64,000 nt of DNA from Roseivirga spongicola. GTDB taxonomy: Bacteria > Bacteroidota > Bacteroidia > Cytophagales > Cyclobacteriaceae. Positions within the stretch are counted from its first letter, which is position 1, and each line of letters begins with the position of its first letter. The position numbers were made by a program, and so were the translations under genes. The notes under the pieces were generated by a model. That model was not told where the DNA came from. It worked only from the letters and a program-made list of their open reading frames with translations, and did not search any database. This document shows, piece after piece, positions 1 through 64,000 of this stretch. Location: contig NZ_LRPC01000028.1 of assembly GCF_001592965.1 (NCBI RefSeq), forward strand, positions 558,001 through 622,000, in the 5' to 3' direction.

Positions 1-1180
1 CAGGAATATATTGAGAAGTTGGGTACTCTCTAATGAACCTGTCTAATGAAGTAATGGCTTGAGAATACTTCTTCGACTCAAAATTCACCTTAGCTAAATT
101 GAAAGAGGCTTCTTCTTGAATGCTCTCGTTAAATGGAAGCTTACTTGCTTTATCAAATGCAGAAGTTGCAAACACATAATTGTCTTGCTCAACATACAGC
201 TGTCCTAAATAATAAGATGCATACTGTGCCAAGGTATCTTCTTTTAAAGCTACACGCTTAAAATCTTCAATGGCTGGCTCCGAATTACCCATGGCAAAAT
301 TAGAATAAGCTATTCTATAAAGGGTCTGATTGTCTATACTTTGGGCTGCTAACTGTCTGTATAAAGCGTAGAACTCCAAGGCATTCTCATACCTGCTCTC
401 GGCATAAGCAGACTCACCTGCTAACTGATAAATCTGATAGAGGTAGTCCATTCTAGTACGCTCTACATCAACATTCTTGAATTTATCCGCATAAGCTAGC
501 ACCTCGCCATAACGCTTCTGCTTAAAATATGAACTAGTGATCATAATAGGCACTCTGTACCTGTACTTTTCACTTTCTTCGGCCTTCCTTAAGTCTACAA
601 TAGCTTTATCAAAGCCATTATCTATGTAGGCCAAGTAACCTGAGTAGTAATTGGCATCGGCCTGATATTCTCCAGCTTCTCTCTTAGCCAAATCGAAGTA
701 TTTGATAGACTCTTCTTTTCTATTTAGACTAAAAGCGGAATAAGCAATTTTGAAGTAGGTTTCAGCTCTTTCTTCAGAGCTTAAAGCATTCAGATCTGCC
801 AGTTTTAAATACTTGTTAGCTGTCTGAAAGTCATTCGATTTAAAGGCATTGATACCCAGGTTGTAATAAGCTTTAGAAGCTTTCGGGTGACTTGGCCTTT
901 TCTTTACGAATTCTGAAATAAGTTGTGGCCCATCTGCATTGTTCAAGTTCAAAGCACATAAGGCAACATAATATTCGGCATCGGCCTTTTTTATTTCATC
1001 AGACCCTTCGAGAAGATACCTTTCAAACTGTTCTCGGGCCGCACTATACTTCTCTTTGTCTAGCAACTCCAAACCAAAACGATAGTATTTATTATCGCTG
1101 TTTTGGTGAAGCGTACTTTGAGCATTTAATGACCCGAGCGTTACAAGGCTGATGGTGACAATAGTTAATAGATTCCTCAT
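1..1180 (-). CDS. TPR-repeat secreted protein (C-terminus beyond window)
   Basis: The minus-strand frame stays open from the ATG at 1180 to the window edge (about 393 residues), so the gene is cut at its 3' end. It starts with a signal peptide (MRNLLTIVTI... ending in LNAQ) and then shows a continuous run of helical tetratricopeptide-like repeats with recurring patterns such as YYNLGINAF, YFKIAYSAF and ASYYLGQLYVEQ. Such proteins act as periplasmic or envelope protein-protein scaffolds; no partner can be named. An in-frame ATG 63 bases upstream (1243) would add 21 charged residues before the signal peptide. I prefer 1180 because it puts the hydrophobic segment at the N-terminus. It lies directly downstream of holA with only a few bases between and may be co-transcribed. 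Confidence 0.85.
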   Translation of the reverse strand, partial: MRNLLTIVTISLVTLGSLNAQSTLHQNSDNKYYRFGLELLDKEKYSAAREQFERYLLEGSDEIKKADAEYYVALCALNLNNADGPQLISEFVKKRPSHPKASKAYYNLGINAFKSNDFQTANKYLKLADLNALSSEERAETYFKIAYSAFSLNRKEESIKYFDLAKREAGEYQADANYYSGYLAYIDNGFDKAIVDLRKAEESEKYRYRVPIMITSSYFKQKRYGEVLAYADKFKNVDVERTRMDYLYQIYQLAGESAYAESRYENALEFYALYRQLAAQSIDNQTLYRIAYSNFAMGNSEPAIEDFKRVALKEDTLAQYASYYLGQLYVEQDNYVFATSAFDKASKLPFNESIQEEASFNLAKVNFESKKYSQAITSLDRFIREYPTSQYIP

Positions 1181-1251
1181 CAAGTTGTATTTGCTCACTT
1201 TACTTCTAAACTCTTTTAACTTCTGAATATTGTTAGTCTCCATTGAAGTAT

Positions 1252-2274
1252 TCAATGCATCAATTTGAAAACCAATTCTCTTAAAATTTCTTCTTCAGGC
1301 ATAGATCCTGAATTCACTCCTTTAGATTTTAGGTCTGCTTCGCGAAGCAAAGAAATACATTGCATCACCTTATCGATAGGATATCTGGCCGCAGCAACCT
1401 TGTAATCTTTCACTACAAATGGAGGAAGCCCCATTGCTCTAGCCAAGCCACTATCTGACTTATCTTTTGCACTGTGTAAAAGGAGTAATTTACTATAATA
1501 ACTAAAAAGTACAGCTATCATAGGGATGATGGAATTTGCCCTAATATTAGCCGCAAAATAATTGACAATACGATTGGCCTTTAACACATCTCCTTTAGAA
1601 ATAGCATTCTGAAGTTCAAAGACATTGTAGTCTTTATTAATGCCAACATATTTCTGAATGTGCTCTGGAGTAATTTCTTCGCCTTCTTTCAGGTTGATAG
1701 AAATCTTGCTGATTTCATTGCTTAGTCGCTCTAAGTTGTTGCCCAAATACTCGGCAAGCATTTGCACCGACTGATAACCTATGTTGAAACCTTTGTCTTT
1801 AGCGTAACCTTCAATCCACTTAGGTACTTCATAATCGCGAAGTTTGGTGGTGGTTAACAGAATAGCCTTTTTACTAAGCGCCTTAGAGAGTGGTTTTCTG
1901 CCATCTACCTTTTTGTGCTTATGGGCGAAAACTAGCACTGTTGAAGGCACCGGATTATCAAGGTAGTTCATCAGGAGCTTCTGCCCTTCTTCCTTATTGA
2001 TATCCTGTATTTCTTTAGCCTCTTTTACTATCACGACCTGACGTTCGGCCATCATTGGAAACCTGCGGGCTGCAGTTACAATCTGACTTGCAGAAACATC
2101 TTTACCGTACATTATGGTCTGGTTAAAACCCTTCTCGGTTTCGTTCAGACAATTGTCTTCAATGTAATCGGAAATCTGATCGATATAGTAGGGTTCTTCC
2201 CCCTGTAAAAAATAAACCGGTTCATATTTTCCGGCCTTCAACTGCTGTAAAATCTGCTCGGGAGTTACTGCCAT
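1252..2274 (-). CDS. holA: DNA polymerase III subunit delta
   Basis: This 340-residue protein matches HolA in length and pattern: the N-terminal AAA+-like part begins with a TPEQILQQLKAGKYEPVYFL segment followed by GEEPYYID, and the C-terminal part is the helical clamp-loader collar. It is the subunit of the clamp loader that opens the beta sliding clamp. The N-terminal domain has no functional Walker A, as usual for delta. A TATATTTG box on the minus strand at 2285-2292, about 10 bases before the ATG, fits a Bacteroidota -7 element. It is divergent from the TPR gene at 2367. Confidence 0.95.
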   Translation of the reverse strand: MAVTPEQILQQLKAGKYEPVYFLQGEEPYYIDQISDYIEDNCLNETEKGFNQTIMYGKDVSASQIVTAARRFPMMAERQVVIVKEAKEIQDINKEEGQKLLMNYLDNPVPSTVLVFAHKHKKVDGRKPLSKALSKKAILLTTTKLRDYEVPKWIEGYAKDKGFNIGYQSVQMLAEYLGNNLERLSNEISKISINLKEGEEITPEHIQKYVGINKDYNVFELQNAISKGDVLKANRIVNYFAANIRANSIIPMIAVLFSYYSKLLLLHSAKDKSDSGLARAMGLPPFVVKDYKVAAARYPIDKVMQCISLLREADLKSKGVNSGSMPEEEILRELVFKLMH

Positions 2275-2284
2275 GATCAGTTGT

Positions 2285-2352
2285 CAAATATACGATCTCG
2301 AATCTATTTTCAAGTAAATAGAACCAAGACTTTTATAAGGGGTTTATATTTG
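2285..2352. promoter_or_regulatory. Divergent TAnnTTTG promoters of holA and the TPR gene
   Basis: Two copies of TATATTTG, the Bacteroidota -7 consensus TAnnTTTG, face away from each other: on the minus strand at 2285-2292 for holA and on the plus strand at 2345-2352 for the gene starting at 2367. Seen by eye only; transcription start sites are inferred. Confidence 0.6.
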
Positions 2353-2366
2353 TAAAAAAGTGAAGA

Positions 2367-3056
2367 ATGGTTGATTCGTTGGTGGAAAAAGGCATTGAAG
2401 CCTGTAAATCAGATAATTTCAAAAAAGGCGTAGAATTGTTCAATCAGGCGCTAGAAAAACAGCCCGAACATATTTCTGGCTTATACAACAGAGCACGAGC
2501 ACTTTCTAAGATTCAGAGGCTAGAAGATGCACTTTTAGACTTTGAAAAGCTTGCCAAACTACAGCCCAACAATGCCACCTTTATTGGTGATTATGCTGTA
2601 GCGCTTCATTTAAATGGTGAAAATGATGAAGCTAATGTTCAGTTTGAAAAAGCACTTGAGCTTGAGCCTGAAAACCCATACAGATGGTCTTCTAGGGCAT
2701 TTTTTAAAGATAGAATTGGTGAAGGTGAAGCAGCACTAGCCGACTATGAAAAAGCAGTTGAATTAGATCCTGATGACGCTATTGCACTAAACAACAAGGG
2801 TCTGATTGAAGAAAAGCTCGGCTATCAGGAACGCTCAAAGAAGAGTTTCAACCAATCGAATAAAATCATTGGTTACGAGCCAAAGGAAGGTGAAAAGCAA
2901 GAAGAAAAATCAGAACCCAAAACCTCTTCTGTGCCAAAGAAGGAGTCTCAAGAAATACTGACTAGGTGGAAAGTGATTAAGTCAATCTTCACCAAAGAAG
3001 GCTTCCAAGATTTCAGCCAATTCACCAAGAATAAAATACTTGGAAAGAAGGATTGA
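2367..3056 (+). CDS. Small TPR protein
   Basis: This 229-residue protein has no signal peptide and so is probably cytoplasmic. Residues about 3-140 form roughly four consecutive tetratricopeptide repeats (for example GVELFNQALEKQPEHISGLYNRA and ALADYEKAVELDPDDAIALNN, shown here as the typical A-x-x-x-Y/F...P pattern). A Lys/Glu-rich linker (about 170-195) and a short basic C-terminus ending in GKKD follow. The repeats suggest a protein-binding adaptor; the partner is unknown. It is driven by a TATATTTG box at 2345-2352, 14 bases before the ATG. Confidence 0.85.
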   Translation: MVDSLVEKGIEACKSDNFKKGVELFNQALEKQPEHISGLYNRARALSKIQRLEDALLDFEKLAKLQPNNATFIGDYAVALHLNGENDEANVQFEKALELEPENPYRWSSRAFFKDRIGEGEAALADYEKAVELDPDDAIALNNKGLIEEKLGYQERSKKSFNQSNKIIGYEPKEGEKQEEKSEPKTSSVPKKESQEILTRWKVIKSIFTKEGFQDFSQFTKNKILGKKD

Positions 3057-3117
3057 TTCCTTCAATACATAGGATTAACCAGCTCTTTCTTACCTTGTGG
3101 AGCAAACAACTCTACTT

Positions 3118-3705
3118 ATGAAAAAGCTTATAGTCATTTTATTATGTACCATTTCGCTCCAGTTTTCTTGTACTGGACAAAATAACATTGAAGAGCAAAT
3201 CAAATCGGCCGTTCTAGCAGCTCCCGCTGCCGTTCGAGATGGAGCACATGTTTACGGTTTCAACGAAAAAGGCGAAATGATTACGCTCAGAGAAGGCACT
3301 AATAACTTTGTGGTAAGAGCCGATGATCCTACCAAAGAGGGTTTTGAGGTAGTTTCTTATCCAAAAGATGTTGAACCATTTATGGCTCGTGGTCGTGAGC
3401 TAAGAGCTGAAGGTAAAAACCGAGGCGAAGTGCTTCAGATGCGCGAAGAAGAAATGATGAATGGCTCTCTTCAAAAACCTAATTATGGTTCTACACTTGC
3501 CATTTATTATGGAGAAAACGCCAAATACAACCCTGAAACTAATGAATTAGAAGGCGGCCAGTTTAGGTACGTTATCTATACCCCACTGGCCACCGCAGAA
3601 TCTACTGGTTTACCAATTAGCCCGAATGGCAAAGGACACCCTTGGGTAATGTTCCCTGGCCTTTACAGAGCTCACATAATGGTTACGCCTGCTGAAGGCA
3701 ACTAA
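3118..3705 (+). CDS. Putative lipoprotein of unknown function
   Basis: I do not recognise this family. The frame opens at a GTG at 3097, but the ATG at 3118 places MKKLIVILL directly at the N-terminus and gives a type II signal peptide with Cys at QFSC, so I take 3118. The mature part (about 175 residues) is charged and has a motif DGAHVYGFNEKGEMITLREG near its start, suggesting a small mixed alpha/beta domain, and a C-terminus with PWVMFPGLYRAHIMV. It is convergent with the permease gene that ends at 3707, with one base between. Export to the periplasm or outer membrane is inferred from the signal. Confidence 0.7.
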   Translation: MKKLIVILLCTISLQFSCTGQNNIEEQIKSAVLAAPAAVRDGAHVYGFNEKGEMITLREGTNNFVVRADDPTKEGFEVVSYPKDVEPFMARGRELRAEGKNRGEVLQMREEEMMNGSLQKPNYGSTLAIYYGENAKYNPETNELEGGQFRYVIYTPLATAESTGLPISPNGKGHPWVMFPGLYRAHIMVTPAEGN

Positions 3706-3706
3706 G

Positions 3707-6343
3707 CTATTCACTCCTCAAAGCCTTTACTGGGTTACTTGTAGCGGTTCTAATAGACTGATAACCAACAGTAAGCCAGGCTACTGCGGCAACCACTAGT
3801 ATAGGCACAATCCATATCAGTGGGTTATTAAGGTTGATTTGGTAAGCGAATGATGCTAACCACTCTTTCATTAACCAATAACCTACTGGTATGGCAATTA
3901 AAGCACCTATAAGTACCAACAGGGTAAAGCTTTTAATTACCATAAAAGTTAAACTCTGAACAGAAGCGCCAAGCACTTTTCTTACGGCAATCTCCTTGTA
4001 CCTCCTTTGTAAAGTGAATGCTGCTAGCGCGAATAACCCCAGACATGCAATAACGATTGCCAAACCAGAAGAAGCCGTGAACAATTGCCCAAACCTTTCT
4101 TCTTCGGCATAAAGGGAGTTGAAAGACTCATCTAAAAACACGTATTCAAAAGGTTCATCTGTAATGGTTTCAGCCCATGCTTGTCTTACTTGTTCAACCG
4201 TATTTTGATAGTCTCCAGTTACCTTAAGCGATAAATAGTTAGCGGCATACCAGTCTCCCTCAGTTTTGCCATCTTCTCCCATCAGCCTAAAAATGAATGG
4301 GTCGATGTCTCTTCTCAATGAAGCATGGTTGAAGTCTTTTACTACCCCAATGATAGTATAGTCCTCTCCATCGCCTCTTGAAAGCACCTTACCCAAAACA
4401 TCTCCCCCTAGCCATTTTTTGGTCTTTTCATTAATGAGAATATTAGCAGTATCGGAAACTAGATCCTTATTGAAACCTCTACCCTCTATCAGTTCAATAT
4501 CCATTGTCTTTAGAAAGTCTGCCGTAGCAAATAGGTTAATGAAGCTATTATTTCTAGGGTTATCCTCTACTGTTTGATAACCCCAATCCGACACACCTCC
4601 CGAGAGGTATTGGTTACTCAAAGCTCTAGATTCTACAGAAGGTATTCTATCAATCTTATTCAGAAAAGATGTGCCGTTCTCGGCCAATCGATTAATATTT
4701 TTGACGAGTAAAACTTGTTCTTGATTAAAGCCTAGGTCTTGATTTTTGATAAAATTAAGTTGAGTGTAAACCACTACTGTACTTACAATCAAAAGAATAG
4801 ATATAGCGAATTGAAATGCTACTAACCCTTTTCTTAAAAAGCCACTACCTTTTCCTGTTGCCTGAGACTCTCCCTTTAAAGCCGTAATTGGTTTGAAAGC
4901 AGAAAGCACAAAAGCAGGATAACTTCCGGCCAAAAGACCAACAAGTAACATAATACCGAATAGCTTAAGCAATGTAGCCGTATTGAAAATATCCTCTACA
5001 TTAAAGTTTCTATTAGCCAGTTGATTGAACCCTTCTAGAGCCAAAGAGGCTATGCCTAAAGCCAATATTGAAGAAAGAAAGCAAACAGTTATAGATTCAA
5101 CTAGAAACTGCCCAACCAACTGTCCCTTTAATGATCCGAGTACTTTTCGCATACCTACTTCCTTAGACCTCATGGCCGAACGAGCGGTACTTAAATTCAT
5201 AAAGTTGATGCAGGCAATGAGTAGAATAAAGAAGGCAACAGCCGAGAATATGTAAACATTATCTATACTTCCACTAGACCCTAAGGCCATATGAGAATAG
5301 TGTAAATGCAGTTTCTGCATAGGAATGAGTGAGAACGTTTTTTTACCTCCATCTGCTAGAAACGCATCGAAACTATCATGCCCCGAATATTTAATAATCA
5401 TAGGTGCTAGATGTTCACGAATAAAGGCAGGCATCTTTTCATGGATTTGTTCTGGAGAAGCCCCCTTAGCCAATTTAGCATAAGTGAAAAAGCCATTCCC
5501 TGTCCAATTACCAATGGTTATCCATTCTTCATGTGGATACGAGTTGATGAAATTATACTGAAAATGAGTGTTTTTAGGTGGGTCAGCTACTACACCCGTT
5601 ACCTGAATATTTTGGCCATCGGCCTTAATAATCTGACCAAGTGCATCTTGGTACCCGAACAGTTTATCTGCCAAAGACTGTGTTAGTACTACAGAATTAG
5701 GCCTATTTAAAGCAGTTTTGGGGTTACCAGCTATAAACTGAATATCGAATATCTGATTAATTGTGGAGTCTGCACTGAAGCCTCGAGCCTCTTTAAAAAC
5801 CTGATCACCAATTTTGAAGGTTTGATCAAATGGCCCATTAAGCCGTGCTACAGCTTCAACCTCAGGGAAGTCAGTCTTCATTTGAGCACCAAGCCTGGCT
5901 GGAGTCCAAGCGCCTGCCTGACCATTGGCAACACGGTAAACTCTATCTACATCTTGGTGAAAATTATCATAGCTCAATTCATGACCTATGTACATAGTAA
6001 TGAGCAAACAGGCCGCTAAACCAATGGCTAAACCTGAAATGTTAATAGCAGAATAGAATTTCTGCCTTAGGAGACTTCTAATGGATATTTTGAAATAGTT
6101 TTTGAGCATAGCAATGTTGTTTAATGAGTTTATATCTTCTAGACCTTTGATATATCTTAGGCGGAAAAACCTGAGAACATCCCAAGAGAACTTTCTTCTT
6201 GCAGGCTTGAGTCCTTCCGCTTCAATTCGTTTATAAAATAGCTCATAGGCATCTCCTTCAATGATTTCTAGTGCCCTGGGCTTGCAATAGAGTTTCAAGA
6301 ATTTGATGGCCCACTGAGGTGGTTCGTGATCAAATGGAGACAT
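3707..6343 (-). CDS. MacB/FtsX-type ABC transporter permease with N-terminal prefix domain
   Basis: This 878-residue protein has a cytoplasmic N-terminal segment (about 1-80, starting MSPFDHEPPQWAIKFLKLYC) of the permease prefix type common in Cytophagales. Two MacB/FtsX halves follow: a first TM near 95-116 (SGLAIGLAACLLITMYIG), a large periplasmic domain, then three TMs from about 370 (IACINFMNLSTARS). The second half repeats this and ends with NPVKALRSE. The RKVLG motifs after TMs are the usual contacts with the ATPase. These permeases export small molecules or peptides or transmit stress; the substrate is unknown. No ATPase gene is adjacent. The start overlaps the upstream PadR gene by 14 bases, so the two are translationally coupled. 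Confidence 0.9.
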   Translation of the reverse strand: MSPFDHEPPQWAIKFLKLYCKPRALEIIEGDAYELFYKRIEAEGLKPARRKFSWDVLRFFRLRYIKGLEDINSLNNIAMLKNYFKISIRSLLRQKFYSAINISGLAIGLAACLLITMYIGHELSYDNFHQDVDRVYRVANGQAGAWTPARLGAQMKTDFPEVEAVARLNGPFDQTFKIGDQVFKEARGFSADSTINQIFDIQFIAGNPKTALNRPNSVVLTQSLADKLFGYQDALGQIIKADGQNIQVTGVVADPPKNTHFQYNFINSYPHEEWITIGNWTGNGFFTYAKLAKGASPEQIHEKMPAFIREHLAPMIIKYSGHDSFDAFLADGGKKTFSLIPMQKLHLHYSHMALGSSGSIDNVYIFSAVAFFILLIACINFMNLSTARSAMRSKEVGMRKVLGSLKGQLVGQFLVESITVCFLSSILALGIASLALEGFNQLANRNFNVEDIFNTATLLKLFGIMLLVGLLAGSYPAFVLSAFKPITALKGESQATGKGSGFLRKGLVAFQFAISILLIVSTVVVYTQLNFIKNQDLGFNQEQVLLVKNINRLAENGTSFLNKIDRIPSVESRALSNQYLSGGVSDWGYQTVEDNPRNNSFINLFATADFLKTMDIELIEGRGFNKDLVSDTANILINEKTKKWLGGDVLGKVLSRGDGEDYTIIGVVKDFNHASLRRDIDPFIFRLMGEDGKTEGDWYAANYLSLKVTGDYQNTVEQVRQAWAETITDEPFEYVFLDESFNSLYAEEERFGQLFTASSGLAIVIACLGLFALAAFTLQRRYKEIAVRKVLGASVQSLTFMVIKSFTLLVLIGALIAIPVGYWLMKEWLASFAYQINLNNPLIWIVPILVVAAVAWLTVGYQSIRTATSNPVKALRSE

Positions 6344-6668
6344 ACTTGAGTCCTAATGATGGAATTTGATCATGTAACTTATTGCGCTGTTCGCGAATAG
6401 CGTTCAGAGCCTCTTGACCAGCCACAGTGATTTTGAAGAATCGCTTTCTTCTTCCGCCTCTCTCGGCAGTAGCCCCTCCAACTTCAGACTTTAAAAAACT
6501 TTTGGTTTCCAACCTATCTAAGGCAGAATGGACTGCACTAATATTGATTTTCCTACCAGTCTGAGATTGAATTTCTTCCATCACACTAATGCCATAAGCG
6601 TTGTCATTCAGAATGGCCACAACCAAAAGCACCAATTCTTCAAACTCCCCTATTTGTACTCTTCCCAT
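6330..6668 (-). CDS. PadR family transcriptional regulator
   Basis: This 112-residue protein is a PadR winged-helix regulator: the N-terminal GEFEELVLLVVAILNDNAYG segment, the recognition part around SAVHSALDRLE and the basic wing GGRRKRFFKITVAG are all typical. It precedes and overlaps the permease gene at 3707-6343. This pairing is characteristic of Cytophagales, where PadR is expected to repress the transporter unit and itself. A tandem repeat just upstream of the start (6682-6730) is a good operator candidate. A paralogous unit lies at 62693. Confidence 0.92.
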   Translation of the reverse strand: MGRVQIGEFEELVLLVVAILNDNAYGISVMEEIQSQTGRKINISAVHSALDRLETKSFLKSEVGGATAERGGRRKRFFKITVAGQEALNAIREQRNKLHDQIPSLGLKYVSI

Positions 6669-6681
6669 GGGTTTTAATTTG

Positions 6682-6730
6682 TTTCACAATAGTAAATGAA
6701 ATACATATGTTTCACTATTGCAAATGAAAT
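6682..6730. promoter_or_regulatory. Tandem palindromic repeats, candidate PadR operator
   Basis: Two 21-base direct repeats at 6682-6702 and 6710-6730 differ at only three positions and start 28 bases apart. Each begins TTTCAC and ends ATGAAAT, so each is also an imperfect inverted repeat (TTTCA...TGAAA). They lie 14 bases upstream of the padR start. Autoregulation by PadR is inferred from position and symmetry. Confidence 0.65.
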
Positions 6731-6849
6731 TAATTATGGTGTAATGAATTGTGCTTATGAAGTATTCAAACGGAAGTAAACTGAATTAATCAGACAACTT
6801 TAATTCCTAATTACTACTTTCAACCTTATAACCTGAAACATAATAACTC

Positions 6850-7311
6850 ATGATTAAAAGACTCCTTTTTTTAGGCTTACTCTTCTGCACTTTTATGGCA
6901 CAAGGTCAATCGGAAGATGTTCAGAAAGAATTACAGAATAGATATTTAGGGTATCTCATTAGAGAAGGATATGACCCCGAAATAGATGCTGATGGCGATG
7001 TGGAATTCACTTACAATGACAATAACTATTATCTAACTATTGACGCAAGTGAAAAAGAGTTTTTCAGAATTGCCAGAATTGCTAGACTAGAATTGACTGA
7101 AGAATCAGATATCAATCGTGCAAAGATAATCTGTCACGATATCACTAAAGAAAAAAAGGTAACCAAAGTCTATTGGTTCAATAATAATATTTGGGTATCC
7201 AGTGAGCTTCTTTTTTCAGATTCTGATGGCTTTGAAGGTATTTTTGAAAGAGCCATGGAACTTACAGAAAAGTCATTTGATGAGTTTGTTACTCAGTGGA
7301 AAGAAAATTAG
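6850..7311 (+). CDS. Small secreted protein of unknown function
   Basis: This 153-residue protein has a clear signal peptide (MIKRLLFLGLLFCTFMAQGQ, cut after GQ). The mature domain has acidic segments (DPEIDADGDVEF) and alternating strand/helix patterns. It resembles the many small YbjN-like or type-III-chaperone-like alpha/beta proteins of Bacteroidota, but I cannot assign a family. Its stop is 9 bases from the stop of the convergent dehydrogenase gene. The 180 bases upstream are AT-rich and shared with the PadR operator region, so the two may be divergently controlled. Confidence 0.7.
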   Translation: MIKRLLFLGLLFCTFMAQGQSEDVQKELQNRYLGYLIREGYDPEIDADGDVEFTYNDNNYYLTIDASEKEFFRIARIARLELTEESDINRAKIICHDITKEKKVTKVYWFNNNIWVSSELLFSDSDGFEGIFERAMELTEKSFDEFVTQWKEN

Positions 7312-7320
7312 TCTGCTGGC

Positions 7321-8256
7321 TTAATAACCGGCAGACCTATCTATATCATGCAATAGCTCTTCTCCTTTAATGAGTCGAGCTATATTTTTTTGAAGCAAGT
7401 TCAATGCTGATTCTGGAGAAGTGACACTGGCCACATGTGGAGTGATTTTAATTTTCGGATGTTTCCAAAAAGGATGTTCTGACGGAAGCGGCTCTTGCCT
7501 GAATACATCTAATAAGGCTCCAGAGAGCTTACCTGAATCTAAGGCCTCAATCAAGTCATCTTCTACCAAATGATTCCCTCTAGCTACATTTATTAAATAT
7601 GTTCCATCAGAAAGCCGTTCAAAAAGGTTTTTATCCAGAATGCTTTCGGTCTGAGGTGTAACCGGCAACAGATTAATCAAAACGTCTATTGGCTTGAGAA
7701 ATTCAGACATCTGATCTCCAGCATAACATTTTACACCTTCAATTTCCTTCGGAGTTCTGCTAAACCCACTAACCTCAAAGCCTAAAGTAGCCAAAGTAGA
7801 AGCACAATGACCTCCTAATTCACCCAAACCAAGTACACCAACTTTTAGGTTCGAATAAGGAAGCCTATCCCAAGTAGAAGTTTCTTGGTTCTCCTTATGC
7901 TTATCCATACTTCGTTGGTACATCATCACTCCCATCACGCAGTAATTGGTCATATCACGTGTCAGATGCGGGTCTACAATTCGGGTAATCGGAATATCGG
8001 AAGGAATCTGCTGATCATTGACCAGATGGTCAACACCAGCTCCTAGTGAACTTACCCACTTTAGATTTGGTAAGCTTTCAACCACACCTTCATCCATTGG
8101 CTTCCAAACAAACAAAGCCTGAACACTCGACAAGTCTTCTTCCGTAGGCCATACATGTACTTTATTTACATAAGGCGACTTTGAAAGGCCTTCAACCCAA
8201 GGTTCTGGTTGCCACACTTTGGCACAAAGTAGAATATCTATTTTCTGCTGATCCAT
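7321..8256 (-). CDS. ghrA: D-2-hydroxyacid dehydrogenase, GhrA-like (glyoxylate/hydroxypyruvate reductase)
   Basis: This 311-residue protein is an NAD(P)-dependent 2-hydroxyacid dehydrogenase. It has the dinucleotide motif GVLGLGELGG near residue 140, the catalytic Arg in NVARGNHLVEDDL, and the catalytic His in TPHVASVT. The spacing and wording around VEDDLIEALDSGKLSGALLD match GhrA, which reduces glyoxylate and hydroxypyruvate, more closely than SerA or formate dehydrogenase. Substrate is inferred from family only. The start overlaps the 3' end of the glycosylase gene by 19 bases, so the two form one transcription unit. Confidence 0.85.
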   Translation of the reverse strand: MDQQKIDILLCAKVWQPEPWVEGLSKSPYVNKVHVWPTEEDLSSVQALFVWKPMDEGVVESLPNLKWVSSLGAGVDHLVNDQQIPSDIPITRIVDPHLTRDMTNYCVMGVMMYQRSMDKHKENQETSTWDRLPYSNLKVGVLGLGELGGHCASTLATLGFEVSGFSRTPKEIEGVKCYAGDQMSEFLKPIDVLINLLPVTPQTESILDKNLFERLSDGTYLINVARGNHLVEDDLIEALDSGKLSGALLDVFRQEPLPSEHPFWKHPKIKITPHVASVTSPESALNLLQKNIARLIKGEELLHDIDRSAGY

Positions 8257-8834
8257 TTATTGTCTTTTATATAAAAGCGCCACGGTTTAAGCGCATCTTC
8301 TTCCGCATAGTCTACACCTATTCTTTTTGATACTACAATTTCTGTATCATTTAAATTAGGAGCCTCTTCAATCCATATTTCATCTCCTAAAAGCCATTTA
8401 CCATAATGGACTTTGGTAGTAATTCCTAAGGCCTGACTCAAAGTACCAGGTCCTGAACTCAAACCTTTTTCCAACTTCCCTTTCTTTCTTCGTTCAAGCA
8501 TAATATCAATGCCCTCAATAGGTTCAACGGCCCTAATCAGTACAGCATCGGCCTTATCTGCAACATTTGTTACCACGTTAAATAAATGATGGATGCCGTA
8601 GCACAAATAAACATAAGCATGACCGCCTTCTGCGTACATTACCTCTGTTCTCTTAGTCCTTACTCCGTTATTAGCATGACAAGCCTTGTCATCTCTACCA
8701 GAATAAGCCTCTACTTCAGTAATCTTAGCTACGGTATAGACTCCATCAACTAAAGTATGTAGAGTCTTTCCCAAAAGCTCTTTGGCAATCTGGACTACAT
8801 TTTCACGCTGATAAAATGATTTTTGAAGTTTCAT
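8238..8834 (-). CDS. DNA-3-methyladenine glycosylase (AAG/Mpg family)
   Basis: This alkyladenine DNA glycosylase removes 3-methyladenine and related damaged bases in base excision repair. Family signs are TEVEAYSGRDDKACHA, which holds the catalytic Glu, GGHAYVYLCYGIHHLFNVV, AVLIRAVEPIEG and SSGPGTLSQALGI. The frame opens at 8861, but the ATG at 8834 gives the usual N-terminus (MKLQKSFYQRENVVQIAKEL) and a protein of about 198 residues, the family's normal bacterial length. It overlaps and precedes the dehydrogenase gene on the same strand. Confidence 0.92.
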   Translation of the reverse strand: MKLQKSFYQRENVVQIAKELLGKTLHTLVDGVYTVAKITEVEAYSGRDDKACHANNGVRTKRTEVMYAEGGHAYVYLCYGIHHLFNVVTNVADKADAVLIRAVEPIEGIDIMLERRKKGKLEKGLSSGPGTLSQALGITTKVHYGKWLLGDEIWIEEAPNLNDTEIVVSKRIGVDYAEEDALKPWRFYIKDNKWISRK

Positions 8835-8902
8835 CTGAAAATCATAGCAACTAATTCTCAAGAAATGAGTTTAACTTGTTGAATCAAAAAAACTGATCAA
8901 AA

Positions 8903-9436
8903 ATGAGAAAAGGAATTATCTCTTTCGCAACACTACTTTTATTTTTTGTAGCTACCTCAGCTTTCGCTCAGAGAGGTCCTGCAGCAAGTCCTACAACTAC
9001 AGTTTCACAAGCCATAGGAAACACTCAAATGACTTTGGTATACTCTAGACCTAGTTTAGATGGTCGTAAGCTGAATACCTTGGCGCCTAATGGAGAAGTT
9101 TGGAGAACTGGAGCTAACGCCAATACTAAAATTAGCTTTGACAAAGAGGTAATGATAGGTGGAAAAAAACTAGCCGCTGGTGAGTATTCTATGTACACTA
9201 TCCCTGGCGCTGATGAGTGGACAATCATCATCAACAAAGCCAAGACTTGGGGTACTAATTATGACGAATCTCAAGACGTAATGCGTTTCAAAGCAAAAGC
9301 CACTAAAACGGATAAGCCTGTAGAAACTTTTTACATCATGATGCAAGACTTTGACAAGAACAGCAAAGACAAGGCTATGATTGAGTTAGCATGGGCCGAT
9401 ACTTCAGTGAAATTCCCAATTGCGGTTACTAACTAA
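8903..9436 (+). CDS. DUF2911 secreted protein
   Basis: This 177-residue exported protein (signal peptide ending AFAQ) has the DUF2911 pattern: SRPSLDGRKLNTLAPNGEVW, then RTGANANTKISF, and AGEYSMYTIPG. The function of DUF2911 is not established. A paralogue with a TPR extension lies immediately downstream (9518). A rho-independent terminator separates the two, so they are probably separate or attenuated units. Confidence 0.9.
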   Translation: MRKGIISFATLLLFFVATSAFAQRGPAASPTTTVSQAIGNTQMTLVYSRPSLDGRKLNTLAPNGEVWRTGANANTKISFDKEVMIGGKKLAAGEYSMYTIPGADEWTIIINKAKTWGTNYDESQDVMRFKAKATKTDKPVETFYIMMQDFDKNSKDKAMIELAWADTSVKFPIAVTN

Positions 9437-9456
9437 GGTTATATAAAATCTAAACG

Positions 9457-9487
9457 AAGCTTCTATTCATTGAATGGAAGCTTTTTT
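9457..9487 (+). terminator. Rho-independent terminator after first DUF2911 gene
   Basis: AAGCTTC at 9457-9463 pairs with GAAGCTT at 9477-9483. Inner bases extend the stem with one G-T pair, and the hairpin runs straight into a T tract (9482-9487). It follows the stop at 9436 by about 20 bases. Confidence 0.75.
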
Positions 9488-9517
9488 TATAACTTCACAA
9501 TACAAAAATTCAAACCG

Positions 9518-10363
9518 ATGAAAAGAATTATACTTAGCTTATTAGCTGTTATGGTTACTACGGTAACCTATGCGCAAATACAAATGCCTCCGGCAAGTCC
9601 TACTTTCGAATTGAAAGGAACCGTAGGCTTAGCAGAGGTAAAAGTGGTTTATTCTAGACCAAGTGCCCGTGGCAGAAAAGTTGCCGGAGAGCTCATTCCT
9701 TACAATGAAGTTTGGAGAACTGGTGCCAATGCTTCTACAAAAATCTCATTTAGCGAAGATGTTCTAATTGAAGGCAAACCTCTACCTAAAGGTGATTACG
9801 CTCTTTACACTCAGTTTACTGAAGATGTAGCCACTATCATTTTTAGCAAAAACCTAGATTGGTGGGGTGCTATTGGCTATGAGTCAAAAGATGATCAACT
9901 TAGGGTTGAAGTACCAGTAAAGCATCCGAGCAGCCATTATGAGACTTTCACTATTAGCTTTTCAGACTTCACTACTAACTCTGCCAACTTGAACATGAAG
10001 TGGGAACACACTAAAGCAATGTTCAAAATAGAAACAAAAGTAGACGAGCGTGTGATGGCTCAAATTAAGGAGCAAGTGATTGATGGTACACCAGCCAATG
10101 CTGGCGTTTATTTTCAAGCTGCTGGTTACTATTACGACACCGAAAGAGACTCAAACTTAGCTCTTACATGGGTAAACAAAGCCATTGATGCTTCTCCACA
10201 AAAACAGTATTGGGTAATTCATTTAAAGGCAAAATTACTCGCCAGATTAGGCAAGAATGCAGAAGCTCAAGCAGCGGCTAAAGAATCTATGAAACTTGCC
10301 GAGGAAGGCGGAAACCCTGACTATGTGAGACTAAACGAGAAGTTGATAGACTCACTGAAATAA
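9518..10363 (+). CDS. DUF2911 protein with C-terminal TPR region
   Basis: The upstream frame opens at 9470 inside the preceding terminator. The ATG at 9518 gives a proper signal peptide (MKRIILSLLAVMVTT...YAQ), so I use it; the protein is then about 281 residues. Residues about 25-165 repeat the DUF2911 pattern of the upstream gene (SRPSARGRKVAG, RTGANASTKISF, KGDYALYTQF). The C-terminal part (about 195-280) has helical repeats (ANAGVYFQAAGYYY, ALTWVNKAIDASP) of TPR type. This two-domain form is common in Bacteroidota; its role is unknown. Confidence 0.88.
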   Translation: MKRIILSLLAVMVTTVTYAQIQMPPASPTFELKGTVGLAEVKVVYSRPSARGRKVAGELIPYNEVWRTGANASTKISFSEDVLIEGKPLPKGDYALYTQFTEDVATIIFSKNLDWWGAIGYESKDDQLRVEVPVKHPSSHYETFTISFSDFTTNSANLNMKWEHTKAMFKIETKVDERVMAQIKEQVIDGTPANAGVYFQAAGYYYDTERDSNLALTWVNKAIDASPQKQYWVIHLKAKLLARLGKNAEAQAAAKESMKLAEEGGNPDYVRLNEKLIDSLK

Positions 10364-10383
10364 TTGAGATTATCAGTAAACAG

Positions 10384-10415
10384 AAAGCCCTGACTTCACG
10401 AGAAGTCAGGGCTTT
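10384..10415. terminator. Bidirectional rho-independent terminator
   Basis: A perfect 14-base-pair stem (10384-10397 with 10402-10415) around the loop ACGA is flanked by A's on the left and T's on the right. It can end both the DUF2911 gene (plus) and the bTHX gene (minus), whose stop codon at 10417-10419 adjoins it. Confidence 0.9.
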
Positions 10416-10416
10416 T

Positions 10417-10554
10417 TCATTTCTTAGCTACTTTTTCTTTAGTAGCTTTTTCTTTCTTAGGATGGCTTTTGGCTTTTACCTTGTAGGGTCTTGAAACACC
10501 AAAAGTACCCATGGCAATCTTGCCTTTCTTGGTTTTTCTATCTCCTTTTCCCAT
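10417..10554 (-). CDS. 30S ribosomal protein bTHX
   Basis: A 45-codon gene encodes a very basic protein beginning MGKGDRKTKKGKIAMGTFGV and continuing SRPYKVK, then a Lys/Ala-rich tail ending KVAKK. The MGKGD.KT..GKI..G..G..RP pattern is that of Bacteroidota THX, a small peptide that sits in the head of the 30S subunit. The family is normally 40-60 residues. The stop lies against the bidirectional terminator at 10384-10415. Confidence 0.85.
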   Translation of the reverse strand: MGKGDRKTKKGKIAMGTFGVSRPYKVKAKSHPKKEKATKEKVAKK

Positions 10555-10615
10555 AGATCAAATTACATTTTCACTAGTGGAATTTACGCAAGACAAAAAA
10601 ACTTGTCAATAGTAA

Positions 10616-12352
10616 CTATCTTCTTCTACCAGACCTACCTTGAGTTCTACCCTGTCTGCGGCCGCCAGCTCTTTTGTTATCAGAACCAAAACTTCTGCCC
10701 CTGCCCTTTTTGGGGCCCGACTTTTTAGGTGGCCCATCATTGTCTTCATTCACCTTTACGGCACGACCAGAAACACTTATACCTCTAAATTTTCTCGAAA
10801 CATCTTTGCTTTCAGCCTTATCCATGTAGAAGAAACTACAGTTTTTCTTCATTTCAATGTCTTGGAAAGCCTTAGGGTTCATATCCGTAACATCTGCCAT
10901 AAAGTGAAGTAAATCGGCTTTAGTGGCACCATCAATTTCTCCTATGTTAATAAAGAAGCGCTGAAGGCCATCGGCTCGTACTCCACCTTCTGACTGCCTC
11001 TTACCACTACCCTGAGATTCATTCAAGTCTTCAGGTTCATCGAAGTTGGCATTACCATCTACCCTCATGTGGTCTAGTTGCACTGTCAGAAGTCTTTTAA
11101 GTAACTCCTCTTTAGACAAACCAACTAATTCAGGATCTATATGCTCAAGAATATCATCAATGCCCTTATCTACCTTGGTCTGAAGAATAAGTTTAACCCA
11201 GTGGTTAATTCTACTGTATTTCAGCTCAGCTCTATTAGGCACTTCTACAAGCTCAAAATTAACTTTGAGCCTCTTCTCTAGGTCTTTGATTTTCCTGCCT
11301 TCTCTCGGGTTAATTAGTACCAAAGAGATACCCTTTTTACCTGCTCTACCGGTTCTTCCACTTCTGTGGGTGTAACTCTCAAGCTGGTCGGGCAAAGTAT
11401 GGTGGAATACGTGAGTAAGGTCGTTTACATCAATACCACGAGCTGCCACATCTGTAGCAATTAGTAATTGCATAGAACGCGCCTTAAAACGCTTCATAAC
11501 GGCATCGCGTTGACCTTGAGATAAATCTCCATGTAATGCTTCTACACCATAGCCCATATTCGAAAACTCGTCTGCAAATTGCTGAGTTTCGCGTTTGGTT
11601 CGGCAGAACATTACACCTCTCATATCTGGTTGAACATCTAAAAACCTACGAATGGCAGCTACCTTATTCGCTGTTTTGGTTACCACGTACTGATGAGAAA
11701 TATCTAGGTTACTTTTTTGCTCAGTATTAACAGCCACCTCAATAGGCTCGTGCATGTACTTATCTACAATCCTTCTGATTTCTGGAGGCATAGTGGCTGA
11801 AAACAACCAGACTGAACGCTCTTCAGAAGTGTAACCAATAATATCATCTATATCTTCTTTGAAGCCCATATTCAGCATTTCATCGGCTTCATCTAGCACA
11901 ACGTACTGAACTGCATCTAAAGAAATGGCTCTTCTTTTAATAAGATCTAGCAAACGACCTGGGGTGGCAACTACAATTTGAGTAGGCTTTTTTAAAGCTC
12001 TAATTTGCCTGCTAATATCTACACCACCATAAACTACCTCTACATTAAGCTTTCTATTATTAGTTACAAAGCTTTGCAATTGAGTAGCTGTTTGCTGACC
12101 TAATTCTCTGGTTGGAGCCATAATAATGGCTTGCGTACTTTCATCTTCCAGATCAATCAAATCGATTAACGGCAAACCAAAAGCGGCAGTTTTTCCTGTT
12201 CCTGTTTGCGCTAAACCAATGAAGTCTGTGGGATTTTTCTTCAACAACTGCGGAATAGCCTGTTGTTGAATAGGTGTTGGAGTTTCAAAACCCAACTGAT
12301 CTAGCACTTCACATAAGTTCTGCGAAAGTCCTAGTGATTTAAAATTTGACAA
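10616..12352 (-). CDS. DEAD-box RNA helicase with DbpA-type RNA-binding domain
   Basis: This 578-residue ATP-dependent RNA helicase has the Q motif (GFETPTPIQQQAIP), Walker A AQTGTGKT (near 46-53), PTRELGQQ, TPGRLLDL, DEAD (VLDEADEML), SAT (FSATMP) and the C-terminal RGIDV and HRSGRTGRAG motifs. After the core comes a DbpA-like RNA-binding domain (about 460-540, GLQRFFINIGEIDGA) and an Arg/Gly-rich tail (GRRQGRTQGRSGRRR). The layout is that of DeaD/CsdA-type helicases, which help ribosome assembly and cold adaptation. A specific target cannot be read from sequence. Confidence 0.93.
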   Translation of the reverse strand: MSNFKSLGLSQNLCEVLDQLGFETPTPIQQQAIPQLLKKNPTDFIGLAQTGTGKTAAFGLPLIDLIDLEDESTQAIIMAPTRELGQQTATQLQSFVTNNRKLNVEVVYGGVDISRQIRALKKPTQIVVATPGRLLDLIKRRAISLDAVQYVVLDEADEMLNMGFKEDIDDIIGYTSEERSVWLFSATMPPEIRRIVDKYMHEPIEVAVNTEQKSNLDISHQYVVTKTANKVAAIRRFLDVQPDMRGVMFCRTKRETQQFADEFSNMGYGVEALHGDLSQGQRDAVMKRFKARSMQLLIATDVAARGIDVNDLTHVFHHTLPDQLESYTHRSGRTGRAGKKGISLVLINPREGRKIKDLEKRLKVNFELVEVPNRAELKYSRINHWVKLILQTKVDKGIDDILEHIDPELVGLSKEELLKRLLTVQLDHMRVDGNANFDEPEDLNESQGSGKRQSEGGVRADGLQRFFINIGEIDGATKADLLHFMADVTDMNPKAFQDIEMKKNCSFFYMDKAESKDVSRKFRGISVSGRAVKVNEDNDGPPKKSGPKKGRGRSFGSDNKRAGGRRQGRTQGRSGRRR

Positions 12353-12451
12353 AACGTATTTTTATAATGAACTACAAAGGTAGAGGGAATAAATGGGAAC
12401 TAATTGAAAGTCAATCAATTTATTTAGACTCTCCACCTTCTTATATATTGG

Positions 12452-13540
12452 CTAGGTATTGCAGAATTCTACAGAGTGTACCATTGGTAAGTTGTTACTC
12501 AATGTAGCCCAGCTTTCTCCATCATTTTCAGATAGATACAAATTACCTGTAGTTGTACCGAAAGCCAATGTAGAACCTGTTACATCGAGGGCGTGCCTAT
12601 AGGTAATGTCAAAAACATTTTCTTGAGGCAGACCTTCTCTGAAGGCTTTCCAGGTTTTACCTCCATCATCGGTTCTACAAACACAAAGCGCTGAATCTAC
12701 GGCAACACGCATCTGGTCACTATCTCCTGGTACTACCCAAGCCACATTAGTATCTGTTTCACTAGCGGCAATGGCAAAGCCGAAGTGGGCAGGACCGTTT
12801 TCCTCGCTGACTTTATCCCAAAATTCACCGCCATTTACAGATCTGTAAATACCACAATGATTCTGTTGCCACATCACTTTGGGGTTACCCGCGCACCAAT
12901 CTACCAGATGAGGATCTTGGCCAATATCTGCCGTAGGGTCTGGCAAAAACTCTGCATATAAGCCCTTGTTGACCGATTTCCAGCTTTCGCCTCCATCTAA
13001 AGTTTCGAAGGTTCCTGCACAACTTACGGCAACATAAATGTGATTAGAATCCGCTGGGTCTACTAGAATGGAATGAATTCCGGCATTGTCTCTTCCCCCA
13101 CCAAACCACTCAATTCTTGAAGGATGATCCCATAAGCCTCTCACCAGCTCGAAGGAGTCTCCATTATTGGTGCTCTTGAAAAGTCCTCCTGGCTCTGTTC
13201 CCACATAAATGGTTCCTGGCTGACCTTTTCCTCCAGTAGCAAATGCCCATAAGTATTTGGTTGCTGCAGGTGAACCATCTTTCAGTTCTTCGCCTTCAGG
13301 ATATTTAGGGGCTTCAAGTTCCTCCCACTCCTTTCCATCTTTAGATCGATGAATTTTGCAACCCCAATGGCCATGATCTAACATTGCCCACCAATAACCA
13401 GTGTTTTCATCAATACAAGCGATAGTAACAGGGAAGCCAAGGAATTCAGTAGAGTCATGCCTCCATTTTCCAGAGACATTTTTCCTGTAAACAATAAGTC
13501 CTTTGCGAGAACCTACAAGGAGCGTATTCTTTTCTGACAT
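12452..13540 (-). CDS. BNR/YVTN-type beta-propeller protein (exo-sialidase-like fold), paralogue 1
   Basis: This 362-residue protein without signal peptide contains repeated BNR-like Asp-box motifs (STNNGDSF, TLDGGESW, SVNGGEFW, RTDDGGKTW, SENDGESW), indicating a six- or seven-bladed propeller. Between the blades are invariant-looking segments shared with the paralogue at 26397: SCAG, GQDPH, WQQNHCGI and AWVVP. The conserved His/Cys/Asp suggest an active or binding site, but no sialidase Arg triad or catalytic set can be identified, so sialidase activity should not be assumed. A MoaD/ThiS-like gene lies 37 bases upstream on the same strand, in the same apparent operon. Confidence 0.8.
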   Translation of the reverse strand: MSEKNTLLVGSRKGLIVYRKNVSGKWRHDSTEFLGFPVTIACIDENTGYWWAMLDHGHWGCKIHRSKDGKEWEELEAPKYPEGEELKDGSPAATKYLWAFATGGKGQPGTIYVGTEPGGLFKSTNNGDSFELVRGLWDHPSRIEWFGGGRDNAGIHSILVDPADSNHIYVAVSCAGTFETLDGGESWKSVNKGLYAEFLPDPTADIGQDPHLVDWCAGNPKVMWQQNHCGIYRSVNGGEFWDKVSEENGPAHFGFAIAASETDTNVAWVVPGDSDQMRVAVDSALCVCRTDDGGKTWKAFREGLPQENVFDITYRHALDVTGSTLAFGTTTGNLYLSENDGESWATLSNNLPMVHSVEFCNT

Positions 13541-13577
13541 GGCTAAAAGTTTATAATTGAGACTTGATTTTAAGGCT

Positions 13578-13850
13578 TTACCCTCCAGAAAGCGCCTGCA
13601 TCACATAAACCTCATCACCATCCTTTAGCACATCTTGAAGTGACTTTCTATCTTTTATCAATTGATTGCCTACAAAAATATTTACATGCTTTCTGAGCGA
13701 GCCATTTTCGTCTACTATATAATCCTTCAACCCTGAATAGTTCTGCTCAATGAGATCAACCGCTTCTTTCACGGTTTTACAATCGGCATGAATTGGCGAA
13801 AGATTAGGGTAAAATCGCTTTAGGTTAGATGTGAACTTGATTGTAGGCAT
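13578..13850 (-). CDS. MoaD/ThiS-like ubiquitin-fold protein
   Basis: The protein ends in GG (QALSGG), as MoaD, ThiS and other sulfur-carrier or protein-modifier ubiquitin-like proteins do, and has the matching pattern TVKEAVDLIEQNY...VNIFVGNQLIKD...LKDGDEVYVM. The frame opens at 13913, but the ATG at 13850 (MPTIKFTSNLKRFYP) gives the normal beta-grasp start and 90 residues. MoaD donates sulfur for molybdopterin. This copy is not in the moa cluster about 10 kb away but next to the BNR propeller gene, so its role could be in Moco synthesis or a dedicated sulfur or modifier pathway with the propeller protein. Confidence 0.8.
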   Translation of the reverse strand: MPTIKFTSNLKRFYPNLSPIHADCKTVKEAVDLIEQNYSGLKDYIVDENGSLRKHVNIFVGNQLIKDRKSLQDVLKDGDEVYVMQALSGG

Positions 13851-13896
13851 AAAATCTAAAATAAGCATTAAAACGGAAATTGTTGCCAAAATGATT

Positions 13897-14604
13897 TTAG
13901 GATGGCTTTCCAAAGGCCTTAAGAAACTCAGGTTTGTATTTCCTACCGATAGGCAGAATTTGCCCTCTCACTTTCACTTGGTTTCCAATTACCTGATCAA
14001 CCGACCTGATATTCACAATATGGCTTTTATGAATTCTAACAAAGCTGGTCTTTGGTAATTCAATCTCCCACTTTCTCAATGCTCCTACCATTACATATTT
14101 CCTTTGAGTGGTGTGGAACTCAACATAATCTCTATCAGACGATAAGTAAAGCACATCATTAGGGCTAAGCTTGTGTAAGACCTTATCGATATTTAGAATG
14201 ATTGAATATTCCTTCTCTTTTGCAGGTTTTGTGATCGTCTCTACTGTTTCATTCTGAAATTGTTTAAGAGCCTTATTTGTGGCTTTAAGAAACCTGGAAA
14301 AGGAAAACGGCTTAAGCAAATAATCCGTCACATCAAGGTTGAAGCCTTCGATAGCATATTCCGGATAGGCGGTAGTGATAATAACCTGTGGAGGATTTTT
14401 GATTGATTTCAACAGTTCAATCCCACTAATCAAAGGAAGGTTTATATCCAGAAAGAGTAAGTCGACCTTCCCTGAATTCAACATACTTTGTGCTTCCATG
14501 GCGTTCGCATAAACTCCTTTAAGCTCCAAGGCTGGACACTGCCCTATAAACTCCTTCAGTACCTCTTGAGCAGGCCTTTCATCTTCAATGATTATACACC
14601 TCAT
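13897..14604 (-). CDS. LytTR family response regulator
   Basis: This 235-residue protein has an N-terminal receiver domain (phosphoacceptor Asp53 in LLFLDINLPLISG, acidic pair at EDE, conserved Lys in LLKPFSF) and a C-terminal LytTR DNA-binding domain (about 130-230, with FVRIHKSHIVNIRSVDQV). It pairs with the LytS-type kinase encoded just upstream, with a 20-base overlap. Such pairs control envelope or stress genes in Bacteroidota; the regulon is not visible here. Confidence 0.95.
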   Translation of the reverse strand: MRCIIIEDERPAQEVLKEFIGQCPALELKGVYANAMEAQSMLNSGKVDLLFLDINLPLISGIELLKSIKNPPQVIITTAYPEYAIEGFNLDVTDYLLKPFSFSRFLKATNKALKQFQNETVETITKPAKEKEYSIILNIDKVLHKLSPNDVLYLSSDRDYVEFHTTQRKYVMVGALRKWEIELPKTSFVRIHKSHIVNIRSVDQVIGNQVKVRGQILPIGRKYKPEFLKAFGKPS

Positions 14605-15631
14605 CGTTAGTAATTAAGAGTTTTACATTAAATGATTGATCACTTTTATGAATGTCGAGCTGATACCGTTCTCCATAAAAGGCATGCAATAATTGCTTGG
14701 CATTCTTCAAACCTAAGCCTCCTTGTTCATTTAGTAGGTTGGACTTGCCAGAGTCTTTGTTGAAACTATTTTCGCAGGAAAAGAAAATGGTCTTATTCTG
14801 AGCCACTAGGCTCAAATTGATTTCTGGTTGAAAAGGATCTATGTACTTGAAAGCATTCTCTACGAAGTTAATCAGAATCATTGGCGCAATGGAGTAATGC
14901 TCAATATCCCCAATAATCTCGAAATTCACCTTAAAACCATCTTTACGCATTTTCTGTAGGTCGATATAATCATTGAGGTATTCTATTTCCTTTTGCAATT
15001 CAACCTTGTGCTTATCTGCTTCATAGAGCATATACCGCAGCAAATCGGACAGCTTTAAAACCATTTCAGGCGTTTCTGAAGCCTTTTTCAAGGCATAGGA
15101 ATAGATGCTATTTAAGCTATTGAACAACAAGTGTGGATTAACCTGAGCTTTTAGAAACTTAAGTTCCGCTTCTAAACGATCGGTTTCGGCTCTTTCTAAA
15201 TCTTTAAGCTTGGCCGAATAGTTTAGAAGAACCGGAACAGCACTAAATAAGACTAGAAGGATACCCAAGTGTATGAAATTATAGAGCGCGTAAGTCGAAT
15301 TCGGCCCTTCACACGAACATGTTTGAAGCAGTGTTTTATTGACATAAGCTTCGAAGAAAGCTACCGAAAGCATTATTGGTAAAAGAATCAGAAGGTACTT
15401 TCTCAGATTATGCTTTTTGAGGTATTGAGGAAGTAAAACAAGGTTATTGAGGTAAAGCACAAAGCCGTAAACGAGAAAATAAAAGCCAATTTCTTCATAG
15501 GTAATACTGTGTTCACCTGTGTACCTAAAGCGTAAAAAAGGATAGATAAAATAAAAAGCCCAAAACAGCAGGTTCAGGCCAATGCGCGTGTAAATACCAA
15601 AGTCCAACCTCATTTCAAGAGCAAAATACAA
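14585..15631 (-). CDS. LytS/YehU-type sensor histidine kinase
   Basis: This 348-residue membrane kinase has four hydrophobic segments (about 18-35, 48-67, 78-95, 117-138), a short coiled coil and the His_kinase domain with phosphoacceptor His167 in VNPHLLFNSLNSIYSYA. A GHKL ATPase with the N-box (INFVENAFKY) and G-box (GGLGLKNAKQLL) follows. No separate sensor domain exists; a short extracytoplasmic loop with two Cys (QTCSCEG) may sense the signal. ATG codons exist at 15631 and 15613 and I cannot decide between them. It overlaps the response regulator start. Confidence 0.92.
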   Translation of the reverse strand: MYFALEMRLDFGIYTRIGLNLLFWAFYFIYPFLRFRYTGEHSITYEEIGFYFLVYGFVLYLNNLVLLPQYLKKHNLRKYLLILLPIMLSVAFFEAYVNKTLLQTCSCEGPNSTYALYNFIHLGILLVLFSAVPVLLNYSAKLKDLERAETDRLEAELKFLKAQVNPHLLFNSLNSIYSYALKKASETPEMVLKLSDLLRYMLYEADKHKVELQKEIEYLNDYIDLQKMRKDGFKVNFEIIGDIEHYSIAPMILINFVENAFKYIDPFQPEINLSLVAQNKTIFFSCENSFNKDSGKSNLLNEQGGLGLKNAKQLLHAFYGERYQLDIHKSDQSFNVKLLITNDEVYNH

Positions 15632-15807
15632 CCAAAAGAATCAGTAGCAAGAATCCATCTATCAACAACTCACTCCTTTCTATCAACAGCATGAAAACTC
15701 ATCAACGACCAGTGATCGGCTGTTTTTAAAGGTTCGCATGGTCTTTCTTGCTTGAAGCAGAAACTCTTTGTTGAGGTCCAAATTTAGGACGAGTATCAAA
15801 TAAAAAC

Positions 15808-16323
15808 ATGAAACAGATACTCTTAGCCTTAATTCTTCTCTTTCCATTTTCAGAAGTACCGAATGAAGAAATCAATAAAGAAATTACAGTAAATGGAAGA
15901 ACCATTCTCTATGGTCAAATTAATCGAGAAGGTCTTACTTCCAATTCTTATGCTGGCTGGTTCAACTTGGTTTATAACAGATATGAGCTGAATACTGAGA
16001 TCGTATTACAAGTAAAACAGGCACAATTGAAAGGCCTGACAGTGAAGCTTTTTATGGGAACTTGGTGTGGTGATAGCCAAAGAAATGTGCCTGTATTTTA
16101 CAAATTCATAGATCAACTCAAAATATCTGAAAATCAAATAGATGCATGGGCACTAGACCTTGGTAAAAAAGGGCCAAATGCCGAACAGGCCACCTATAAT
16201 ATCAGCAGAGTGCCTACAATTATCTTCTACCGAAATGGCAAAGAAATAGGCAGGTTCATTGAAAGACCTAAGCCTGGAGAAAAGTTAGAACAACTGTGGG
16301 TAGATATTATTAATGAAAACTAA
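15808..16323 (+). CDS. Thioredoxin-family protein
   Basis: This 171-residue protein has a hydrophobic N-terminus (MKQILLALILLFPFSEV), probably a signal peptide, and a thioredoxin fold with LFMGTWCGDSQRNVPVFY and a cis-Pro region (SRVPTIIFYRNGKEIGRF). The active-site motif is WCGDS with only one Cys, not CxxC, so classical disulfide exchange is unlikely. This form is frequent in Bacteroidota and its substrate is unknown. It ends convergent with, and 4 bases inside, the cupin gene. Confidence 0.85.
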   Translation: MKQILLALILLFPFSEVPNEEINKEITVNGRTILYGQINREGLTSNSYAGWFNLVYNRYELNTEIVLQVKQAQLKGLTVKLFMGTWCGDSQRNVPVFYKFIDQLKISENQIDAWALDLGKKGPNAEQATYNISRVPTIIFYRNGKEIGRFIERPKPGEKLEQLWVDIINEN

Positions 16324-16685
16324 ATCCACTGCTGATTATTATGGGTTCTTTCGTGCTTAACATCCCCAGTATGTTGTGTATTAGCTGGTTCAAAGAGCAT
16401 TACCCAAACTTCTTCATCGTTCTTGGTGTATGGGTTGTGCTCCACTCCTTTTGGCACAATAATAATTTCTCCCGTATTAATTACTTCTGTTCTATCCCTA
16501 AACTCCATATATAAAGTCCCTTGATGAACATAGAACAGTTCGTCTTCATTTTCATGGCTATGCCAAACAAATGAACCTTTGAGCTTGGCCAACTTAACTA
16601 GCTGACCATTAAGCTCTCCTATGATAGATGGTTTCCAAAATTCTTCAACTAAAGAAAATTTTTGCCCTACGTTTACTCCAATCAT
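16320..16685 (-). CDS. Cupin-domain protein
   Basis: This 121-residue single-domain cupin shows the metal-binding motif 1 (WHSHENEDELFYVHQG, with His, His, Glu) and motif 2 (VPKGVEHNPYTK, with the last His). It is a small cytosolic protein. The ligand set suggests a metal-dependent sugar or small-molecule binding or isomerase role that cannot be specified. Confidence 0.88.
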   Translation of the reverse strand: MIGVNVGQKFSLVEEFWKPSIIGELNGQLVKLAKLKGSFVWHSHENEDELFYVHQGTLYMEFRDRTEVINTGEIIIVPKGVEHNPYTKNDEEVWVMLFEPANTQHTGDVKHERTHNNQQWI

Positions 16686-16811
16686 AATGCATTTTACAAA
16701 TAATTTGAATCTATCAAGTCTTTTGAGCTTTGTTCCATCAAGATGATTTGAGCTTTTGAATTGTTGAAGATTTGGGCTTATACTTGCGGTTGTTCGATTT
16801 GGAACCCAACC

Positions 16812-17627
16812 ATGGATAAGTTTATTGACGTTCGGAGAATGATGGCCGCTAGAAACCCAAAGCTACTCAAATGGCTTCCTGGGTTTGTTATAAACTATAT
16901 AGAACGAATAATCCATCAAGAAGAAGTCAATGACTTTATGGCCCGTCATGAGTCGGCCAGCGCCTATGAATTCTGTAAGGAATTAATGGAGGAATGGAAG
17001 ATTGACCTCAACCTTGTTGGGAAAGAAAACATTATTGAACCACCCGAAAGCTGTATTTTTGTTGGAAACCATCCGCTTGGCGGTTTCGATGCTGTAGCAT
17101 TTGTATGGGCTGTAAACCATATAAGGCCAGACATTCGATTTGTAGTCAACGACTTCCTCCTTGGCATTAAAAACTTAAAAGAAAGGTTTATTGGAGTGAA
17201 CAAGGTGGGCAAGAGTGCTCGCGAATCACTGATGGCCGTTGAAAAACAGTTTGCATCAGACACCGCAACCTTCATTTTTCCGGCAGGGTTGGTGAGTAGA
17301 AAAAAGAATGGCGTTGTCAGAGACTTAGAGTGGAATAAAACCTTCGTTTCAAAAGCTAAAAAATATAAAAAGCCCGTCATTCCAGTGTATATTGAAGGGA
17401 GATTGACGAACAAGTTTTACAGACTTGCCAACATCAGAAAAGCACTGGGAATTAAGGTGAATATTGAGATGTTTTTTCTGGTTGATGAGTTGTATAAGCA
17501 GAAAGGCAATAAAATGGATATCATTATTGGTAAACCCGTTTCTCCCGAAACATTCGACAAGAGCAAATCTGAAAAAGAATGGGCAGAATGGATGAAAGAG
17601 AAAGTTTACCAGTTAAAGCAGTCGTAA
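16812..17627 (+). CDS. Lysophospholipid-type acyltransferase (OlsA/GlsA-like O-acyltransferase)
   Basis: The frame opens at 16761, but a promoter-like TATACTTGC lies inside that stretch and the ATG at 16812 (MDKFIDVRRMMAARNPKLLK) gives the family N-terminus, so I take 271 residues. The acyltransferase motif is NHPLGGFDAV (His and Asp catalytic) followed by FPAGLVSRK, the form found in amino-acid lipid O-acyltransferases rather than in PlsC. It lies 9 bases before an N-acyltransferase gene. In Bacteroides such a neighbour pair (glsB/glsA) makes glycine lipids, and in other bacteria (olsB/olsA) ornithine lipids. The second acylation step is the inferred role; the head-group amino acid cannot be told from sequence. 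Confidence 0.82.
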   Translation: MDKFIDVRRMMAARNPKLLKWLPGFVINYIERIIHQEEVNDFMARHESASAYEFCKELMEEWKIDLNLVGKENIIEPPESCIFVGNHPLGGFDAVAFVWAVNHIRPDIRFVVNDFLLGIKNLKERFIGVNKVGKSARESLMAVEKQFASDTATFIFPAGLVSRKKNGVVRDLEWNKTFVSKAKKYKKPVIPVYIEGRLTNKFYRLANIRKALGIKVNIEMFFLVDELYKQKGNKMDIIIGKPVSPETFDKSKSEKEWAEWMKEKVYQLKQS

Positions 17628-17636
17628 CAGACCCGT

Positions 17637-18599
17637 ATGAAGCAGAGTAAAGTAAAAAAAGAGATAATACCTCCTGTTGAAAGAGAACTCATTGAAGATG
17701 AGTTAACGCAAGAGCGTTTCATCCAACATACGCACAAGGGAAACAACGAAATTTACATAATCAACCACCACAACTCACCGCATACTATGCGCGAAGTGGG
17801 GCGTTTGAGGGAAATATCTTTTAGATCTGCTGGTGGCGGTACGGGACATGAGATTGACATGGACGAGTACGATACCAGCCCCAGATGTTACGAGCAATTA
17901 ATTGTCTACAGTAGAGAAGACAAAGAAATTATAGGCGGTTACCGATTCATAACAGGGAATAGGGCTAGGAATCCTGAAACAGGCGAATTTGAGCTCTCTA
18001 CTGCACATTACTTCGATTTTTCTGAACAAATGAAGAATGACTTTCTTCCTTGTGCAATAGAGCTGGGTCGTTCTTGGGTTCAGCCAGAATACCAACCTTC
18101 TGTAAACCCTCGAAAAGGGTTGTTCGCTTTAGCTAATATTTGGGACGGATTAGGTGCTCTAATCACAGGGTACCCGGAAATAAAGTACTTCTTCGGTAAA
18201 GTAACTACCTACAAGTCTTACAACCCTGAAGCAAGAGACATTCTATTCTCTTTTCTTGCACATTATTTCCCAGATAAAGACGAACTATGCAGGCCTAAAC
18301 CTGAGCTTTTTGCAGATTTTGATAACGCCATTTTCAAAGAACATTTTAAGCACAATCCACCGTTCAACGAAGGCTTTAAAATCTTACATAAACTCCTGAA
18401 AGAGAGAGGAGAATGGATACCTCCTTTAATCAATATTTATATGAATCTGTCTTCTACTATGATGACCTTTGGTACAGCATACAACCCAGATTTTGGTGGC
18501 GTAGAAGAAACCGGACTCATTGTGACTATTGCAGATATTCATGAAGATGTGAAAGAGCGCCATATAACGGACTATAAGCGCCCTGAAACAATTGAATAG
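17637..18599 (+). CDS. GNAT-fold N-acyltransferase for amino-acid lipids (OlsB/GlsB-like)
   Basis: This 320-residue protein belongs to the hemolysin-like GNAT acyltransferases: residues about 40-240 contain RLREISFRSAGGGTG, IGGYRFI and IELGRSWVQPEYQ, typical of the N-acyl transfer step that puts a 3-hydroxy fatty acid on glycine, ornithine or a related amino acid. Directly preceded by the O-acyltransferase gene (9-base gap), it should form a two-step route to amino-acid or lipodipeptide lipids of the outer membrane. The C-terminal portion (about 240-320, PPLINIYMNLSSTMMTFGTA) is also family-typical. Confidence 0.82.
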   Translation: MKQSKVKKEIIPPVERELIEDELTQERFIQHTHKGNNEIYIINHHNSPHTMREVGRLREISFRSAGGGTGHEIDMDEYDTSPRCYEQLIVYSREDKEIIGGYRFITGNRARNPETGEFELSTAHYFDFSEQMKNDFLPCAIELGRSWVQPEYQPSVNPRKGLFALANIWDGLGALITGYPEIKYFFGKVTTYKSYNPEARDILFSFLAHYFPDKDELCRPKPELFADFDNAIFKEHFKHNPPFNEGFKILHKLLKERGEWIPPLINIYMNLSSTMMTFGTAYNPDFGGVEETGLIVTIADIHEDVKERHITDYKRPETIE

Positions 18600-18606
18600 A
18601 CCAGAA

Positions 18607-20046
18607 TTACGATAGGCTTTTAATATATTCTGTCAGTAACCGAACTCCATAACCTGTAGCGCACTGCATCTTAGCATAAGAAGAACTGCCAAAAGCTACC
18701 CCCGCAATATCTAGATGCAACCAAGCTGGATGGTCTTCTGTGAATACTTCGAGGAATTTAGCTGCAGTTATAGCACCAGCTATAGGCTTACCGCTGTAGT
18801 TTCTTACATCTGCTACATCTGAATGAAGGTCTGATTTAAAATCATCAAAAAGCGGCAATTGCCAGACTCGCTCATGTGTTTCATAACCAATATCTAAAAG
18901 AGCATCAGTCATATCTTCATTGTTGCTGAACATGGCCGCAGCCGTATAACCTAGTGTACCGATTGCACTTCCTGTCAGAGTTGCCAAATCAATCACCTTA
19001 TCGGGGTTAAACTCTTTAATGGCATAATTTATAGCGTCAGCTAGTACTAAACGTCCTTCGGCATCCGTATCTATCACCTCAATAGTTTTCCCTGAATATG
19101 AGTTGATTATATCTCCAGGCTTTAGGCTGTTGGCATCAACTGCATTTTCAGCACTCGCTACCACGCCTATCAAATGAATTGGTAATTTCAGTTTGGCTAC
19201 TAGCTCCATAGTACCTAATACTGCTGCTGCACCTCCCATGTCTGACTTCATATGGTGCATATTGTCCGAAGGCTTAATGGATAAACCACCTGTATCGAAG
19301 GTTATCCCCTTTCCTACCAAGGCTAAGGTTGGGTAATCTCCATCAGTCTCGGGTTTGTATTCCATCTGAATAAGCCGTGGTTCGAACCTACTACCTTGCC
19401 CAACTGCCAATAGGGCCTGAAAGCCTCCTTGCTCCAGCATTTCCTTATCGAAAACTTTGGTGCTAAACCCAAATCGTTTGGCTGAATCGACAGCGCAGTT
19501 GGCCAAGTATTCTGGGGTTTTAATATTCGCGGGTGCGTCTACCAAAGCCTTGATGGCATTAACTGTTCTAGCTGCGGCTCTAGCTTCAAGCGCCAGCTCT
19601 TCGTTAAAATGCCTCGAATAAACAAAACACTCAACCTCAGCATTGAGAAAGGCATTTTTGGTTTTATCGTCTGTCTTATAGGCTCCTAGATCATACTTAC
19701 TTAAAACCAAACCATAAATAGCAGCATATAAATCGTCTTCTTCCAGGTGTTCTAAATAAAGCGTTATATGGTCTTGCCAAGCCCTATTTCTTTTATGACT
19801 TATCCATCTGAAAGCTTCATGTCGTTCACTTAAATATTTACCTGTCCCCAGCCCAACTAAATAAAGCACCTTGGTTCCGTCTACAGATGGCAATGTATTG
19901 ATCTGCTTAAACTTTCCTTGAAAATCTGGCTTGCCCTGTATGCCTGTAATCTGAGAGATAAGGTCAAAGTCTACGGTGTCTTGTGCAAATGGGAGTATAA
20001 TGTGTTTTGCTGAATTTAGGTCTTCAACTGCTTTGATAACTTTCAT
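18607..20046 (-). CDS. pepA: Leucyl aminopeptidase (M17)
   Basis: This 479-residue two-domain M17 metallo-aminopeptidase has metal-binding and catalytic motifs VGKGITFDTGGLSIKP, MKSDMGGAAAVLG and VIDTDAEGRLVLADA in the C-terminal half. The enzyme removes N-terminal residues from peptides in the cytosol. Its N-terminal domain (about 1-160) is of the usual variable type. The gene is monocistronic by position, convergent with the GNAT gene. Confidence 0.95.
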   Translation of the reverse strand: MKVIKAVEDLNSAKHIILPFAQDTVDFDLISQITGIQGKPDFQGKFKQINTLPSVDGTKVLYLVGLGTGKYLSERHEAFRWISHKRNRAWQDHITLYLEHLEEDDLYAAIYGLVLSKYDLGAYKTDDKTKNAFLNAEVECFVYSRHFNEELALEARAAARTVNAIKALVDAPANIKTPEYLANCAVDSAKRFGFSTKVFDKEMLEQGGFQALLAVGQGSRFEPRLIQMEYKPETDGDYPTLALVGKGITFDTGGLSIKPSDNMHHMKSDMGGAAAVLGTMELVAKLKLPIHLIGVVASAENAVDANSLKPGDIINSYSGKTIEVIDTDAEGRLVLADAINYAIKEFNPDKVIDLATLTGSAIGTLGYTAAAMFSNNEDMTDALLDIGYETHERVWQLPLFDDFKSDLHSDVADVRNYSGKPIAGAITAAKFLEVFTEDHPAWLHLDIAGVAFGSSSYAKMQCATGYGVRLLTEYIKSLS

Positions 20047-20189
20047 GATGGAAAGATATAAATTCCGATTATTTGACGCATCAAAGGCTTAGTTTTATCC
20101 TATTCATAACTAAAACCTTCTATTCTCTCACGCTTCACTGGTAAGTTGACTATCAGTTATTTATATTCGCAGCCAATTAATCGAATGAC

Positions 20190-21014
20190 ATGCGACTCGG
20201 ACAACTTTCCAGAAAACTTGAAGTAGATTCTTCTGCTATTGTTGAACTCCTGAAACAAAACTTCCGAGAGGTTAATAATCACCCGAATATTAAAATCTCT
20301 AAAGAAGAACTCGCATTTATTACGAATCATTTCGAGCCAACCCCGGAGCCAGAAAAAGAACCACAGCCTGTTACCGAAGAAATTATTACCGAGCCAACGG
20401 TAGACATTAAGGAAGAACCTCTAGAAGAAGAAAAAGAGACTGAAATTATTGAAACGCCTGCCTTTGTAGAATCGCTTCGACCAAAGGTAATTACCCTAGA
20501 AGAAGAGTTTAATGCAAAAAAGAAAGAACTAGAGACTTTTAAAGCAGAGAAGCCTGAGCTAGAAGGTTTGAGGGTAGTCGGTAAAATTGACCTTCCAGAA
20601 CCTAAACCCAAAGCGGTTAAAGAAACAAAAGAAGTCAAAGAAGAAAAGAGTAAGCGTTCCACTCAAACTATTGACGAGCGTGGCGCCAGACAACGCCACA
20701 ATAAAAGAAAGAGCTATAGAAGAAACTCCAATCGCAATCCGGTAGAATCGCAACGCAAAAGAGCCGAATTAGAGGCTAAAAAGAAGAAAGAACAAGAGCA
20801 ACAGTGGCATAAAGAACAAAAGAAGAAGCATTACGAACAGAATGTAAAAGCCAAAATCGCTGACAAACCAAAAAAGAAGAAGAAAAAGAAGTTTGTTGAG
20901 CAACAAGCTATTCAAGCTCAGGTGCAGCAGACCCAGACACAATCTGCAAAACCAACCAATGTAATCAGCAGATTTTGGAGATGGCTAAATGGTGGTTACG
21001 ATAAGTTCGATTGA
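20190..21014 (+). CDS. Charged protein with IF2N-like N-terminal domain
   Basis: Residues 1-45 (MRLGQLSRKLEVDSSAIVEL, then LLKQNF..VNNHPNIKIS) resemble the small helical IF-2 N-terminal (IF2N) fold. A long Pro/Glu-rich segment (50-90), a Lys/Glu/Arg-rich low-complexity stretch to about 250 with poly-Lys runs, and a short C-terminal hydrophobic-aromatic tail (ISRFWRWLNGGYDKFD) follow. No G domain is present, so it is not IF-2 itself. Basic, disordered character suggests RNA or ribosome binding, which is an inference. A TATATTCG box about 17 bases before the ATG is a possible promoter. Confidence 0.65.
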   Translation: MRLGQLSRKLEVDSSAIVELLKQNFREVNNHPNIKISKEELAFITNHFEPTPEPEKEPQPVTEEIITEPTVDIKEEPLEEEKETEIIETPAFVESLRPKVITLEEEFNAKKKELETFKAEKPELEGLRVVGKIDLPEPKPKAVKETKEVKEEKSKRSTQTIDERGARQRHNKRKSYRRNSNRNPVESQRKRAELEAKKKKEQEQQWHKEQKKKHYEQNVKAKIADKPKKKKKKKFVEQQAIQAQVQQTQTQSAKPTNVISRFWRWLNGGYDKFD

Positions 21015-21191
21015 TACGGACAGGTCTGCTATTACAGCCTCTTTGCCTGAACTAGTTATGAGCTTTAAGTTCTACCACTCGAATTCAGTGCACTACATCA
21101 TTCAAAAATATTTCCTTTCCAATCCATACAATTGCAACCTTAAATCTCGTTAGGCAGTATTGTAATTTGGTCAACACTCAAATGACTTTTT

Positions 21192-22508
21192 ATGACGAGT
21201 AAAAAGCAGCTACTTGCTTTAATGGTGCTATTACTATGTACGTTGTTCTCCTGCAAAGAAGAAAGAGTTCCAGTAGTATTTCAGCCCAGAAACGATCATG
21301 AGGCTTATCAAAAAGCCTTACAAGATGCCAATCTATTAGAAACTGCTTTAGGTAAAGAGTGGCTCAATTCGGCTAGTAGCTCCTTACTAGAACCAGACCC
21401 AATCGACCTCCCTTATGAAGAGGCGTTTTTTGTAGATAATACTAGCGCCAAAGCCATTAGCTATTCGTTTAGTGCCAAAAAGGGCGAGAAAATTCAGATC
21501 TCTATAGCCGAAATTGCGGCAGATACCATGAAGAGGTTTGTGGACTTATTCAGAGTAGATAGCGAGGAATTCGTTCATATTGCCTCAGCAGACAGCACAG
21601 GACATCTTTTGAGCTTTGAACCAAGAAGAGATGCTAGTTATATTCTGCGTTTTCAATCGGAACTTTTAAGAGGTGGAACTTTCAAAATCACTTTTGAGAA
21701 TGAACCCACCCTCGCCTTTCCTGTTGCAGGCAAAAACCATGGATCGATAATCAGCTATTGGGGTGACCCCAGAGACGGTGGAAACAGAAGTCATGATGGA
21801 ATTGATATTTATGCTCCTTTAGGCACACCAGTTATTGCGCCAACAGATGGCACTGTAAAGTCTATAGATGATAAAGGGATTGGAGGTAAGGCTATTTGGC
21901 TAGAAGATGCCAAAAGACCGCATAATCTATACTTTGCTCATTTAGATAACTGGAGTGTGAAGAGAGGAGAAAAAGTAAAAACTGGAGATACAATAGGCTT
22001 TGTAGGCAATACTGGAAACGCTTTCTACTCGTCCCCACATTTACACTTTGGCATTTATACACGTAATTCTATGAAGGCCTTTAACCCACTAAAATCATTA
22101 GGCTTTGAACTGAAAACGGTTAATGACGATTTGGGCTGGCTTGGCTCTGAAATGAGACTCACCACAAACGCAGTTATTTATAAAGACAGCCGTACCCACG
22201 CTCAACTTAGCAAACTAGAGAGAAACCAAATAGCCAGAATTATTGCACTCAATGACAAAGCTTGTAAGGTTGAGCTTCCTGATGGCCAAGTAGGCTACAT
22301 CAGCAAACGAGAACTAACCATCAATTTAAGACCAATCCAAAAGCTTGTAGCTACTACAGAAGTAGATCTGTACCAAAGGCCTGACCACAATGCAACAATA
22401 GGATCCATACCTCTTGCTGATGGCATTCAGGTTTTAGGAAAAAACGATGACTTCTTGAGAGTTAAAACTACCTCTGGCCAATCCGGATGGATCAAAAAAG
22501 GAAGCTAA
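21192..22508 (+). CDS. M23-family peptidoglycan endopeptidase, lipoprotein, with SH3-like domains
   Basis: This 438-residue lipoprotein (lipobox CTLFSC near residue 21) has an M23 LytM-type zinc peptidase domain at about 180-295 with the metal motifs NRSHDGIDIYAP (His and Asp) and HLHFGIY. Two SH3-like segments follow (about 315-380 and 385-438, GQVGYISKRE and GQSGWIKKG). It cleaves peptidoglycan cross-links in the periplasm; the SH3 parts likely bind the wall. Confidence 0.9.
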   Translation: MTSKKQLLALMVLLLCTLFSCKEERVPVVFQPRNDHEAYQKALQDANLLETALGKEWLNSASSSLLEPDPIDLPYEEAFFVDNTSAKAISYSFSAKKGEKIQISIAEIAADTMKRFVDLFRVDSEEFVHIASADSTGHLLSFEPRRDASYILRFQSELLRGGTFKITFENEPTLAFPVAGKNHGSIISYWGDPRDGGNRSHDGIDIYAPLGTPVIAPTDGTVKSIDDKGIGGKAIWLEDAKRPHNLYFAHLDNWSVKRGEKVKTGDTIGFVGNTGNAFYSSPHLHFGIYTRNSMKAFNPLKSLGFELKTVNDDLGWLGSEMRLTTNAVIYKDSRTHAQLSKLERNQIARIIALNDKACKVELPDGQVGYISKRELTINLRPIQKLVATTEVDLYQRPDHNATIGSIPLADGIQVLGKNDDFLRVKTTSGQSGWIKKGS

Positions 22509-22514
22509 CCTTAA

Positions 22515-23525
22515 CTAGGCATTCTTTGCTTTAATTAAAGCTCCCATAACGCTTATGGCTATTTCTTTAGGTGTTTGAGAGCCAATATCAATACCAATAG
22601 GCGCGTCTATTCTGGCGATCTCATCTTCAGAGAAGCCATAGGTTTTTAATCGCTCTACACGCTTAGCATGAGTTTTCTTGCTCCCCAACGCTCCAACGTA
22701 TTTCATTTCTGAAGGCAGTATAATCTTTAAAGCCTCATCATCAATTTTAGGGTCATGAGAGAGAATTACAGCAAAAGTGTTCTGATCTAAATCCATCTCT
22801 CCCAGCACTTCTTGTGGCCATTTCACTATAAGTTGATTGGGCTCTTGCTGGCGCGAAGTTTTCTTAGCGAAGGTATCGCGCGGATCAATAACTATGGTTT
22901 CAAAATCGTGCATGCTCGCTAAAACCAAAAGCTCAGAGGTGATATGTGCCGAACCAATAAGAATCAACCGAGGCTTAGCCCTGAAAAAATGAGCAAAATA
23001 CTCATCTCCGGCTCTTGACTCCACTATTGCACCTGTTAATCCAGATTCAAACGCATTGTTGATGTTATTCACCAGAACAGGATTGCCAGCCAATTCATCC
23101 TCCATCCTATCTAGGTAAATCGGATTAGAATGACTTGGGCCATTTAAGCGAGTGAGTATAAAAAACGGCTTATTCTTATCTAGAAACCTCAAGAACTTAA
23201 CGTAAGCGTCATCTTCCATAAATGGAGTGATGAGCACCGATACGGAGCCACCGCAGCTCAAACCCACTTCCCACGCCTCTTCATCGGCCACACCAAAGTC
23301 CATCACCTTAGACTGCCCCGACATTATTACTTCGAGAGCCCCCTTTACAACGGCAGTTTCAATACATCCACCACTCACTGATCCATGCATTTCTCCATCA
23401 TCAGTTATTAGCATGGCAGAACCCACGGGCCGAGGAGAGCTTCTCCAAGTTTTAATGACTCTGGCCAAGGCAAAAGGTTTTTCTTTGTCGAGTAATTGCT
23501 GTATTCTTGAAACTATGTCTACCAT
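22515..23525 (-). CDS. XdhC/CoxI-family protein
   Basis: This 336-residue protein has the XdhC N-terminal domain (WRSSPRPVGSAMLIT, GSVSGGCIE) and the C-terminal Rossmann-like domain (LILIGSAHITSELLVLA...VIDPRDTFA, ALGSKKTHAKRVERL). XdhC-type proteins bind and mature molybdenum cofactor and pass it to molybdoenzymes such as xanthine dehydrogenase. Divergent from moaA with about 40 bases between, so the pair may be co-controlled. No molybdoenzyme gene is in this window. Confidence 0.9.
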   Translation of the reverse strand: MVDIVSRIQQLLDKEKPFALARVIKTWRSSPRPVGSAMLITDDGEMHGSVSGGCIETAVVKGALEVIMSGQSKVMDFGVADEEAWEVGLSCGGSVSVLITPFMEDDAYVKFLRFLDKNKPFFILTRLNGPSHSNPIYLDRMEDELAGNPVLVNNINNAFESGLTGAIVESRAGDEYFAHFFRAKPRLILIGSAHITSELLVLASMHDFETIVIDPRDTFAKKTSRQQEPNQLIVKWPQEVLGEMDLDQNTFAVILSHDPKIDDEALKIILPSEMKYVGALGSKKTHAKRVERLKTYGFSEDEIARIDAPIGIDIGSQTPKEIAISVMGALIKAKNA

Positions 23526-23565
23526 TTTTCTCGTTGTAGTTTGAACTTAACAATATAAGAAGCAT

Positions 23566-24552
23566 TTGCTATTCGATAACCACGGCCGACAATTAAGATA
23601 CCTGAGACTTGGAGTTACCGAAAGATGTAACCTCAGGTGTTTTTACTGTATGCCTGAAGAAGGCCTTCCATGGTCTAATAAAAAGCAGCTGCTAAGTTAT
23701 GAGGAAATGCTCAGGCTTGTTGGAATTTTAGCCAAAATGGGCATCTCCAAAGTGCGAATCACTGGAGGTGAGCCTTTTGTACGCAAAGACCTGATGCCTT
23801 TCATGGCTGATTTAAGTCAGATTGAAGGTATCGAAAAACTAAGTATCACCACCAACGGAACAGCCCCAACTCGCCATATTGAAGCACTGAAAGCAATGGG
23901 CATTCATGCTGTCAATCTCAGTTTAGACACACTCAACAAAGAGCGATTCCATAAAATAACTAGAAGAGATGAGTTCGATCAAGTGATTAACTTCTACCAG
24001 TCTCTTATTGATGCAGGTATTCGAACGAAAATCAATACTGTGGTGATGGAAGAGCACAATTTAGAAGATATTCTACCCCTGGTTGAATTGACTCAAAAAG
24101 ACCCAGTCAATGTTCGGTTTATAGAAGAAATGCCCTTCAATGGCGGTTCTAAAGGCTATCAAAAAATCGATTGGAACTATAAGAAGATACTGCAACTCAT
24201 TGCTGAAAAACACCCAACTATTCAGAAGCTAGACGACCACGCCAGCTCTACTTCTTACAACTATCAGATTCCTGGTGCCAGAGGAAGTTTCGGGGTAATT
24301 CCTGCTTACTCTAGATCTATTTGTGGAACCTGCGACAGAATAAGACTAACTCCTAAAGGCGATTTAATGACTTGTTTATACCAAAATGAAGGCTTTAGCT
24401 TTAGAGACTTTATGCGCCAGGGTGCTTCAGATCAAGACATTCAGGAAAAGTTTATGCACTTTTTCAAACGAAGAGCTAAAAATGGCTTCGAAGCCGAAGA
24501 ACAAAAGAGCCAATCCAATACCTTTGAATCTATGGCTACCATAGGCGGCTAA
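23566..24552 (+). CDS. moaA: GTP 3',8-cyclase
   Basis: This 328-residue radical SAM enzyme has the [4Fe-4S]-SAM Cys at 21, 25 and 28 (CNLRCFYC) and the second cluster CxxC in the C-terminal part (CGTCDRIRLTPKGDLMTC). It makes 3',8-cyclo-dihydro-GTP, the first step of molybdenum cofactor synthesis. The start is a TTG: no ATG or GTG exists upstream in frame before a stop at 23548, and the next ATG (residue 29) would remove the cluster Cys. The canonical C-terminal GG of MoaA is present (ATIGG). Confidence 0.95.
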   Translation: MLFDNHGRQLRYLRLGVTERCNLRCFYCMPEEGLPWSNKKQLLSYEEMLRLVGILAKMGISKVRITGGEPFVRKDLMPFMADLSQIEGIEKLSITTNGTAPTRHIEALKAMGIHAVNLSLDTLNKERFHKITRRDEFDQVINFYQSLIDAGIRTKINTVVMEEHNLEDILPLVELTQKDPVNVRFIEEMPFNGGSKGYQKIDWNYKKILQLIAEKHPTIQKLDDHASSTSYNYQIPGARGSFGVIPAYSRSICGTCDRIRLTPKGDLMTCLYQNEGFSFRDFMRQGASDQDIQEKFMHFFKRRAKNGFEAEEQKSQSNTFESMATIGG

Positions 24553-24621
24553 CTTTATATGCTAGAATGATGAATGTGTGGTAAGCTCTTCAGCATTCAC
24601 AATTAAACATTCAATACTACA

Positions 24622-25818
24622 ATGATCAGTTACCAAGAAGCGAAGCAAATCATTTCAAAACACCTCTATAAACCAAAAAGCATCTCTGTTTCAATTGAAG
24701 AAGCTAATGGGCGAATTTTGGCAGAAAACCTTATTGCAGATAGAGACTTCCCTCCTTTTGATAGAGTGACTATGGATGGTATTGCCATACGCCACGCTGA
24801 CTTTGAAAGTGGACAAAGGGCCTTCCCTATTGCAGACACAATTGGTGCTGGAATGCCACAAAAAGACTTAGACATTTCTGGTAAGTGTGTCCAGATAATG
24901 ACAGGAGCCATTATGCCTAAAGGGTTAGATACGGTAATCAGGTATGAAGATCTAAGTATTAAAAACGATATCGCCACTATTGAGGTCAAAGAAGTTAAGC
25001 ACCAGCAAAACATCCACTTTAAAGCACAAGATAGATTGAGTGGTGAAGTTGTGGTTAGTGCTGGCACAAAACTGAGCCCTGTAGAATTAATTGTTGCAGC
25101 TTCAGTCGGTAAATCTACCGTAAAGGTGAAAGCCTTACCCAAAGCAGCAATTATTACTACCGGAGATGAACTGGTAGACATTGATGAATCTCCACTTGAA
25201 CATCAGATTAGAAGATCGAGCAATTATGGAGTTCTTGCTCTTTTAAAAGATTGGAATATTGAAGCAACCCAGATCCATTTGAAAGACGATAAAGAGCTTA
25301 TGCTCAATGAGCTGCGTTCTATTTTGTCTGACTATGAATTGATAGTTTTGACTGGAGGGGTCTCGCGAGGTAAGTTTGACTTCTTGCCTGAGGTCCTGGA
25401 AGAGCTGGGTGTGGAAAAACACTTCCATAAGGTAAAACAGCGCCCGGGAAAACCGTTTTGGTTTGGTACAAAAGGCAAGGAAAATGTAGTATTTGCTTTG
25501 CCAGGAAACCCAGTATCTTCATTCGCTTGTGCCAACATTTATATTAAAGAATGGCTAGAAGCAAGTCTAGATCAGCCGGTTGGAGAAGAGTATGCAGAGC
25601 TGGCTTCCGACTTGTCATTTCCACCTGAACTGACATGGTTTATTGAGTGCAAACTAGAAAATACAGCTTCGGGCTCTGTAAAGGCCACCCCTTTTAGAGG
25701 CAATGGCTCAGGTGACTTTGCCAACCTCACCTTAGCAGATGGCTTTCTTATTCTCCCAGATAATAAATCAGAATTTAAGGCTGGCGAAGTTTATCGCTAT
25801 ATTCGATTTAGAAATTAA
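24622..25818 (+). CDS. moeA: Molybdopterin molybdenumtransferase
   Basis: This 398-residue protein inserts molybdate into adenylated molybdopterin, the last step of cofactor synthesis. It has the N-terminal MoeA domain (FDRVTMDGIAI, MTGAIMPKGLDTVIRYED), the central MogA-like domain with TTGDELVDI, LTGGVSRGKFDFLPEVL and PGNPVSSF, and a C-terminal beta domain (ATPFRGNGSGDF). It ends 2 bases before moaC, so the two are co-transcribed. Confidence 0.95.
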   Translation: MISYQEAKQIISKHLYKPKSISVSIEEANGRILAENLIADRDFPPFDRVTMDGIAIRHADFESGQRAFPIADTIGAGMPQKDLDISGKCVQIMTGAIMPKGLDTVIRYEDLSIKNDIATIEVKEVKHQQNIHFKAQDRLSGEVVVSAGTKLSPVELIVAASVGKSTVKVKALPKAAIITTGDELVDIDESPLEHQIRRSSNYGVLALLKDWNIEATQIHLKDDKELMLNELRSILSDYELIVLTGGVSRGKFDFLPEVLEELGVEKHFHKVKQRPGKPFWFGTKGKENVVFALPGNPVSSFACANIYIKEWLEASLDQPVGEEYAELASDLSFPPELTWFIECKLENTASGSVKATPFRGNGSGDFANLTLADGFLILPDNKSEFKAGEVYRYIRFRN

Positions 25819-25820
25819 TT

Positions 25821-26297
25821 ATGAGCAGAGAATTCACCCATATTGACAAAGACAAACCAGCGATGGTAGATGTTGGAGATAAGTCAGAAACAAAAAGATC
25901 AGCCATAGCCGTAAGCCATGTGCAACTGCCTGATGATATGGCTAAATATGTTCATGATGGAGAAATAAAGACACTGAAAGGCCCTGTATTTCAAACTGCA
26001 ATTATTGCCGGAATTCAGGCAGCAAAACGTACTTGGGAGCTGATCCCCATGTGTCACCAGCTGAATTTGAATAAAGTCTCTATTGAAATAGAGCTAAAGG
26101 AGAACCTACTAGTAGAAATACAATGCGTAGCTAAATGCTCTGGTAAAACGGGAGTTGAAATGGAAGCTTTGACAGGTGCTTCAATAGCTGCATTAACCGT
26201 TTATGATATGTGCAAGGCCTTCTCTCAGAACATCTCCATTAAAGAAACTAAGCTACTGAAGAAGACTGGAGGGAAATCTGATTATACAAACTCATAA
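25821..26297 (+). CDS. moaC: Cyclic pyranopterin monophosphate synthase
   Basis: This 158-residue enzyme turns the MoaA product into cyclic pyranopterin monophosphate. Family signs are FTHIDKDKPAMVDVGDK, LIPMCHQLNLNKVSIE and GVEMEALTGASIAALTVYDM with KKTGGKSD at the end. It lies 2 bases after moeA. No moaB/mogA, moaE or mobA gene was seen in this window. Confidence 0.96.
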   Translation: MSREFTHIDKDKPAMVDVGDKSETKRSAIAVSHVQLPDDMAKYVHDGEIKTLKGPVFQTAIIAGIQAAKRTWELIPMCHQLNLNKVSIEIELKENLLVEIQCVAKCSGKTGVEMEALTGASIAALTVYDMCKAFSQNISIKETKLLKKTGGKSDYTNS

Positions 26298-26396
26298 ACA
26301 GAACACCTTCCATATACCAGTGGATAAAAAACTCCTAAATCAGTAGAGGGAATGCTTTAGCCGCAGAATTTACGGAAGTGTCGAATAAATACGAAA

Positions 26397-27434
26397 ATGA
26401 AACTTATAGCCGGAACAGATAAAGGCCTTATTGTCTATCAGAAAGTATCCAATGAATGGAAGCTGAAAGATATTCACTTTATCGGTTTGCCAATTGGGGC
26501 TTTTCATAAGCAGCAAAATGGGAATTGGTGGGTAGCCATCAACCACAAACATTGGGGAGCTAAAGTTTATGTTTCCACAGATGAGGGCGAATCTTTTAAA
26601 GAAGTTAAAGCGCCACAGTTCGACCAAACTAGCCCCTACTCACTACGTTCAATTTGGTGCATCAAGTCATTTAACAAAAGGGTATTTATAGGCACAGAAC
26701 CCGCTACTATTTTTGAATGGCAAGGAAACGGTTTCCAAGAACTCAAAGGACTTTCAGAACACCCAAGCCGATCCGTTTGGCAAGGTGGCGGCAAAGGCAG
26801 TAAAAATCCATTCCTCCATAGCATCGTCTTTAACCCTAAGAATGAAAAAGAGCTAATGGTCGGGATTAGTTGCGCGGGTATTATGCGTTCGTTCGATGGT
26901 GGTGTAAGCTGGCAACCCTCTAATAAAGGACTCAAGGCCTTTTACTTGCCAGATAGCAACGCGGAAGTTGGTCATGATCCTCATTCAATTATCCGTCATC
27001 CTAAAAACCCTGAAATACTATGGCAACAGAACCACTGTGGAATTTTTAGATCTGTTGATGGTGGCGATACTTGGACTGATGTTTCTGACCAGACTGGAGT
27101 AGCCGTATATGGCTTCGACTTAGTAGTGGATGAAACTGACGTTGATACAGCTTGGGTTATTCCCGCGCAATCGGACGATTTGAGATACCCTCATCATACT
27201 AAATTGGAGGTGTATAAAACTACAGATGGCGGACAAAATTGGGTGAGCAAATCAAAGGGACTACCAAGTCATACGTCTTTCGATTTAGTGCTCAGGGCTG
27301 CCTTCGATAAACAAAGAAACACAATGGCTTTTGGTACTAATAATGGAAACCTATATGTGTCTGATGACAACTCTGAAAGCTGGGTGGCTATCAATCAGAA
27401 TTTAAGCAGCGTACGAACCATTAATCTCATTTAG
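26397..27434 (+). CDS. BNR-type beta-propeller protein, paralogue 2
   Basis: This 345-residue protein is a paralogue of the protein at 12452 with the same repeated Asp-box motifs (SFDGGVSW, SVDGGDTW, TTDGGQNW, SDDNSESW) and the shared motifs SCAG, GHDPHSI, WQQNHCGIFRS and AWVIP. It has no signal peptide. It starts 100 bases after moaC, in the same direction as the Moco genes, so both copies sit near genes for sulfur-carrier or molybdopterin chemistry. Enzymatic function is unknown; sialidase activity is not supported by any visible catalytic set. It overlaps the convergent arfB gene by 4 bases. Confidence 0.78.
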   Translation: MKLIAGTDKGLIVYQKVSNEWKLKDIHFIGLPIGAFHKQQNGNWWVAINHKHWGAKVYVSTDEGESFKEVKAPQFDQTSPYSLRSIWCIKSFNKRVFIGTEPATIFEWQGNGFQELKGLSEHPSRSVWQGGGKGSKNPFLHSIVFNPKNEKELMVGISCAGIMRSFDGGVSWQPSNKGLKAFYLPDSNAEVGHDPHSIIRHPKNPEILWQQNHCGIFRSVDGGDTWTDVSDQTGVAVYGFDLVVDETDVDTAWVIPAQSDDLRYPHHTKLEVYKTTDGGQNWVSKSKGLPSHTSFDLVLRAAFDKQRNTMAFGTNNGNLYVSDDNSESWVAINQNLSSVRTINLI

Positions 27435-27850
27435 AACTTTGGCGGCTTTCTCATAGCCTTCTTTTCTGCCAATTTCTTTTTCCCATCTAACCTTTTCTTA
27501 ATTGCTGCCTTAGATGGCTTAGATTTTTTTCTAGGCTTAGGATCAGTAAAGGCTTTTTTAACCTCCTTGAGAAAGAGTGAAATAGCGTCTTCTTTGTTCT
27601 TTAATTGACTTCTATGTTTCTCTGAACTAATAAGAAAATCTCCTTCATTAGTGAGTTTATTGCTCCATTTAGAGACCAACCTCTCCTTCTCTTCTTCAGA
27701 GAGGACTTCAGAGTTAGAAGGATTAAAACGCAAGGTTACGCGAGTCTCCAACTTATTTACATTTTGACCACCAGGCCCAGAGCTTCTGGAAGTTTGAAAA
27801 TGCAACTCAGTACTAAAATCTCTAGAAGCTATTTCTTCAGCATTGAACAT
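27431..27850 (-). CDS. arfB: Alternative ribosome-rescue factor ArfB
   Basis: This 139-residue protein has the GGQ motif (SSGPGGQNVNKLETRV, GGQ at 27-29) and a basic C-terminal tail (KKRLDGKKKLAEKKAMRKPPKF) that in ArfB inserts into the mRNA channel. It hydrolyses peptidyl-tRNA on stalled ribosomes. Length and lack of codon-recognition domain separate it from RF1/RF2. Confidence 0.93.
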   Translation of the reverse strand: MFNAEEIASRDFSTELHFQTSRSSGPGGQNVNKLETRVTLRFNPSNSEVLSEEEKERLVSKWSNKLTNEGDFLISSEKHRSQLKNKEDAISLFLKEVKKAFTDPKPRKKSKPSKAAIKKRLDGKKKLAEKKAMRKPPKF

Positions 27851-27900
27851 TACTTCAAAGATTGAATAATCTATGTGTTCTACAATAGAATCACTATAAA

Positions 27901-28320
27901 TCAGAATAAACTAGTCTGAAAGCCAGCTTTCAAATTCAGAGGTCTTCTATACCTTCCTCTGTCTTGAATACTGAGCCGACTAGCTTTAACAGGCTTGGCT
28001 ATTTCTCGAGTGTTAGGTTGGTACCGCTTTACCAATTCGCTCTCTTCGTCAAGCAACCTAGCGAACTCAAAAATAGCTTCCGATTGTATAGGGAGCTTGG
28101 CAATCTTGACCCTTATTTGCTCTATCGCAGCTCTTATTTCAATTAGAGCACTCTCTGTTTCTCCTTCAGTAACTACTTTGGGTATGCCTAAGGCCATTAA
28201 GTTTACCTCGTGCAGTAATTGAGAAATCTCCATGTTATCACATTCTCGCTCAAGATCAGAAGCCTTTGAAGCTAACCTTAAGCTCTGTTCCAATACTTTA
28301 AAATTCACTTTGTTCTTCAT
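27901..28320 (-). CDS. Hypothetical protein with coiled-coil tendency
   Basis: I do not recognise this 139-residue protein. It is mostly helical, with alternating hydrophobic residues (LEQSLRLASKASDLERECDN, ALIEIRAAIEQIRVKIAKL), consistent with a coiled coil, and ends in a basic tail (RYRRPLNLKAGFQTSLF). No signal peptide or TM. It lies downstream of arfB's start on the same strand, with about 50 bases between; a shared role is possible but not shown. Confidence 0.5.
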   Translation of the reverse strand: MKNKVNFKVLEQSLRLASKASDLERECDNMEISQLLHEVNLMALGIPKVVTEGETESALIEIRAAIEQIRVKIAKLPIQSEAIFEFARLLDEESELVKRYQPNTREIAKPVKASRLSIQDRGRYRRPLNLKAGFQTSLF

Positions 28321-28445
28321 ACTCTAAGCTTTAATCAGTGTGTTTATTGACCATCCCTTGTTCAGATCAATTTTGAAAGCCGATGAAAGAACACCGTCTG
28401 TGCTCTAAAATATTCAACTAAACACCATCGACTCTCCAAAAACCT

Positions 28446-29054
28446 TTAATGCAAGCCCATTAGCTCGTTCTCCGCCCTGGCAAAAGGCACGGCTGCCAAA
28501 CTCTCCCAAGTAGTGTAAGGTGCCTTACGCTTTAATACATGAAGGCGCGTAACTCTAAAATTATTAGTGTAAGCCCTGGTCTTATTATCAGCAATAGCAT
28601 CTAGGAATTGTAGCGGACTAAGGTTTTGTCCAATCTTCATCATAGGAGTATAATTCTTATTTAAGAAAGCCAACGAAACCAAGTCTTTGAACAAACGAAG
28701 CCTAAGCTGATGATACAATCCTTCTAGCGATTGCTTGTTGAGAATATCTACATAAACGGAACGCTGATTTGAATCGAACTCGAAACCATTCAGGAAAACT
28801 TCAAATCCTTTCAGTTGACCTACAACCTCTTGCACACTTTGCATCAATTTCTCTTCACGATCAGCTGTCTGAAAAAATGACATTAACCCAATATGAGCAC
28901 AAGAATTCTGGCCAGAATAGGGGCCGTATTTTTTAAAGAACTCCCTCTTAAAATTCTTTACCTCATTATTGATTTCTGCATAAGGCAAAACAATGATCAT
29001 GTACTCATTTAGTTCATTGTTTCTAAATAACTGAGCTGGTCTATCCTTCATCAT
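28446..29054 (-). CDS. Possible 2H-phosphoesterase-like (2'-5' RNA ligase superfamily) protein, second motif degenerate
   Basis: This 202-residue protein has a layout like 2'-5' RNA ligase/CPDase (2H) proteins: AHIGLMSFF at about residue 53-61 in the place of the first H-x-T/S motif, and YTPMMKIGQN at about 135-144 in the place of the second. The second His is replaced by Met, so catalysis as in classical members is doubtful. A box TATATTTG on the minus strand at 29059-29066 is only 5 bases before the start, which suggests a leaderless or nearly leaderless mRNA. The family assignment is moderate to low. Confidence 0.45.
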   Translation of the reverse strand: MMKDRPAQLFRNNELNEYMIIVLPYAEINNEVKNFKREFFKKYGPYSGQNSCAHIGLMSFFQTADREEKLMQSVQEVVGQLKGFEVFLNGFEFDSNQRSVYVDILNKQSLEGLYHQLRLRLFKDLVSLAFLNKNYTPMMKIGQNLSPLQFLDAIADNKTRAYTNNFRVTRLHVLKRKAPYTTWESLAAVPFARAENELMGLH

Positions 29055-29183
29055 ATTTCAAATATACTAACTATATTAGTTATACAATACTATATTTATT
29101 AGTATTTAACAATTCGATAAAAACCTACCCTAACTTGCTGTTACAAACGATTTTACTGACCTTCACTCTATAATATACATTGA

Positions 29184-29780
29184 ATGGGACTAGATAAGAC
29201 TGTAGATACTTACATAGAGAAACACGAAACTTGGCAATCTGAATTAACTCTTCTAAGAAAATTAGCAAAGTCGCATAATTTGGAAGAAACCATTAAATGG
29301 GGCGCACCAGTGTATGCTTTAGAAGGCAAGAATATTCTAGGGCTTGGTGCATTTAAGTCTTATGTTGGAATCTGGTTTTTCCAAGGTGGACTATTGAAAG
29401 ACGAGGCCAATAAACTAATGAATGCTCAAGAAGGGAAAACTCAAGCCATGAGACAGTGGAGATTTGAAAGCACCGAGGAGATTCAGCAAGATTCCGAAAC
29501 CATCAACTCATATATTCGCGAAGCTATTACCAACCAAAAGGCAGGAAAAAAGATAAAAGCCAAAGTAGGAAAACCGCTTGTTATTCCAACGGAGCTTCAA
29601 TCCGCTTTAAATGAGAGCACCAAGCTAAAAGAAGCCTTTGAGGCGCTGAACCTCTCCAAGAAAAGAGAGTTTGCAGAATACATTCAACTCGCAAAAAGAG
29701 AAGAAACCAAGTCTAAGCGACTAGAAAAGATAACCCCAATGATTTTGGAAGGTATAGGATTGAACGACAAGTATAAATAA
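29184..29780 (+). CDS. YdeI/OmpD-associated family protein (DUF1801 + OmdA)
   Basis: This 198-residue protein has an N-terminal DUF1801-like domain (LRKLAKSHNLEETIKWGAPVYALEG, shown in parts; FKSYVGIWFFQGGLLKD) and a C-terminal OmdA helical part (LSKKREFAEYIQLAKREETK). Members are cytosolic and of unknown biochemical function. Confidence 0.85.
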   Translation: MGLDKTVDTYIEKHETWQSELTLLRKLAKSHNLEETIKWGAPVYALEGKNILGLGAFKSYVGIWFFQGGLLKDEANKLMNAQEGKTQAMRQWRFESTEEIQQDSETINSYIREAITNQKAGKKIKAKVGKPLVIPTELQSALNESTKLKEAFEALNLSKKREFAEYIQLAKREETKSKRLEKITPMILEGIGLNDKYK

Positions 29781-29789
29781 AAAGGTCAG

Positions 29790-29870
29790 AAGTCGGAAGT
29801 CGGAAGTCGGAAGTCGGAAGTCGGAAGTCGGAAGTCGGATAAGAGGAAACGAGGAAACGAGGAAACGAGG
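29790..29870. repeat. Short tandem repeats (7-mer x7, then 8-mer x3.5)
   Basis: Seven exact copies of AAGTCGG run from 29790 to 29838. After four bases, GAGGAAAC is repeated three and a half times (29843-29870). The array starts 10 bases after the stop of the preceding gene. Two different short tandem repeats in a row are typical of slippage-prone spacer DNA. Confidence 0.9.
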
Positions 29871-29958
29871 TTCAATGATTCAGGTTGTCTATACCGAGCT
29901 TAATTGAAATTGTAATTTCCAATCAAGTAATTCACCCTAAATCTCCTATCAGCGAGCC

Positions 29959-30013
29959 AATCCTCCTTTTCTAAAGGAGGTAGCCGTCCCGAGGCTTCGG
30001 GAGCCGGAGGATT
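29959..30013. repeat. Palindromic intergenic element
   Basis: Outer arms AATCCTCC (29959-29966) and GGAGGATT (30006-30013) are exact inverted repeats. Inside are two hairpins: CCTCCTTT/AAAGGAGG (29962-29969, 29973-29980) and CCCGA/TCGGG (29988-29992, 29997-30001). It looks like a dispersed REP/MITE-like element. A related one lies at 62509-62589. Confidence 0.6.
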
Positions 30014-30023
30014 TTCTACCCAA

Positions 30024-31124
30024 CTATATTACTGATTTCTGCACCTCTCTAAACTGCTTTAATGCTGCGGCATAAGAGTCATTCCTCAGATTGATGGTAT
30101 TCTGGATTTTAAAAAAGTACTTATAAGGCTGAAATAGCACTTTTTCGTCTAGCGAGTTTTGCAGACCCAATAAGCCCGATACTCTATCTCCCAATAAATA
30201 AGCAACCAATGTTTTGCTTCGCCCTTTTAAAGGCGTATCTAAAGTGGCAGTTTCAAAATACCTGAGCAACGATTTAGTAAGCCTTATACCAGATTCACTT
30301 TGCCTAAATTGGCCTTCTCGAATATTCCGCTCCAGAATATATGCCTCTCTATTACTTTTAGGAAGCAATGCTTGGTTCACCCCTAACAAATCACCAATCA
30401 GATTCCAATAATTGATGTAACCAAAAGCCTCTTCGACACTCACAGACTTACCCAATTTCTTTAGCCCTCTAATCACAATCAGCGAAAAGGAAAGGTTGGT
30501 TCCGGCCATATCTTCTTGATTAACTGGCTGCCCCAGCTCAGAGGCATTCCACTCTGTTGTATGCAGAGCATACCAGCGAGCTGCTGCATGCATTAATCGA
30601 ACCTTAAGAATATCTGAAAGGGCTCTTCCCTTTGCACTAAAAGCATTTCTAGAACACACATTAAACACAAACTCTGCTGTTTCTAACAGTCGCTTCTCTG
30701 GATCTTCCAATATTCTTTTTGACCTTATTAACACCTCTGCTCCATTAGCGGCTGCATAACAATATGGCAAAGAAAGCATGCCTAATAAGAGCATAATGTC
30801 AGAAGCATGTTTATTGAAAAACTGTTGCCCCAATTTCAGATCACTCTCAGATAACTTATCTGATTTGCTCCAAATGTCTGTATAAAGCGCTACAAGAGTT
30901 GAATCAGCAGAATTAAGCAATTCACTTTCATTATTAACAATGAGTGCTAATTCTTGCTGCAAGCCTACTTTATTACTGGGAAAGTATTTAGAAATAACAG
31001 CATCGGCCAGTGAATCCGTTTGTTGCCTAAACTTCTTTAAGCCTCGTTTAGATATGTGCGTTAATGAGCTCACCCTTTGGAAACTACTACTTATGTTGAA
31101 AGTTTGAAAATCATCGAATTTCAA
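30024..31124 (-). CDS. MpaB-type oxygenase (DUF2236 family)
   Basis: This 366-residue all-helical protein has the signature residues of the MpaB/rubber oxygenase (Lcp) catalytic domain: VRLMHAAARWYAL, a His in a conserved helix that in this fold binds heme, NQEDMAGTNLSFSLIVIRGL and AFGYINYWNLIGDLLGV. Family members use heme b to cleave prenyl or isoprene chains. The substrate here is unknown. No signal peptide is visible. The palindromic element sits just after its stop. Confidence 0.82.
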   Translation of the reverse strand: MKFDDFQTFNISSSFQRVSSLTHISKRGLKKFRQQTDSLADAVISKYFPSNKVGLQQELALIVNNESELLNSADSTLVALYTDIWSKSDKLSESDLKLGQQFFNKHASDIMLLLGMLSLPYCYAAANGAEVLIRSKRILEDPEKRLLETAEFVFNVCSRNAFSAKGRALSDILKVRLMHAAARWYALHTTEWNASELGQPVNQEDMAGTNLSFSLIVIRGLKKLGKSVSVEEAFGYINYWNLIGDLLGVNQALLPKSNREAYILERNIREGQFRQSESGIRLTKSLLRYFETATLDTPLKGRSKTLVAYLLGDRVSGLLGLQNSLDEKVLFQPYKYFFKIQNTINLRNDSYAAALKQFREVQKSVI

Positions 31125-31172
31125 TTGACTACATATTTCCCTATTTTCCGAATCTCATTCAAACCAACCATT

Positions 31173-32048
31173 ATGAAAAAGCTCTTCTGTTTAAGCTTAC
31201 TCCTACTATTAAGCACAGCCATTTTTGGTCAGTCGGCACCACCTAGTACTGACATTTATGTTTATTCTATGAAAGAAAAGAAAGGTAAAATCAGTCTTTC
31301 TAAAGAGAAAAATATTACGAAAAGAGATGGTTATGACAATCAACCTTCATTCTTTAACAACGAATATATTCTCTACACCTCTTCGCAACAAGATGGACAG
31401 ACAGATATTATGATCTACGATTTGTATGAGGAAGAAGTAAAGAACTTAACTAATTCAAAAGACAGCGAATATTCCCCACTGCCCATCCCAGGCTTCAATT
31501 CATTTGCTGTAGTTAGAGTAGAAGCAGATAACAGCCAAAGGCTATGGATGTACCATATGGATGGAAAAAGTGAACCGCAGCTAATCTTTGACAAAATTCA
31601 GCCGGTGGGCTACTTTGCAATTAGCGAAAGAGATATTCTAATGTTTGTATTAGGACAACCAGTAACCATGGTAATGGCCAATATGGAAGAGGTAGATGAT
31701 GACATTATTACGAGTAATATAGGTAGAACTATTCGGCTCATTCCGGGCACAAAAGACTTTACTTTCGAAAGAAGAGAAGAGAACGGCACAACCTTAATTT
31801 ACCGATTGAATAAAAGCAGCAAGCAGTTCACTAAAGTAGTAGAAAAACCAAAAGGAGCATCTGATTGGACTATTACGGGAGAAGGTACTTACATAACAAG
31901 CGTTGGAGCTAAACTCTTGGCTTTCAACCCAGAGCATCACAATGAATGGGTAGAAATTATAGATTCTGGGCAAGTAGGTGCTAATGGCATTACTAGAATG
32001 GCTGTGAGTCAGGAAAATGATAAGCTTGCCATAGTTGTGAACAACTAG
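31173..32048 (+). CDS. Secreted PD40/TolB-like beta-propeller protein
   Basis: The frame opens at 31077, inside the divergent gene, but the ATG at 31173 starts a good signal peptide (MKKLFCLSLLLLLSTAIFGQ), so the protein is 291 residues. It has short WD40/PD40 strand repeats (DNQPSFFNNEYILYTSSQQDG, TDIMIYDLYEEEVKNLT, DSEYSPLPIPG). TolB-like propellers often bind peptides or glycan in the periplasm. The role is unknown. Confidence 0.75.
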   Translation: MKKLFCLSLLLLLSTAIFGQSAPPSTDIYVYSMKEKKGKISLSKEKNITKRDGYDNQPSFFNNEYILYTSSQQDGQTDIMIYDLYEEEVKNLTNSKDSEYSPLPIPGFNSFAVVRVEADNSQRLWMYHMDGKSEPQLIFDKIQPVGYFAISERDILMFVLGQPVTMVMANMEEVDDDIITSNIGRTIRLIPGTKDFTFERREENGTTLIYRLNKSSKQFTKVVEKPKGASDWTITGEGTYITSVGAKLLAFNPEHHNEWVEIIDSGQVGANGITRMAVSQENDKLAIVVNN

Positions 32049-32184
32049 TATGAAATCGTTTTTTAGTATCAAAAGTATTTCACAAATTCAGGCTGATTTT
32101 TACTAATAGAACAAGTTTGAAAGGCGATTAAATTGTATTATTGCTTTTCGTTGAAAGACAACCTAACCACATCAATAAGTAGCT

Positions 32185-33240
32185 ATGTTCAAAACTTACA
32201 CTTTTCCCAGTGTTATAGAAGGAAACAACACAGACCTTAAAAACGTATCTCCCGACCTAATTAATGGCTTAAAAATATTTCACGATGGCGAAGGCTATGT
32301 GATCGGAAATCTAGCTTTAACTGAAGGTGTTTCTCCACACAGAAACATCAACAGTGCACCAGACGAGCTAGACTATAATTTGCTTTTAAAGTCGGGACTT
32401 TTGTTGGCCAATCAGAAATTGGGCAACCCTCTTACTATAACTACTGGTTTTCCATTCTCAACCTTTCAGTTGTATAAAGAACAGGCTGCAGGACAAATTA
32501 ACGCCAACCACATTATAGATTATGATGCCGCCACTTTTGGTGGTGGTACCAGAAAAAATATTCAGGTCGAAATTGATGGTGTTCAGGTGATCCCAGAAGT
32601 TATTGGCTGTGCTATAGCCCTAAGAAAAGGAGCACAAAAGGTAGACGGCAATTTCTTTGTGATGTCGCTAGGTTATGGTACGCTAGAAGGACTCCTAAGT
32701 ACAGAAGGTGGTATTGTTCAAAGAACCTCCCTTTCCACTTACGGCTTGAGATACGCAGTAAACTTGTTAGAGAAAGAACTAGCTAAAACTTATTATTTAG
32801 AGCTTAAAACCGAGCATCAGATAGATGTAGCCTTTCAAAAGGGTATAATTTTCTTGAACAGAAAGAGAATTGACATCAAGTCTATGAGAGACAAATGTAT
32901 TCGTCAGTATTACGAAGATGTGGTTTCTCCTGCTATGAGAAAGGCCTTCAATGACAATGACTTTACCATGTCGCACAGAATGCTTCTTGCCGGAGGTGGC
33001 GCATTATACGGTCAGCTAGTAGAGTGCTTTAAAGAAGAGTTTCAAGATATTCTAGATTTAGAAGTAGCTCAAGAGCCACAATCGTTGGCCAGTAGAGGAT
33101 ATTGCATTAACTCGGCCCAATTAAATGGTGGCGTTAAAGGAAATGCAGTTGGTTTGGATATCGGAAACGCCACAACCATCGTTTCTATTTATGATGACAG
33201 TCAAACCACTGTGGAATCTTCTATCCCTGCTGAATATTAA
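32185..33240 (+). CDS. Actin-like ATPase of ParM/Ta0583 type, apparently circularly permuted
   Basis: This 351-residue protein has actin-like signatures in an unusual order. A phosphate-2-like motif (SLGYGT, 161-166) has Ser where the Asp is normally found. An adenosine motif (LLAGGGALYG, about 267-276) precedes the ParM-like tail EPQSLASRGY (297-306). The phosphate-1 motif (GLDIGNATTIVSIYDD) lies at 323-338, at the C-terminus, not at residue 5-15 where actins, ParM and MreB have it. The N-terminus begins at FPS, which in Ta0583 directly follows the first hairpin. An in-frame TAA at 32176-32178, two codons before the ATG, rules out a missed N-terminal hairpin. The stop overlaps the bactofilin start by one base. 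No parR-like gene is adjacent, so plasmid segregation is unlikely. Confidence 0.78.
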   Translation: MFKTYTFPSVIEGNNTDLKNVSPDLINGLKIFHDGEGYVIGNLALTEGVSPHRNINSAPDELDYNLLLKSGLLLANQKLGNPLTITTGFPFSTFQLYKEQAAGQINANHIIDYDAATFGGGTRKNIQVEIDGVQVIPEVIGCAIALRKGAQKVDGNFFVMSLGYGTLEGLLSTEGGIVQRTSLSTYGLRYAVNLLEKELAKTYYLELKTEHQIDVAFQKGIIFLNRKRIDIKSMRDKCIRQYYEDVVSPAMRKAFNDNDFTMSHRMLLAGGGALYGQLVECFKEEFQDILDLEVAQEPQSLASRGYCINSAQLNGGVKGNAVGLDIGNATTIVSIYDDSQTTVESSIPAEY

Positions 33241-33707
33241 TGAGTAGAAAAAACGAAAACGTTCAAAACCCTTCAACCTACATTACTCAAATTAGGAATG
33301 GTTCTGTGATTTCCGGCAATATGAAGTCGGAACACAGCATTCGAGTAGACGGCCATGTAACGGGCGACTTAGTGTCACAAGAGAAAATCATTATTGGCTC
33401 ACATGGAGAAATTGGAGGGAATTTAAGCGGAGCAGATATTACAATTGATGGATATGTAAATGGCGATGTACTTTCTAACGGACATTTGCACATCTCTCAA
33501 GCAGGCAAAATTTATGGGAAGATATTCGCAAAAGGTATCTCCGTAGAAAATGGTGCTGAACTAAATGGGAAAGTAACTGTAGGCAAAGAGGTAGAAATAC
33601 CAGAATTAAATACAAGCTCTCCTTCTCGTTCTACTAGAGATATTAACCTGAATAAGAGATCAGCCTCTGGAGACCAGAAGGATAACTACGGTACCGTAGC
33701 TTGGTAA
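33240..33707 (+). CDS. Bactofilin (polymer-forming cytoskeletal protein)
   Basis: This 155-residue protein has the bactofilin core (about 20-120) of short beta-helix repeats such as VISGNMKSEHSIRVDGHVTG, IIGSHGEIGGNLSGADITI and HISQAGKIYGKIFAKG, flanked by unstructured tails. Bactofilins assemble without nucleotide into filaments that localise wall enzymes or polarity factors. Its ATG shares one base with the stop of the actin-like gene, indicating coupling, and a terminator follows at 33761-33784. Whether the two polymers interact is inferred. Confidence 0.93.
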   Translation: MSRKNENVQNPSTYITQIRNGSVISGNMKSEHSIRVDGHVTGDLVSQEKIIIGSHGEIGGNLSGADITIDGYVNGDVLSNGHLHISQAGKIYGKIFAKGISVENGAELNGKVTVGKEVEIPELNTSSPSRSTRDINLNKRSASGDQKDNYGTVAW

Positions 33708-33760
33708 ATATCAGTGTGCAGTAAACGGAAACCTGAAATCAGTGTGATTAACGAATAAAT

Positions 33761-33790
33761 AAATGGCTCTTTTTGGAGCCATTTTTATTT
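33761..33790 (+). terminator. Terminator of the actin-like/bactofilin operon
   Basis: AAATGGCTC (33761-33769) pairs with GAGCCATTT (33776-33784), followed by a T-rich tract. It lies about 55 bases after the bactofilin stop. Confidence 0.8.
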
Positions 33791-33835
33791 GTCTTTAAAA
33801 CTTAGGAGATAACTTACGGAAGGATTTAATCGAAT

Positions 33836-33933
33836 GTCATTTCGACTGTAAGGAGAAATCTTATACACTTGAGCAAGAAAGGATATCTATATGGATGTAT
33901 AAGTTTTCTCAGTCGTGCCTCCTTCGAAAGGAC
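33836..33933. repeat. Imperfect inverted repeat, dispersed Bacteroidota-type element
   Basis: GTCATTTCGA (33836-33845) is mirrored by TTCGAAAGGAC (33923-33933), and AGAAATCTTATACA near 33854 by TGTATAAGTTTTCT near 33896. The wording (TCATTTCGA ... GAGAAATC ... TTTCTC ... TTCGAAA) is that of imperfect palindromes often scattered between genes in this phylum. A half-copy-like TCATTTCGAGTGAAGCGAAT occurs at 41221-41240. Confidence 0.55.
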
Positions 33934-33980
33934 TTAGCGATTAAGTTGAATCAAAGCTTTCAACCTCACCCACCATCTTC

Positions 33981-33988
33981 TATATTTG
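33981..33988 (+). promoter_or_regulatory. TAnnTTTG promoter box of tyrS
   Basis: TATATTTG, matching the Bacteroidota -7 consensus, lies 20 bases before the tyrS ATG at 34009. Assigned by sequence only. Confidence 0.55.
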
Positions 33989-34008
33989 CCCTCCGAAATT
34001 AAAAAACC

Positions 34009-35295
34009 ATGAGCAACAGCCTAATTGAAGAGTTACAGTGGAGAGGCATGATCCATGACATGATGCCTGGAACAGATGAGCAACTGAATAAGGAAATGAC
34101 CACCGGTTATGTGGGCTTCGATCCTACTGCCGATTCATTGCACATTGGTAACCTTGTGCCTGTAATGCTTTTGGTGCATTTACAGAGAGCTGGCCATAAG
34201 CCAGTTGCTTTGGTTGGTGGTGCTACTGGCCTTGTGGGTGACCCTTCAGGGAAGTCTGCTGAGCGTCCGTTGTTAGATATTGAGGCACTTAACCACAACC
34301 TTAATTCTCAAAAGAAACAGCTTCAGAAGTTCCTAAGGTTCGATGATAGCGAGAACTCTGCTCAGATTGTAAATAACTATGACTGGTTCAAAGACATTGG
34401 CTTCTTAGAATTCATCAGAGATACTGGTAAACACATCACCGTAAATTACATGATGTCTAAAGACTCTGTAAAGAACCGTTTGGAAGGTGGTATGTCATTT
34501 ACTGAATTCACTTACCAATTGGTTCAGGGCTACGATTTCTACCACTTATACCAAAACCTAGATTGCAAGTTGCAAATGGGTGGTTCTGACCAATGGGGAA
34601 ATATTGTTACTGGTACAGAGTTGATCAGAAGAAAAGCGCAAGGCGAAGCTTTTGCCATGACTGCTCCTCTAGTGAAGAAGGCTGACGGAACTAAGTTCGG
34701 GAAGTCTGAAGGCGGAAACGTATGGCTCGACCCTGAGAGAACTTCTCCATACAAGTTCTACCAATACTGGCTCAACACTTCTGACGAAGATGCTGCTAAC
34801 TTCATCAAAGTCTTTACACTATTGCCTAAAGAAGAAATTGAGGCTTTGGAAAAAGAGCATGCTGAAGCACCTCATATGAGGATTTTACAGAAAGCCTTAG
34901 CCGAAGATGTGACACGCAGAGTTCACTCCGAAGAAGACCTTCAAACAGCTATTAAAGCTTCTAATATTCTTTTCGGTAAGTCAACTACAGAAGACTTGGC
35001 TTCTTTGAATGAGAGCACTCTCCTATCCGTTTTTGAAGGTGTGCCTCAGGTAGAAGTAGCTAAAGCAGAGGTTGATGCAGCTGAAAACTACATTGACTTA
35101 TTGAGTGAAGTAACTCAAGGAATCATTTTTAAGTCTAAAGGAGAAGCCCGTAGAATGCTGCAAGGCGGTGGTGTATCTATCAACAAAAACAAGATTGAAG
35201 ATATGAACGCCAAACCAGAATTCAACTTACTGCAGAACAAGTACTTCCTAGTTCAAAAAGGTAAGAAGAACTACTATTTGGTGGTTGTGGAGTGA
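34009..35295 (+). CDS. tyrS: Tyrosyl-tRNA synthetase
   Basis: This 428-residue class I synthetase charges tRNA-Tyr. It has the HIGH motif as HIGN (45-48), the KMSKS loop as KFGKS (near 230), the Tyr-binding segment [11 protein letters not shown] and SDQWGNI, and a C-terminal S4-like RNA-binding domain ([20 protein letters not shown] in the helical part, then [17 protein letters not shown]). Length fits the bacterial TyrS type. Single-gene unit with its own promoter. Confidence 0.97.
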
Positions 35296-35358
35296 GACTT
35301 TACTCACCCCACGAATTAAAATTATTCAATTGAATTCACTCCAGCCTTTGTACAATTT

Positions 35359-36660
35359 CTAAGAAGGCAATAGGTAGTTTGACCTAACAAAGACGTGAAA
35401 CTCTAGAGTTGAGGAATTGGGCCAAGTACCAATCTTGCACTGGATTTTGTGTTGCCCTAGGTAGGCTGTATCGACTTCTATCTCCATAGAGGAATTGTAT
35501 AGTGGAATTGGAATCTCCAATTTTTCATCTCGACTTGCTTCTTTACCAGTATTTAGTATTTTCCACTCAATTTTCTGAGGAGGAAAATTAACTAGTTTTT
35601 CACCATGTCTATTTAAAACCTCAAACCTCAACTTCACCCCTTTAGGCAAAGCATATGAATTCTCTATATATTCATAGCCTGTGTCTTGTCTGATACACTT
35701 AAGTCTCTTTTCTGGTTTTACAAAAATTATTGAAGTACCACTTCTTTCGCAACATGCATATTTAAGAAGGTACTTCTCCCAATCAAATACCCAAAACTTG
35801 TATTTATAATTCTTTGAGATTGTGAATGACTCATCTTTCTGGGTAATACCATTCTCCTGATACGTTCGGATACTCAAAAGACTAGAGTCCAAATCCAATA
35901 GGCCCCTTACATTATCACCTATCATAACACCAAATGAAGGAGCTCTTTGTTGTAATTTTGCTGCCATATCGGTATGAACGCTTGTTGTCGTCAATTCATC
36001 ACAACCTGGTATCCCATATCTAGACCAAAGCACTTTTTCATCTGGGCCAAAGTCTATCCCAGTCCGTATCCGAATTGGCTTTTCAATTCCGATCTCCTGT
36101 ATCGCTGGACCAAATTCATTTTTTATAAAGTAGGTTAAAATAGCACTTGCATTTAATGCGCCAATTAGTGCATCATATGGTTCCTTTCCTCTCCTTACAA
36201 ACAATACAAAAATCCCATCTCCTTGCAATCTCTGCACATGACCGCCAAAGTAGTTACAAACCCTAATAGCCAGAGTAAGAATATTATCTTTTAATAATCT
36301 TAGTTCTTCTAAATCTCTAACTATCCCTATCAATCCTGTTGAGCCTTTTATATCCATAAAGAATGATACAGCATTGTGCATCGTAGTTTCATTGTGGTTT
36401 ATATCCTCAAAATCAGGATGTCCCCCAATCGAAATATCGGAAAACCTTAAAGGCGAAGGCGAGAAATATCTACTCAGATCCGTTTCATTAAACTCAATAA
36501 TATTTTTTGTTTTGGTACTACCTAATCCTAACAAACCTTTATCTAACCGAGATTTAGTCAAAGCATTAGACTGACCAGAAACATCAGAAAAACTAAGATC
36601 ACGACTTTCATTGACGAAGTAAGGGTTAAACCCTTGCATTGTTTTCTCAAATAACTTCAT
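35359..36660 (-). CDS. pycC: Pycsar nucleotide cyclase (class III cyclase domain + AGS-C sensor domain)
   Basis: This 433-residue protein has a class III nucleotide cyclase domain (about 92-265): the two metal-binding Asp are D103 (FFMDIKGSTGLIG) and D148 (RLQGDGIFVLF). The C-terminal part (about 295-430) is an AGS-C sensor-type domain (PKGVKLRFEVLN, EWKILNTGKEAS, EVDTAYLGQHKIQCK). This layout is that of PycC, which makes cCMP or cUMP after phage infection. It overlaps by 4 bases a TM-effector gene, which confirms the assignment. Whether cytidylate or uridylate is made cannot be read here. The operon runs on the minus strand, downstream of tyrS and convergent with it. Confidence 0.88.
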   Translation of the reverse strand: MKLFEKTMQGFNPYFVNESRDLSFSDVSGQSNALTKSRLDKGLLGLGSTKTKNIIEFNETDLSRYFSPSPLRFSDISIGGHPDFEDINHNETTMHNAVSFFMDIKGSTGLIGIVRDLEELRLLKDNILTLAIRVCNYFGGHVQRLQGDGIFVLFVRRGKEPYDALIGALNASAILTYFIKNEFGPAIQEIGIEKPIRIRTGIDFGPDEKVLWSRYGIPGCDELTTTSVHTDMAAKLQQRAPSFGVMIGDNVRGLLDLDSSLLSIRTYQENGITQKDESFTISKNYKYKFWVFDWEKYLLKYACCERSGTSIIFVKPEKRLKCIRQDTGYEYIENSYALPKGVKLRFEVLNRHGEKLVNFPPQKIEWKILNTGKEASRDEKLEIPIPLYNSSMEIEVDTAYLGQHKIQCKIGTWPNSSTLEFHVFVRSNYLLPS

Positions 36661-37163
36661 AGCAAGAATTGAATTAAAATTAAACCGGCAATCAACAAAT
36701 GGCCAATCGTTACTTTTGCAGCCATATTTGTAGACTGGAATTTCTTCCTTAACCCTTTAGCTAAGGTATGGGCTTGTTCGATTAAGTCATCTTCAAGATC
36801 TGACTCAACCATTTTTCTGACTTTATCACCAAACCTTTCTAGTTTCATCTCAGATACCGACATAAAGAAAATTAGAGACTCTGAATCCGAATAAGCTCCT
36901 TTTCTCAAGTATGGGAAGATTGAAACCAAAATGATGCTTACTGATACTGTAGAAATTATAGATGTAAGCCAAACAATAGATGAGAATGAAAGTAAGCCTC
37001 CAGTGTAAACTTCATTCAAATCTTCGTAATTCAATAATAATCCACCTATAATGAATAGGTGATACGCCAAAATTATGTTTCCTTTAGCGTCCACCACCTG
37101 AAAGTACCTGTCATACCTATCAATCAAATACTTCAAATGATTTCCTTTTTCCTGAACAACCAT
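36657..37163 (-). CDS. pycTM: Pycsar TM effector (DUF5706 type)
   Basis: This 168-residue protein has an amphipathic N-terminal helix (HLKYLIDRYDRYFQVVDAKG), TM segments at about 29-45, 61-85 and 150-168, and a cytoplasmic helical region between (100-145). The start resembles PycTM effectors, which bind cyclic pyrimidine and permeabilise the inner membrane, killing or stopping the infected cell. It precedes the cyclase gene with a 4-base overlap and follows a DUF2188-type gene by 5 bases. Effector identity is inferred from the cyclase neighbour and TM layout. Confidence 0.83.
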   Translation of the reverse strand: MVVQEKGNHLKYLIDRYDRYFQVVDAKGNIILAYHLFIIGGLLLNYEDLNEVYTGGLLSFSSIVWLTSIISTVSVSIILVSIFPYLRKGAYSDSESLIFFMSVSEMKLERFGDKVRKMVESDLEDDLIEQAHTLAKGLRKKFQSTNMAAKVTIGHLLIAGLILIQFLL

Positions 37164-37168
37164 ATGAA

Positions 37169-37396
37169 CTAGCCTTTAGGTGGATGAGGGTCGTTTCCAT
37201 ATGAATTCTTCTTTCTGAACTTACCGTCAGTGCCTTGTATGGTTAATTCAGAATTGCTATTTGAAGCAAGACGCTTTCCAATGTCTATAGCTTCCTTTTG
37301 TGTGCTGGTGTTTGCAGAAGCTCTTTGGCTTCCACCTGCTTTTACACTCCACCCCCCTTGAGGGTTGGAGACAACGAAATAGTTTTTCTTTGACAT
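37169..37396 (-). CDS. DUF2188-type small protein, first gene of Pycsar operon
   Basis: This 75-residue protein has the DUF2188 pattern (YFVVSNPQGGWSVKAGGSQR, ASANTSTQKEAIDIGKRLA, ELTIQGTDGKFRKKNSYG). This fold is a short beta-alpha-beta unit of unknown biochemical role that also occurs as an accessory in other defence loci (recalled, not checked). It is the first gene of the operon, 5 bases before the TM effector, so it probably belongs with the system, for example as regulator or accessory factor. Confidence 0.75.
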   Translation of the reverse strand: MSKKNYFVVSNPQGGWSVKAGGSQRASANTSTQKEAIDIGKRLASNSNSELTIQGTDGKFRKKNSYGNDPHPPKG

Positions 37397-37451
37397 AACT
37401 GTCTGTCTTTTAAGGTTTAGAATAACCCGAAAGGAAGCTTAAACAAACAGT

Positions 37452-37481
37452 TTGGTAAATAGAAAGTATCTATTACTTTTG
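37452..37481 (+). promoter_or_regulatory. Complete Bacteroidota promoter for a small RNA candidate
   Basis: TTG (37452-37454), 19-base spacer, and TACTTTTG (37474-37481) match the -33/-7 elements of Bacteroidota. It reads away from the Pycsar operon towards a strong terminator about 50-75 bases downstream. Confidence 0.6.
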
Positions 37482-37487
37482 CAGTCC

Positions 37488-37560
37488 CAATTTAAAACTA
37501 CCCCTTCAGGGTATAATGAATTTGTTAAAACGAGGCCTGCTACGAACTTGCCTCGTTTTT
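37488..37560 (+). ncRNA. Candidate small RNA between a promoter and a terminator
   Basis: Expected transcription from about 37488 (7 bases after the -7 box) to the T tract ending at 37560 gives about 73 bases. Inside are a small hairpin (TACCC/GGGTA at 37499-37503 and 37509-37513) and a terminator hairpin. An ATG at 37516 opens a short frame that would run through the terminator, which argues against a peptide. The family is not recognised. Confidence 0.45.
37527..37560 (+). terminator. Strong rho-independent terminator
   Basis: AAAACGAGGC (37527-37536) pairs with GCCTCGTTTT (37550-37559), a 10-base-pair perfect stem followed by T. Confidence 0.85.
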
Positions 37561-37580
37561 CATTTAACAATGTGTATGCC

Positions 37581-37600
37581 AAATACAATAAATTGTATTT
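37581..37600. repeat. Perfect 8-base inverted repeat
   Basis: AAATACAA (37581-37588) and TTGTATTT (37593-37600) flank TAAA, with TGTGT/ACACA arms further out. It could be a protein-binding site or a weak second hairpin after the small RNA. Confidence 0.45.
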
Positions 37601-37696
37601 AACACACACTTATTAGGACACAATGTCAGTTAATAGACTATATCAGTATCCTTTGAAGACTGACAGAATTGTATCACAAGAGATTATGTCATAAAA

Positions 37697-37719
37697 AATG
37701 CCCACCAAAGGCGGGCATT
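37697..37719 (-). terminator. Terminator of the TonB receptor/DUF4249 operon
   Basis: AATGCCC (37697-37703) pairs with GGGCATT (37713-37719) on the minus strand, with a T tract following in the direction of minus-strand transcription. Confidence 0.75.
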
Positions 37720-37747
37720 AAAGTCTGATAGATATAGATTTTAAATC

Positions 37748-38593
37748 TTAATTATCTTCCACCGTAATTTCCAGTGCATCTACTGCACTGACTTGGAAGT
37801 ATCCCATGGCTCCATTACTGAGGTTAGTTCTAGGGTTGGCAGGTGGCGGACTAAACATTCCTCCATCGTTATTCAATAGCGTAGACAGGTCTGAGTAGAA
37901 AATAAAACCGTTGCGAGTAAGGCTATACATTTCAACCTTGGCATTGTCTCCTTCCTTGAAATACCCTGCAATTTCAACATCGTCTATTGTTTCACCCAAG
38001 GCTTCATCATCTGCTATGTAAATATCTGTTGGCCAATCTAATAGCAACTCTCCATTCCTGTAGAATTTAAACAAATAATAGTCGGCTCTATCTTGCGGTT
38101 CTTTCGCAAAAAAGAACACTGCAAAATGTCTTCCTGGCTCTTCAGGATCGTCAAATTCATCCTCATCAATCTTAGAAGTTAATGAGTCTATGGTTGTTAC
38201 TGGCTGCATTTCTTCTGCCGCAGTAAAGGTCTCTCCTTCTACTTCAACATTTAGCGTGTAGGTTATACCTACTGTCCCTGCAAAGTTTGGATTAGGAAAG
38301 TAATATCCGATACTATCTGTTCCTCCAGAAGGGTTGTGAATAAAGACAATTTGCTCTCCTGTAGAGGTATTTACCGTTACCTGTGCATCAGTTATTCTAT
38401 CGGTCTGACCATTATCATAGAAGTTTCTACTCCTAGATAGCTTTACGTAACTGCCTGAAGCTACATTGGTAACCAAGCCTTCAATAACCACTCTACTATC
38501 GGTAGTAGATGTGTCTATGGTGATGGTTTCTTCGCAGCTAAACACTAAAGCCACGGCACAAACTGTAAGTATATATTTATAAAGCTGTTTCAT
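37748..38593 (-). CDS. DUF4249 outer-membrane lipoprotein
   Basis: This 281-residue lipoprotein (Cys near residue 20 in VALVFSCEE) has the DUF4249 pattern: SRVVIEGLVTN, GSYVKLSRSRNFYD, TDAQVTVN and a C-terminal set of beta strands. In Bacteroidota DUF4249 proteins follow TonB receptors and are thought to act as their surface lipoprotein partners, in the way SusD serves SusC. The substrate is unknown. Co-transcribed with the receptor (2-base gap). Confidence 0.9.
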   Translation of the reverse strand: MKQLYKYILTVCAVALVFSCEETITIDTSTTDSRVVIEGLVTNVASGSYVKLSRSRNFYDNGQTDRITDAQVTVNTSTGEQIVFIHNPSGGTDSIGYYFPNPNFAGTVGITYTLNVEVEGETFTAAEEMQPVTTIDSLTSKIDEDEFDDPEEPGRHFAVFFFAKEPQDRADYYLFKFYRNGELLLDWPTDIYIADDEALGETIDDVEIAGYFKEGDNAKVEMYSLTRNGFIFYSDLSTLLNNDGGMFSPPPANPRTNLSNGAMGYFQVSAVDALEITVEDN

Positions 38594-38595
38594 GA

Positions 38596-40947
38596 TTAGA
38601 ATGAGATATTGTATGTAACTGAAGGAAGTATAGGGAATAGATAGATGAGACGAGCCTCTTTTTGTGTACCATCTCCAACAATATTGTCATCATCGTCCAT
38701 CTGAACTCTTGTGTACACAGAGAAAGGATTTTTACGGCTGTAAGCATTATATAGAGAGAATGTCCAAGAAGTTTCGTACTTCTTACCAGCATTCTTTCTC
38801 GGTGTAAGCGTGGCACTGAAATCCATTCTATGGAAATCTCTCAGGCGGAAACCATTACGCTCGGTAATGATATCGGGCAAATAGCCATCGCCATATTCGT
38901 AAGAACCAGCAGGTAAGGTAATAGGTCTACCCGTTCCATAAGTGAAGCTTCCTCCAAACGTCCACTTGTCGCTATATTCATAAGTAGCCACTACATTGAG
39001 GTTGTTTCTTCTGTCGTGGTTGGCATAAAACTCTCGATTCAGGTTTACATCGGGTACAAGGCGCGTTGCTTTAGACCATGTGTATGACACAAATCCTGTT
39101 AAAGCCCCTTTCTTCTTCTGAAGCATAAACTCAGCACCATAAGCTTCAGATGTACCCTGTCTGTATTCCGTTATCAAATCTTGATTAAAAAATACACGTG
39201 CGTTATCTGCAAAGTCGGTTACATTCTGAATGTCTTTATAGTAGGCTTCAACAGAGAGTTCATAATTGTTATTGTCTAAGTTTTTAAAGTAGCCAATAGC
39301 AAACTGATCGGCCTTCTGTGGCTTCAGATACAAAGAGCTTGGCGCCCAAGTGTTAAAAGGCAAAGGAACGGTTCCACTACTCACCAAGTGTGTATTTTGC
39401 ACCATTCGGTTATAGCTGGCCTTAAGACTTGTGCTTTCGTTTAGAATGTATCTGGCAGCAAAACGAGGCTCCACGTTCACGTAAGTTTTGATGTTTTCAA
39501 AACTATCGTAGAAGGTAGAATCCGTTCTTTCAGGATTTCTATTATCACGAACATCGGCATAATCATAGACCATCTGCTCCCCTATGCTTTGGAAAACTGA
39601 AAGCCTAGCTCCATACTGAAACGTAAGTCTGTCAGATACTTTATGCTCTAGCCCAGCATACAATGCATGGTCTAAGGCATACTCTTTCTGCAGTTCTGTT
39701 TTCTTAAAGATAGAACCTTCTTCTGGCTCAATTATGCCCGGGCTAAACTGCCTGTAAGTAAGATGATAGCCAAAGTCTAAGCTTAAATTTGGATTAAAGA
39801 AGTAGCTCTGATCTTGCTTGAAAGTATACTCAGTGATATTTGAATCCCACTGAAATCCATCGCTGTCGGTTGTAGAGCCTAAACCGTAATCGAACCTACT
39901 GGCAATAAGCGAGGTGTTAGAAAACAGCTTATCGTTAAATAGATGATTCCATCGGAAAGTGGCGGTTTTGTTTCCCCAATCGAAGCCGAAATCATCTCCA
40001 AACTTAAAGTTATCTCGCCCTGTATATACGGCTAAAAAGAAGCGGTTTTTGTTATTGGCTCTCCAATTGGCTTTCGCATTAATATCGTAGAAGTAAACAA
40101 TGTTGTCTTGGTTAGCCGCTTTTAAAAACAAGTCTACGTAAGACCTTCTAGCTGAAAAGATAAATGAACTTTCGTCTTTTTTAATTGGCCCTTCGAGCAT
40201 TAAGCTACTGGCTAAAAGCCCTATACCCGCTTCACCACCAAACTCTTTATTGTTACCGTCTTTAGTTCGAACTTCCAGAATGGATGAAAGTCTGCCTCCA
40301 AACCTTGAAGGGATTCCTCCTTTATAGAGTTCTGAGTCTTTTATTACATCAGCATTAAAGACTGAAAATAGCCCAAACAAGTGAGACGGATCATACACCG
40401 GAGCTTCATCAATAAGTATCAGGTTCTGATCTGCACTACCTCCCCTAACAAAGAAACTAGATGTGCCCTCTCCTGCCGAAATTACTCCCGGCATCATTTG
40501 TACGGTTTTAATAATATCTGGCTCTCCAAATAAAGCTGGAAGCTTTTTCACTTGAGCAATATCTATCTCATTCTTGCTCATTTGAATGTTTACTACTTGT
40601 TCATCTTCGCGTTCGCCAGTTACCACTACTTCATTTAGATCCATGGCAATCTCCTTGAGTTCGATGTTCATAGAAACATCAGAATTAAGATTAACCTCCT
40701 TTTCTAGTGGTTCCATACCTATAAAACTGAATTCTACATGATATGTACCCTTTGGAAGAGTAAGCGAGTAAAAGCCATAAGGGTTTGTAATTACCCCGTT
40801 TTGCATTTCCTTAACGTAAACCGTTACACCAATGAGTTCTTCTCCATTAGATGCATCCCTTACGTAGCCGTTGAGTGTGAATTTTTCCTGGGCCTGTGCC
40901 ATGCCGACCAAGCATAGCACCCAGGTCATAAGCATTAATTTGCGCAT
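38596..40947 (-). CDS. TonB-dependent receptor with carboxypeptidase-like regulatory domain
   Basis: This 783-residue outer-membrane receptor has a signal peptide (ending AQAQ), a CarboxypepD_reg-like domain (about 22-100, LNGYVRDASNGEELIGVTVY), a plug (about 120-230, MPGVISAGEGTSSFFVRGGS) and a 22-strand barrel ending in the typical C-terminal Phe (YNISF). It takes up large ligands such as siderophores, peptides or cobalamin-like molecules; the ligand is not shown. It forms an operon with the DUF4249 gene. Confidence 0.95.
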   Translation of the reverse strand: MRKLMLMTWVLCLVGMAQAQEKFTLNGYVRDASNGEELIGVTVYVKEMQNGVITNPYGFYSLTLPKGTYHVEFSFIGMEPLEKEVNLNSDVSMNIELKEIAMDLNEVVVTGEREDEQVVNIQMSKNEIDIAQVKKLPALFGEPDIIKTVQMMPGVISAGEGTSSFFVRGGSADQNLILIDEAPVYDPSHLFGLFSVFNADVIKDSELYKGGIPSRFGGRLSSILEVRTKDGNNKEFGGEAGIGLLASSLMLEGPIKKDESSFIFSARRSYVDLFLKAANQDNIVYFYDINAKANWRANNKNRFFLAVYTGRDNFKFGDDFGFDWGNKTATFRWNHLFNDKLFSNTSLIASRFDYGLGSTTDSDGFQWDSNITEYTFKQDQSYFFNPNLSLDFGYHLTYRQFSPGIIEPEEGSIFKKTELQKEYALDHALYAGLEHKVSDRLTFQYGARLSVFQSIGEQMVYDYADVRDNRNPERTDSTFYDSFENIKTYVNVEPRFAARYILNESTSLKASYNRMVQNTHLVSSGTVPLPFNTWAPSSLYLKPQKADQFAIGYFKNLDNNNYELSVEAYYKDIQNVTDFADNARVFFNQDLITEYRQGTSEAYGAEFMLQKKKGALTGFVSYTWSKATRLVPDVNLNREFYANHDRRNNLNVVATYEYSDKWTFGGSFTYGTGRPITLPAGSYEYGDGYLPDIITERNGFRLRDFHRMDFSATLTPRKNAGKKYETSWTFSLYNAYSRKNPFSVYTRVQMDDDDNIVGDGTQKEARLIYLFPILPSVTYNISF

Positions 40948-41266
40948 TGTTGTTGTTTGTTTGTCTCGATGCTAACCTTTAAGAAAGCCATCGAGTGAGT
41001 TTTTGTTTTTCCTTTCCATGGTAAGACGTGCAGTTTATAAAACACACGTACATTACTTATAGAATTTCTTAAGAAGTCGTTAAGAAAGGCACAAAGGTTT
41101 ACCTAAACCGATAAAAAAATCATCAATTCGGGGTGAACGGAATGTTATGCAGACCAGTGTTCAAAAATATGGAGGGAGATTTCTCGGTAAACTGGGAATA
41201 AGAAACAGCTAGCGTCTAAGTCATTTCGAGTGAAGCGAATAAATAGCTATAACAATCGTACTTCTG
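40948..41266. other. Intergenic region upstream of TonB receptor and AarF-type kinase
   Basis: About 320 bases with no convincing gene. It must hold the promoter of the receptor (minus). A segment at 41221-41240 (TCATTTCGAGTGAAGCGAAT) resembles one arm of the dispersed palindromic element seen at 33836-33933. Confidence 0.5.
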
Positions 41267-42955
41267 TTGAGTTTCTATGATGACGCTGATTTTTTAACCT
41301 TAACCCGAACAAGAGTGAAACACTTTTCGCAATACAAAGATGCCGTGCTTTTTCTAGTTAAATACGGTAGTTCTGACATGATTAAGGAGTCTGGTTTAGC
41401 AAACGAAATGGCTATAACCGATGAACAACAATCAGAAACTAAAGATTTGGACAAAAAGGCTTTTGTCAAAGACTTGCAAGCACTAGGGCCTACCTATGTT
41501 AAGCTAGGTCAGCTATTATCTACCCGCCCCGATCTGATCGCAGAACCATACATAAGTGCTCTTAGAGAGCTTCAAGATAACCTAGAACCCTTTCCCTATG
41601 AACAAGTTGAAGGTATTGTTCAAGATGAATTGGGCGTAAGAATTTCTAAAGCATTCCAATCATTCGATAAAGAACCTATTGGATCCGCTTCCTTAGGCCA
41701 GGTTCACTTGGCAAAAATGAGAAATGGTGAAACAGTGGTGGTTAAAGTTCAAAGACCAGGTATTCGCCAACAAGTGGTAGATGAATTAGAAGCACTTGAG
41801 AAGCTTTCTTCCTTCCTTGAAAATAATAGTGCTCAAGGCAGAAAATACAGCCTACACAAAGTCTTTCTCCAGTTTAAATCGACCTTATTAAGGGAACTGA
41901 ACTACCTGAAAGAGGCTCAGAACATGGATATACTCCATGAAAACCTGAAGGAGTTTAAGGACATTATAGTACCTACCTCCATTCCAGATTACAGTACGGA
42001 CAAAGTGCTGACTATGGAGTTTATAAAGGGCAAAAACATCACAAAGATTTCTCCCCTCAGAAAGCTAGAATTAGATGGAGAGGCACTTTGTGAATCGCTG
42101 TTTAAAGCCTATTTGCAGCAAATTGTTGTCGATGGATTTATGCATGCCGATCCGCACCCTGGCAATGTTCACCTAACAGACGACAATCGATTGGCCCTTC
42201 TTGATATGGGCATGGTAGCACATATATCGGAAGATTTAAGAAAGAATTACCTGAAGCTAATTCTGAACATCAGCAATAATAAAGTTTCTGAAGCATTAGA
42301 TACTTTGATTGCCATGAGCACTGCAACAGACGAGGCAGATGAAGATCAGTTTAGGAGCAAAATTGCAGAGCTCATTCAGGCCACACATCAGGCCTCTGTG
42401 AAAGAAATAGATACAGGTAAAATGATGTTTGGGCTTATTCATACGGCCGCCCAATGTGGATTTGAACTTCCGTTTGAGCTCAGCACAGTGGGCAAAGCCC
42501 TGATGAACATAGACCTTGTAGCGCACACATTGGCTCCTGAGTTTGAGCCTAATAAATCTATCAAGCGCAATGCTATGAGCTTGATGAACAAAATCATGCT
42601 CAAGGAACTAGCGCCTCAGAACTTCTTCTCTACTATACTTGAGAGCAAAGAACTCATTGAAAAAATGCCGCACAGGCTCAACACAATTATGAGGAATCTG
42701 GCCAATAATGAGTTAGAAGTGAAACTCGATGCTATTGACGAAAAGAGCTTAATGCAAGGTTTTCAGAAAGTGGCGAATAGAATCACCATCGGCCTAATTG
42801 TGGCTGCCCTACTGGTCGGCTCAGCTTTAATGATGAGCGTACAAACCAAGTTCACCATTTTTGGTTATCCAGGCTTTGCTATGATTTCATTTATGCTAGC
42901 GATTGTTGGTGCCCTAACAATAGTTATTGGTATTTTCTTTAAGGATGAATCTTAA
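41267..42955 (+). CDS. ABC1/UbiB-family atypical kinase (AarF-like)
   Basis: This 562-residue protein has the UbiB/ABC1 kinase-like domain: KxGQ motif (GPTYVKLGQLLSTRPDLI near 74-91), Ala-rich loop (GSASLGQVHLAKM), the VVKVQRPGI Lys, the DGFMHADPHPGNVHL catalytic loop and LLDMGMV. Two C-terminal TMs (about 503-523 and 533-556) anchor it in the inner membrane. In other bacteria it assists quinone biosynthesis or lipid handling. The only in-frame start with full length is a TTG at 41267; the next ATG (residue 38) would shorten the N-terminal helix only, so the start is uncertain. Confidence 0.9.
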   Translation: MSFYDDADFLTLTRTRVKHFSQYKDAVLFLVKYGSSDMIKESGLANEMAITDEQQSETKDLDKKAFVKDLQALGPTYVKLGQLLSTRPDLIAEPYISALRELQDNLEPFPYEQVEGIVQDELGVRISKAFQSFDKEPIGSASLGQVHLAKMRNGETVVVKVQRPGIRQQVVDELEALEKLSSFLENNSAQGRKYSLHKVFLQFKSTLLRELNYLKEAQNMDILHENLKEFKDIIVPTSIPDYSTDKVLTMEFIKGKNITKISPLRKLELDGEALCESLFKAYLQQIVVDGFMHADPHPGNVHLTDDNRLALLDMGMVAHISEDLRKNYLKLILNISNNKVSEALDTLIAMSTATDEADEDQFRSKIAELIQATHQASVKEIDTGKMMFGLIHTAAQCGFELPFELSTVGKALMNIDLVAHTLAPEFEPNKSIKRNAMSLMNKIMLKELAPQNFFSTILESKELIEKMPHRLNTIMRNLANNELEVKLDAIDEKSLMQGFQKVANRITIGLIVAALLVGSALMMSVQTKFTIFGYPGFAMISFMLAIVGALTIVIGIFFKDES

Positions 42956-43010
42956 ATACTTCAGTTGAATTTACCTAGCAGACACCTACCCTAACTAAAG
43001 CGTCAACACC

Positions 43011-43481
43011 CTAGTTGAAGCATCTCGCTTCGACTTTTGCTAGCAATTGATTTACCACCAGTTTTGGTGTCCTCGCCAAAACTATTCAGCACTCATTTAC
43101 GAATGGATTCAGTGGTTTGGCTAGGCAGATCCCTCGGTTCCTCGGGATGGGAAAGAGGCGATTAGAGGCTGACAGCACTATGTACATAGTTAAAGTGAGT
43201 AGCTAGCCTTCATCAAGAAGGGAACTTAGCTACCAATCCAATCTAGTGTAGCATTTCGCTCAGACTTCTCTTGACAGGAACTTTGTGCAACTTCTAAAAT
43301 TCCTCCGAGTTCACCATGTTAGAATTTGATGGAGATGGAACCACTGGTCTGACCAGTCATACGAAATCTAGTTGAAGCGTCTCGCTTCGACTTTTACTAG
43401 CAATTGCTTTGCCGCTAGTGTTATAATATCACTAAAACTAGAAGCTTGGGCAGGACAAATGAGAGAATGCAGTGGTTTTTA
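43011..43481. repeat. Two diverged direct repeats in a 530-base gene-poor spacer
   Basis: A 52-base segment at 43011-43062 recurs at 43368-43419 with about six differences. Weaker similarity extends to AATGnAGTGGTTT at about 43118 and 43475, giving two units of about 110 bases. The rest of 42956-43487 shows no usable gene on either strand. Likely a decayed duplicated element. Confidence 0.65.
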
Positions 43482-43487
43482 TGCCAT

Positions 43488-44279
43488 CTAAGCTGTCTTT
43501 GGTTGGTTCAGCAACAATTCCAACTTCTTATTATCTGGCGTTTCTAGCATAGATTTAGTGTACTCATAACCAATTTCGAAAAGCTCTCTAGACTTCTTGA
43601 AGTCAAAAGTTCCGAACTTCCTTAGTTCTGCCGGTTTAATGTACATATCGCAAAACTTGCTACTATACGAAACATTCGCGCTTAGCGCTAGAACAGAAAC
43701 CCTTTCAATCATGCGCTTAGGGCCAGAAAGGTTTGGCTCCTTAATGACTGGCGCCACATTAACCCCAATAATAAAGTCACATCCCTTTTCTTTAAGCACT
43801 TCTGTAGGAAGGTTGTTCAAGATACCACCATCTACATAATAATCTGTTCCAATCTTTATAGGATCGAAAATAAACGGAATACAACAAGAAGCCATAATGG
43901 CTTGCCTTAGAGATCCAGAGCTGAACATTTCCGCTTTGCCTTCATTCAAATTAGTAGTCGAAATGTAAAGCGGTATTTTGGCATCTTCGAAGGTATCTTC
44001 CTCTAAAAAGTTTTTATAAACAGATTCCGTTTTCTGTATGCTTAACAAACCTGTAAAACTAAATGCTGGCCATACCAACTTGAGCAGGCTGGTACTCTCA
44101 AAAATCTTAAGAATCTCTTCTGGCTTATAACCATATGAGTAAAAGGCGGCAGCCATAGAGCCAGCACTAGCTCCACTGAGCATATCTACCTTGATATTGG
44201 CTTCTTCTAATGCTTTTAAAACCCCAAGGTGAGCAAAACCTCTTGCTCCACCTCCTGACAATGCCAATCCTACTTTCAT
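43488..44279 (-). CDS. Patatin-like phospholipase
   Basis: This 263-residue lipid hydrolase of the RssA type has the oxyanion motif SGGGARGFAHLG, nucleophile Ser38 in GASAG and the catalytic Asp150 in VDGGILNN. Residues after 200 (CDMYIKPAELRKFGTFDF) are family-typical. No signal peptide, so it is cytosolic or membrane-associated. It overlaps no gene but lies 1 base after the MBL hydrolase gene, in the same operon. Confidence 0.93.
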   Translation of the reverse strand: MKVGLALSGGGARGFAHLGVLKALEEANIKVDMLSGASAGSMAAAFYSYGYKPEEILKIFESTSLLKLVWPAFSFTGLLSIQKTESVYKNFLEEDTFEDAKIPLYISTTNLNEGKAEMFSSGSLRQAIMASCCIPFIFDPIKIGTDYYVDGGILNNLPTEVLKEKGCDFIIGVNVAPVIKEPNLSGPKRMIERVSVLALSANVSYSSKFCDMYIKPAELRKFGTFDFKKSRELFEIGYEYTKSMLETPDNKKLELLLNQPKTA

Positions 44280-44280
44280 C

Positions 44281-45129
44281 TTAAAGAATCTCTTTTAGCG
44301 GGAAGGTTCTATCTAACCTTACTCCCTTTTCTGTATGCTTAACTGTGCAACACTCATTCACTGAGTCATGTTCTAAAAAGAGTACGTAATTGTGGTCTGC
44401 GGCCTCATTTAGAAACTCCTCCTTTTCCTTTAGCGTCAACAATGGTCTGGTATCATAACCCATTACATAAGGCAGCGGAAGATGACCCACCGAAGGAAGT
44501 AAGTCTGCCATAAAAACAATGGTATGCTCTTTATACTTGATCTTCGGGAGCATTTGTTTATCAGTATGGCCATCGGCTGTTATAATATCAAATTGACTAA
44601 AGGGAGATTTACCGTTGTTCGGCACAAAATGCAAATGACCGCTTTCTTGCATTGGAAGTATATTCTCCTTCAGAAAAGAAGCTTTTTCTCGAGCATTAGG
44701 CTGTGTTGCCCACACCCAGTGTTCTTGATTAGACCAATATTTAGCGTTTGGAAAATGAAGTTCTAATTGTTCTTTATTTTCTCCAACATAGTCAACTCCA
44801 CCACCACAATGGTCGAAATGAAGGTGTGTCAAAAACATGTCGGTAATGTCATTTCTATGGAAACCTGCCTTCTCTAAAGAACCATCTAAAGAGCCTTCTC
44901 CATGTAAATAATAATGGCTAAAGAATTTGGCGTCTTGCTTATTGCCTATGCCGTTGTCAATTAGAATAAGCTGATCACCATCCTCAATCAATAAACAACG
45001 CATGGACCAAGTACATAGGTTATTCTCGTCTGCAGGGTTAGTTCTAGACCAAAGGCTTTTGGGTACTACACCAAACATGGCTCCCCCATCTAGTTTAAAT
45101 TTTCCAGTATCTATTATGTGTAATTTCAT
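44281..45129 (-). CDS. MBL-fold metallo-hydrolase
   Basis: This 282-residue protein has the zinc-binding motif THLHFDHCGG (His102, His104, Asp106, His107), the ligand His in TADGHTDKQMLP and further conserved His near the C-terminus. The layout resembles AHL lactonase-like and AttM-type hydrolases, but the substrate is unknown. It overlaps the upstream gene by 4 bases. Confidence 0.9.
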   Translation of the reverse strand: MKLHIIDTGKFKLDGGAMFGVVPKSLWSRTNPADENNLCTWSMRCLLIEDGDQLILIDNGIGNKQDAKFFSHYYLHGEGSLDGSLEKAGFHRNDITDMFLTHLHFDHCGGGVDYVGENKEQLELHFPNAKYWSNQEHWVWATQPNAREKASFLKENILPMQESGHLHFVPNNGKSPFSQFDIITADGHTDKQMLPKIKYKEHTIVFMADLLPSVGHLPLPYVMGYDTRPLLTLKEKEEFLNEAADHNYVLFLEHDSVNECCTVKHTEKGVRLDRTFPLKEIL

Positions 45130-45791
45130 AAAGTATCTTCAATAATTTTCTTGACGCGTTTACAATCCTCAATCAACTCTCCGTATTCAATATTACGCGC
45201 TGACATTAGGTTATAAAAACTACCTAATAGATTAACGGCCTGATTTGTTTTTAGTGGTGAAGAATCTATAATTCTATCTTCTATAGGATGAAATGCGATT
45301 TCAGAAAGAATGTATGGGTAAACCTGAACAGTAACCAAGTCTTTTATAAACTCGTCTGCTCTACTGACCTCAGCATAATGCACATTATAGAGCGTTACCA
45401 GTTCTTGCCTTAGTTCAAAGCTCGATAATACTTTCAGGTCTCCGGAGTTGATTAATGATTGATAAGTTCCATTGTTACTGTAAAAGTATGGTGTGGTATA
45501 GGTGCTTGTAACATGCGCTCTGGTATAGCGTTCAATAGGCGCATCTGTATACATAAAATTGAATAACTCTCCCGTTAAGGCTATTACCTTTTTGGAAGAC
45601 TCTCTGGCGCTATCTAATGAGGCAATATCTTTCTCAAGGTCTGAAATTAGAGCCTCTTTATACAGCTTTTCCTCTCTGTCCAATTTGCTATTGCTAGCGT
45701 AGTTATCTAAGGTAAAGGCTATGGTTATACCCAAAACCACTACCAAAAGCTCCATGAAATAGGCAGTGTAAGTCTTCCTCTTAGTTTTCAT
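45126..45791 (-). CDS. DUF6090-like membrane-anchored protein
   Basis: This 221-residue protein has one N-terminal TM (FMELLVVVLGITIAFTLDNY, about 12-31) and a periplasmic helical domain (DREEKLYKEALISDLEKDIA). The pattern resembles the Bacteroidota family annotated as DUF6090. Function unknown. First gene of the run with the MBL hydrolase and patatin. Confidence 0.65.
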   Translation of the reverse strand: MKTKRKTYTAYFMELLVVVLGITIAFTLDNYASNSKLDREEKLYKEALISDLEKDIASLDSARESSKKVIALTGELFNFMYTDAPIERYTRAHVTSTYTTPYFYSNNGTYQSLINSGDLKVLSSFELRQELVTLYNVHYAEVSRADEFIKDLVTVQVYPYILSEIAFHPIEDRIIDSSPLKTNQAVNLLGSFYNLMSARNIEYGELIEDCKRVKKIIEDTL

Positions 45792-45811
45792 ATAATTGAT
45801 TGAGCATAAAA

Positions 45812-45837
45812 AAAGTCATTCGTTTAGGAATGACTTT
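45812..45837 (-). terminator. Terminator of accA
   Basis: AAAGTCATTC (45812-45821) pairs with GAATGACTTT (45828-45837). On the minus strand the stem is followed by a run of T, just after the accA stop at 45859. Confidence 0.8.
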
Positions 45838-45858
45838 AAGATACGTTCACAGTTCGAT

Positions 45859-46806
45859 TTATTCAACAACTTCTCCCATATTGGAGAATTTGTCTATTCG
45901 TTGGTTAATCAGCTCTTCGGTACTCAACTTTTGAAGGCTGGCAATTTCTTTCAAGATTCTGTCTTTGACAGTATTGAACATCCAATCGGAATCTCTATGA
46001 GCGCCCCCTAGTGGTTCTTCAATAATACCATCGATTAGACCAAAGCCCTGCATATCTGTAGCAGTAAGCTTTAACGCTTCAGCGGCCTGTTCCTTATAGT
46101 CCCAACTTCTCCAAAGAATTGAAGAACAAGACTCCGGAGAGATTACTGAATACCAAGAGTTTTCAAGCATCAGTACTTTATCTCCAATAGCTATACCAAT
46201 GGCTCCTCCAGAAGCACCTTCACCTATAATAATACAGATAACTGGTACCTTGAGCATAAACATCTCTTTGATGTTACGAGCAATGGCTTCGCCCTGACCT
46301 CTTTCTTCTGCTTCAAAACCAGGATATGCACCAGGAGTGTCTATAAGCGTTACAATAGGTTTATTGAACTTCTCAGCCATTTTGAAAAGCCTCAAAGCCT
46401 TTCTATATCCTTCTGGGTTGGCCATACCAAAGTTTCGCATTTGGCGCTGTTTGGTATTTCTACCCTTCTGCTGCCCTACCAACATTACCGTTTGTCCGTT
46501 GATGGTTCCAAAACCACCAACCATTGCTTTGTCGTCTTTCACGGTTCTATCTCCATGAATTTCAACAAAGTCATCCGTAATGTTATATATATAATCTAGG
46601 GTATATGGTCTTTCAGGATGTCTGCTGAGCTGTACTCTCTGCCAGCGCGTAAGGTTCTTATAAGTCTCCTCCTTTAGCTTCTGAATCTTTTTTTCTAAAG
46701 ATTTTACGTCTTCTGTTACATCTACTCTACTGCTCTCCGCAAGCTGCTTCATTTCTGCTAACTTTCCTTCGAGCTCTACTATCGGTTGTTCAAATTCCAA
46801 AAGCAT
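45859..46806 (-). CDS. accA: Acetyl-CoA carboxylase carboxyltransferase subunit alpha
   Basis: This 315-residue subunit, together with AccD, moves CO2 from biotin to acetyl-CoA in fatty acid synthesis. It has the N-terminal coiled coil (about 1-60), [17 protein letters not shown], and the acetyl-CoA site [15 protein letters not shown] and [10 protein letters not shown]. Length and start agree with AccA. Confidence 0.97.
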
Positions 46807-46930
46807 CTCCGTTTGTGATCAAGTTACAAACTTAAATATTAATGTGTTTCCCAACTTATTTTTTTGGCATAAATGCTAGCCCATAGAATTTTACTTAATT
46901 TAAGAGTCGATCGAAAACTCACATTCTTTA

Positions 46931-48007
46931 ATGAATAACACTTTTAATACGGACCTTCGTACCATTAGAAATACCATGCTGATTTTTGCAGCAATTCTAG
47001 GTATTATCATCATAAAAACCCTTTCTGGCCTACTTATCCCATTGGCCTTTGCCTTATTTATAGGTATTCTACTCTCGCCCATTATTAGTTATTTAGACCA
47101 AAAGAAATGGCCATATACGGTAAGTATTACATTGATTACCATTCTTACATTGGGCTTTATTTTCTTAACCGGACTGATAGTTTATGATACTGGGCTTCAG
47201 ATTGTGGGTCAAAAAGACAAGCTACTATCTCAAATTGATGTACGTTTTCAAGAAATACTTTCAGGGCTTTCTTTTATACCTGGGGTAAGCAGCTTGGAGA
47301 CCGATGGTTTTATTGAAACACTCAACAATGTTATTTCTACGGAATTTCTGTTGAACACCTCTGGTGTGGTTGCTAGCTCTGTAGGTTCTTTTACCTTTAA
47401 TTTTATTCTGTGTGCCATCTATTTGGTAGCTGTTCTGGGTAGTATTGTTCGTTATGAAAAGTACATTTCCTACTTAGAAGGTGATGATTCGGTGGGAAAA
47501 GAAAGGCTTATTAATTCATTTGTAGAGGTTAAAACTTCTATAGTAAGCTATATGAAAGTCAAGTTTTTTACCAGCTTCTGTACTGGCCTTTGTTTTGGAA
47601 TAATATGCTTTGCCTTTGGCGTTGACTTTGCCCTTTTCTGGGGATTTTTGGCTTTCTTACTCAACTTCATCCCTACTGTAGGGTCAATTGCTGCTACAAT
47701 TCCACCATTACTTCTCGGACTAATTCAAATCGATTCTGGAGGAAGTTTTACCTTCTTTATCATTCTATTGATAGCTACTCAGTTTATTTGGGGTAATGTA
47801 ATAGAACCTTATGTAATGGGGTCTTCCGTAGCACTCAATACTGTAACTGTAATACTTGGGTTAGTAATTTGGGGGTACATTTGGGGCGTGGCTGGAATGC
47901 TTCTTTCTGTTCCACTAATTGTGATGGCTAGAGTTATTTTATCTCAAATACCAGATGCCGATTTATTGGTAAAACTGATGGGGAGAAGTCAACTAGGAAA
48001 AGATTAA
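46931..48007 (+). CDS. AI-2E family (PerM-type) membrane permease
   Basis: This 358-residue protein has about seven to eight TM segments (first two at 15-50, a loop with a periplasmic helix near 90-140, and a C-terminal block with FLLNFIPTVGSIAATIPP, QFIWGNVIEPYVMGSSV and GMLLSVPLIVMA). These are the family's signature regions. Members act as transporters or Na+/Li+-coupled exporters; the substrate here is unknown. Followed by two small membrane proteins. Confidence 0.9.
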   Translation: MNNTFNTDLRTIRNTMLIFAAILGIIIIKTLSGLLIPLAFALFIGILLSPIISYLDQKKWPYTVSITLITILTLGFIFLTGLIVYDTGLQIVGQKDKLLSQIDVRFQEILSGLSFIPGVSSLETDGFIETLNNVISTEFLLNTSGVVASSVGSFTFNFILCAIYLVAVLGSIVRYEKYISYLEGDDSVGKERLINSFVEVKTSIVSYMKVKFFTSFCTGLCFGIICFAFGVDFALFWGFLAFLLNFIPTVGSIAATIPPLLLGLIQIDSGGSFTFFIILLIATQFIWGNVIEPYVMGSSVALNTVTVILGLVIWGYIWGVAGMLLSVPLIVMARVILSQIPDADLLVKLMGRSQLGKD

Positions 48008-48019
48008 ACACACATATAA

Positions 48020-48262
48020 ATGATGAAACTAATGGATTTATTAGCTATTGGAATGCCGGGAGGCGGAGAAATACTCGTTATTCTAATAATTACTTTCGGT
48101 ATAATTCTGCCTATTGTAGCTATAATTGATATTGCAGGAGCTCGATTTGAAGAAGGGGTTACAAAAGTGCTCTGGGTAGCCATTGTAATCTTTGCTCCAA
48201 TCATAGGCTCGATTATTTACTTCTTAATCGGATATAAGCAGAAGCTGAATAAAAACAATTAG
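48020..48262 (+). CDS. Small PLDc_N-like membrane protein
   Basis: This 80-residue protein has two TMs (about 15-35 and 50-70) and the PLDc_N pattern WVAIVIFAPIIGSIIYFLIG. These resemble the N-terminal membrane segment of cardiolipin synthases, here without a catalytic HKD domain. It lies 12 bases after the permease gene. Confidence 0.7.
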   Translation: MMKLMDLLAIGMPGGGEILVILIITFGIILPIVAIIDIAGARFEEGVTKVLWVAIVIFAPIIGSIIYFLIGYKQKLNKNN

Positions 48263-48279
48263 TCTTTATCCTCATTCAA

Positions 48280-48486
48280 ATGAAGTTTATTATGCTATTT
48301 ATGATAATCGTGTTCTACCTAATTCCTTTTCTGATAGTAATCAGTGCTTTGGTAGATATTCTCAGAAACGAGTTTAACCCACATCAGAATAAGGTGATTT
48401 GGGTTATAGTGGTAATCCTATTGCCTGTATTAGGGTCTATACTCTACTGGATAATTGGAAGAGGGCAGCGAGTTAATCGCTATTGA
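48280..48486 (+). CDS. Second small PLDc_N-like membrane protein
   Basis: This 68-residue protein repeats the pattern of the previous one (NKVIWVIVVILLPVLGSIL, then YWIIGRG). Two TMs. The two adjacent genes look like a tandem pair of small membrane proteins without catalytic domains. Confidence 0.65.
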   Translation: MKFIMLFMIIVFYLIPFLIVISALVDILRNEFNPHQNKVIWVIVVILLPVLGSILYWIIGRGQRVNRY

Positions 48487-48487
48487 G

Positions 48488-48592
48488 TTATACTTCCCAG
48501 TCTTTCTCATGCTTGCTTACTTTAGTATTTGGAGCAACAAAAGGTGCTGCAATAGCAGCTACAAATAGGATGATAACAACGATAATGAACAT
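48488..48592 (-). CDS. Small single-TM protein, 34 residues
   Basis: This 34-codon minus-strand frame encodes MFIIVVIILFVAAIAAPFVA, then PNTKVSKHEKDWEV: one TM helix and a short charged tail. A CATCTTCG sequence is upstream on the minus strand. It is too short to be sure, but the TM plus charged tail is not random-looking, and its stop is one base from the stop of the convergent gene. Confidence 0.4.
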   Translation of the reverse strand: MFIIVVIILFVAAIAAPFVAPNTKVSKHEKDWEV

Positions 48593-48717
48593 ATTCTCTG
48601 TTTTGCTGCGAAGATGCGAATTATATCAAAAGCTGTAAAGCAAAAAATGAGTTTTTCGTGTTGAACTGAACTTAACAACTACTCAAAAAGCACAGCCTTG
48701 CCTATTTTTTTCTAAAG

Positions 48718-49062
48718 CTACTCTGCTGCAACTTCACCCCAATCGGCAATTGCTTGAATTAGGGGAATAAGAGTTTTTCCGAATGCTGTGAGTGAGTATT
48801 CTACTTTTAATGGTGGCTTCTCATGGTATACTTCTCTAAGCACTAACCCATCATCTTCTAAGGCTTGAAGTTGTAAACTTAATGTACGCTCAGTAACGGT
48901 AGGCATACATTTTCTGAGCTCGCTATAACGTAATTTTCCACCGATAAGATGGAATAGAATCACCGTCTTCCACTTACCTCCAATTATGCCCATGGTAAGG
49001 CTAGCACAACAAGGATATTCTCTCCCTTTAAACTTAAATGATTTTGCTTCAACTGACTCCAT
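48718..49062 (-). CDS. HxlR family transcriptional regulator
   Basis: This 114-residue winged-helix protein has the HxlR pattern (CASLTMGIIGGKWKTVILFHL, LRYSELRKCMPTVTERTLSLQ, EYSLTAFGKTLIPL). Two Cys near the N-terminus (YPCCASL, 18-19) could serve in redox or electrophile sensing as in other members. It is divergent from the block that begins with the DUF4437 gene. Confidence 0.93.
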   Translation of the reverse strand: MESVEAKSFKFKGREYPCCASLTMGIIGGKWKTVILFHLIGGKLRYSELRKCMPTVTERTLSLQLQALEDDGLVLREVYHEKPPLKVEYSLTAFGKTLIPLIQAIADWGEVAAE

Positions 49063-49093
49063 ATCTCTATACTATCAATATTGACCGTTATTG

Positions 49094-49140
49094 CAAAGGT
49101 AATACACTATACATACTTTTGCTACTATAATAATTATAGT
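49094..49140. promoter_or_regulatory. Divergent promoters with a 17-base palindrome (HxlR operator candidate)
   Basis: CAAAGGTA (49094-49101) is a TACCTTTG box on the minus strand for hxlR; TACTTTTG (49114-49121) is its plus-strand counterpart. Immediately after is a perfect palindrome, ACTATAAT-A-ATTATAGT (49124-49140), preceded by T, giving the TACT...AGT symmetry known for HxlR/YodB-type operators. Confidence 0.6.
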
Positions 49141-49151
49141 TATAGGATTAG

Positions 49152-49219
49152 AATTCGCTATGGCCTGAATACCACCCTCACAGGAAGCTGTAAGCCACGC
49201 GATATACCTATAGCGAATT
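49152..49219. repeat. Perfect 10-base inverted repeat with 48-base spacer
   Basis: AATTCGCTAT (49152-49161) and ATAGCGAATT (49210-49219) are exact inverse complements. The element ends 21 bases before the DUF4437 start and would fold as a long hairpin in the leader of that transcript. Confidence 0.6.
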
Positions 49220-49240
49220 GATCATTTAAGTGACCACAAA

Positions 49241-50092
49241 ATGAAAATACAATCACAAATCCTAATAGCAGCAATAAGCTTAACAAGCTTTATTTCTTGC
49301 ATTGAAAATAAATCTACAACAGAAGAAACCACCAGTACGACCATCGAAAACCCCACCAATGCAGTAGTACTGAGTTCGGAGGTAAACTGGGAAAAGCTAA
49401 ATCCAGCTCGGGGCGATGCCAGCCCGCAGGCAGGTACTCTTTGGGGCGATAGAAATGCAGAAGTTCCTACAGGGTTTCTGGCCAAATTTGTAGATGGATT
49501 CTCATCGCCACCACATATCCACAATGTCACGTATAGGGCGGTAGTCATCAGCGGAAGCATCCACAACGATGATTCTTCAGCTGAAAAAATGTGGATGAAA
49601 CCTGGAAGCTTTTGGACACAGCCCGTTGGCGAGGCACACATCACAGCCGCGCAAGGTGATGAAAACATTGCCTACGTAGAAATTGACCATGGTCCGTACT
49701 TGGTAAAACCCACCGAAGAAGCTTTTGACAATGGTGAACGCCCTGTAAATATTGACGCATCAAATGTAGTATGGCTGGGCAGCGATAAAGCAGAGTGGAT
49801 TGCTCCGAACAGCGGTGCCGCTCTTAGCTTTTTGTGGAAAAGTGAAAACCTAAAAGGGCTATTCATCAAACTGCCCCAAGGATTTAAAGGCCACATCAAC
49901 AGCGAAGGCGATATTTTTCATGCTGTAGTTATTCAGGGAGACTTGGCCTACACTCTGCCCCAAAGCGGAGAAACCAAAAGCTTGGATCCTGGAAGCTACT
50001 TTACATCATCGGCCAAAGCCAAACATGAGGTGAGCACCAACGAAGAAGTGGTGATTTATGTGCGGACAAATGGGGAATTGGAAGTGAGGTAA
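49241..50092 (+). CDS. DUF4437 cupin-type lipoprotein
   Basis: This 283-residue lipoprotein (LTSFISC lipobox at about 20) has two cupin-like halves of the ChrR/DUF4437 type: [36 protein letters not shown], and in the second half [20 protein letters not shown]. Function unknown. It heads a run of genes (SDR, membrane protein, AraC) and is divergent from hxlR. Confidence 0.85.
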
Positions 50093-50212
50093 ATCAAAAC
50101 TTCATCGTTTTCTCCAAAAAGTATACAGCTTACGAAAATGTGTATAATGCCACAGGCATAGAGCCAATGCATCTTTGTACCATCAAAAAAGCACAACGAT
50201 TTAAAACGTTAC

Positions 50213-51169
50213 ATGATGAGTACAACAAACCCATTTGGCAAAAAAGGCTGGACGCCCGACAGAATAAAAGATTTGAGCGGTAAAACATTTGTGATTACCG
50301 GAACCACCAGTGGTACGGGTTATGAAGCTGCCCGTATTCTCCTTTCTAAAGATGCAAAAGTGGTGATGCTAAACCGCAACCCTAAAAAAGCGGCCGATAC
50401 CATCGCACAACTCAAACATTTGCTGGGCAATAAGATTGACGTCCTCAACATCACTATGGACTTGGGCAATCAAGATTCAGTGAAAAAAGCCGCTACCGAA
50501 GTGCTGGAAAAAGTAGACCGCATTGACGCTTTGATGTGCAATGGCGCCATTGCGCAAACTCCAAATCGACAAACAACCGAAGAAGGTTGGGAAATGCAAA
50601 TGGGTGTCAACTACTTCGGGCATTTCACGCTTCAAGCTTTGCTATTCCCAATGATCGAAAAATCTAGCGGACGCATCGTTACTGTAGGCAGTATGGGATA
50701 CGATATGGGGCTAAAGACCATCAAATTTGACGACCTAAATTGGGACAAAGACTACACACCCAACGATGCTTACAGTCAAAGTAAGTTGGCGCAAATCATG
50801 TCTATGTACGAACTAAATGCCAGATTAAAAGCCGCTGGTAAAACCCATGTTAAAGCCTATGCGTGCCATCCAGGTTCTTCTAGAACTTCATTGATTGCTA
50901 CCAATGGTAGTTTTATGATGAAATTAATTTTTGGAATCATGAAATTAACGCCACTTACGCAACCAGCCGAAAATGGCGCTTATCCAGAATTGATGTGCGC
51001 CACGGAGCCCGATTTAGACCAAACCGCATTTTATGGCCCCACCGGACGTAACAATTGGACAGGCCCGGTTGGTCCGCACGAACTAAAACCCCATGCCAAA
51101 GACAAGGCTGTAGCTAAAAGATTATGGGATCTTTCGGAAAAGGAAACGGGTGTAAAGTGGAACCTGTAA
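50213..51169 (+). CDS. Short-chain dehydrogenase/reductase
   Basis: This 318-residue SDR has the nucleotide motif TGTTSGTG (29-36), the NG motif in CNGAIAQ and the catalytic Tyr-x3-Lys in YSQSKLAQ. The pattern (oxidoreductase with PENGAYPELMCA and YGPTGRNNWTGPVG near the end) resembles retinol-dehydrogenase-like SDRs. Substrate unknown. The codon use of this stretch appears more GC-rich than that of its neighbours. Confidence 0.9.
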   Translation: MMSTTNPFGKKGWTPDRIKDLSGKTFVITGTTSGTGYEAARILLSKDAKVVMLNRNPKKAADTIAQLKHLLGNKIDVLNITMDLGNQDSVKKAATEVLEKVDRIDALMCNGAIAQTPNRQTTEEGWEMQMGVNYFGHFTLQALLFPMIEKSSGRIVTVGSMGYDMGLKTIKFDDLNWDKDYTPNDAYSQSKLAQIMSMYELNARLKAAGKTHVKAYACHPGSSRTSLIATNGSFMMKLIFGIMKLTPLTQPAENGAYPELMCATEPDLDQTAFYGPTGRNNWTGPVGPHELKPHAKDKAVAKRLWDLSEKETGVKWNL

Positions 51170-51195
51170 ATTAGAAACCTATAATAATTTGAATT

Positions 51196-51708
51196 ATGGA
51201 CATACTAAAAGCAGCTACTGATTGGGCCAAAGCTGAACTCATATCTACGCCATTCTTCGCTCTGGCAGGAATGGTATTCATCTCCATGAGCATTGGTTTT
51301 TGGCAAGTGGGTAAAACCGATTTAGCCAAAGCTTACATCATTCCCACCTTAGTGGCGGGTATATTACTGGTGATTATCGGAGCAGGACTTTTCTTTATCA
51401 ACAAGAACCGAATAAACCAGTTTCAAACGGCTTATCAAGAAAATAGAGTGGCTTTTATAGATTCCGAAATTACCCGTGCCGAAGCCACTTTAAAAGAATA
51501 CAAAAACGTTGTATTTACAGCCATTCCCATCATTATAGCGGTTTGCGCTGCTGTGCTTTTATTTGTAAACCCACCCGGCTGGCGCGCCAGCATGATTACC
51601 ACCATAGCCATGCTTGCAGTGATCATGCTCATAGACGGTTTGGCGCATGCACGCATAGCGGAGTACAACGAGCACCTCATTCAAGCGCGAAAAGAAATAC
51701 AGGAGTAA
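51196..51708 (+). CDS. Four-TM membrane protein of unknown function
   Basis: This 170-residue protein has TM segments at about 18-36, 47-69, 103-122 and 130-150 separated by a short acidic loop (QFQTAYQENRVAFIDSEIT). I do not recognise a family. It is preceded by the SDR gene and followed, one base later, by the AraC gene, so it is in the same run. Confidence 0.7.
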   Translation: MDILKAATDWAKAELISTPFFALAGMVFISMSIGFWQVGKTDLAKAYIIPTLVAGILLVIIGAGLFFINKNRINQFQTAYQENRVAFIDSEITRAEATLKEYKNVVFTAIPIIIAVCAAVLLFVNPPGWRASMITTIAMLAVIMLIDGLAHARIAEYNEHLIQARKEIQE

Positions 51709-51709
51709 A

Positions 51710-52621
51710 ATGCAGCACTTCAAAACACTTTCGGCTTATCTAGCATACTTGGAATTGCCTCGCCCAGAGCACCCCATGTTTAGTCTTTTTTCCTCTTTAA
51801 GCGATGGCTTTTTGCCCTGTCCTAAAGAAAGCTCGCCACCCATTACCAACGATTGCTACACGATCAGCTTTAAAAAATTCGTACAAGGTGATTTGACCTA
51901 CGGCCGAACTAAGTATGATTTCACCAATGGAGCTTTATTTTTTATCGCCCCCAGACAAGTGCTACAATGGACTGACGCTGCGGTTTTTGAACAAAAAGGT
52001 TTCTCCATCAACTTTCATGAGGATTTTATAAAAGGCACTGAATTGGCGCACCAGATTAAGAAATATGGTTTCTTTTCGTATTCAGCCAATGAAGCACTTC
52101 ATCTTTCACCCAAAGAAGAAAAGCAAATAGAGCTGATTGTTGAAAATATCGAACTGGAATATCAGAGCAATCCCGATTCCTTTAGCAAAGAAATTATCAT
52201 TTCGCATTTAGGCACTTTATTAAAATATGCCCAGCGCTTTTACGAGCGGCAATTTATCCACCGCACAGAATTATCCACCGACTTGCTGGAGCGCTTTAAT
52301 AAGCAAGTGGAAGCTTATTTTGATTCAGGACAATTACAGGAAAACGGAATTCCCAGCATTGAACAAATTGCCGAGCAGCTTTCCGTTTCGCAACGCTATC
52401 TCAGCGACACGTTAAAAAAAGAGACCGGCAAAACCAGCACCGAGCATCTGCAATTGTATTTGATTGACGAAGCCAAGAATATTTTGCTGGACCCCAACAA
52501 AACTGTAGCTCAAGTAGCTTACGAATTGGGCTTTGAATACCCGCCCTATTTTTCACGCCTTTTCAAAAAGAAAGAAGGCATTAGCCCTACGGAGTATCGG
52601 GAGAAGTATAGCTTGAATTAG
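51710..52621 (+). CDS. AraC-family transcriptional regulator
   Basis: This 303-residue protein has an N-terminal cupin-like sensor part and two C-terminal helix-turn-helix motifs (EQIAEQLSVSQRYLSDTLKK and VAQVAYELGFEYPPYFSRLF). The ligand is unknown. It is the last gene of the run headed by the DUF4437 gene and likely controls that run. Confidence 0.93.
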   Translation: MQHFKTLSAYLAYLELPRPEHPMFSLFSSLSDGFLPCPKESSPPITNDCYTISFKKFVQGDLTYGRTKYDFTNGALFFIAPRQVLQWTDAAVFEQKGFSINFHEDFIKGTELAHQIKKYGFFSYSANEALHLSPKEEKQIELIVENIELEYQSNPDSFSKEIIISHLGTLLKYAQRFYERQFIHRTELSTDLLERFNKQVEAYFDSGQLQENGIPSIEQIAEQLSVSQRYLSDTLKKETGKTSTEHLQLYLIDEAKNILLDPNKTVAQVAYELGFEYPPYFSRLFKKKEGISPTEYREKYSLN

Positions 52622-52679
52622 AAATGGAAATGCCAAGAATTTCCTGTGATCATCATTTTTACATATCGCAAATTATAGA

Positions 52680-52687
52680 TATATTTG
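52680..52687 (+). promoter_or_regulatory. TAnnTTTG box, start codon 5 bases downstream
   Basis: TATATTTG at 52680-52687 is the Bacteroidota -7 element for the gene at 52692. The normal distance from this box to the RNA start implies a leader of zero or a few bases. Confidence 0.5.
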
Positions 52688-52691
52688 TGTC

Positions 52692-52994
52692 ATGGATTTA
52701 AGAACGGCCACAGAAATCGGGAAATGCCTATCTAATCAAACAAGGATGCAAATAATGGAGTGGTTGAAAGAGCCGGCAAAGAACTTCCCTCCTCATGAAA
52801 CGCTCAAGCATTTTAACGATGGTGTTTGTGTGACTTATATTCAGGAAAAGGCAGGGCTTTCTCAATCAACCATTTCTACCTATCTCACCAATATGGAGAA
52901 GTGTGGGTTGTTGATTTCTACACGTCATGGAAAGTGGTCATACCTAAAACGAAATGAAGAAGTGATAAAGCGATTTACGGATTTTATCAGTTAA
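52692..52994 (+). CDS. ArsR-type helix-turn-helix regulator
   Basis: This 100-residue protein has the winged-helix pattern of ArsR family regulators (NQTRMQIMEWLKEPAKNF, VTYIQEKAGLSQSTISTYLT, then NMEKCGLLISTRHGKWSYL). Possible sensor Cys residues exist but no known metal motif is evident. It leads a small run with a membrane protein and an SDR. Confidence 0.88.
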   Translation: MDLRTATEIGKCLSNQTRMQIMEWLKEPAKNFPPHETLKHFNDGVCVTYIQEKAGLSQSTISTYLTNMEKCGLLISTRHGKWSYLKRNEEVIKRFTDFIS

Positions 52995-53037
52995 AAAATT
53001 TCCCATAATACATCTACATATTCAGATATATAGTAAT

Positions 53038-53307
53038 ATGAAAACTGTAATCGACATACTTGGGTGGACCGGTTCTGGATTGATTATTTTAGCTTATGCC
53101 CTCACCTTAGTAAAGAATAGCGAATACTTGAACTATGGCAAATATTTAAACTTAATGGGAGGAATATTAATCGCCATAAAATGCTATTACTATCAGGCCA
53201 TTCCGCCCTTTATTACGAATCTACTATGGAGTGTAATTGCAACGCTAACGATATACAAAAGCCGAAGGACTAAAGCAAAGTGCAGAAAAACTGAATGTTT
53301 CACATAA
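53038..53307 (+). CDS. Small membrane protein (CBU_0592-like)
   Basis: This 89-residue protein has three TMs (about 6-25, 35-52, 55-75) and the pattern ILGWTGSGLIILAYALTLVK...LNLMGGILIAIKCYYYQ that matches the small CBU_0592-type membrane family. Function unknown. It lies between the HTH and SDR genes. Confidence 0.7.
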   Translation: MKTVIDILGWTGSGLIILAYALTLVKNSEYLNYGKYLNLMGGILIAIKCYYYQAIPPFITNLLWSVIATLTIYKSRRTKAKCRKTECFT

Positions 53308-53317
53308 ATAAGAAAAT

Positions 53318-53920
53318 ATGAGAATTTTAATAATTGGAGGTAAAGGCACAATTGGAAGTGTAGTTACATCGCATTTTGAAAAAACGAATGATGTATTCAT
53401 AGCCGGAAGAACGAGTGGTGATGTAACCGTAGATATAGCCGATAGCTCATCCATACAAGCCATGTTTGAAAAAACAGGAAAGCTTGATGCGGTCATTTGC
53501 ATTGCAGGAGAAGCTAAGTGGGACAATTTTGAAAGCTTAACAGAAGAAGACTATTACATAGGGCTAAAAAGCAAGTTGATGGGTCAAGTGAACCTTGTGC
53601 GTATTGGTCAAGAATATTTAAGCAAAAATGGTTCTATCACGCTATCCACGGGAATTTTGGCCGATGATCCCGTAGAAAAAACCACTAGTGCTGCCATGGT
53701 CAACGGTGCTATTCACAGTTTTGTAAAAGCCGTTAATCTGGAGATAAAAAATGGAATTCGCGTAAATGTAGTATCATCTGGAATGGTAGAAGCTGCTTAT
53801 GATAAATACAAAGATTACTTCCCTGGGCACAACCCAATACCTATGACCAAAGTGGTGAATGCCTATGTGCGGAGTGTACATGGAAAAGGCAGAGGAGAAA
53901 TCATAAGGGTCTACAATTAA
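53318..53920 (+). CDS. Atypical short-chain dehydrogenase
   Basis: This 200-residue SDR-fold protein has the nucleotide motif IIGGKGTIGS (5-14), followed by TVDIADSSSIQAMFEKTGKL. The usual catalytic Tyr-x3-Lys is replaced: the corresponding segment reads SAAMVNGAIHSF. This matches a known branch of small SDRs that lack that Tyr. The substrate is unknown. It is the third gene of the HTH-led run. Confidence 0.85.
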   Translation: MRILIIGGKGTIGSVVTSHFEKTNDVFIAGRTSGDVTVDIADSSSIQAMFEKTGKLDAVICIAGEAKWDNFESLTEEDYYIGLKSKLMGQVNLVRIGQEYLSKNGSITLSTGILADDPVEKTTSAAMVNGAIHSFVKAVNLEIKNGIRVNVVSSGMVEAAYDKYKDYFPGHNPIPMTKVVNAYVRSVHGKGRGEIIRVYN

Positions 53921-54100
53921 ATTGATGAGTGCATTGTCTAACCTCCTTTGTAAATTTGTTCAGCTGATAATCATGTTAAAAACTTCGATTTAGACAGAAT
54001 ATATTAGTAATGACTCAATCTACTGTCTTCGACTGTTCATGAGATACGTCTCAGCTAAGCATTACTTGCTTAATAGGGGCCGTGAAACTCGTACCATAAA

Positions 54101-54124
54101 AAAAGCCTGACTGCTCAGGCTTTT
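54101..54124. terminator. Bidirectional rho-independent terminator
   Basis: AAAAGCCTGA (54101-54110) pairs with TCAGGCTTTT (54115-54124) around CTGC. It lies between the convergent SDR and GH65 genes. Confidence 0.9.
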
Positions 54125-54212
54125 GTATTTAACTCATCATCTTGTATAGACCCTCACCTATTTCAAAGGCCACTACTTCAAGATGGAACAGTCTTCTGTA
54201 AGTCTGACTGAT

Positions 54213-56513
54213 CTATTCCATCTCAATACTTACTGAGCCTTGGGCTGGTGCATTAATTGGTGTATCATACACATACAGACTTAAATCTTGCTCAGATTCG
54301 TTGGCGATGGTTACCTGCCCTCCTTTAGCGCTAATAGACAGATTACGTTCTCTAAACTTAATTTTGAACGAATACCCTTCCCAATGATCTGGTAGTGATG
54401 GACTAAAAAACAGTTCGCCATGTCTTACTCTCATACCTGCAAAACCTTTGGCAAATGCCATCCAAGTTCCGGCCATTGAGGTGGTGTGGCAACCATCTTC
54501 CGTATCGTTATTGTAATCGTCCAAATCTAGTCGGGCGGTACGCAGATACATCTCATAGGCCTTCTCTTTTCTACCTAACTTAGAAGCCAAAATAGCGTGA
54601 ACACATGGCGAAAGAGACGACTCATGTACTGTCATTGGCTCATAGAAATCGAAGTTCCGCTCAATCGTTTCTTCATCGAATTCATCTTCAAACAGGTAAA
54701 TTCCCTGAAGTGTATCAGCCTGCTTAATAAAGCATGAACGCAGAATTCTATCCCATGACCAGTTCTGGTTGATTGGTCTTTGCCCTGATGGAATATCTCC
54801 AACTGGCATCAACTCCTTATCTAAAAAACCATCTTGCTGAAGGAAGACACCTCTTTCTTCATCGTATCCGAGGTACATGTTTTCAAGAATATCTTCCCAC
54901 TTCTCGGTCTCCTCAGCTCCTTTAAAGTTCAACCTATCCAATAAGGCATTTAGCTTATCTGAACCTTCGTATTTAGCCAAACCCTCCAAGGTATATTCCA
55001 ATGTCCATAAGGCCATTTTAGAGGTGTACCAGTTATTATTAACGTTGTTTTCGTACTCATTTGGCCCTGTTACACCGTGCATCACATACTGGCTCTTATT
55101 TTCCGACCAATGCACTCGTTGTGCCCAAAACCTTGAAATAGCAATAAGTACTTCCAAACCATAATCAATCAGGTAATCTTCATCGCCATGGTAATTGATG
55201 TAGTCGTAAATCGCGTAAGCAATGGCTCCATTTCTATGAATTTCTTCGAAGGTGATTTCCCACTCATTATGGCATTCTTCACCGTTCATCGTAACCATTG
55301 GGTAGAGTGCAGCGCCATCCGTAAAGCCCAATTTTTGTGCATTTTCAATGGCTTTTTGCAAATGCTTATATCGGTACAGCACTAGGTTTTTAGCTACTTC
55401 CTGATCGCTTGTAGCTAAGTAAAAAGCTAGACAGTAAGCCTCAGTGTCCCAATAGGTACTTCCTCCATATTTTTCGCCTGTAAATCCTTTAGGACCAATA
55501 TTTAGCCTCTCGTCTTCACCAGTATAAGTTTGGTTGAGTTGGAAGATATTGAAACGAATACCTTGTTGAGCCGAAACGTCACCATCAATGACTATATCAC
55601 TCTTTTCCCATTTCACCGCCCAAGCCTCTTTGTGTTCTTTCAATAGGGTTTCAAAACCTTCAGCTGCGGCTGCTTCAACTTCTTTTTTGCAGACTTCCAC
55701 CAATTGATTTTTCTCAAAATACATGGAAGATATATTGGCAGCGTACTTCTCTATGGTAAAGGTTTCTCCTTCAGTTATATTACCCTCGGCAATTACCTCA
55801 ACATACTTTTCTTTCTCATTGCCAGTATTCGATGAGCCATTCCACTTGCCTGCTATGTTGAACTTCATTCCTGTAGCAACCCAAAAATCAGTCTTTTTGG
55901 TGCTGGCCAATACATAGCTAAAACCTTCTGAGGCCGACTTTTCCTGCTCGTTCCAGAACTTCTCATCGTAGTTAGAATCGGCATTCATTACGTCAAAATC
56001 GACATAAGGGGTTACCTGAGCTGCACCAGAGAAGTTGAGCGGTGTTACAGCATAAGACAATGCGCCCACCTTGGTTCTGGCCATACTACAAATTCGGGTG
56101 GAGCTGACCTGTACTTGCTTACCAGAAGGTAAAGTGGCTTTGAAAGATCTCTTCAACCAACCTTCTTTCATATTCAGCTCTCTTCGGAAATCTTCTACCT
56201 TACAGTTGGCGAGATCCAAAGCTTCTCCATCGAACGAAATATTGATACCGATCCAATTGGCTGCATTCAATACTTTTGCGAAGTATTCTGGGTAACCATT
56301 TTTCCACCAACCTACACGTGTTTTATCAGGGTAATAAACCCCTGCCACATAATTACCCAAGAGAGTTTCTCCAGAGTATTGCTCTTCGAAGTTGGCGCGC
56401 TGGCCAAACATGCCATTACCAATACTGAAAATACTCTCTGAAATTTGATTGTATTTAGGTTCGAACCCTTCTTCAATAATCGACCAAGGATCGTGCTTAA
56501 TGTAATTCTTCAT
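54213..56513 (-). CDS. Glycoside hydrolase family 65 phosphorylase
   Basis: This 766-residue enzyme has an N-terminal beta-sandwich (about 1-270), an (alpha/alpha)6 barrel (about 310-690) and a C-terminal beta-sheet domain. The catalytic acid Glu486 is in TGPNEYENNVNNNWYTSKMA. GH65 enzymes use phosphate to cleave alpha-linked disaccharides (maltose, trehalose, kojibiose, nigerose) with release of beta-glucose 1-phosphate. The pgmB gene directly after the start (9 bases) converts that product to glucose 6-phosphate. The exact disaccharide cannot be read from sequence. Confidence 0.94.
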   Translation of the reverse strand: MKNYIKHDPWSIIEEGFEPKYNQISESIFSIGNGMFGQRANFEEQYSGETLLGNYVAGVYYPDKTRVGWWKNGYPEYFAKVLNAANWIGINISFDGEALDLANCKVEDFRRELNMKEGWLKRSFKATLPSGKQVQVSSTRICSMARTKVGALSYAVTPLNFSGAAQVTPYVDFDVMNADSNYDEKFWNEQEKSASEGFSYVLASTKKTDFWVATGMKFNIAGKWNGSSNTGNEKEKYVEVIAEGNITEGETFTIEKYAANISSMYFEKNQLVEVCKKEVEAAAAEGFETLLKEHKEAWAVKWEKSDIVIDGDVSAQQGIRFNIFQLNQTYTGEDERLNIGPKGFTGEKYGGSTYWDTEAYCLAFYLATSDQEVAKNLVLYRYKHLQKAIENAQKLGFTDGAALYPMVTMNGEECHNEWEITFEEIHRNGAIAYAIYDYINYHGDEDYLIDYGLEVLIAISRFWAQRVHWSENKSQYVMHGVTGPNEYENNVNNNWYTSKMALWTLEYTLEGLAKYEGSDKLNALLDRLNFKGAEETEKWEDILENMYLGYDEERGVFLQQDGFLDKELMPVGDIPSGQRPINQNWSWDRILRSCFIKQADTLQGIYLFEDEFDEETIERNFDFYEPMTVHESSLSPCVHAILASKLGRKEKAYEMYLRTARLDLDDYNNDTEDGCHTTSMAGTWMAFAKGFAGMRVRHGELFFSPSLPDHWEGYSFKIKFRERNLSISAKGGQVTIANESEQDLSLYVYDTPINAPAQGSVSIEME

Positions 56514-56521
56514 GAGGTTGA

Positions 56522-57172
56522 TTATAAATTATCAAAAATGGTTAGATCAATGTTTTTCATGTCCGGAATTACAACATCTGCTTCTGAAAGCACAGTTGAA
56601 TCCCCTACTCCTACGCACTTAAAATTGCCTCTTTTAGCTGCTTGAACGCCTGAGATAGCGTCTTCAAAAACCACACATTCTGAAGGACTTAGCCCCAGAC
56701 GGTCAGCCCCCAGTAAAAATACTTCTGGATGAGGCTTGGAGTGAGCAATCTGATTGCCATCTACTGATACTGGAAAACGATGAGCCAAACCTACTGCTTC
56801 TAAAATCACTGGAGCATTCTTACTTGAAGACCCCAAAGCAATGGCAATATTATTGTCATCTAGTAGATCTAAGAACTCTACCACACCTGGCAGAATATCA
56901 TCAGGAGTCATTTTAGAGATGATTTCCACATAGATATGATTCTTTTTTGTGGTCATCTCCTCTATTTCTATGTTCGACTTGGTCATTCCGCCCATGGCTA
57001 GAATTCTCTTCATCGATTCTGTTCTACTTACTCCTTTCAGTTGCTCATTATCTACTTCAGTAAAAGGAATGTTTAGCTCATCGGCCATGGCTTTCCATGC
57101 CACAAAGTGAGCAGGGACGGTGTCTACAATAACACCATCTAAATCGAAAATACAGGCTTTCGGTAATGTCAT
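56522..57172 (-). CDS. pgmB: Beta-phosphoglucomutase
   Basis: This 216-residue HAD-type mutase has the nucleophile Asp in FDLDGVIVDT (10-19), the phosphate motif GSSSKNAPVILEAV, and FEDAISGVQAAKRG. The cap residues fit beta-phosphoglucomutase. It turns beta-glucose 1-phosphate from the GH65 enzyme into glucose 6-phosphate. Overlaps the upstream kinase gene by 4 bases. Confidence 0.92.
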   Translation of the reverse strand: MTLPKACIFDLDGVIVDTVPAHFVAWKAMADELNIPFTEVDNEQLKGVSRTESMKRILAMGGMTKSNIEIEEMTTKKNHIYVEIISKMTPDDILPGVVEFLDLLDDNNIAIALGSSSKNAPVILEAVGLAHRFPVSVDGNQIAHSKPHPEVFLLGADRLGLSPSECVVFEDAISGVQAAKRGNFKCVGVGDSTVLSEADVVIPDMKNIDLTIFDNL

Positions 57173-58161
57173 TTAAAATCAGGGTAATTGGCTCTCATCA
57201 TCTCCTCAGTCTCAGAGAGCGTCTTAAATACTTCAAAGGTAGTTCCTTGTGTGCGCTGAGCACCTAGTGCATTGGCATACATGGAAGCTCGAACAAAGTT
57301 GTCTTGGCCATCCATAAGTCCGTAGGCCAACCCTCCAGCAAAAGAGTCGCCACAGCCAGTGGTATCTATCACATGTTCCATGCGAATGCTATTGACGAAT
57401 TGCTCTTTCAATTCGCCCTTTTCTTTTGTAAATACTTTGCAGCCAGTGGCATCAGTGGTAACCACAAGTGCTCTAGGGCCACGATCTAGCACATATTCTG
57501 CCAATGGCCTCAAATGTTCTTGCCCAATATCATCCAGTAAATCGGTGAGCTCATCTTCTCTATATTCATGCTTAAACCATGTACACCAAGACTCTTCCAG
57601 ATTCATCTTCAACACATCTATATAAGGCAACCACTGATCTCTTTCCACCCAAAACTTCTTGTGCCTATCGCCACCTATGGTCATTGTATGCGTTGGGCCA
57701 TGCGCATCGAATATGATGACTCCTTTGGCATGTTCTCTAAGGTATTTAACTGTATCTAGTGCAATTTCATGGTCGGTAATGGGTACAAACACAAAGGCAT
57801 CACAATCTAAGAAAGGTGCTAAATCTGCCGGAACAATGGCATTCATAAATGCCGTTTGTTTCTCTACTCTAAAATTCTGATCGAGAAACTTAAGCTTAAT
57901 TACATCTCCGCTATCGGCTTCATCAGAAACACCTTCCATATCTATGGCAGGGTATGGCGCAAAGATTTCTTTTACGGCCTCGGTATCTTGTTTTCGGATG
58001 TGTGAGATGGGATATACTGTGCCTTGGCCTTCTAACAATTGAGCCAATCCAATAGTAGGATGCGTTATACATCCGTATTTTTCAATGACTTCACCCCGAT
58101 AGGTGGTGATATGGTCTCGCGGAATAGGACCGATTACGGCCACTTTATAGTGCTTGCTCAT
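57169..58161 (-). CDS. PfkB-family carbohydrate kinase
   Basis: This 330-residue kinase has the PfkB signature with catalytic Asp272 in DTTGCGDSFAGG (266-277) and the substrate region in the N-terminal part. It probably phosphorylates a sugar or nucleoside such as the glucose released by the phosphorylase; the substrate is inferred only from its place in the cluster. It is translationally coupled to pgmB. Confidence 0.9.
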   Translation of the reverse strand: MSKHYKVAVIGPIPRDHITTYRGEVIEKYGCITHPTIGLAQLLEGQGTVYPISHIRKQDTEAVKEIFAPYPAIDMEGVSDEADSGDVIKLKFLDQNFRVEKQTAFMNAIVPADLAPFLDCDAFVFVPITDHEIALDTVKYLREHAKGVIIFDAHGPTHTMTIGGDRHKKFWVERDQWLPYIDVLKMNLEESWCTWFKHEYREDELTDLLDDIGQEHLRPLAEYVLDRGPRALVVTTDATGCKVFTKEKGELKEQFVNSIRMEHVIDTTGCGDSFAGGLAYGLMDGQDNFVRASMYANALGAQRTQGTTFEVFKTLSETEEMMRANYPDFK

Positions 58162-58267
58162 ACAATCATACTAGCTTATCGATAGAATGCGGTGTCAATG
58201 CTTTCTTTATATCAATTTACCAATAATTGTAGAAGCTAAATAGCAACCAGTGCAATCGTTGGATCAA

Positions 58268-59059
58268 CTATTGGTAGACCCGAACATAATCAATTTCAAA
58301 TCGGTTTGGAAAGACATCGTTTGCAATGCCTTCTAGGCCACCCCAATTGCCTCCAATGGCTAAATTTAGTATGAGGTAAAAAGGCTGATCGAAAGGCCAA
58401 TCATCAGAACCCTTACCAGTATTTTCAAAGGTGTGGTATTTCTGATCGTCCAGATAAAAATCAATCTTATCTTCTGTCCACTCAATAGCGTACAAATGAA
58501 ACTGATTAGATATGTCTACTATTTGCAGAGAGTCGCCTTTCTGAGTTCCCTTAATATGATTGAAAGATTCGGTATGGACGGTACCATGCATGTTTCCCTG
58601 ATCAAATCCCACATGCTCCATAATATCTATTTCGCCACTTTCAGGCCATCCGCCATAACTATTTTCAGTGGGTAGCATCCATATGGCGGGCCAATTACCT
58701 CTACCAGCAGGAACTCTAGCCATCACCTCTACCCTGCCATATCTCCAGCCACCCTTGCCTTTGGTTACCAACTTAGCCGATGAGTATGGTCTTGTCTTAA
58801 AAGAATCGGCCAAGGCTGTAATAGTTAGAATGCCATGGGCGAGACTAATATTTTCTGGCCTATCAGTGTAATACTGCAACTCATTGTTTCCAAAGCCGCA
58901 AAGGTCTGGACAACCATCACCAACATAGGCTGTCCACTTTGTGGTGTCCAATTCTCTACCATCGAACTCGTCTTGCCAAACCAGCTTTCGTTCTTGCTTA
59001 CAAGAAAGTATGAAGGCAAAAGGCAACACTAGGAATAAGCCGCACAAACGTTTCATCAT
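58268..59059 (-). CDS. GH16 family glucanase lipoprotein
   Basis: This 263-residue lipoprotein (lipobox ILSC, Cys20) has a GH16 jelly-roll with catalytic motif ESGEIDIMEH (Glu143, Asp145, Glu148) and WPAIWMLP. GH16 enzymes hydrolyse beta-1,3 (laminarin) or mixed-link glucans. Its stop is about 100 bases from the start of the PfkB gene, and its start overlaps the LacI gene stop by 4 bases, so it is in the regulator's unit. Confidence 0.93.
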   Translation of the reverse strand: MMKRLCGLFLVLPFAFILSCKQERKLVWQDEFDGRELDTTKWTAYVGDGCPDLCGFGNNELQYYTDRPENISLAHGILTITALADSFKTRPYSSAKLVTKGKGGWRYGRVEVMARVPAGRGNWPAIWMLPTENSYGGWPESGEIDIMEHVGFDQGNMHGTVHTESFNHIKGTQKGDSLQIVDISNQFHLYAIEWTEDKIDFYLDDQKYHTFENTGKGSDDWPFDQPFYLILNLAIGGNWGGLEGIANDVFPNRFEIDYVRVYQ

Positions 59060-60063
59060 CTCGAAGAATCTCTGATAACCACTCTAGAATCGAACTTCAT
59101 ATGTAGTTGATGCGGTGGAATATGTCTTTTCTGAATCACCTTAAAAAGTAGCTCAGCAGCTGCCTCACCCATTTCTATAGGCTCGTGCGTTACACTTGTA
59201 AGGTTTGGCTCTACAATTTCACAAAGGTTACTGTTTCCGAACCCTACCACTGAAACCTCTCGAGGGACAGTGAGCCCCATTTTCTTTAATTTCAAAATGG
59301 CTTCAACTGCTAGCTCATCACTAAAGGTGAATAGTGCATCAGGTCTGTTCTTAGGATTTTCGAACATCTTTTCGATGATCGCATCGTGCTTTTGGTCTGG
59401 GTCAGTAAATACTACAAAGTCTTCGTTGATTTCGTAATCATAGGTTCTTAATGCCTCTAAGTAACCTTCGTATCGGCTTTTGCTAATACCTAAAAGTCCT
59501 GGCCCTCCCAAATGAGCAATTTTCTTTCTACCTCTTTTAATTAGGTGCTCTACTGCCTGAAATCCGCCAGTAAAATCATTAGCCTCCACGGTAGGTGTAT
59601 CGAAGCCCGGAGCGATTCTATCGAAAAGCACAAATGGCACATCGTAAGCCTGGAGCGTTTCTAAATGCTCGAAGTCTTTGGTATCGCTCGATATGGACAA
59701 TATCACGCCTTCCACCTTACAAGAGAGCAGCGACTTTATCTGGTCAAGCTCATCGTGATAATTTTCATTAGACTGGCAAATGATGGTATAGTAACCATTG
59801 TCACTCACAATTTTCTGAATACCGTCTATGGCAGAGGCAAAGAAGTTACTGGTAATGTGGGGAACCAAAATACCTATTGAGTTAGATCTTTTTGTTCGAA
59901 GACCAGCAGCGATAAAGTTTGTCTGATACTTGAGTTCTTTGGCCTTAGCAGATACTAATTTCTTAGTGTCTTCACTAATATTCGGGTGATCATTTAATGC
60001 CCTAGAAACTGTTGAGGGCGAAATCTTTAATGCCGTAGCAATGTCTTTTATAGTTATAGCCAT
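59056..60063 (-). CDS. LacI-family transcriptional regulator
   Basis: This 335-residue protein has a LacI HTH (IKDIATALKISPSTVSRALN, 4-23) and a periplasmic-binding-protein-like sugar-sensing domain (IGILVPHITSNFFASAIDGI, FDRIAPGFDTP, DALFTFSDELA). It likely represses the GH16 and downstream GH65/pgmB/PfkB genes. It is coupled to the GH16 gene. Confidence 0.94.
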   Translation of the reverse strand: MAITIKDIATALKISPSTVSRALNDHPNISEDTKKLVSAKAKELKYQTNFIAAGLRTKRSNSIGILVPHITSNFFASAIDGIQKIVSDNGYYTIICQSNENYHDELDQIKSLLSCKVEGVILSISSDTKDFEHLETLQAYDVPFVLFDRIAPGFDTPTVEANDFTGGFQAVEHLIKRGRKKIAHLGGPGLLGISKSRYEGYLEALRTYDYEINEDFVVFTDPDQKHDAIIEKMFENPKNRPDALFTFSDELAVEAILKLKKMGLTVPREVSVVGFGNSNLCEIVEPNLTSVTHEPIEMGEAAAELLFKVIQKRHIPPHQLHMKFDSRVVIRDSSR

Positions 60064-60066
60064 AGT

Positions 60067-60480
60067 CTAATTTTCTTTAGGTTGAGCGTGTGTTCCATCA
60101 CAATACGGATAATTCCCGGACCTTTTACATCTACAAAACGAAACCGTTTCATTGAAAACAGTGGTTTTTGACCTGTCCGTTACGGTAGCACCTCCTTTAA
60201 TAATTATAGGGCCACCAGGAATTAGCTTTACTTCCACCTCAGGGTTTTGCTTTTCTTTGAACTTTACCCCCTTAATGGAAAGCGCCTTGGAAGGACATTC
60301 CCTTACCAATTGCACTATATCTTCAGAAGAAGCTGCATTTATGTTCACCCATGGTCTTTGTTTCAGGTTGAACACTTTGGGCAATCCTTTAAGGCATATT
60401 CCTGAATGAATACAAAGATCTGGTTTCCATAAAACAGTGATCTCTCCATTTGAATATTCTTTCTCCACAGCTTTTGCCAC
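60067..60480 (-). CDS. Fe-S protein with Fer4_19 and CDGSH domains
   Basis: This 137-residue protein has an N-terminal divergent 4Fe-4S mono-cluster domain (CIHSGICLKGLPKVF...ECPSKAL) and a C-terminal CDGSH-type 2Fe-2S motif with Cys116, Cys118, Cys127 and His131 (CRCKRSGNYPYCDGTH). Such fused proteins are small electron carriers or cluster stores. It lies 3 bases after the LacI gene in the same direction. Confidence 0.88.
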   Translation of the reverse strand: MAKAVEKEYSNGEITVLWKPDLCIHSGICLKGLPKVFNLKQRPWVNINAASSEDIVQLVRECPSKALSIKGVKFKEKQNPEVEVKLIPGGPIIIKGGATVTDRSKTTVFNETVSFCRCKRSGNYPYCDGTHAQPKEN

Positions 60481-60588
60481 TTCTTAATTTAGATTGAAAA
60501 TAAATCAAATATGTATTAAAGCGAAAATGCTAGATGAAATTCATATACATGAAAACATGTTTGTATATAAATATATATGTATTTAAAT

Positions 60589-61161
60589 TTATTTATAATA
60601 ATCTTTGAGCCGCTCCAATTCTGAATAAACGCTCTCAAACCACACTTTTTGCTCGTCAAAATTGCGCCCATGACGAGTTTTACTATCATAATTATGAGAA
60701 TACCTCTTGAAATCGCCCAAGAGCTGCTTTACGTATTTGTTATAAACTTTTAAGTCTCGCTCGCCATCCTTAAAAAGCTGATCTATTTGTTTACGGATTT
60801 TCCTAGCGTATAATTCTGCTATATCGAAATGCAGCTTTTCATGTGCCAATAGCGTAATACTGGTAGAGTCTGTGGTCCAAGAATCTTCCTTTACGAACAG
60901 CACTTTCACCTCAAATTTAGGTTGGCCTTTGATAATCCCTCCCCTAACCGAGTGCATTACCGATGTAAGAGCCATTCCCGAACCATCTTCTTTAGAATAA
61001 TTCCTAAACCTATAGTCGGCCCAGTTCATATATAAATCTTCAGACCACTCAATAAAAGCGGTAGTATCTACTTCTAGGTATTGCGCTTTGGCTTCAGAAA
61101 CCGTAAGGTTTAGGAATACTACAAAACAAACTACCCTTAAAACAGAAACAACCTGATGCAT
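60589..61161 (-). CDS. DUF922 secreted Zn-dependent protease-like protein
   Basis: This 190-residue secreted protein (signal peptide about 1-27) has the zincin motif HEKLHFD (His107, Glu108, His111), the mark of DUF922. The 'protease' role is inferred from the motif. Stem-like AT palindromes lie in the spacer after its stop. Confidence 0.82.
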   Translation of the reverse strand: MHQVVSVLRVVCFVVFLNLTVSEAKAQYLEVDTTAFIEWSEDLYMNWADYRFRNYSKEDGSGMALTSVMHSVRGGIIKGQPKFEVKVLFVKEDSWTTDSTSITLLAHEKLHFDIAELYARKIRKQIDQLFKDGERDLKVYNKYVKQLLGDFKRYSHNYDSKTRHGRNFDEQKVWFESVYSELERLKDYYK

Positions 61162-61210
61162 ATCTGGGAAAACTAATATTATTGTTTGCTAACAACTATC
61201 TTTGTGCCAC

Positions 61211-62443
61211 ATGAAGTTCAGTGCATACCCCATCAACGACATCCTCAAAACTAACATTCAAGCGCTTGGTTTCAAAAAACCGACCGACATTCAGTTTAAG
61301 GCAATTCCGGCTATCCTAAAAGGAGAAGATGTATTGGCCATTGCGCAAACAGGAACGGGCAAAACCGCAGCTTTTGCCATTCCAACTCTTCAAAAGTTAC
61401 TTCAGAAGAGTTCTAAAATTAGGCACAATGGTGTTCGCTGCTTGGTTATGGTACCTACTCATGAGCTAGCACAACAGGTAAAACAAAGCTTTCAGGAGAT
61501 TGGCAGAGGTTCTGGATTGAACATTTTTGCCATTCATGGAGGCCTAGATCAGGTCCCGCAGATCGAAAAACTGAACTCAGGAATAGATGTACTTGTGGCC
61601 ACTCCAGGTCGTATGTTCGACTTAGTGAGTCAGGGACATCTAAATCTTTCTTTGCTCGAAATATTGATTCTCGATGAAGCCGACCACATGCTCGGACTTG
61701 GCTTTATTAAAGATATAAAAGACTTGATGCGCCATATACCGAAGAAAAGACAAACCCTTTTCTTCTCTGCAACCATCAATGAGGAAATTAAAAAGCTGGC
61801 TTACTCACTAGTTAGCAATGCCATAAGAATACAGATTTCTCCCAAAAACCCTGTGGCTAAAAATATTGAGCATGCTGTAGCCCTGGTGGAAATGGATGAT
61901 AAGCGCTTCTTCCTTGAGAACTTGATCAAAAACAATCCTGACCTTAAAATGCTGGTTTTTGTACGTACTAAAGTCCGCGCTGAAAGAGTAATGAAGGCCA
62001 TGGAGCGAGTAGAAATTGAAACGGATACGCTCCATAGCGACAAAGAGCAAAATCAGCGCCAGCAGACGATGAAACGCTTCAGAAGTGGTAGTTTAAAAAT
62101 TCTGATAGCCACAGATATTAGCGCAAGAGGAATCGACATTCCAAACGTTGATTATGTGGTGAATTATGACCTGCCAGACAGTTCTGAGCAATACGTTCAC
62201 CGTGTTGGCCGAACAGGAAGAGGAACACAAAAGGGTCAGGCCGTTTCATTTTGCAGCAAAGAGGAACAGGAAATGCTGACGCTTATCGAAGAACACCTTA
62301 CTGAGCCAATTGAGCGCATAGAAATAAGTAAAGGTGACTATCAATTGGTAAAAGACCTGACCGAAGACGACTCGAAAGATTGGCGTAAACTGATGAAAGA
62401 CGCTGAAAACCCCACTTTTAAGAAGAGGAAGAAGAAAAGGTAG
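61211..62443 (+). CDS. DEAD-box RNA helicase, RhlE-type
   Basis: The frame opens at 61202, but TATCTTTG (61197-61204), the -7 box, covers it, so the ATG at 61211 is the likely start and the RNA may be nearly leaderless. The protein (about 410 residues) has the helicase motifs AQTGTGKT, PTHELAQQ, TPGRMFDL, LDEADHMLGL, FSATI, DISARGIDI and HRVGRTGRG and a short basic tail. It is the RhlE-like housekeeping type without the DbpA domain. Confidence 0.94.
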   Translation: MKFSAYPINDILKTNIQALGFKKPTDIQFKAIPAILKGEDVLAIAQTGTGKTAAFAIPTLQKLLQKSSKIRHNGVRCLVMVPTHELAQQVKQSFQEIGRGSGLNIFAIHGGLDQVPQIEKLNSGIDVLVATPGRMFDLVSQGHLNLSLLEILILDEADHMLGLGFIKDIKDLMRHIPKKRQTLFFSATINEEIKKLAYSLVSNAIRIQISPKNPVAKNIEHAVALVEMDDKRFFLENLIKNNPDLKMLVFVRTKVRAERVMKAMERVEIETDTLHSDKEQNQRQQTMKRFRSGSLKILIATDISARGIDIPNVDYVVNYDLPDSSEQYVHRVGRTGRGTQKGQAVSFCSKEEQEMLTLIEEHLTEPIERIEISKGDYQLVKDLTEDDSKDWRKLMKDAENPTFKKRKKKR

Positions 62444-62508
62444 GAACCTTTATTCCTAGCCAGTCCCTCCTACACCCGGCAAGCGGGGATAATAAGTCTG
62501 CTAAAGCA

Positions 62509-62589
62509 CCGGATTGCACGGATGTTCTCCTCTGGAGGCGATGTCCGCCCCGAAACTTCGGGGGACAGAGGAGGACGATACAATTCCGG
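62509..62589. repeat. Palindromic intergenic element, related to that at 29959
   Basis: Outer arms CCGGATTG (62509-62516) and CAATTCCGG (62581-62589) are near-inverse. Inside, CCTCT and AGAGG pair, and CCCCGAA/TTCGGGG (62548-62554, 62557-62563) makes a hairpin. A TCCGACTTCC nearby is the complement of the heptamer of the 29790 array. Confidence 0.5.
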
Positions 62590-62637
62590 CCCCCACACTC
62601 CCGTCTTCTGTAATCCGACTTCCAGCTTTTTATAAAA

Positions 62638-62686
62638 ACTGCAATTACGAATAATATATTTCTCTATATTTACTGCAATTACGAAT
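62638..62686. promoter_or_regulatory. Two exact 15-base direct repeats, candidate PadR operator 2
   Basis: ACTGCAATTACGAAT occurs at 62638-62652 and 62672-62686, 34 bases apart, the second ending 6 bases before the padR ATG at 62693. It differs completely from the repeats at 6682-6730, which suggests separate specificity for the two PadR proteins. Confidence 0.65.
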
Positions 62687-62692
62687 TTAATT

Positions 62693-63004
62693 ATGAAGAA
62701 GACTAAGCTAGGTGAGTTTGAAGAGTTGGTTCTACTAACAGTTATTGTTTTGAAAGAAGATGCCTACGGGGTAGAAATCAAACGAGAGCTTGAAGAAAGG
62801 CTAAAAGAGACATTAAGTGTTGGTTCGATTCAATCTGCACTGAAGCGGATGGAAGAAAAGGGCTTTCTGAAGTCTGAGTTTGGAGAAGCTACTGCCGTAA
62901 GAGGCGGCAAACGCAAACGCATATACACCGCTACTCCCCTAGCCGTTCAAACATTGGAAGAAATTAAAGAGGTTCGCACCCAACTTTGGGCCTCCATTGC
63001 CTGA
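62693..63004 (+). CDS. PadR family transcriptional regulator (second unit)
   Basis: This 103-residue PadR has LGEFEELVLLTVIVLKEDAY at the start and a wing with GGKRKRIYTATPLA, closely like the one at 6330. It likely represses the following permease gene, whose ATG overlaps its stop by one base (ATGA). Confidence 0.93.
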   Translation: MKKTKLGEFEELVLLTVIVLKEDAYGVEIKRELEERLKETLSVGSIQSALKRMEEKGFLKSEFGEATAVRGGKRKRIYTATPLAVQTLEEIKEVRTQLWASIA

Positions 63005-64000
63005 TGAGCAAAAATAGCTCACATATCACCCCACCCAAATGGTCAACACGGCTATTGAGGCTCTTCCTACGTGGTCAATATTTGGAAGAGATTCAGGGCG
63101 ATTTAGAGGAAGTCTATCATGATTTACTCGGCAAATATTCAAAGTCGAAAGCCAGAAGAATCTATCATTTAGAAGTGCTCAAACTTATAAGACCTTCCTT
63201 AATTAGAAAATTCTCTGGCAGTCAAAAACTCAACAACTTCGGTATGTTCAAACACATCTTGTTAATCTCAATTCGCAGTTTTCAGCGACATAAAACTACC
63301 TTTCTCATCAACCTTTTGGGGCTTTCTACGGGTCTGGCAGCTACCTTGCTAATCCTACTTTGGGTGCAAGACGAAAGGTCTGTTGACACTTTCCATGAGA
63401 AGAATGATCACCTGTATTGGGTGATGTCGAATTTCTCCATTAATAACGATGTAAATACTTGGAACTATACCTCTGGCAAATTGGCCGAAGCCCTGCTAAA
63501 TAATTTCCCTGAAGTTAAAGATGCCGTACGAGTAGGTAACGACTTCTTCCGCCCTAGAGGCACTATTGCTTTTGATGAGAACTATTTTGAAGCAAATGGA
63601 CTTTTTGCCAGTCCTAACTTTTTCGAGGTTATGACCTATGAAATGCTTATTGGCGATCCCGAAAAAGTAATTGCGGATAAGGGTTCGGTGACTATTTCCG
63701 ATGAATATGCCCAAAGCATTTTCGGGAGTATCGAAAATGCGCTGGGAAAAACCATCTCATGGGACAACAGAATCTTCAGTAAAGAATTCATTGTTTCGGG
63801 AGTTTTCAAAGCACCTCCCAAAAATGCATCCATACGGTTCAACATAGTGCTCAATTACGAAAATTTGGTGGAAGCCGATGAATGGGCAGATCATTGGAAT
63901 GGAGGCTATGCACAGACTTATTTGCTACTAAAACAAGATACGGATATAGACGCCTTCAATGCTAAAATTGCCGACTATTTAACCATCAACACAGACAGCG
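63004..64000 (+). CDS. MacB/FtsX-type ABC permease with prefix domain (cut by window end)
   Basis: The open frame from the ATG at 63004 to the window edge (332 codons) encodes the N-terminal half of a permease like that at 3707: the prefix region (PPKWSTRLLRLFLRGQYLEE, QGDLEEVYHDLLG), a first TM (ISIRSFQRHKTTFLINLLGL, then STGLAATLLILLWV) and the start of the MacB periplasmic domain. Coupled to the padR gene by a one-base overlap. The substrate is unknown. Confidence 0.9.
   Translation, partial: MSKNSSHITPPKWSTRLLRLFLRGQYLEEIQGDLEEVYHDLLGKYSKSKARRIYHLEVLKLIRPSLIRKFSGSQKLNNFGMFKHILLISIRSFQRHKTTFLINLLGLSTGLAATLLILLWVQDERSVDTFHEKNDHLYWVMSNFSINNDVNTWNYTSGKLAEALLNNFPEVKDAVRVGNDFFRPRGTIAFDENYFEANGLFASPNFFEVMTYEMLIGDPEKVIADKGSVTISDEYAQSIFGSIENALGKTISWDNRIFSKEFIVSGVFKAPPKNASIRFNIVLNYENLVEADEWADHWNGGYAQTYLLLKQDTDIDAFNAKIADYLTINTDS

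Follow-up and report, generated by a model that had tools for sequence, protein, structure and literature searches.

Introduction

In actin, Hsp70 and the sugar kinases the chain order, which begins with the phosphate-1 loop, has, to our knowledge, been regarded as invariable. ParM partition systems, usually carried on a plasmid, comprise a ParR adaptor gene and a parC centromere. The ParM-type actins (Dh-cParM1, 8x1i; pCBH ParM, 6ixw and 6izr; R1 ParM) are among the closest described relatives of the protein analysed here. Their phosphate-1 hairpin is not C-terminal, whereas that of the present family is, and the family differs from them also in the replacement of the phosphate-2 Asp by Ser, in its chromosomal gene and in its bactofilin neighbour. 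The archaeal actin homologue Ta0583 (2fsj) has the ordinary order. CorM (9rmi) and FcmB are cyanobacterial ParM-type actins; residues 28-146 of the present protein align with positions 93-201 of the FcmB profile, as expected of ordinary order, and the words permut- and bactofilin are absent from the main text of the CorM/FcmB paper. The PRTRC system protein D of a Paraburkholderia plasmid (locus L092) is 24% identical to one family member (L046) over 72% of the latter. It shares FPS, GYGTL and GGGA with the permuted family and has them in the ordinary order AIDVGYGNTK, FPS, DAGYGTL, GGGA, with the phosphate-1 motif N-terminal and Asp in phosphate-2 (DAGYGT).

In the accessible parts of the reports concerned, bactofilins form a module with an M23 peptidase, in which no actin-like partner is named (PMC10945521), and organise ParABS in Myxococcus (PMC5703909); circular permutation is among the general criteria by which a kinase classification defines its fold groups (PMC1079889), and the occurrence of "circularly permuted" together with ParM in PMC6695626 refers to permuted fluorescent proteins. 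No description of a natural circularly permuted actin was found among the titles and abstract openings listed from the open-licence literature.

Results and Discussion

Gene and Motif Layout

The window, as the whole stretch of DNA analysed is called here, comprises 64,000 nucleotides of a Roseivirga spongicola contig (NZ_LRPC01000028.1, positions 558,001 to 622,000). The features mapped in it are the following:

32185..33240, + strand: circularly permuted actin-like protein, 351 aa, ATG start, stop codon included (AlphaFold2 model and 61-member family)
32188..32208, + strand: N-terminal strand, residues 2-8, equivalent of β3, which vanishes on in silico deletion of the C-terminal hairpin
32596..32598, + strand: Glu138, at what we take to be the catalytic Glu/Gln position of Hsp70, ParM and actin
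32665..32682, + strand: phosphate-2 motif SLGYGT, residues 161-166, with Ser for Asp, aligned with Hsp70 DLGGGT
32989..33003, + strand: adenosine motif AGGGA, residues 269-273
33124..33144, + strand: short linker, residues 314-320, between the last helix and the relocated hairpin (AlphaFold2 model and alignment)
33145..33192, + strand: relocated β1-β2 hairpin, strands 321-326 and 330-336 (AlphaFold2 model, deletion and reordering tests)
33151..33177, + strand: phosphate-1 motif GLDIGNATT, residues 323-331, 20 residues before the end
33193..33237, + strand: variable C-terminal tail, pLDDT below 50 at residues 340-351
33240..33707, + strand: bactofilin (PF04519), whose ATG shares one base with the actin stop codon (TAATG)

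The positions of the three motifs that a preliminary description had read from the sequence were confirmed in the 351-residue open reading frame. An in-frame TAA at 32176-32178 lies two codons (Val, Ala) 5′ of the ATG and allows at most two extra residues, so that no phosphate-1 motif is concealed upstream at the N-terminus, and the earlier exclusion of an omitted N-terminus was correct.

The gene upstream of the actin, at 31077-32048 of the window (+ strand), gave a PD40 β-propeller match below the cut-off (17 vs. 20.9 bits). At the Roseivirga loci the actin is preceded by genes of about 290-325 aa; in the neighbour table, the preceding genes of loci L001 and L010 are related only to one another, with no relative at any other locus.

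Family and Position of the Phosphate-1 Motif

Relatives were found by a single-protein search in 19 of the 59 genomes of the near set, and by a profile search in 24 of 395 genomes of the phylum and 26 of 196 genomes of the family, the own genome being counted each time. Roseivirga, Odoribacter, Candidatus Azobacteroides and Culturomica are among the records. The preliminary description had proposed a search for homologues with the C-terminal GLDIGN motif and had named homologues with an N-terminal phosphate-1 motif as well as evidence against a permutation. The motif proved to be C-terminal in 61 of 61 distinct full-length members, the window protein counted, and no N-terminal phosphate-1 motif was present in any of them. 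A stricter pattern catches 60 members, the remaining one (L002) having Val for Ile, and in these 60 the first Gly of the motif lies 15 to 32 residues from the C-terminal end. A looser DxG pattern was matched within the first 60 residues of two members, both by DLGY at residue 34, which aligns at about G36-Y38 of the window protein and is no phosphate-1 position. The set omits four partial or split pieces, one in locus L021 and three in L020; the Azobacteroides copy at L020:3992-5061 is spread over three reading frames, so that either the gene is broken or the sequence contains an error. The data given below support kinship with the actin superfamily, and the chain order phosphate-1, phosphate-2, adenosine, a defining feature of the actin/ASKHA superfamily, is followed in none of the 61 members.

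A profile lacking the hairpin retrieved 16 permuted copies from 198 genomes of the phylum (E 5.5e-133 or better) and, beyond these, nothing better than E 0.0015, the leftover matches being mostly short and to residues 265-308. Within this 198-genome sample no close form other than the permuted one was present. In a tree of 46 proteins, families f54 and f40 and the Odoribacteraceae each formed one group; f42 and f35 were each split in two, which may be due to transfer or old paralogy.

Predicted Structure and Docking of the Hairpin

The AlphaFold2 monomer obtained with an alignment of 41 rows had a mean pLDDT of 90.1 and a pTM of 0.89. Comparison of this model with ParM and Ta0583, as suggested in the preliminary description, identified an actin fold, the best-scoring solved folds being ParM-type actins. 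Structure alignment (VIA-align) placed model residues 1-2 on residue 18-29 in 42 of the 50 chains among the matches listed, with one of the 42 aligning from model residue 2. Model residue 1 fell on residue 23 of Dh-cParM1, 21 of pCBH ParM, 19 of Ta0583, 22 of Thermotoga maritima MreB, 24 of actin and 23 of DnaK. For the other eight of the 50 chains listed the alignment started at 49-61 (CorM 61, BeeR 60, BiP 49). The aligned part of the model ended at 311-319, and the two C-terminal strands were the unaligned remainder.

When the hairpin was left out in silico (residues 1-318, same 41 rows), the mean pLDDT decreased to 83.7. Residues 1-30 lost most, with block means lower by 53, 37 and 34 and strand 2-8 gone, and smaller drops occurred at 41-60 (23 and 15), 111-120 (13), 201-210 (14) and the new end (11), bearing in mind that losing any core piece could reduce confidence. 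In actin folds β3 is the edge strand pairing with β2, and for this reason loss of the N-terminal strand is what a docked hairpin predicts. Judged from the truncation, the hairpin behaves as if it were docked in the phosphate-1 place. Since its deletion melts chiefly residues 1-30, it most likely closes its own subunit.

Profile and Sequence Tests of the Chain Order

No actin was found in a single-sequence phmmer search of the PDB with the window protein. The family profile (HMMER) matched Dh-cParM1 among the solved structures (E 0.00023, profile positions 36-142), and Hsp70 chains gave three separate blocks in permuted order, each weak alone. In 5evz, profile positions 316-338, 126-179 and 251-288 fell on chain residues 18-40, 182-236 and 335-374, with independent E-values of 860, 3.2 and 160, respectively.

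The Pfam profile ALP_N (PF17989) matched 34 of 41 members at E ≤ 1e-3, the window protein not among them. In the 198 phylum genomes it matched seven places in six genomes, by coordinates all permuted proteins already found, and these seven matches started at profile position 16-21. The reordering set consisted of six relatives and the window protein. With the hairpin moved to the front, ALP_N aligned from position 1 in six of the six relatives tested, and the reordered scores exceeded those with a shuffled hairpin by 5.6-8.7 bits. For L046 the score was 50.6 bits in native order, 56.8 reordered and 51.0 with a shuffled hairpin; in the five other relatives, for which N-terminal stretches and one shuffle each were used, the reordered scores were 44.7, 50.3, 42.3, 62.8 and 55.9 bits and the shuffled scores, in the same order, 36.6, 41.9, 36.7, 54.1 and 47.4 bits. 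The window protein, whether native or reordered, was not matched by ALP_N and did not reach any Pfam cut-off. Its match to the FtsA N-terminal profile (native 12.6 bits, cut-off 31.8, covering only profile positions 1-24 at residues 322-345) rose to 16.0 bits on reordering and was absent with a shuffled hairpin. MreB_Mbl scored 13.2 bits (cut-off 27).

In a pairwise comparison with one ParM-like protein of ordinary order, PRTRC protein D, the natural order scored above the native order in 33 of 41 rows. With the hairpin cut to 18 residues and the natural spacing shortened, the natural order exceeded all 200 shuffled hairpins in three rows and all but two in seven, and the median best shuffle (141) was higher than the median natural score (132). 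The relocation of the first hairpin to the C-terminus, as originally proposed, is supported by the HMMER block order, the ALP_N reordering, the structure alignment and the hairpin deletion.

Nucleotide Site

Residues G323, D325, G327, N328 and T331 of the phosphate-1 core do not vary among the 41 aligned sequences, the window protein included, and neither does the adenosine GGG. Glu138, which aligns with the Glu in the INEPTAAA segment of Hsp70, is likewise invariant in all 41. None of the 41 sequences has the phosphate-2 Asp; the position of S161 holds Ser in 39, Gly in one and Asn in one, which agrees with the replacement first noted in the window protein. From what is known of actin and Hsp70, loss of this Asp should slow hydrolysis more than binding, and slow hydrolysis is predicted because the Asp is Ser. 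By structure prediction and motifs, the protein has an actin/ASKHA fold with the three motifs around one nucleotide site, the phosphate-2 motif being degenerate.

Bactofilin Gene and Other Neighbours

The first base of the bactofilin gene of the window (PF04519, 77.2 bits vs. a cut-off of 27.9) is also the final base of the actin stop codon. A bactofilin match was present downstream, on the same strand and within 1.3 kb, in 41 of 49 copies and 20 of 23 genera (47 genomes), for a chance expectation of about 0.0003 per genome; the copies are not independent, since 26 of the 47 genomes come from one family. The count drew on 50 of 116 bactofilin matches, namely those near an actin and some others, and omits one copy cut by a contig end (G390). 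For the eight unlinked copies, from three of the 23 genera, every bactofilin match in the genome is on a contig other than that of the actin. The copies in genera g96, g131 and g43 and in the Odoribacter group are without a nearby bactofilin. Bactofilin was also missing from the actin locus in six other genomes, whose copies are of Odoribacter, Azobacteroides or Culturomica, and in two of the six no bactofilin match was obtained anywhere. Genomes G203 and G250 carry two permuted actins each (L046, L047, L065, L066), with a bactofilin after each.

In a bactofilin tree, 19 linked and 21 unlinked copies cluster apart (5 changes vs. 13.7 in shuffles). A single origin of a dedicated actin-linked bactofilin is not established, since good support is confined to 16 of the 37 inner branches and two linked copies of f35 fall among unlinked ones.

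None of the other neighbours of the actin in 23 loci recurs as widely as bactofilin; the neighbour table covers 23 of 25 loci, L100 and L101 being missing because the gene caller lost the actin. In the Odoribacter loci L017 and L019 the actin gene is followed by two other genes, presumably phosphotransacetylase and acetate kinase as named from their first residues, and no bactofilin. The order at L107:4477-9502 is M23 peptidase, permuted actin, TPR protein, bactofilin, small ORF and ATP synthase subunit a, and related genes are arranged likewise in L108. An M23 peptidase gene near the actin in L107 and L096 fits the bactofilin-M23 link described in the accessible part of PMC10945521.

Ordinary MreB was present in 30 of the 30 host genomes searched (of 47), and replacement of MreB by the permuted actin is unsupported. 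A viral or phage origin was likewise rejected: viral contigs (46 pattern matches, none confirmed) and phage records contained no confirmed relative. A Foldseek search of viral models returned phage proteins, viral Hsp70-like proteins and others. On plasmids, a second family member matched only PRTRC protein D.

Proposed Explanation and Alternatives

The protein is probably a natural circular permutant of a ParM/Ta0583-type actin and a partner of the adjacent bactofilin; for the actin fold and the permutation themselves we consider the case nearly certain. The old C-terminus would have been joined, by duplication and loss or otherwise, through a short linker to the old first β hairpin. The new ends would lie in the β2-β3 turn, with the chain opening at β3 and closing just after β1-β2. 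The hairpin would fold back into its own subunit, and closure in this manner, completing the nucleotide site, is very likely on the model. ATP would be bound and the protein would assemble, with slow hydrolysis owing to Ser in place of the phosphate-2 Asp; we rate the chances of retained binding and assembly as even. The gene neighbourhood suggests, with about equal weight for and against, that the permuted actin works with the neighbouring bactofilin under nucleotide regulation, placing or organising bactofilin scaffolds at the envelope in addition to MreB. As a guess, the N-terminus at β3 and the variable C-terminal tail, together at the β2-β3 turn, may be a plausible partner-binding place.

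An actin that is truncated or mis-annotated, with a C-terminal DxGN arisen by chance, would account for the low sequence similarity to known families and for the natural order surpassing every shuffle in so few rows of the PRTRC comparison; the constancy of the motif in all 61 members, together with the tests on profiles and structure, makes it extremely improbable. The preliminary description had left a choice between closure within the subunit and swapping into a neighbour in a filament. The effect of hairpin deletion on residues 1-30 favours the former. In the swapped arrangement each nucleotide site would be formed from two chains and completed by assembly, for which the free new chain ends speak, as does the linker, longer by some 16-19 residues in the Odoribacter and Azobacteroides copies, which would ease a swap. 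The monomer model is confident even at the short linker (pLDDT 94 for block 311-320) and the spacing from a conserved G-Y-C to the phosphate-1 motif is held at 17-18 residues in 56 of 61 members, and we regard swapping as quite improbable.

Two further explanations concern function and accept the permutation. The universal lack of the phosphate-2 Asp would suit a pseudo-ATPase, an actin-fold scaffold with nucleotide bound constitutively or not at all that serves as a static bactofilin adaptor. The invariant phosphate-1 Asp and Gly-Asn, the Glu at the presumed catalytic position and the adenosine GGG argue against a dead site, which would not need them, and make this somewhat doubtful. The protein might also be a ParM-like chromosomal partition or positioning actin that moves a cargo other than bactofilin, the latter being only a downstream anchor. 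The ParM-type character of the best-scoring solved folds and the organisation of ParABS by bactofilins in Myxococcus, as given in the accessible part of PMC5703909, are in line with this. It is unlikely, given that no small adaptor-like gene recurs in the 23 loci (BLAST clusters only) and that the window protein has no plasmid match. The natural permutant acting with bactofilin is the explanation that we prefer.

Conclusions

We tentatively suggest, as a possibility rated somewhat below even, a Bacteroidota-wide lineage of permuted actins with a working site, whose new ends in the β2-β3 turn would be the dock for bactofilin; the two polymers would together make up one cytoskeleton, with the actin driven by nucleotide and steering a bactofilin filament that is nucleotide-free. 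A naturally permuted and well conserved actin would show that the actin fold tolerates new ends, and makes it testable how filament formation and ATP-driven opening depend on chain order. The family would supply a natural template for permuted actins, and the bactofilin link would connect two cytoskeletal systems of bacteria that are usually investigated separately.
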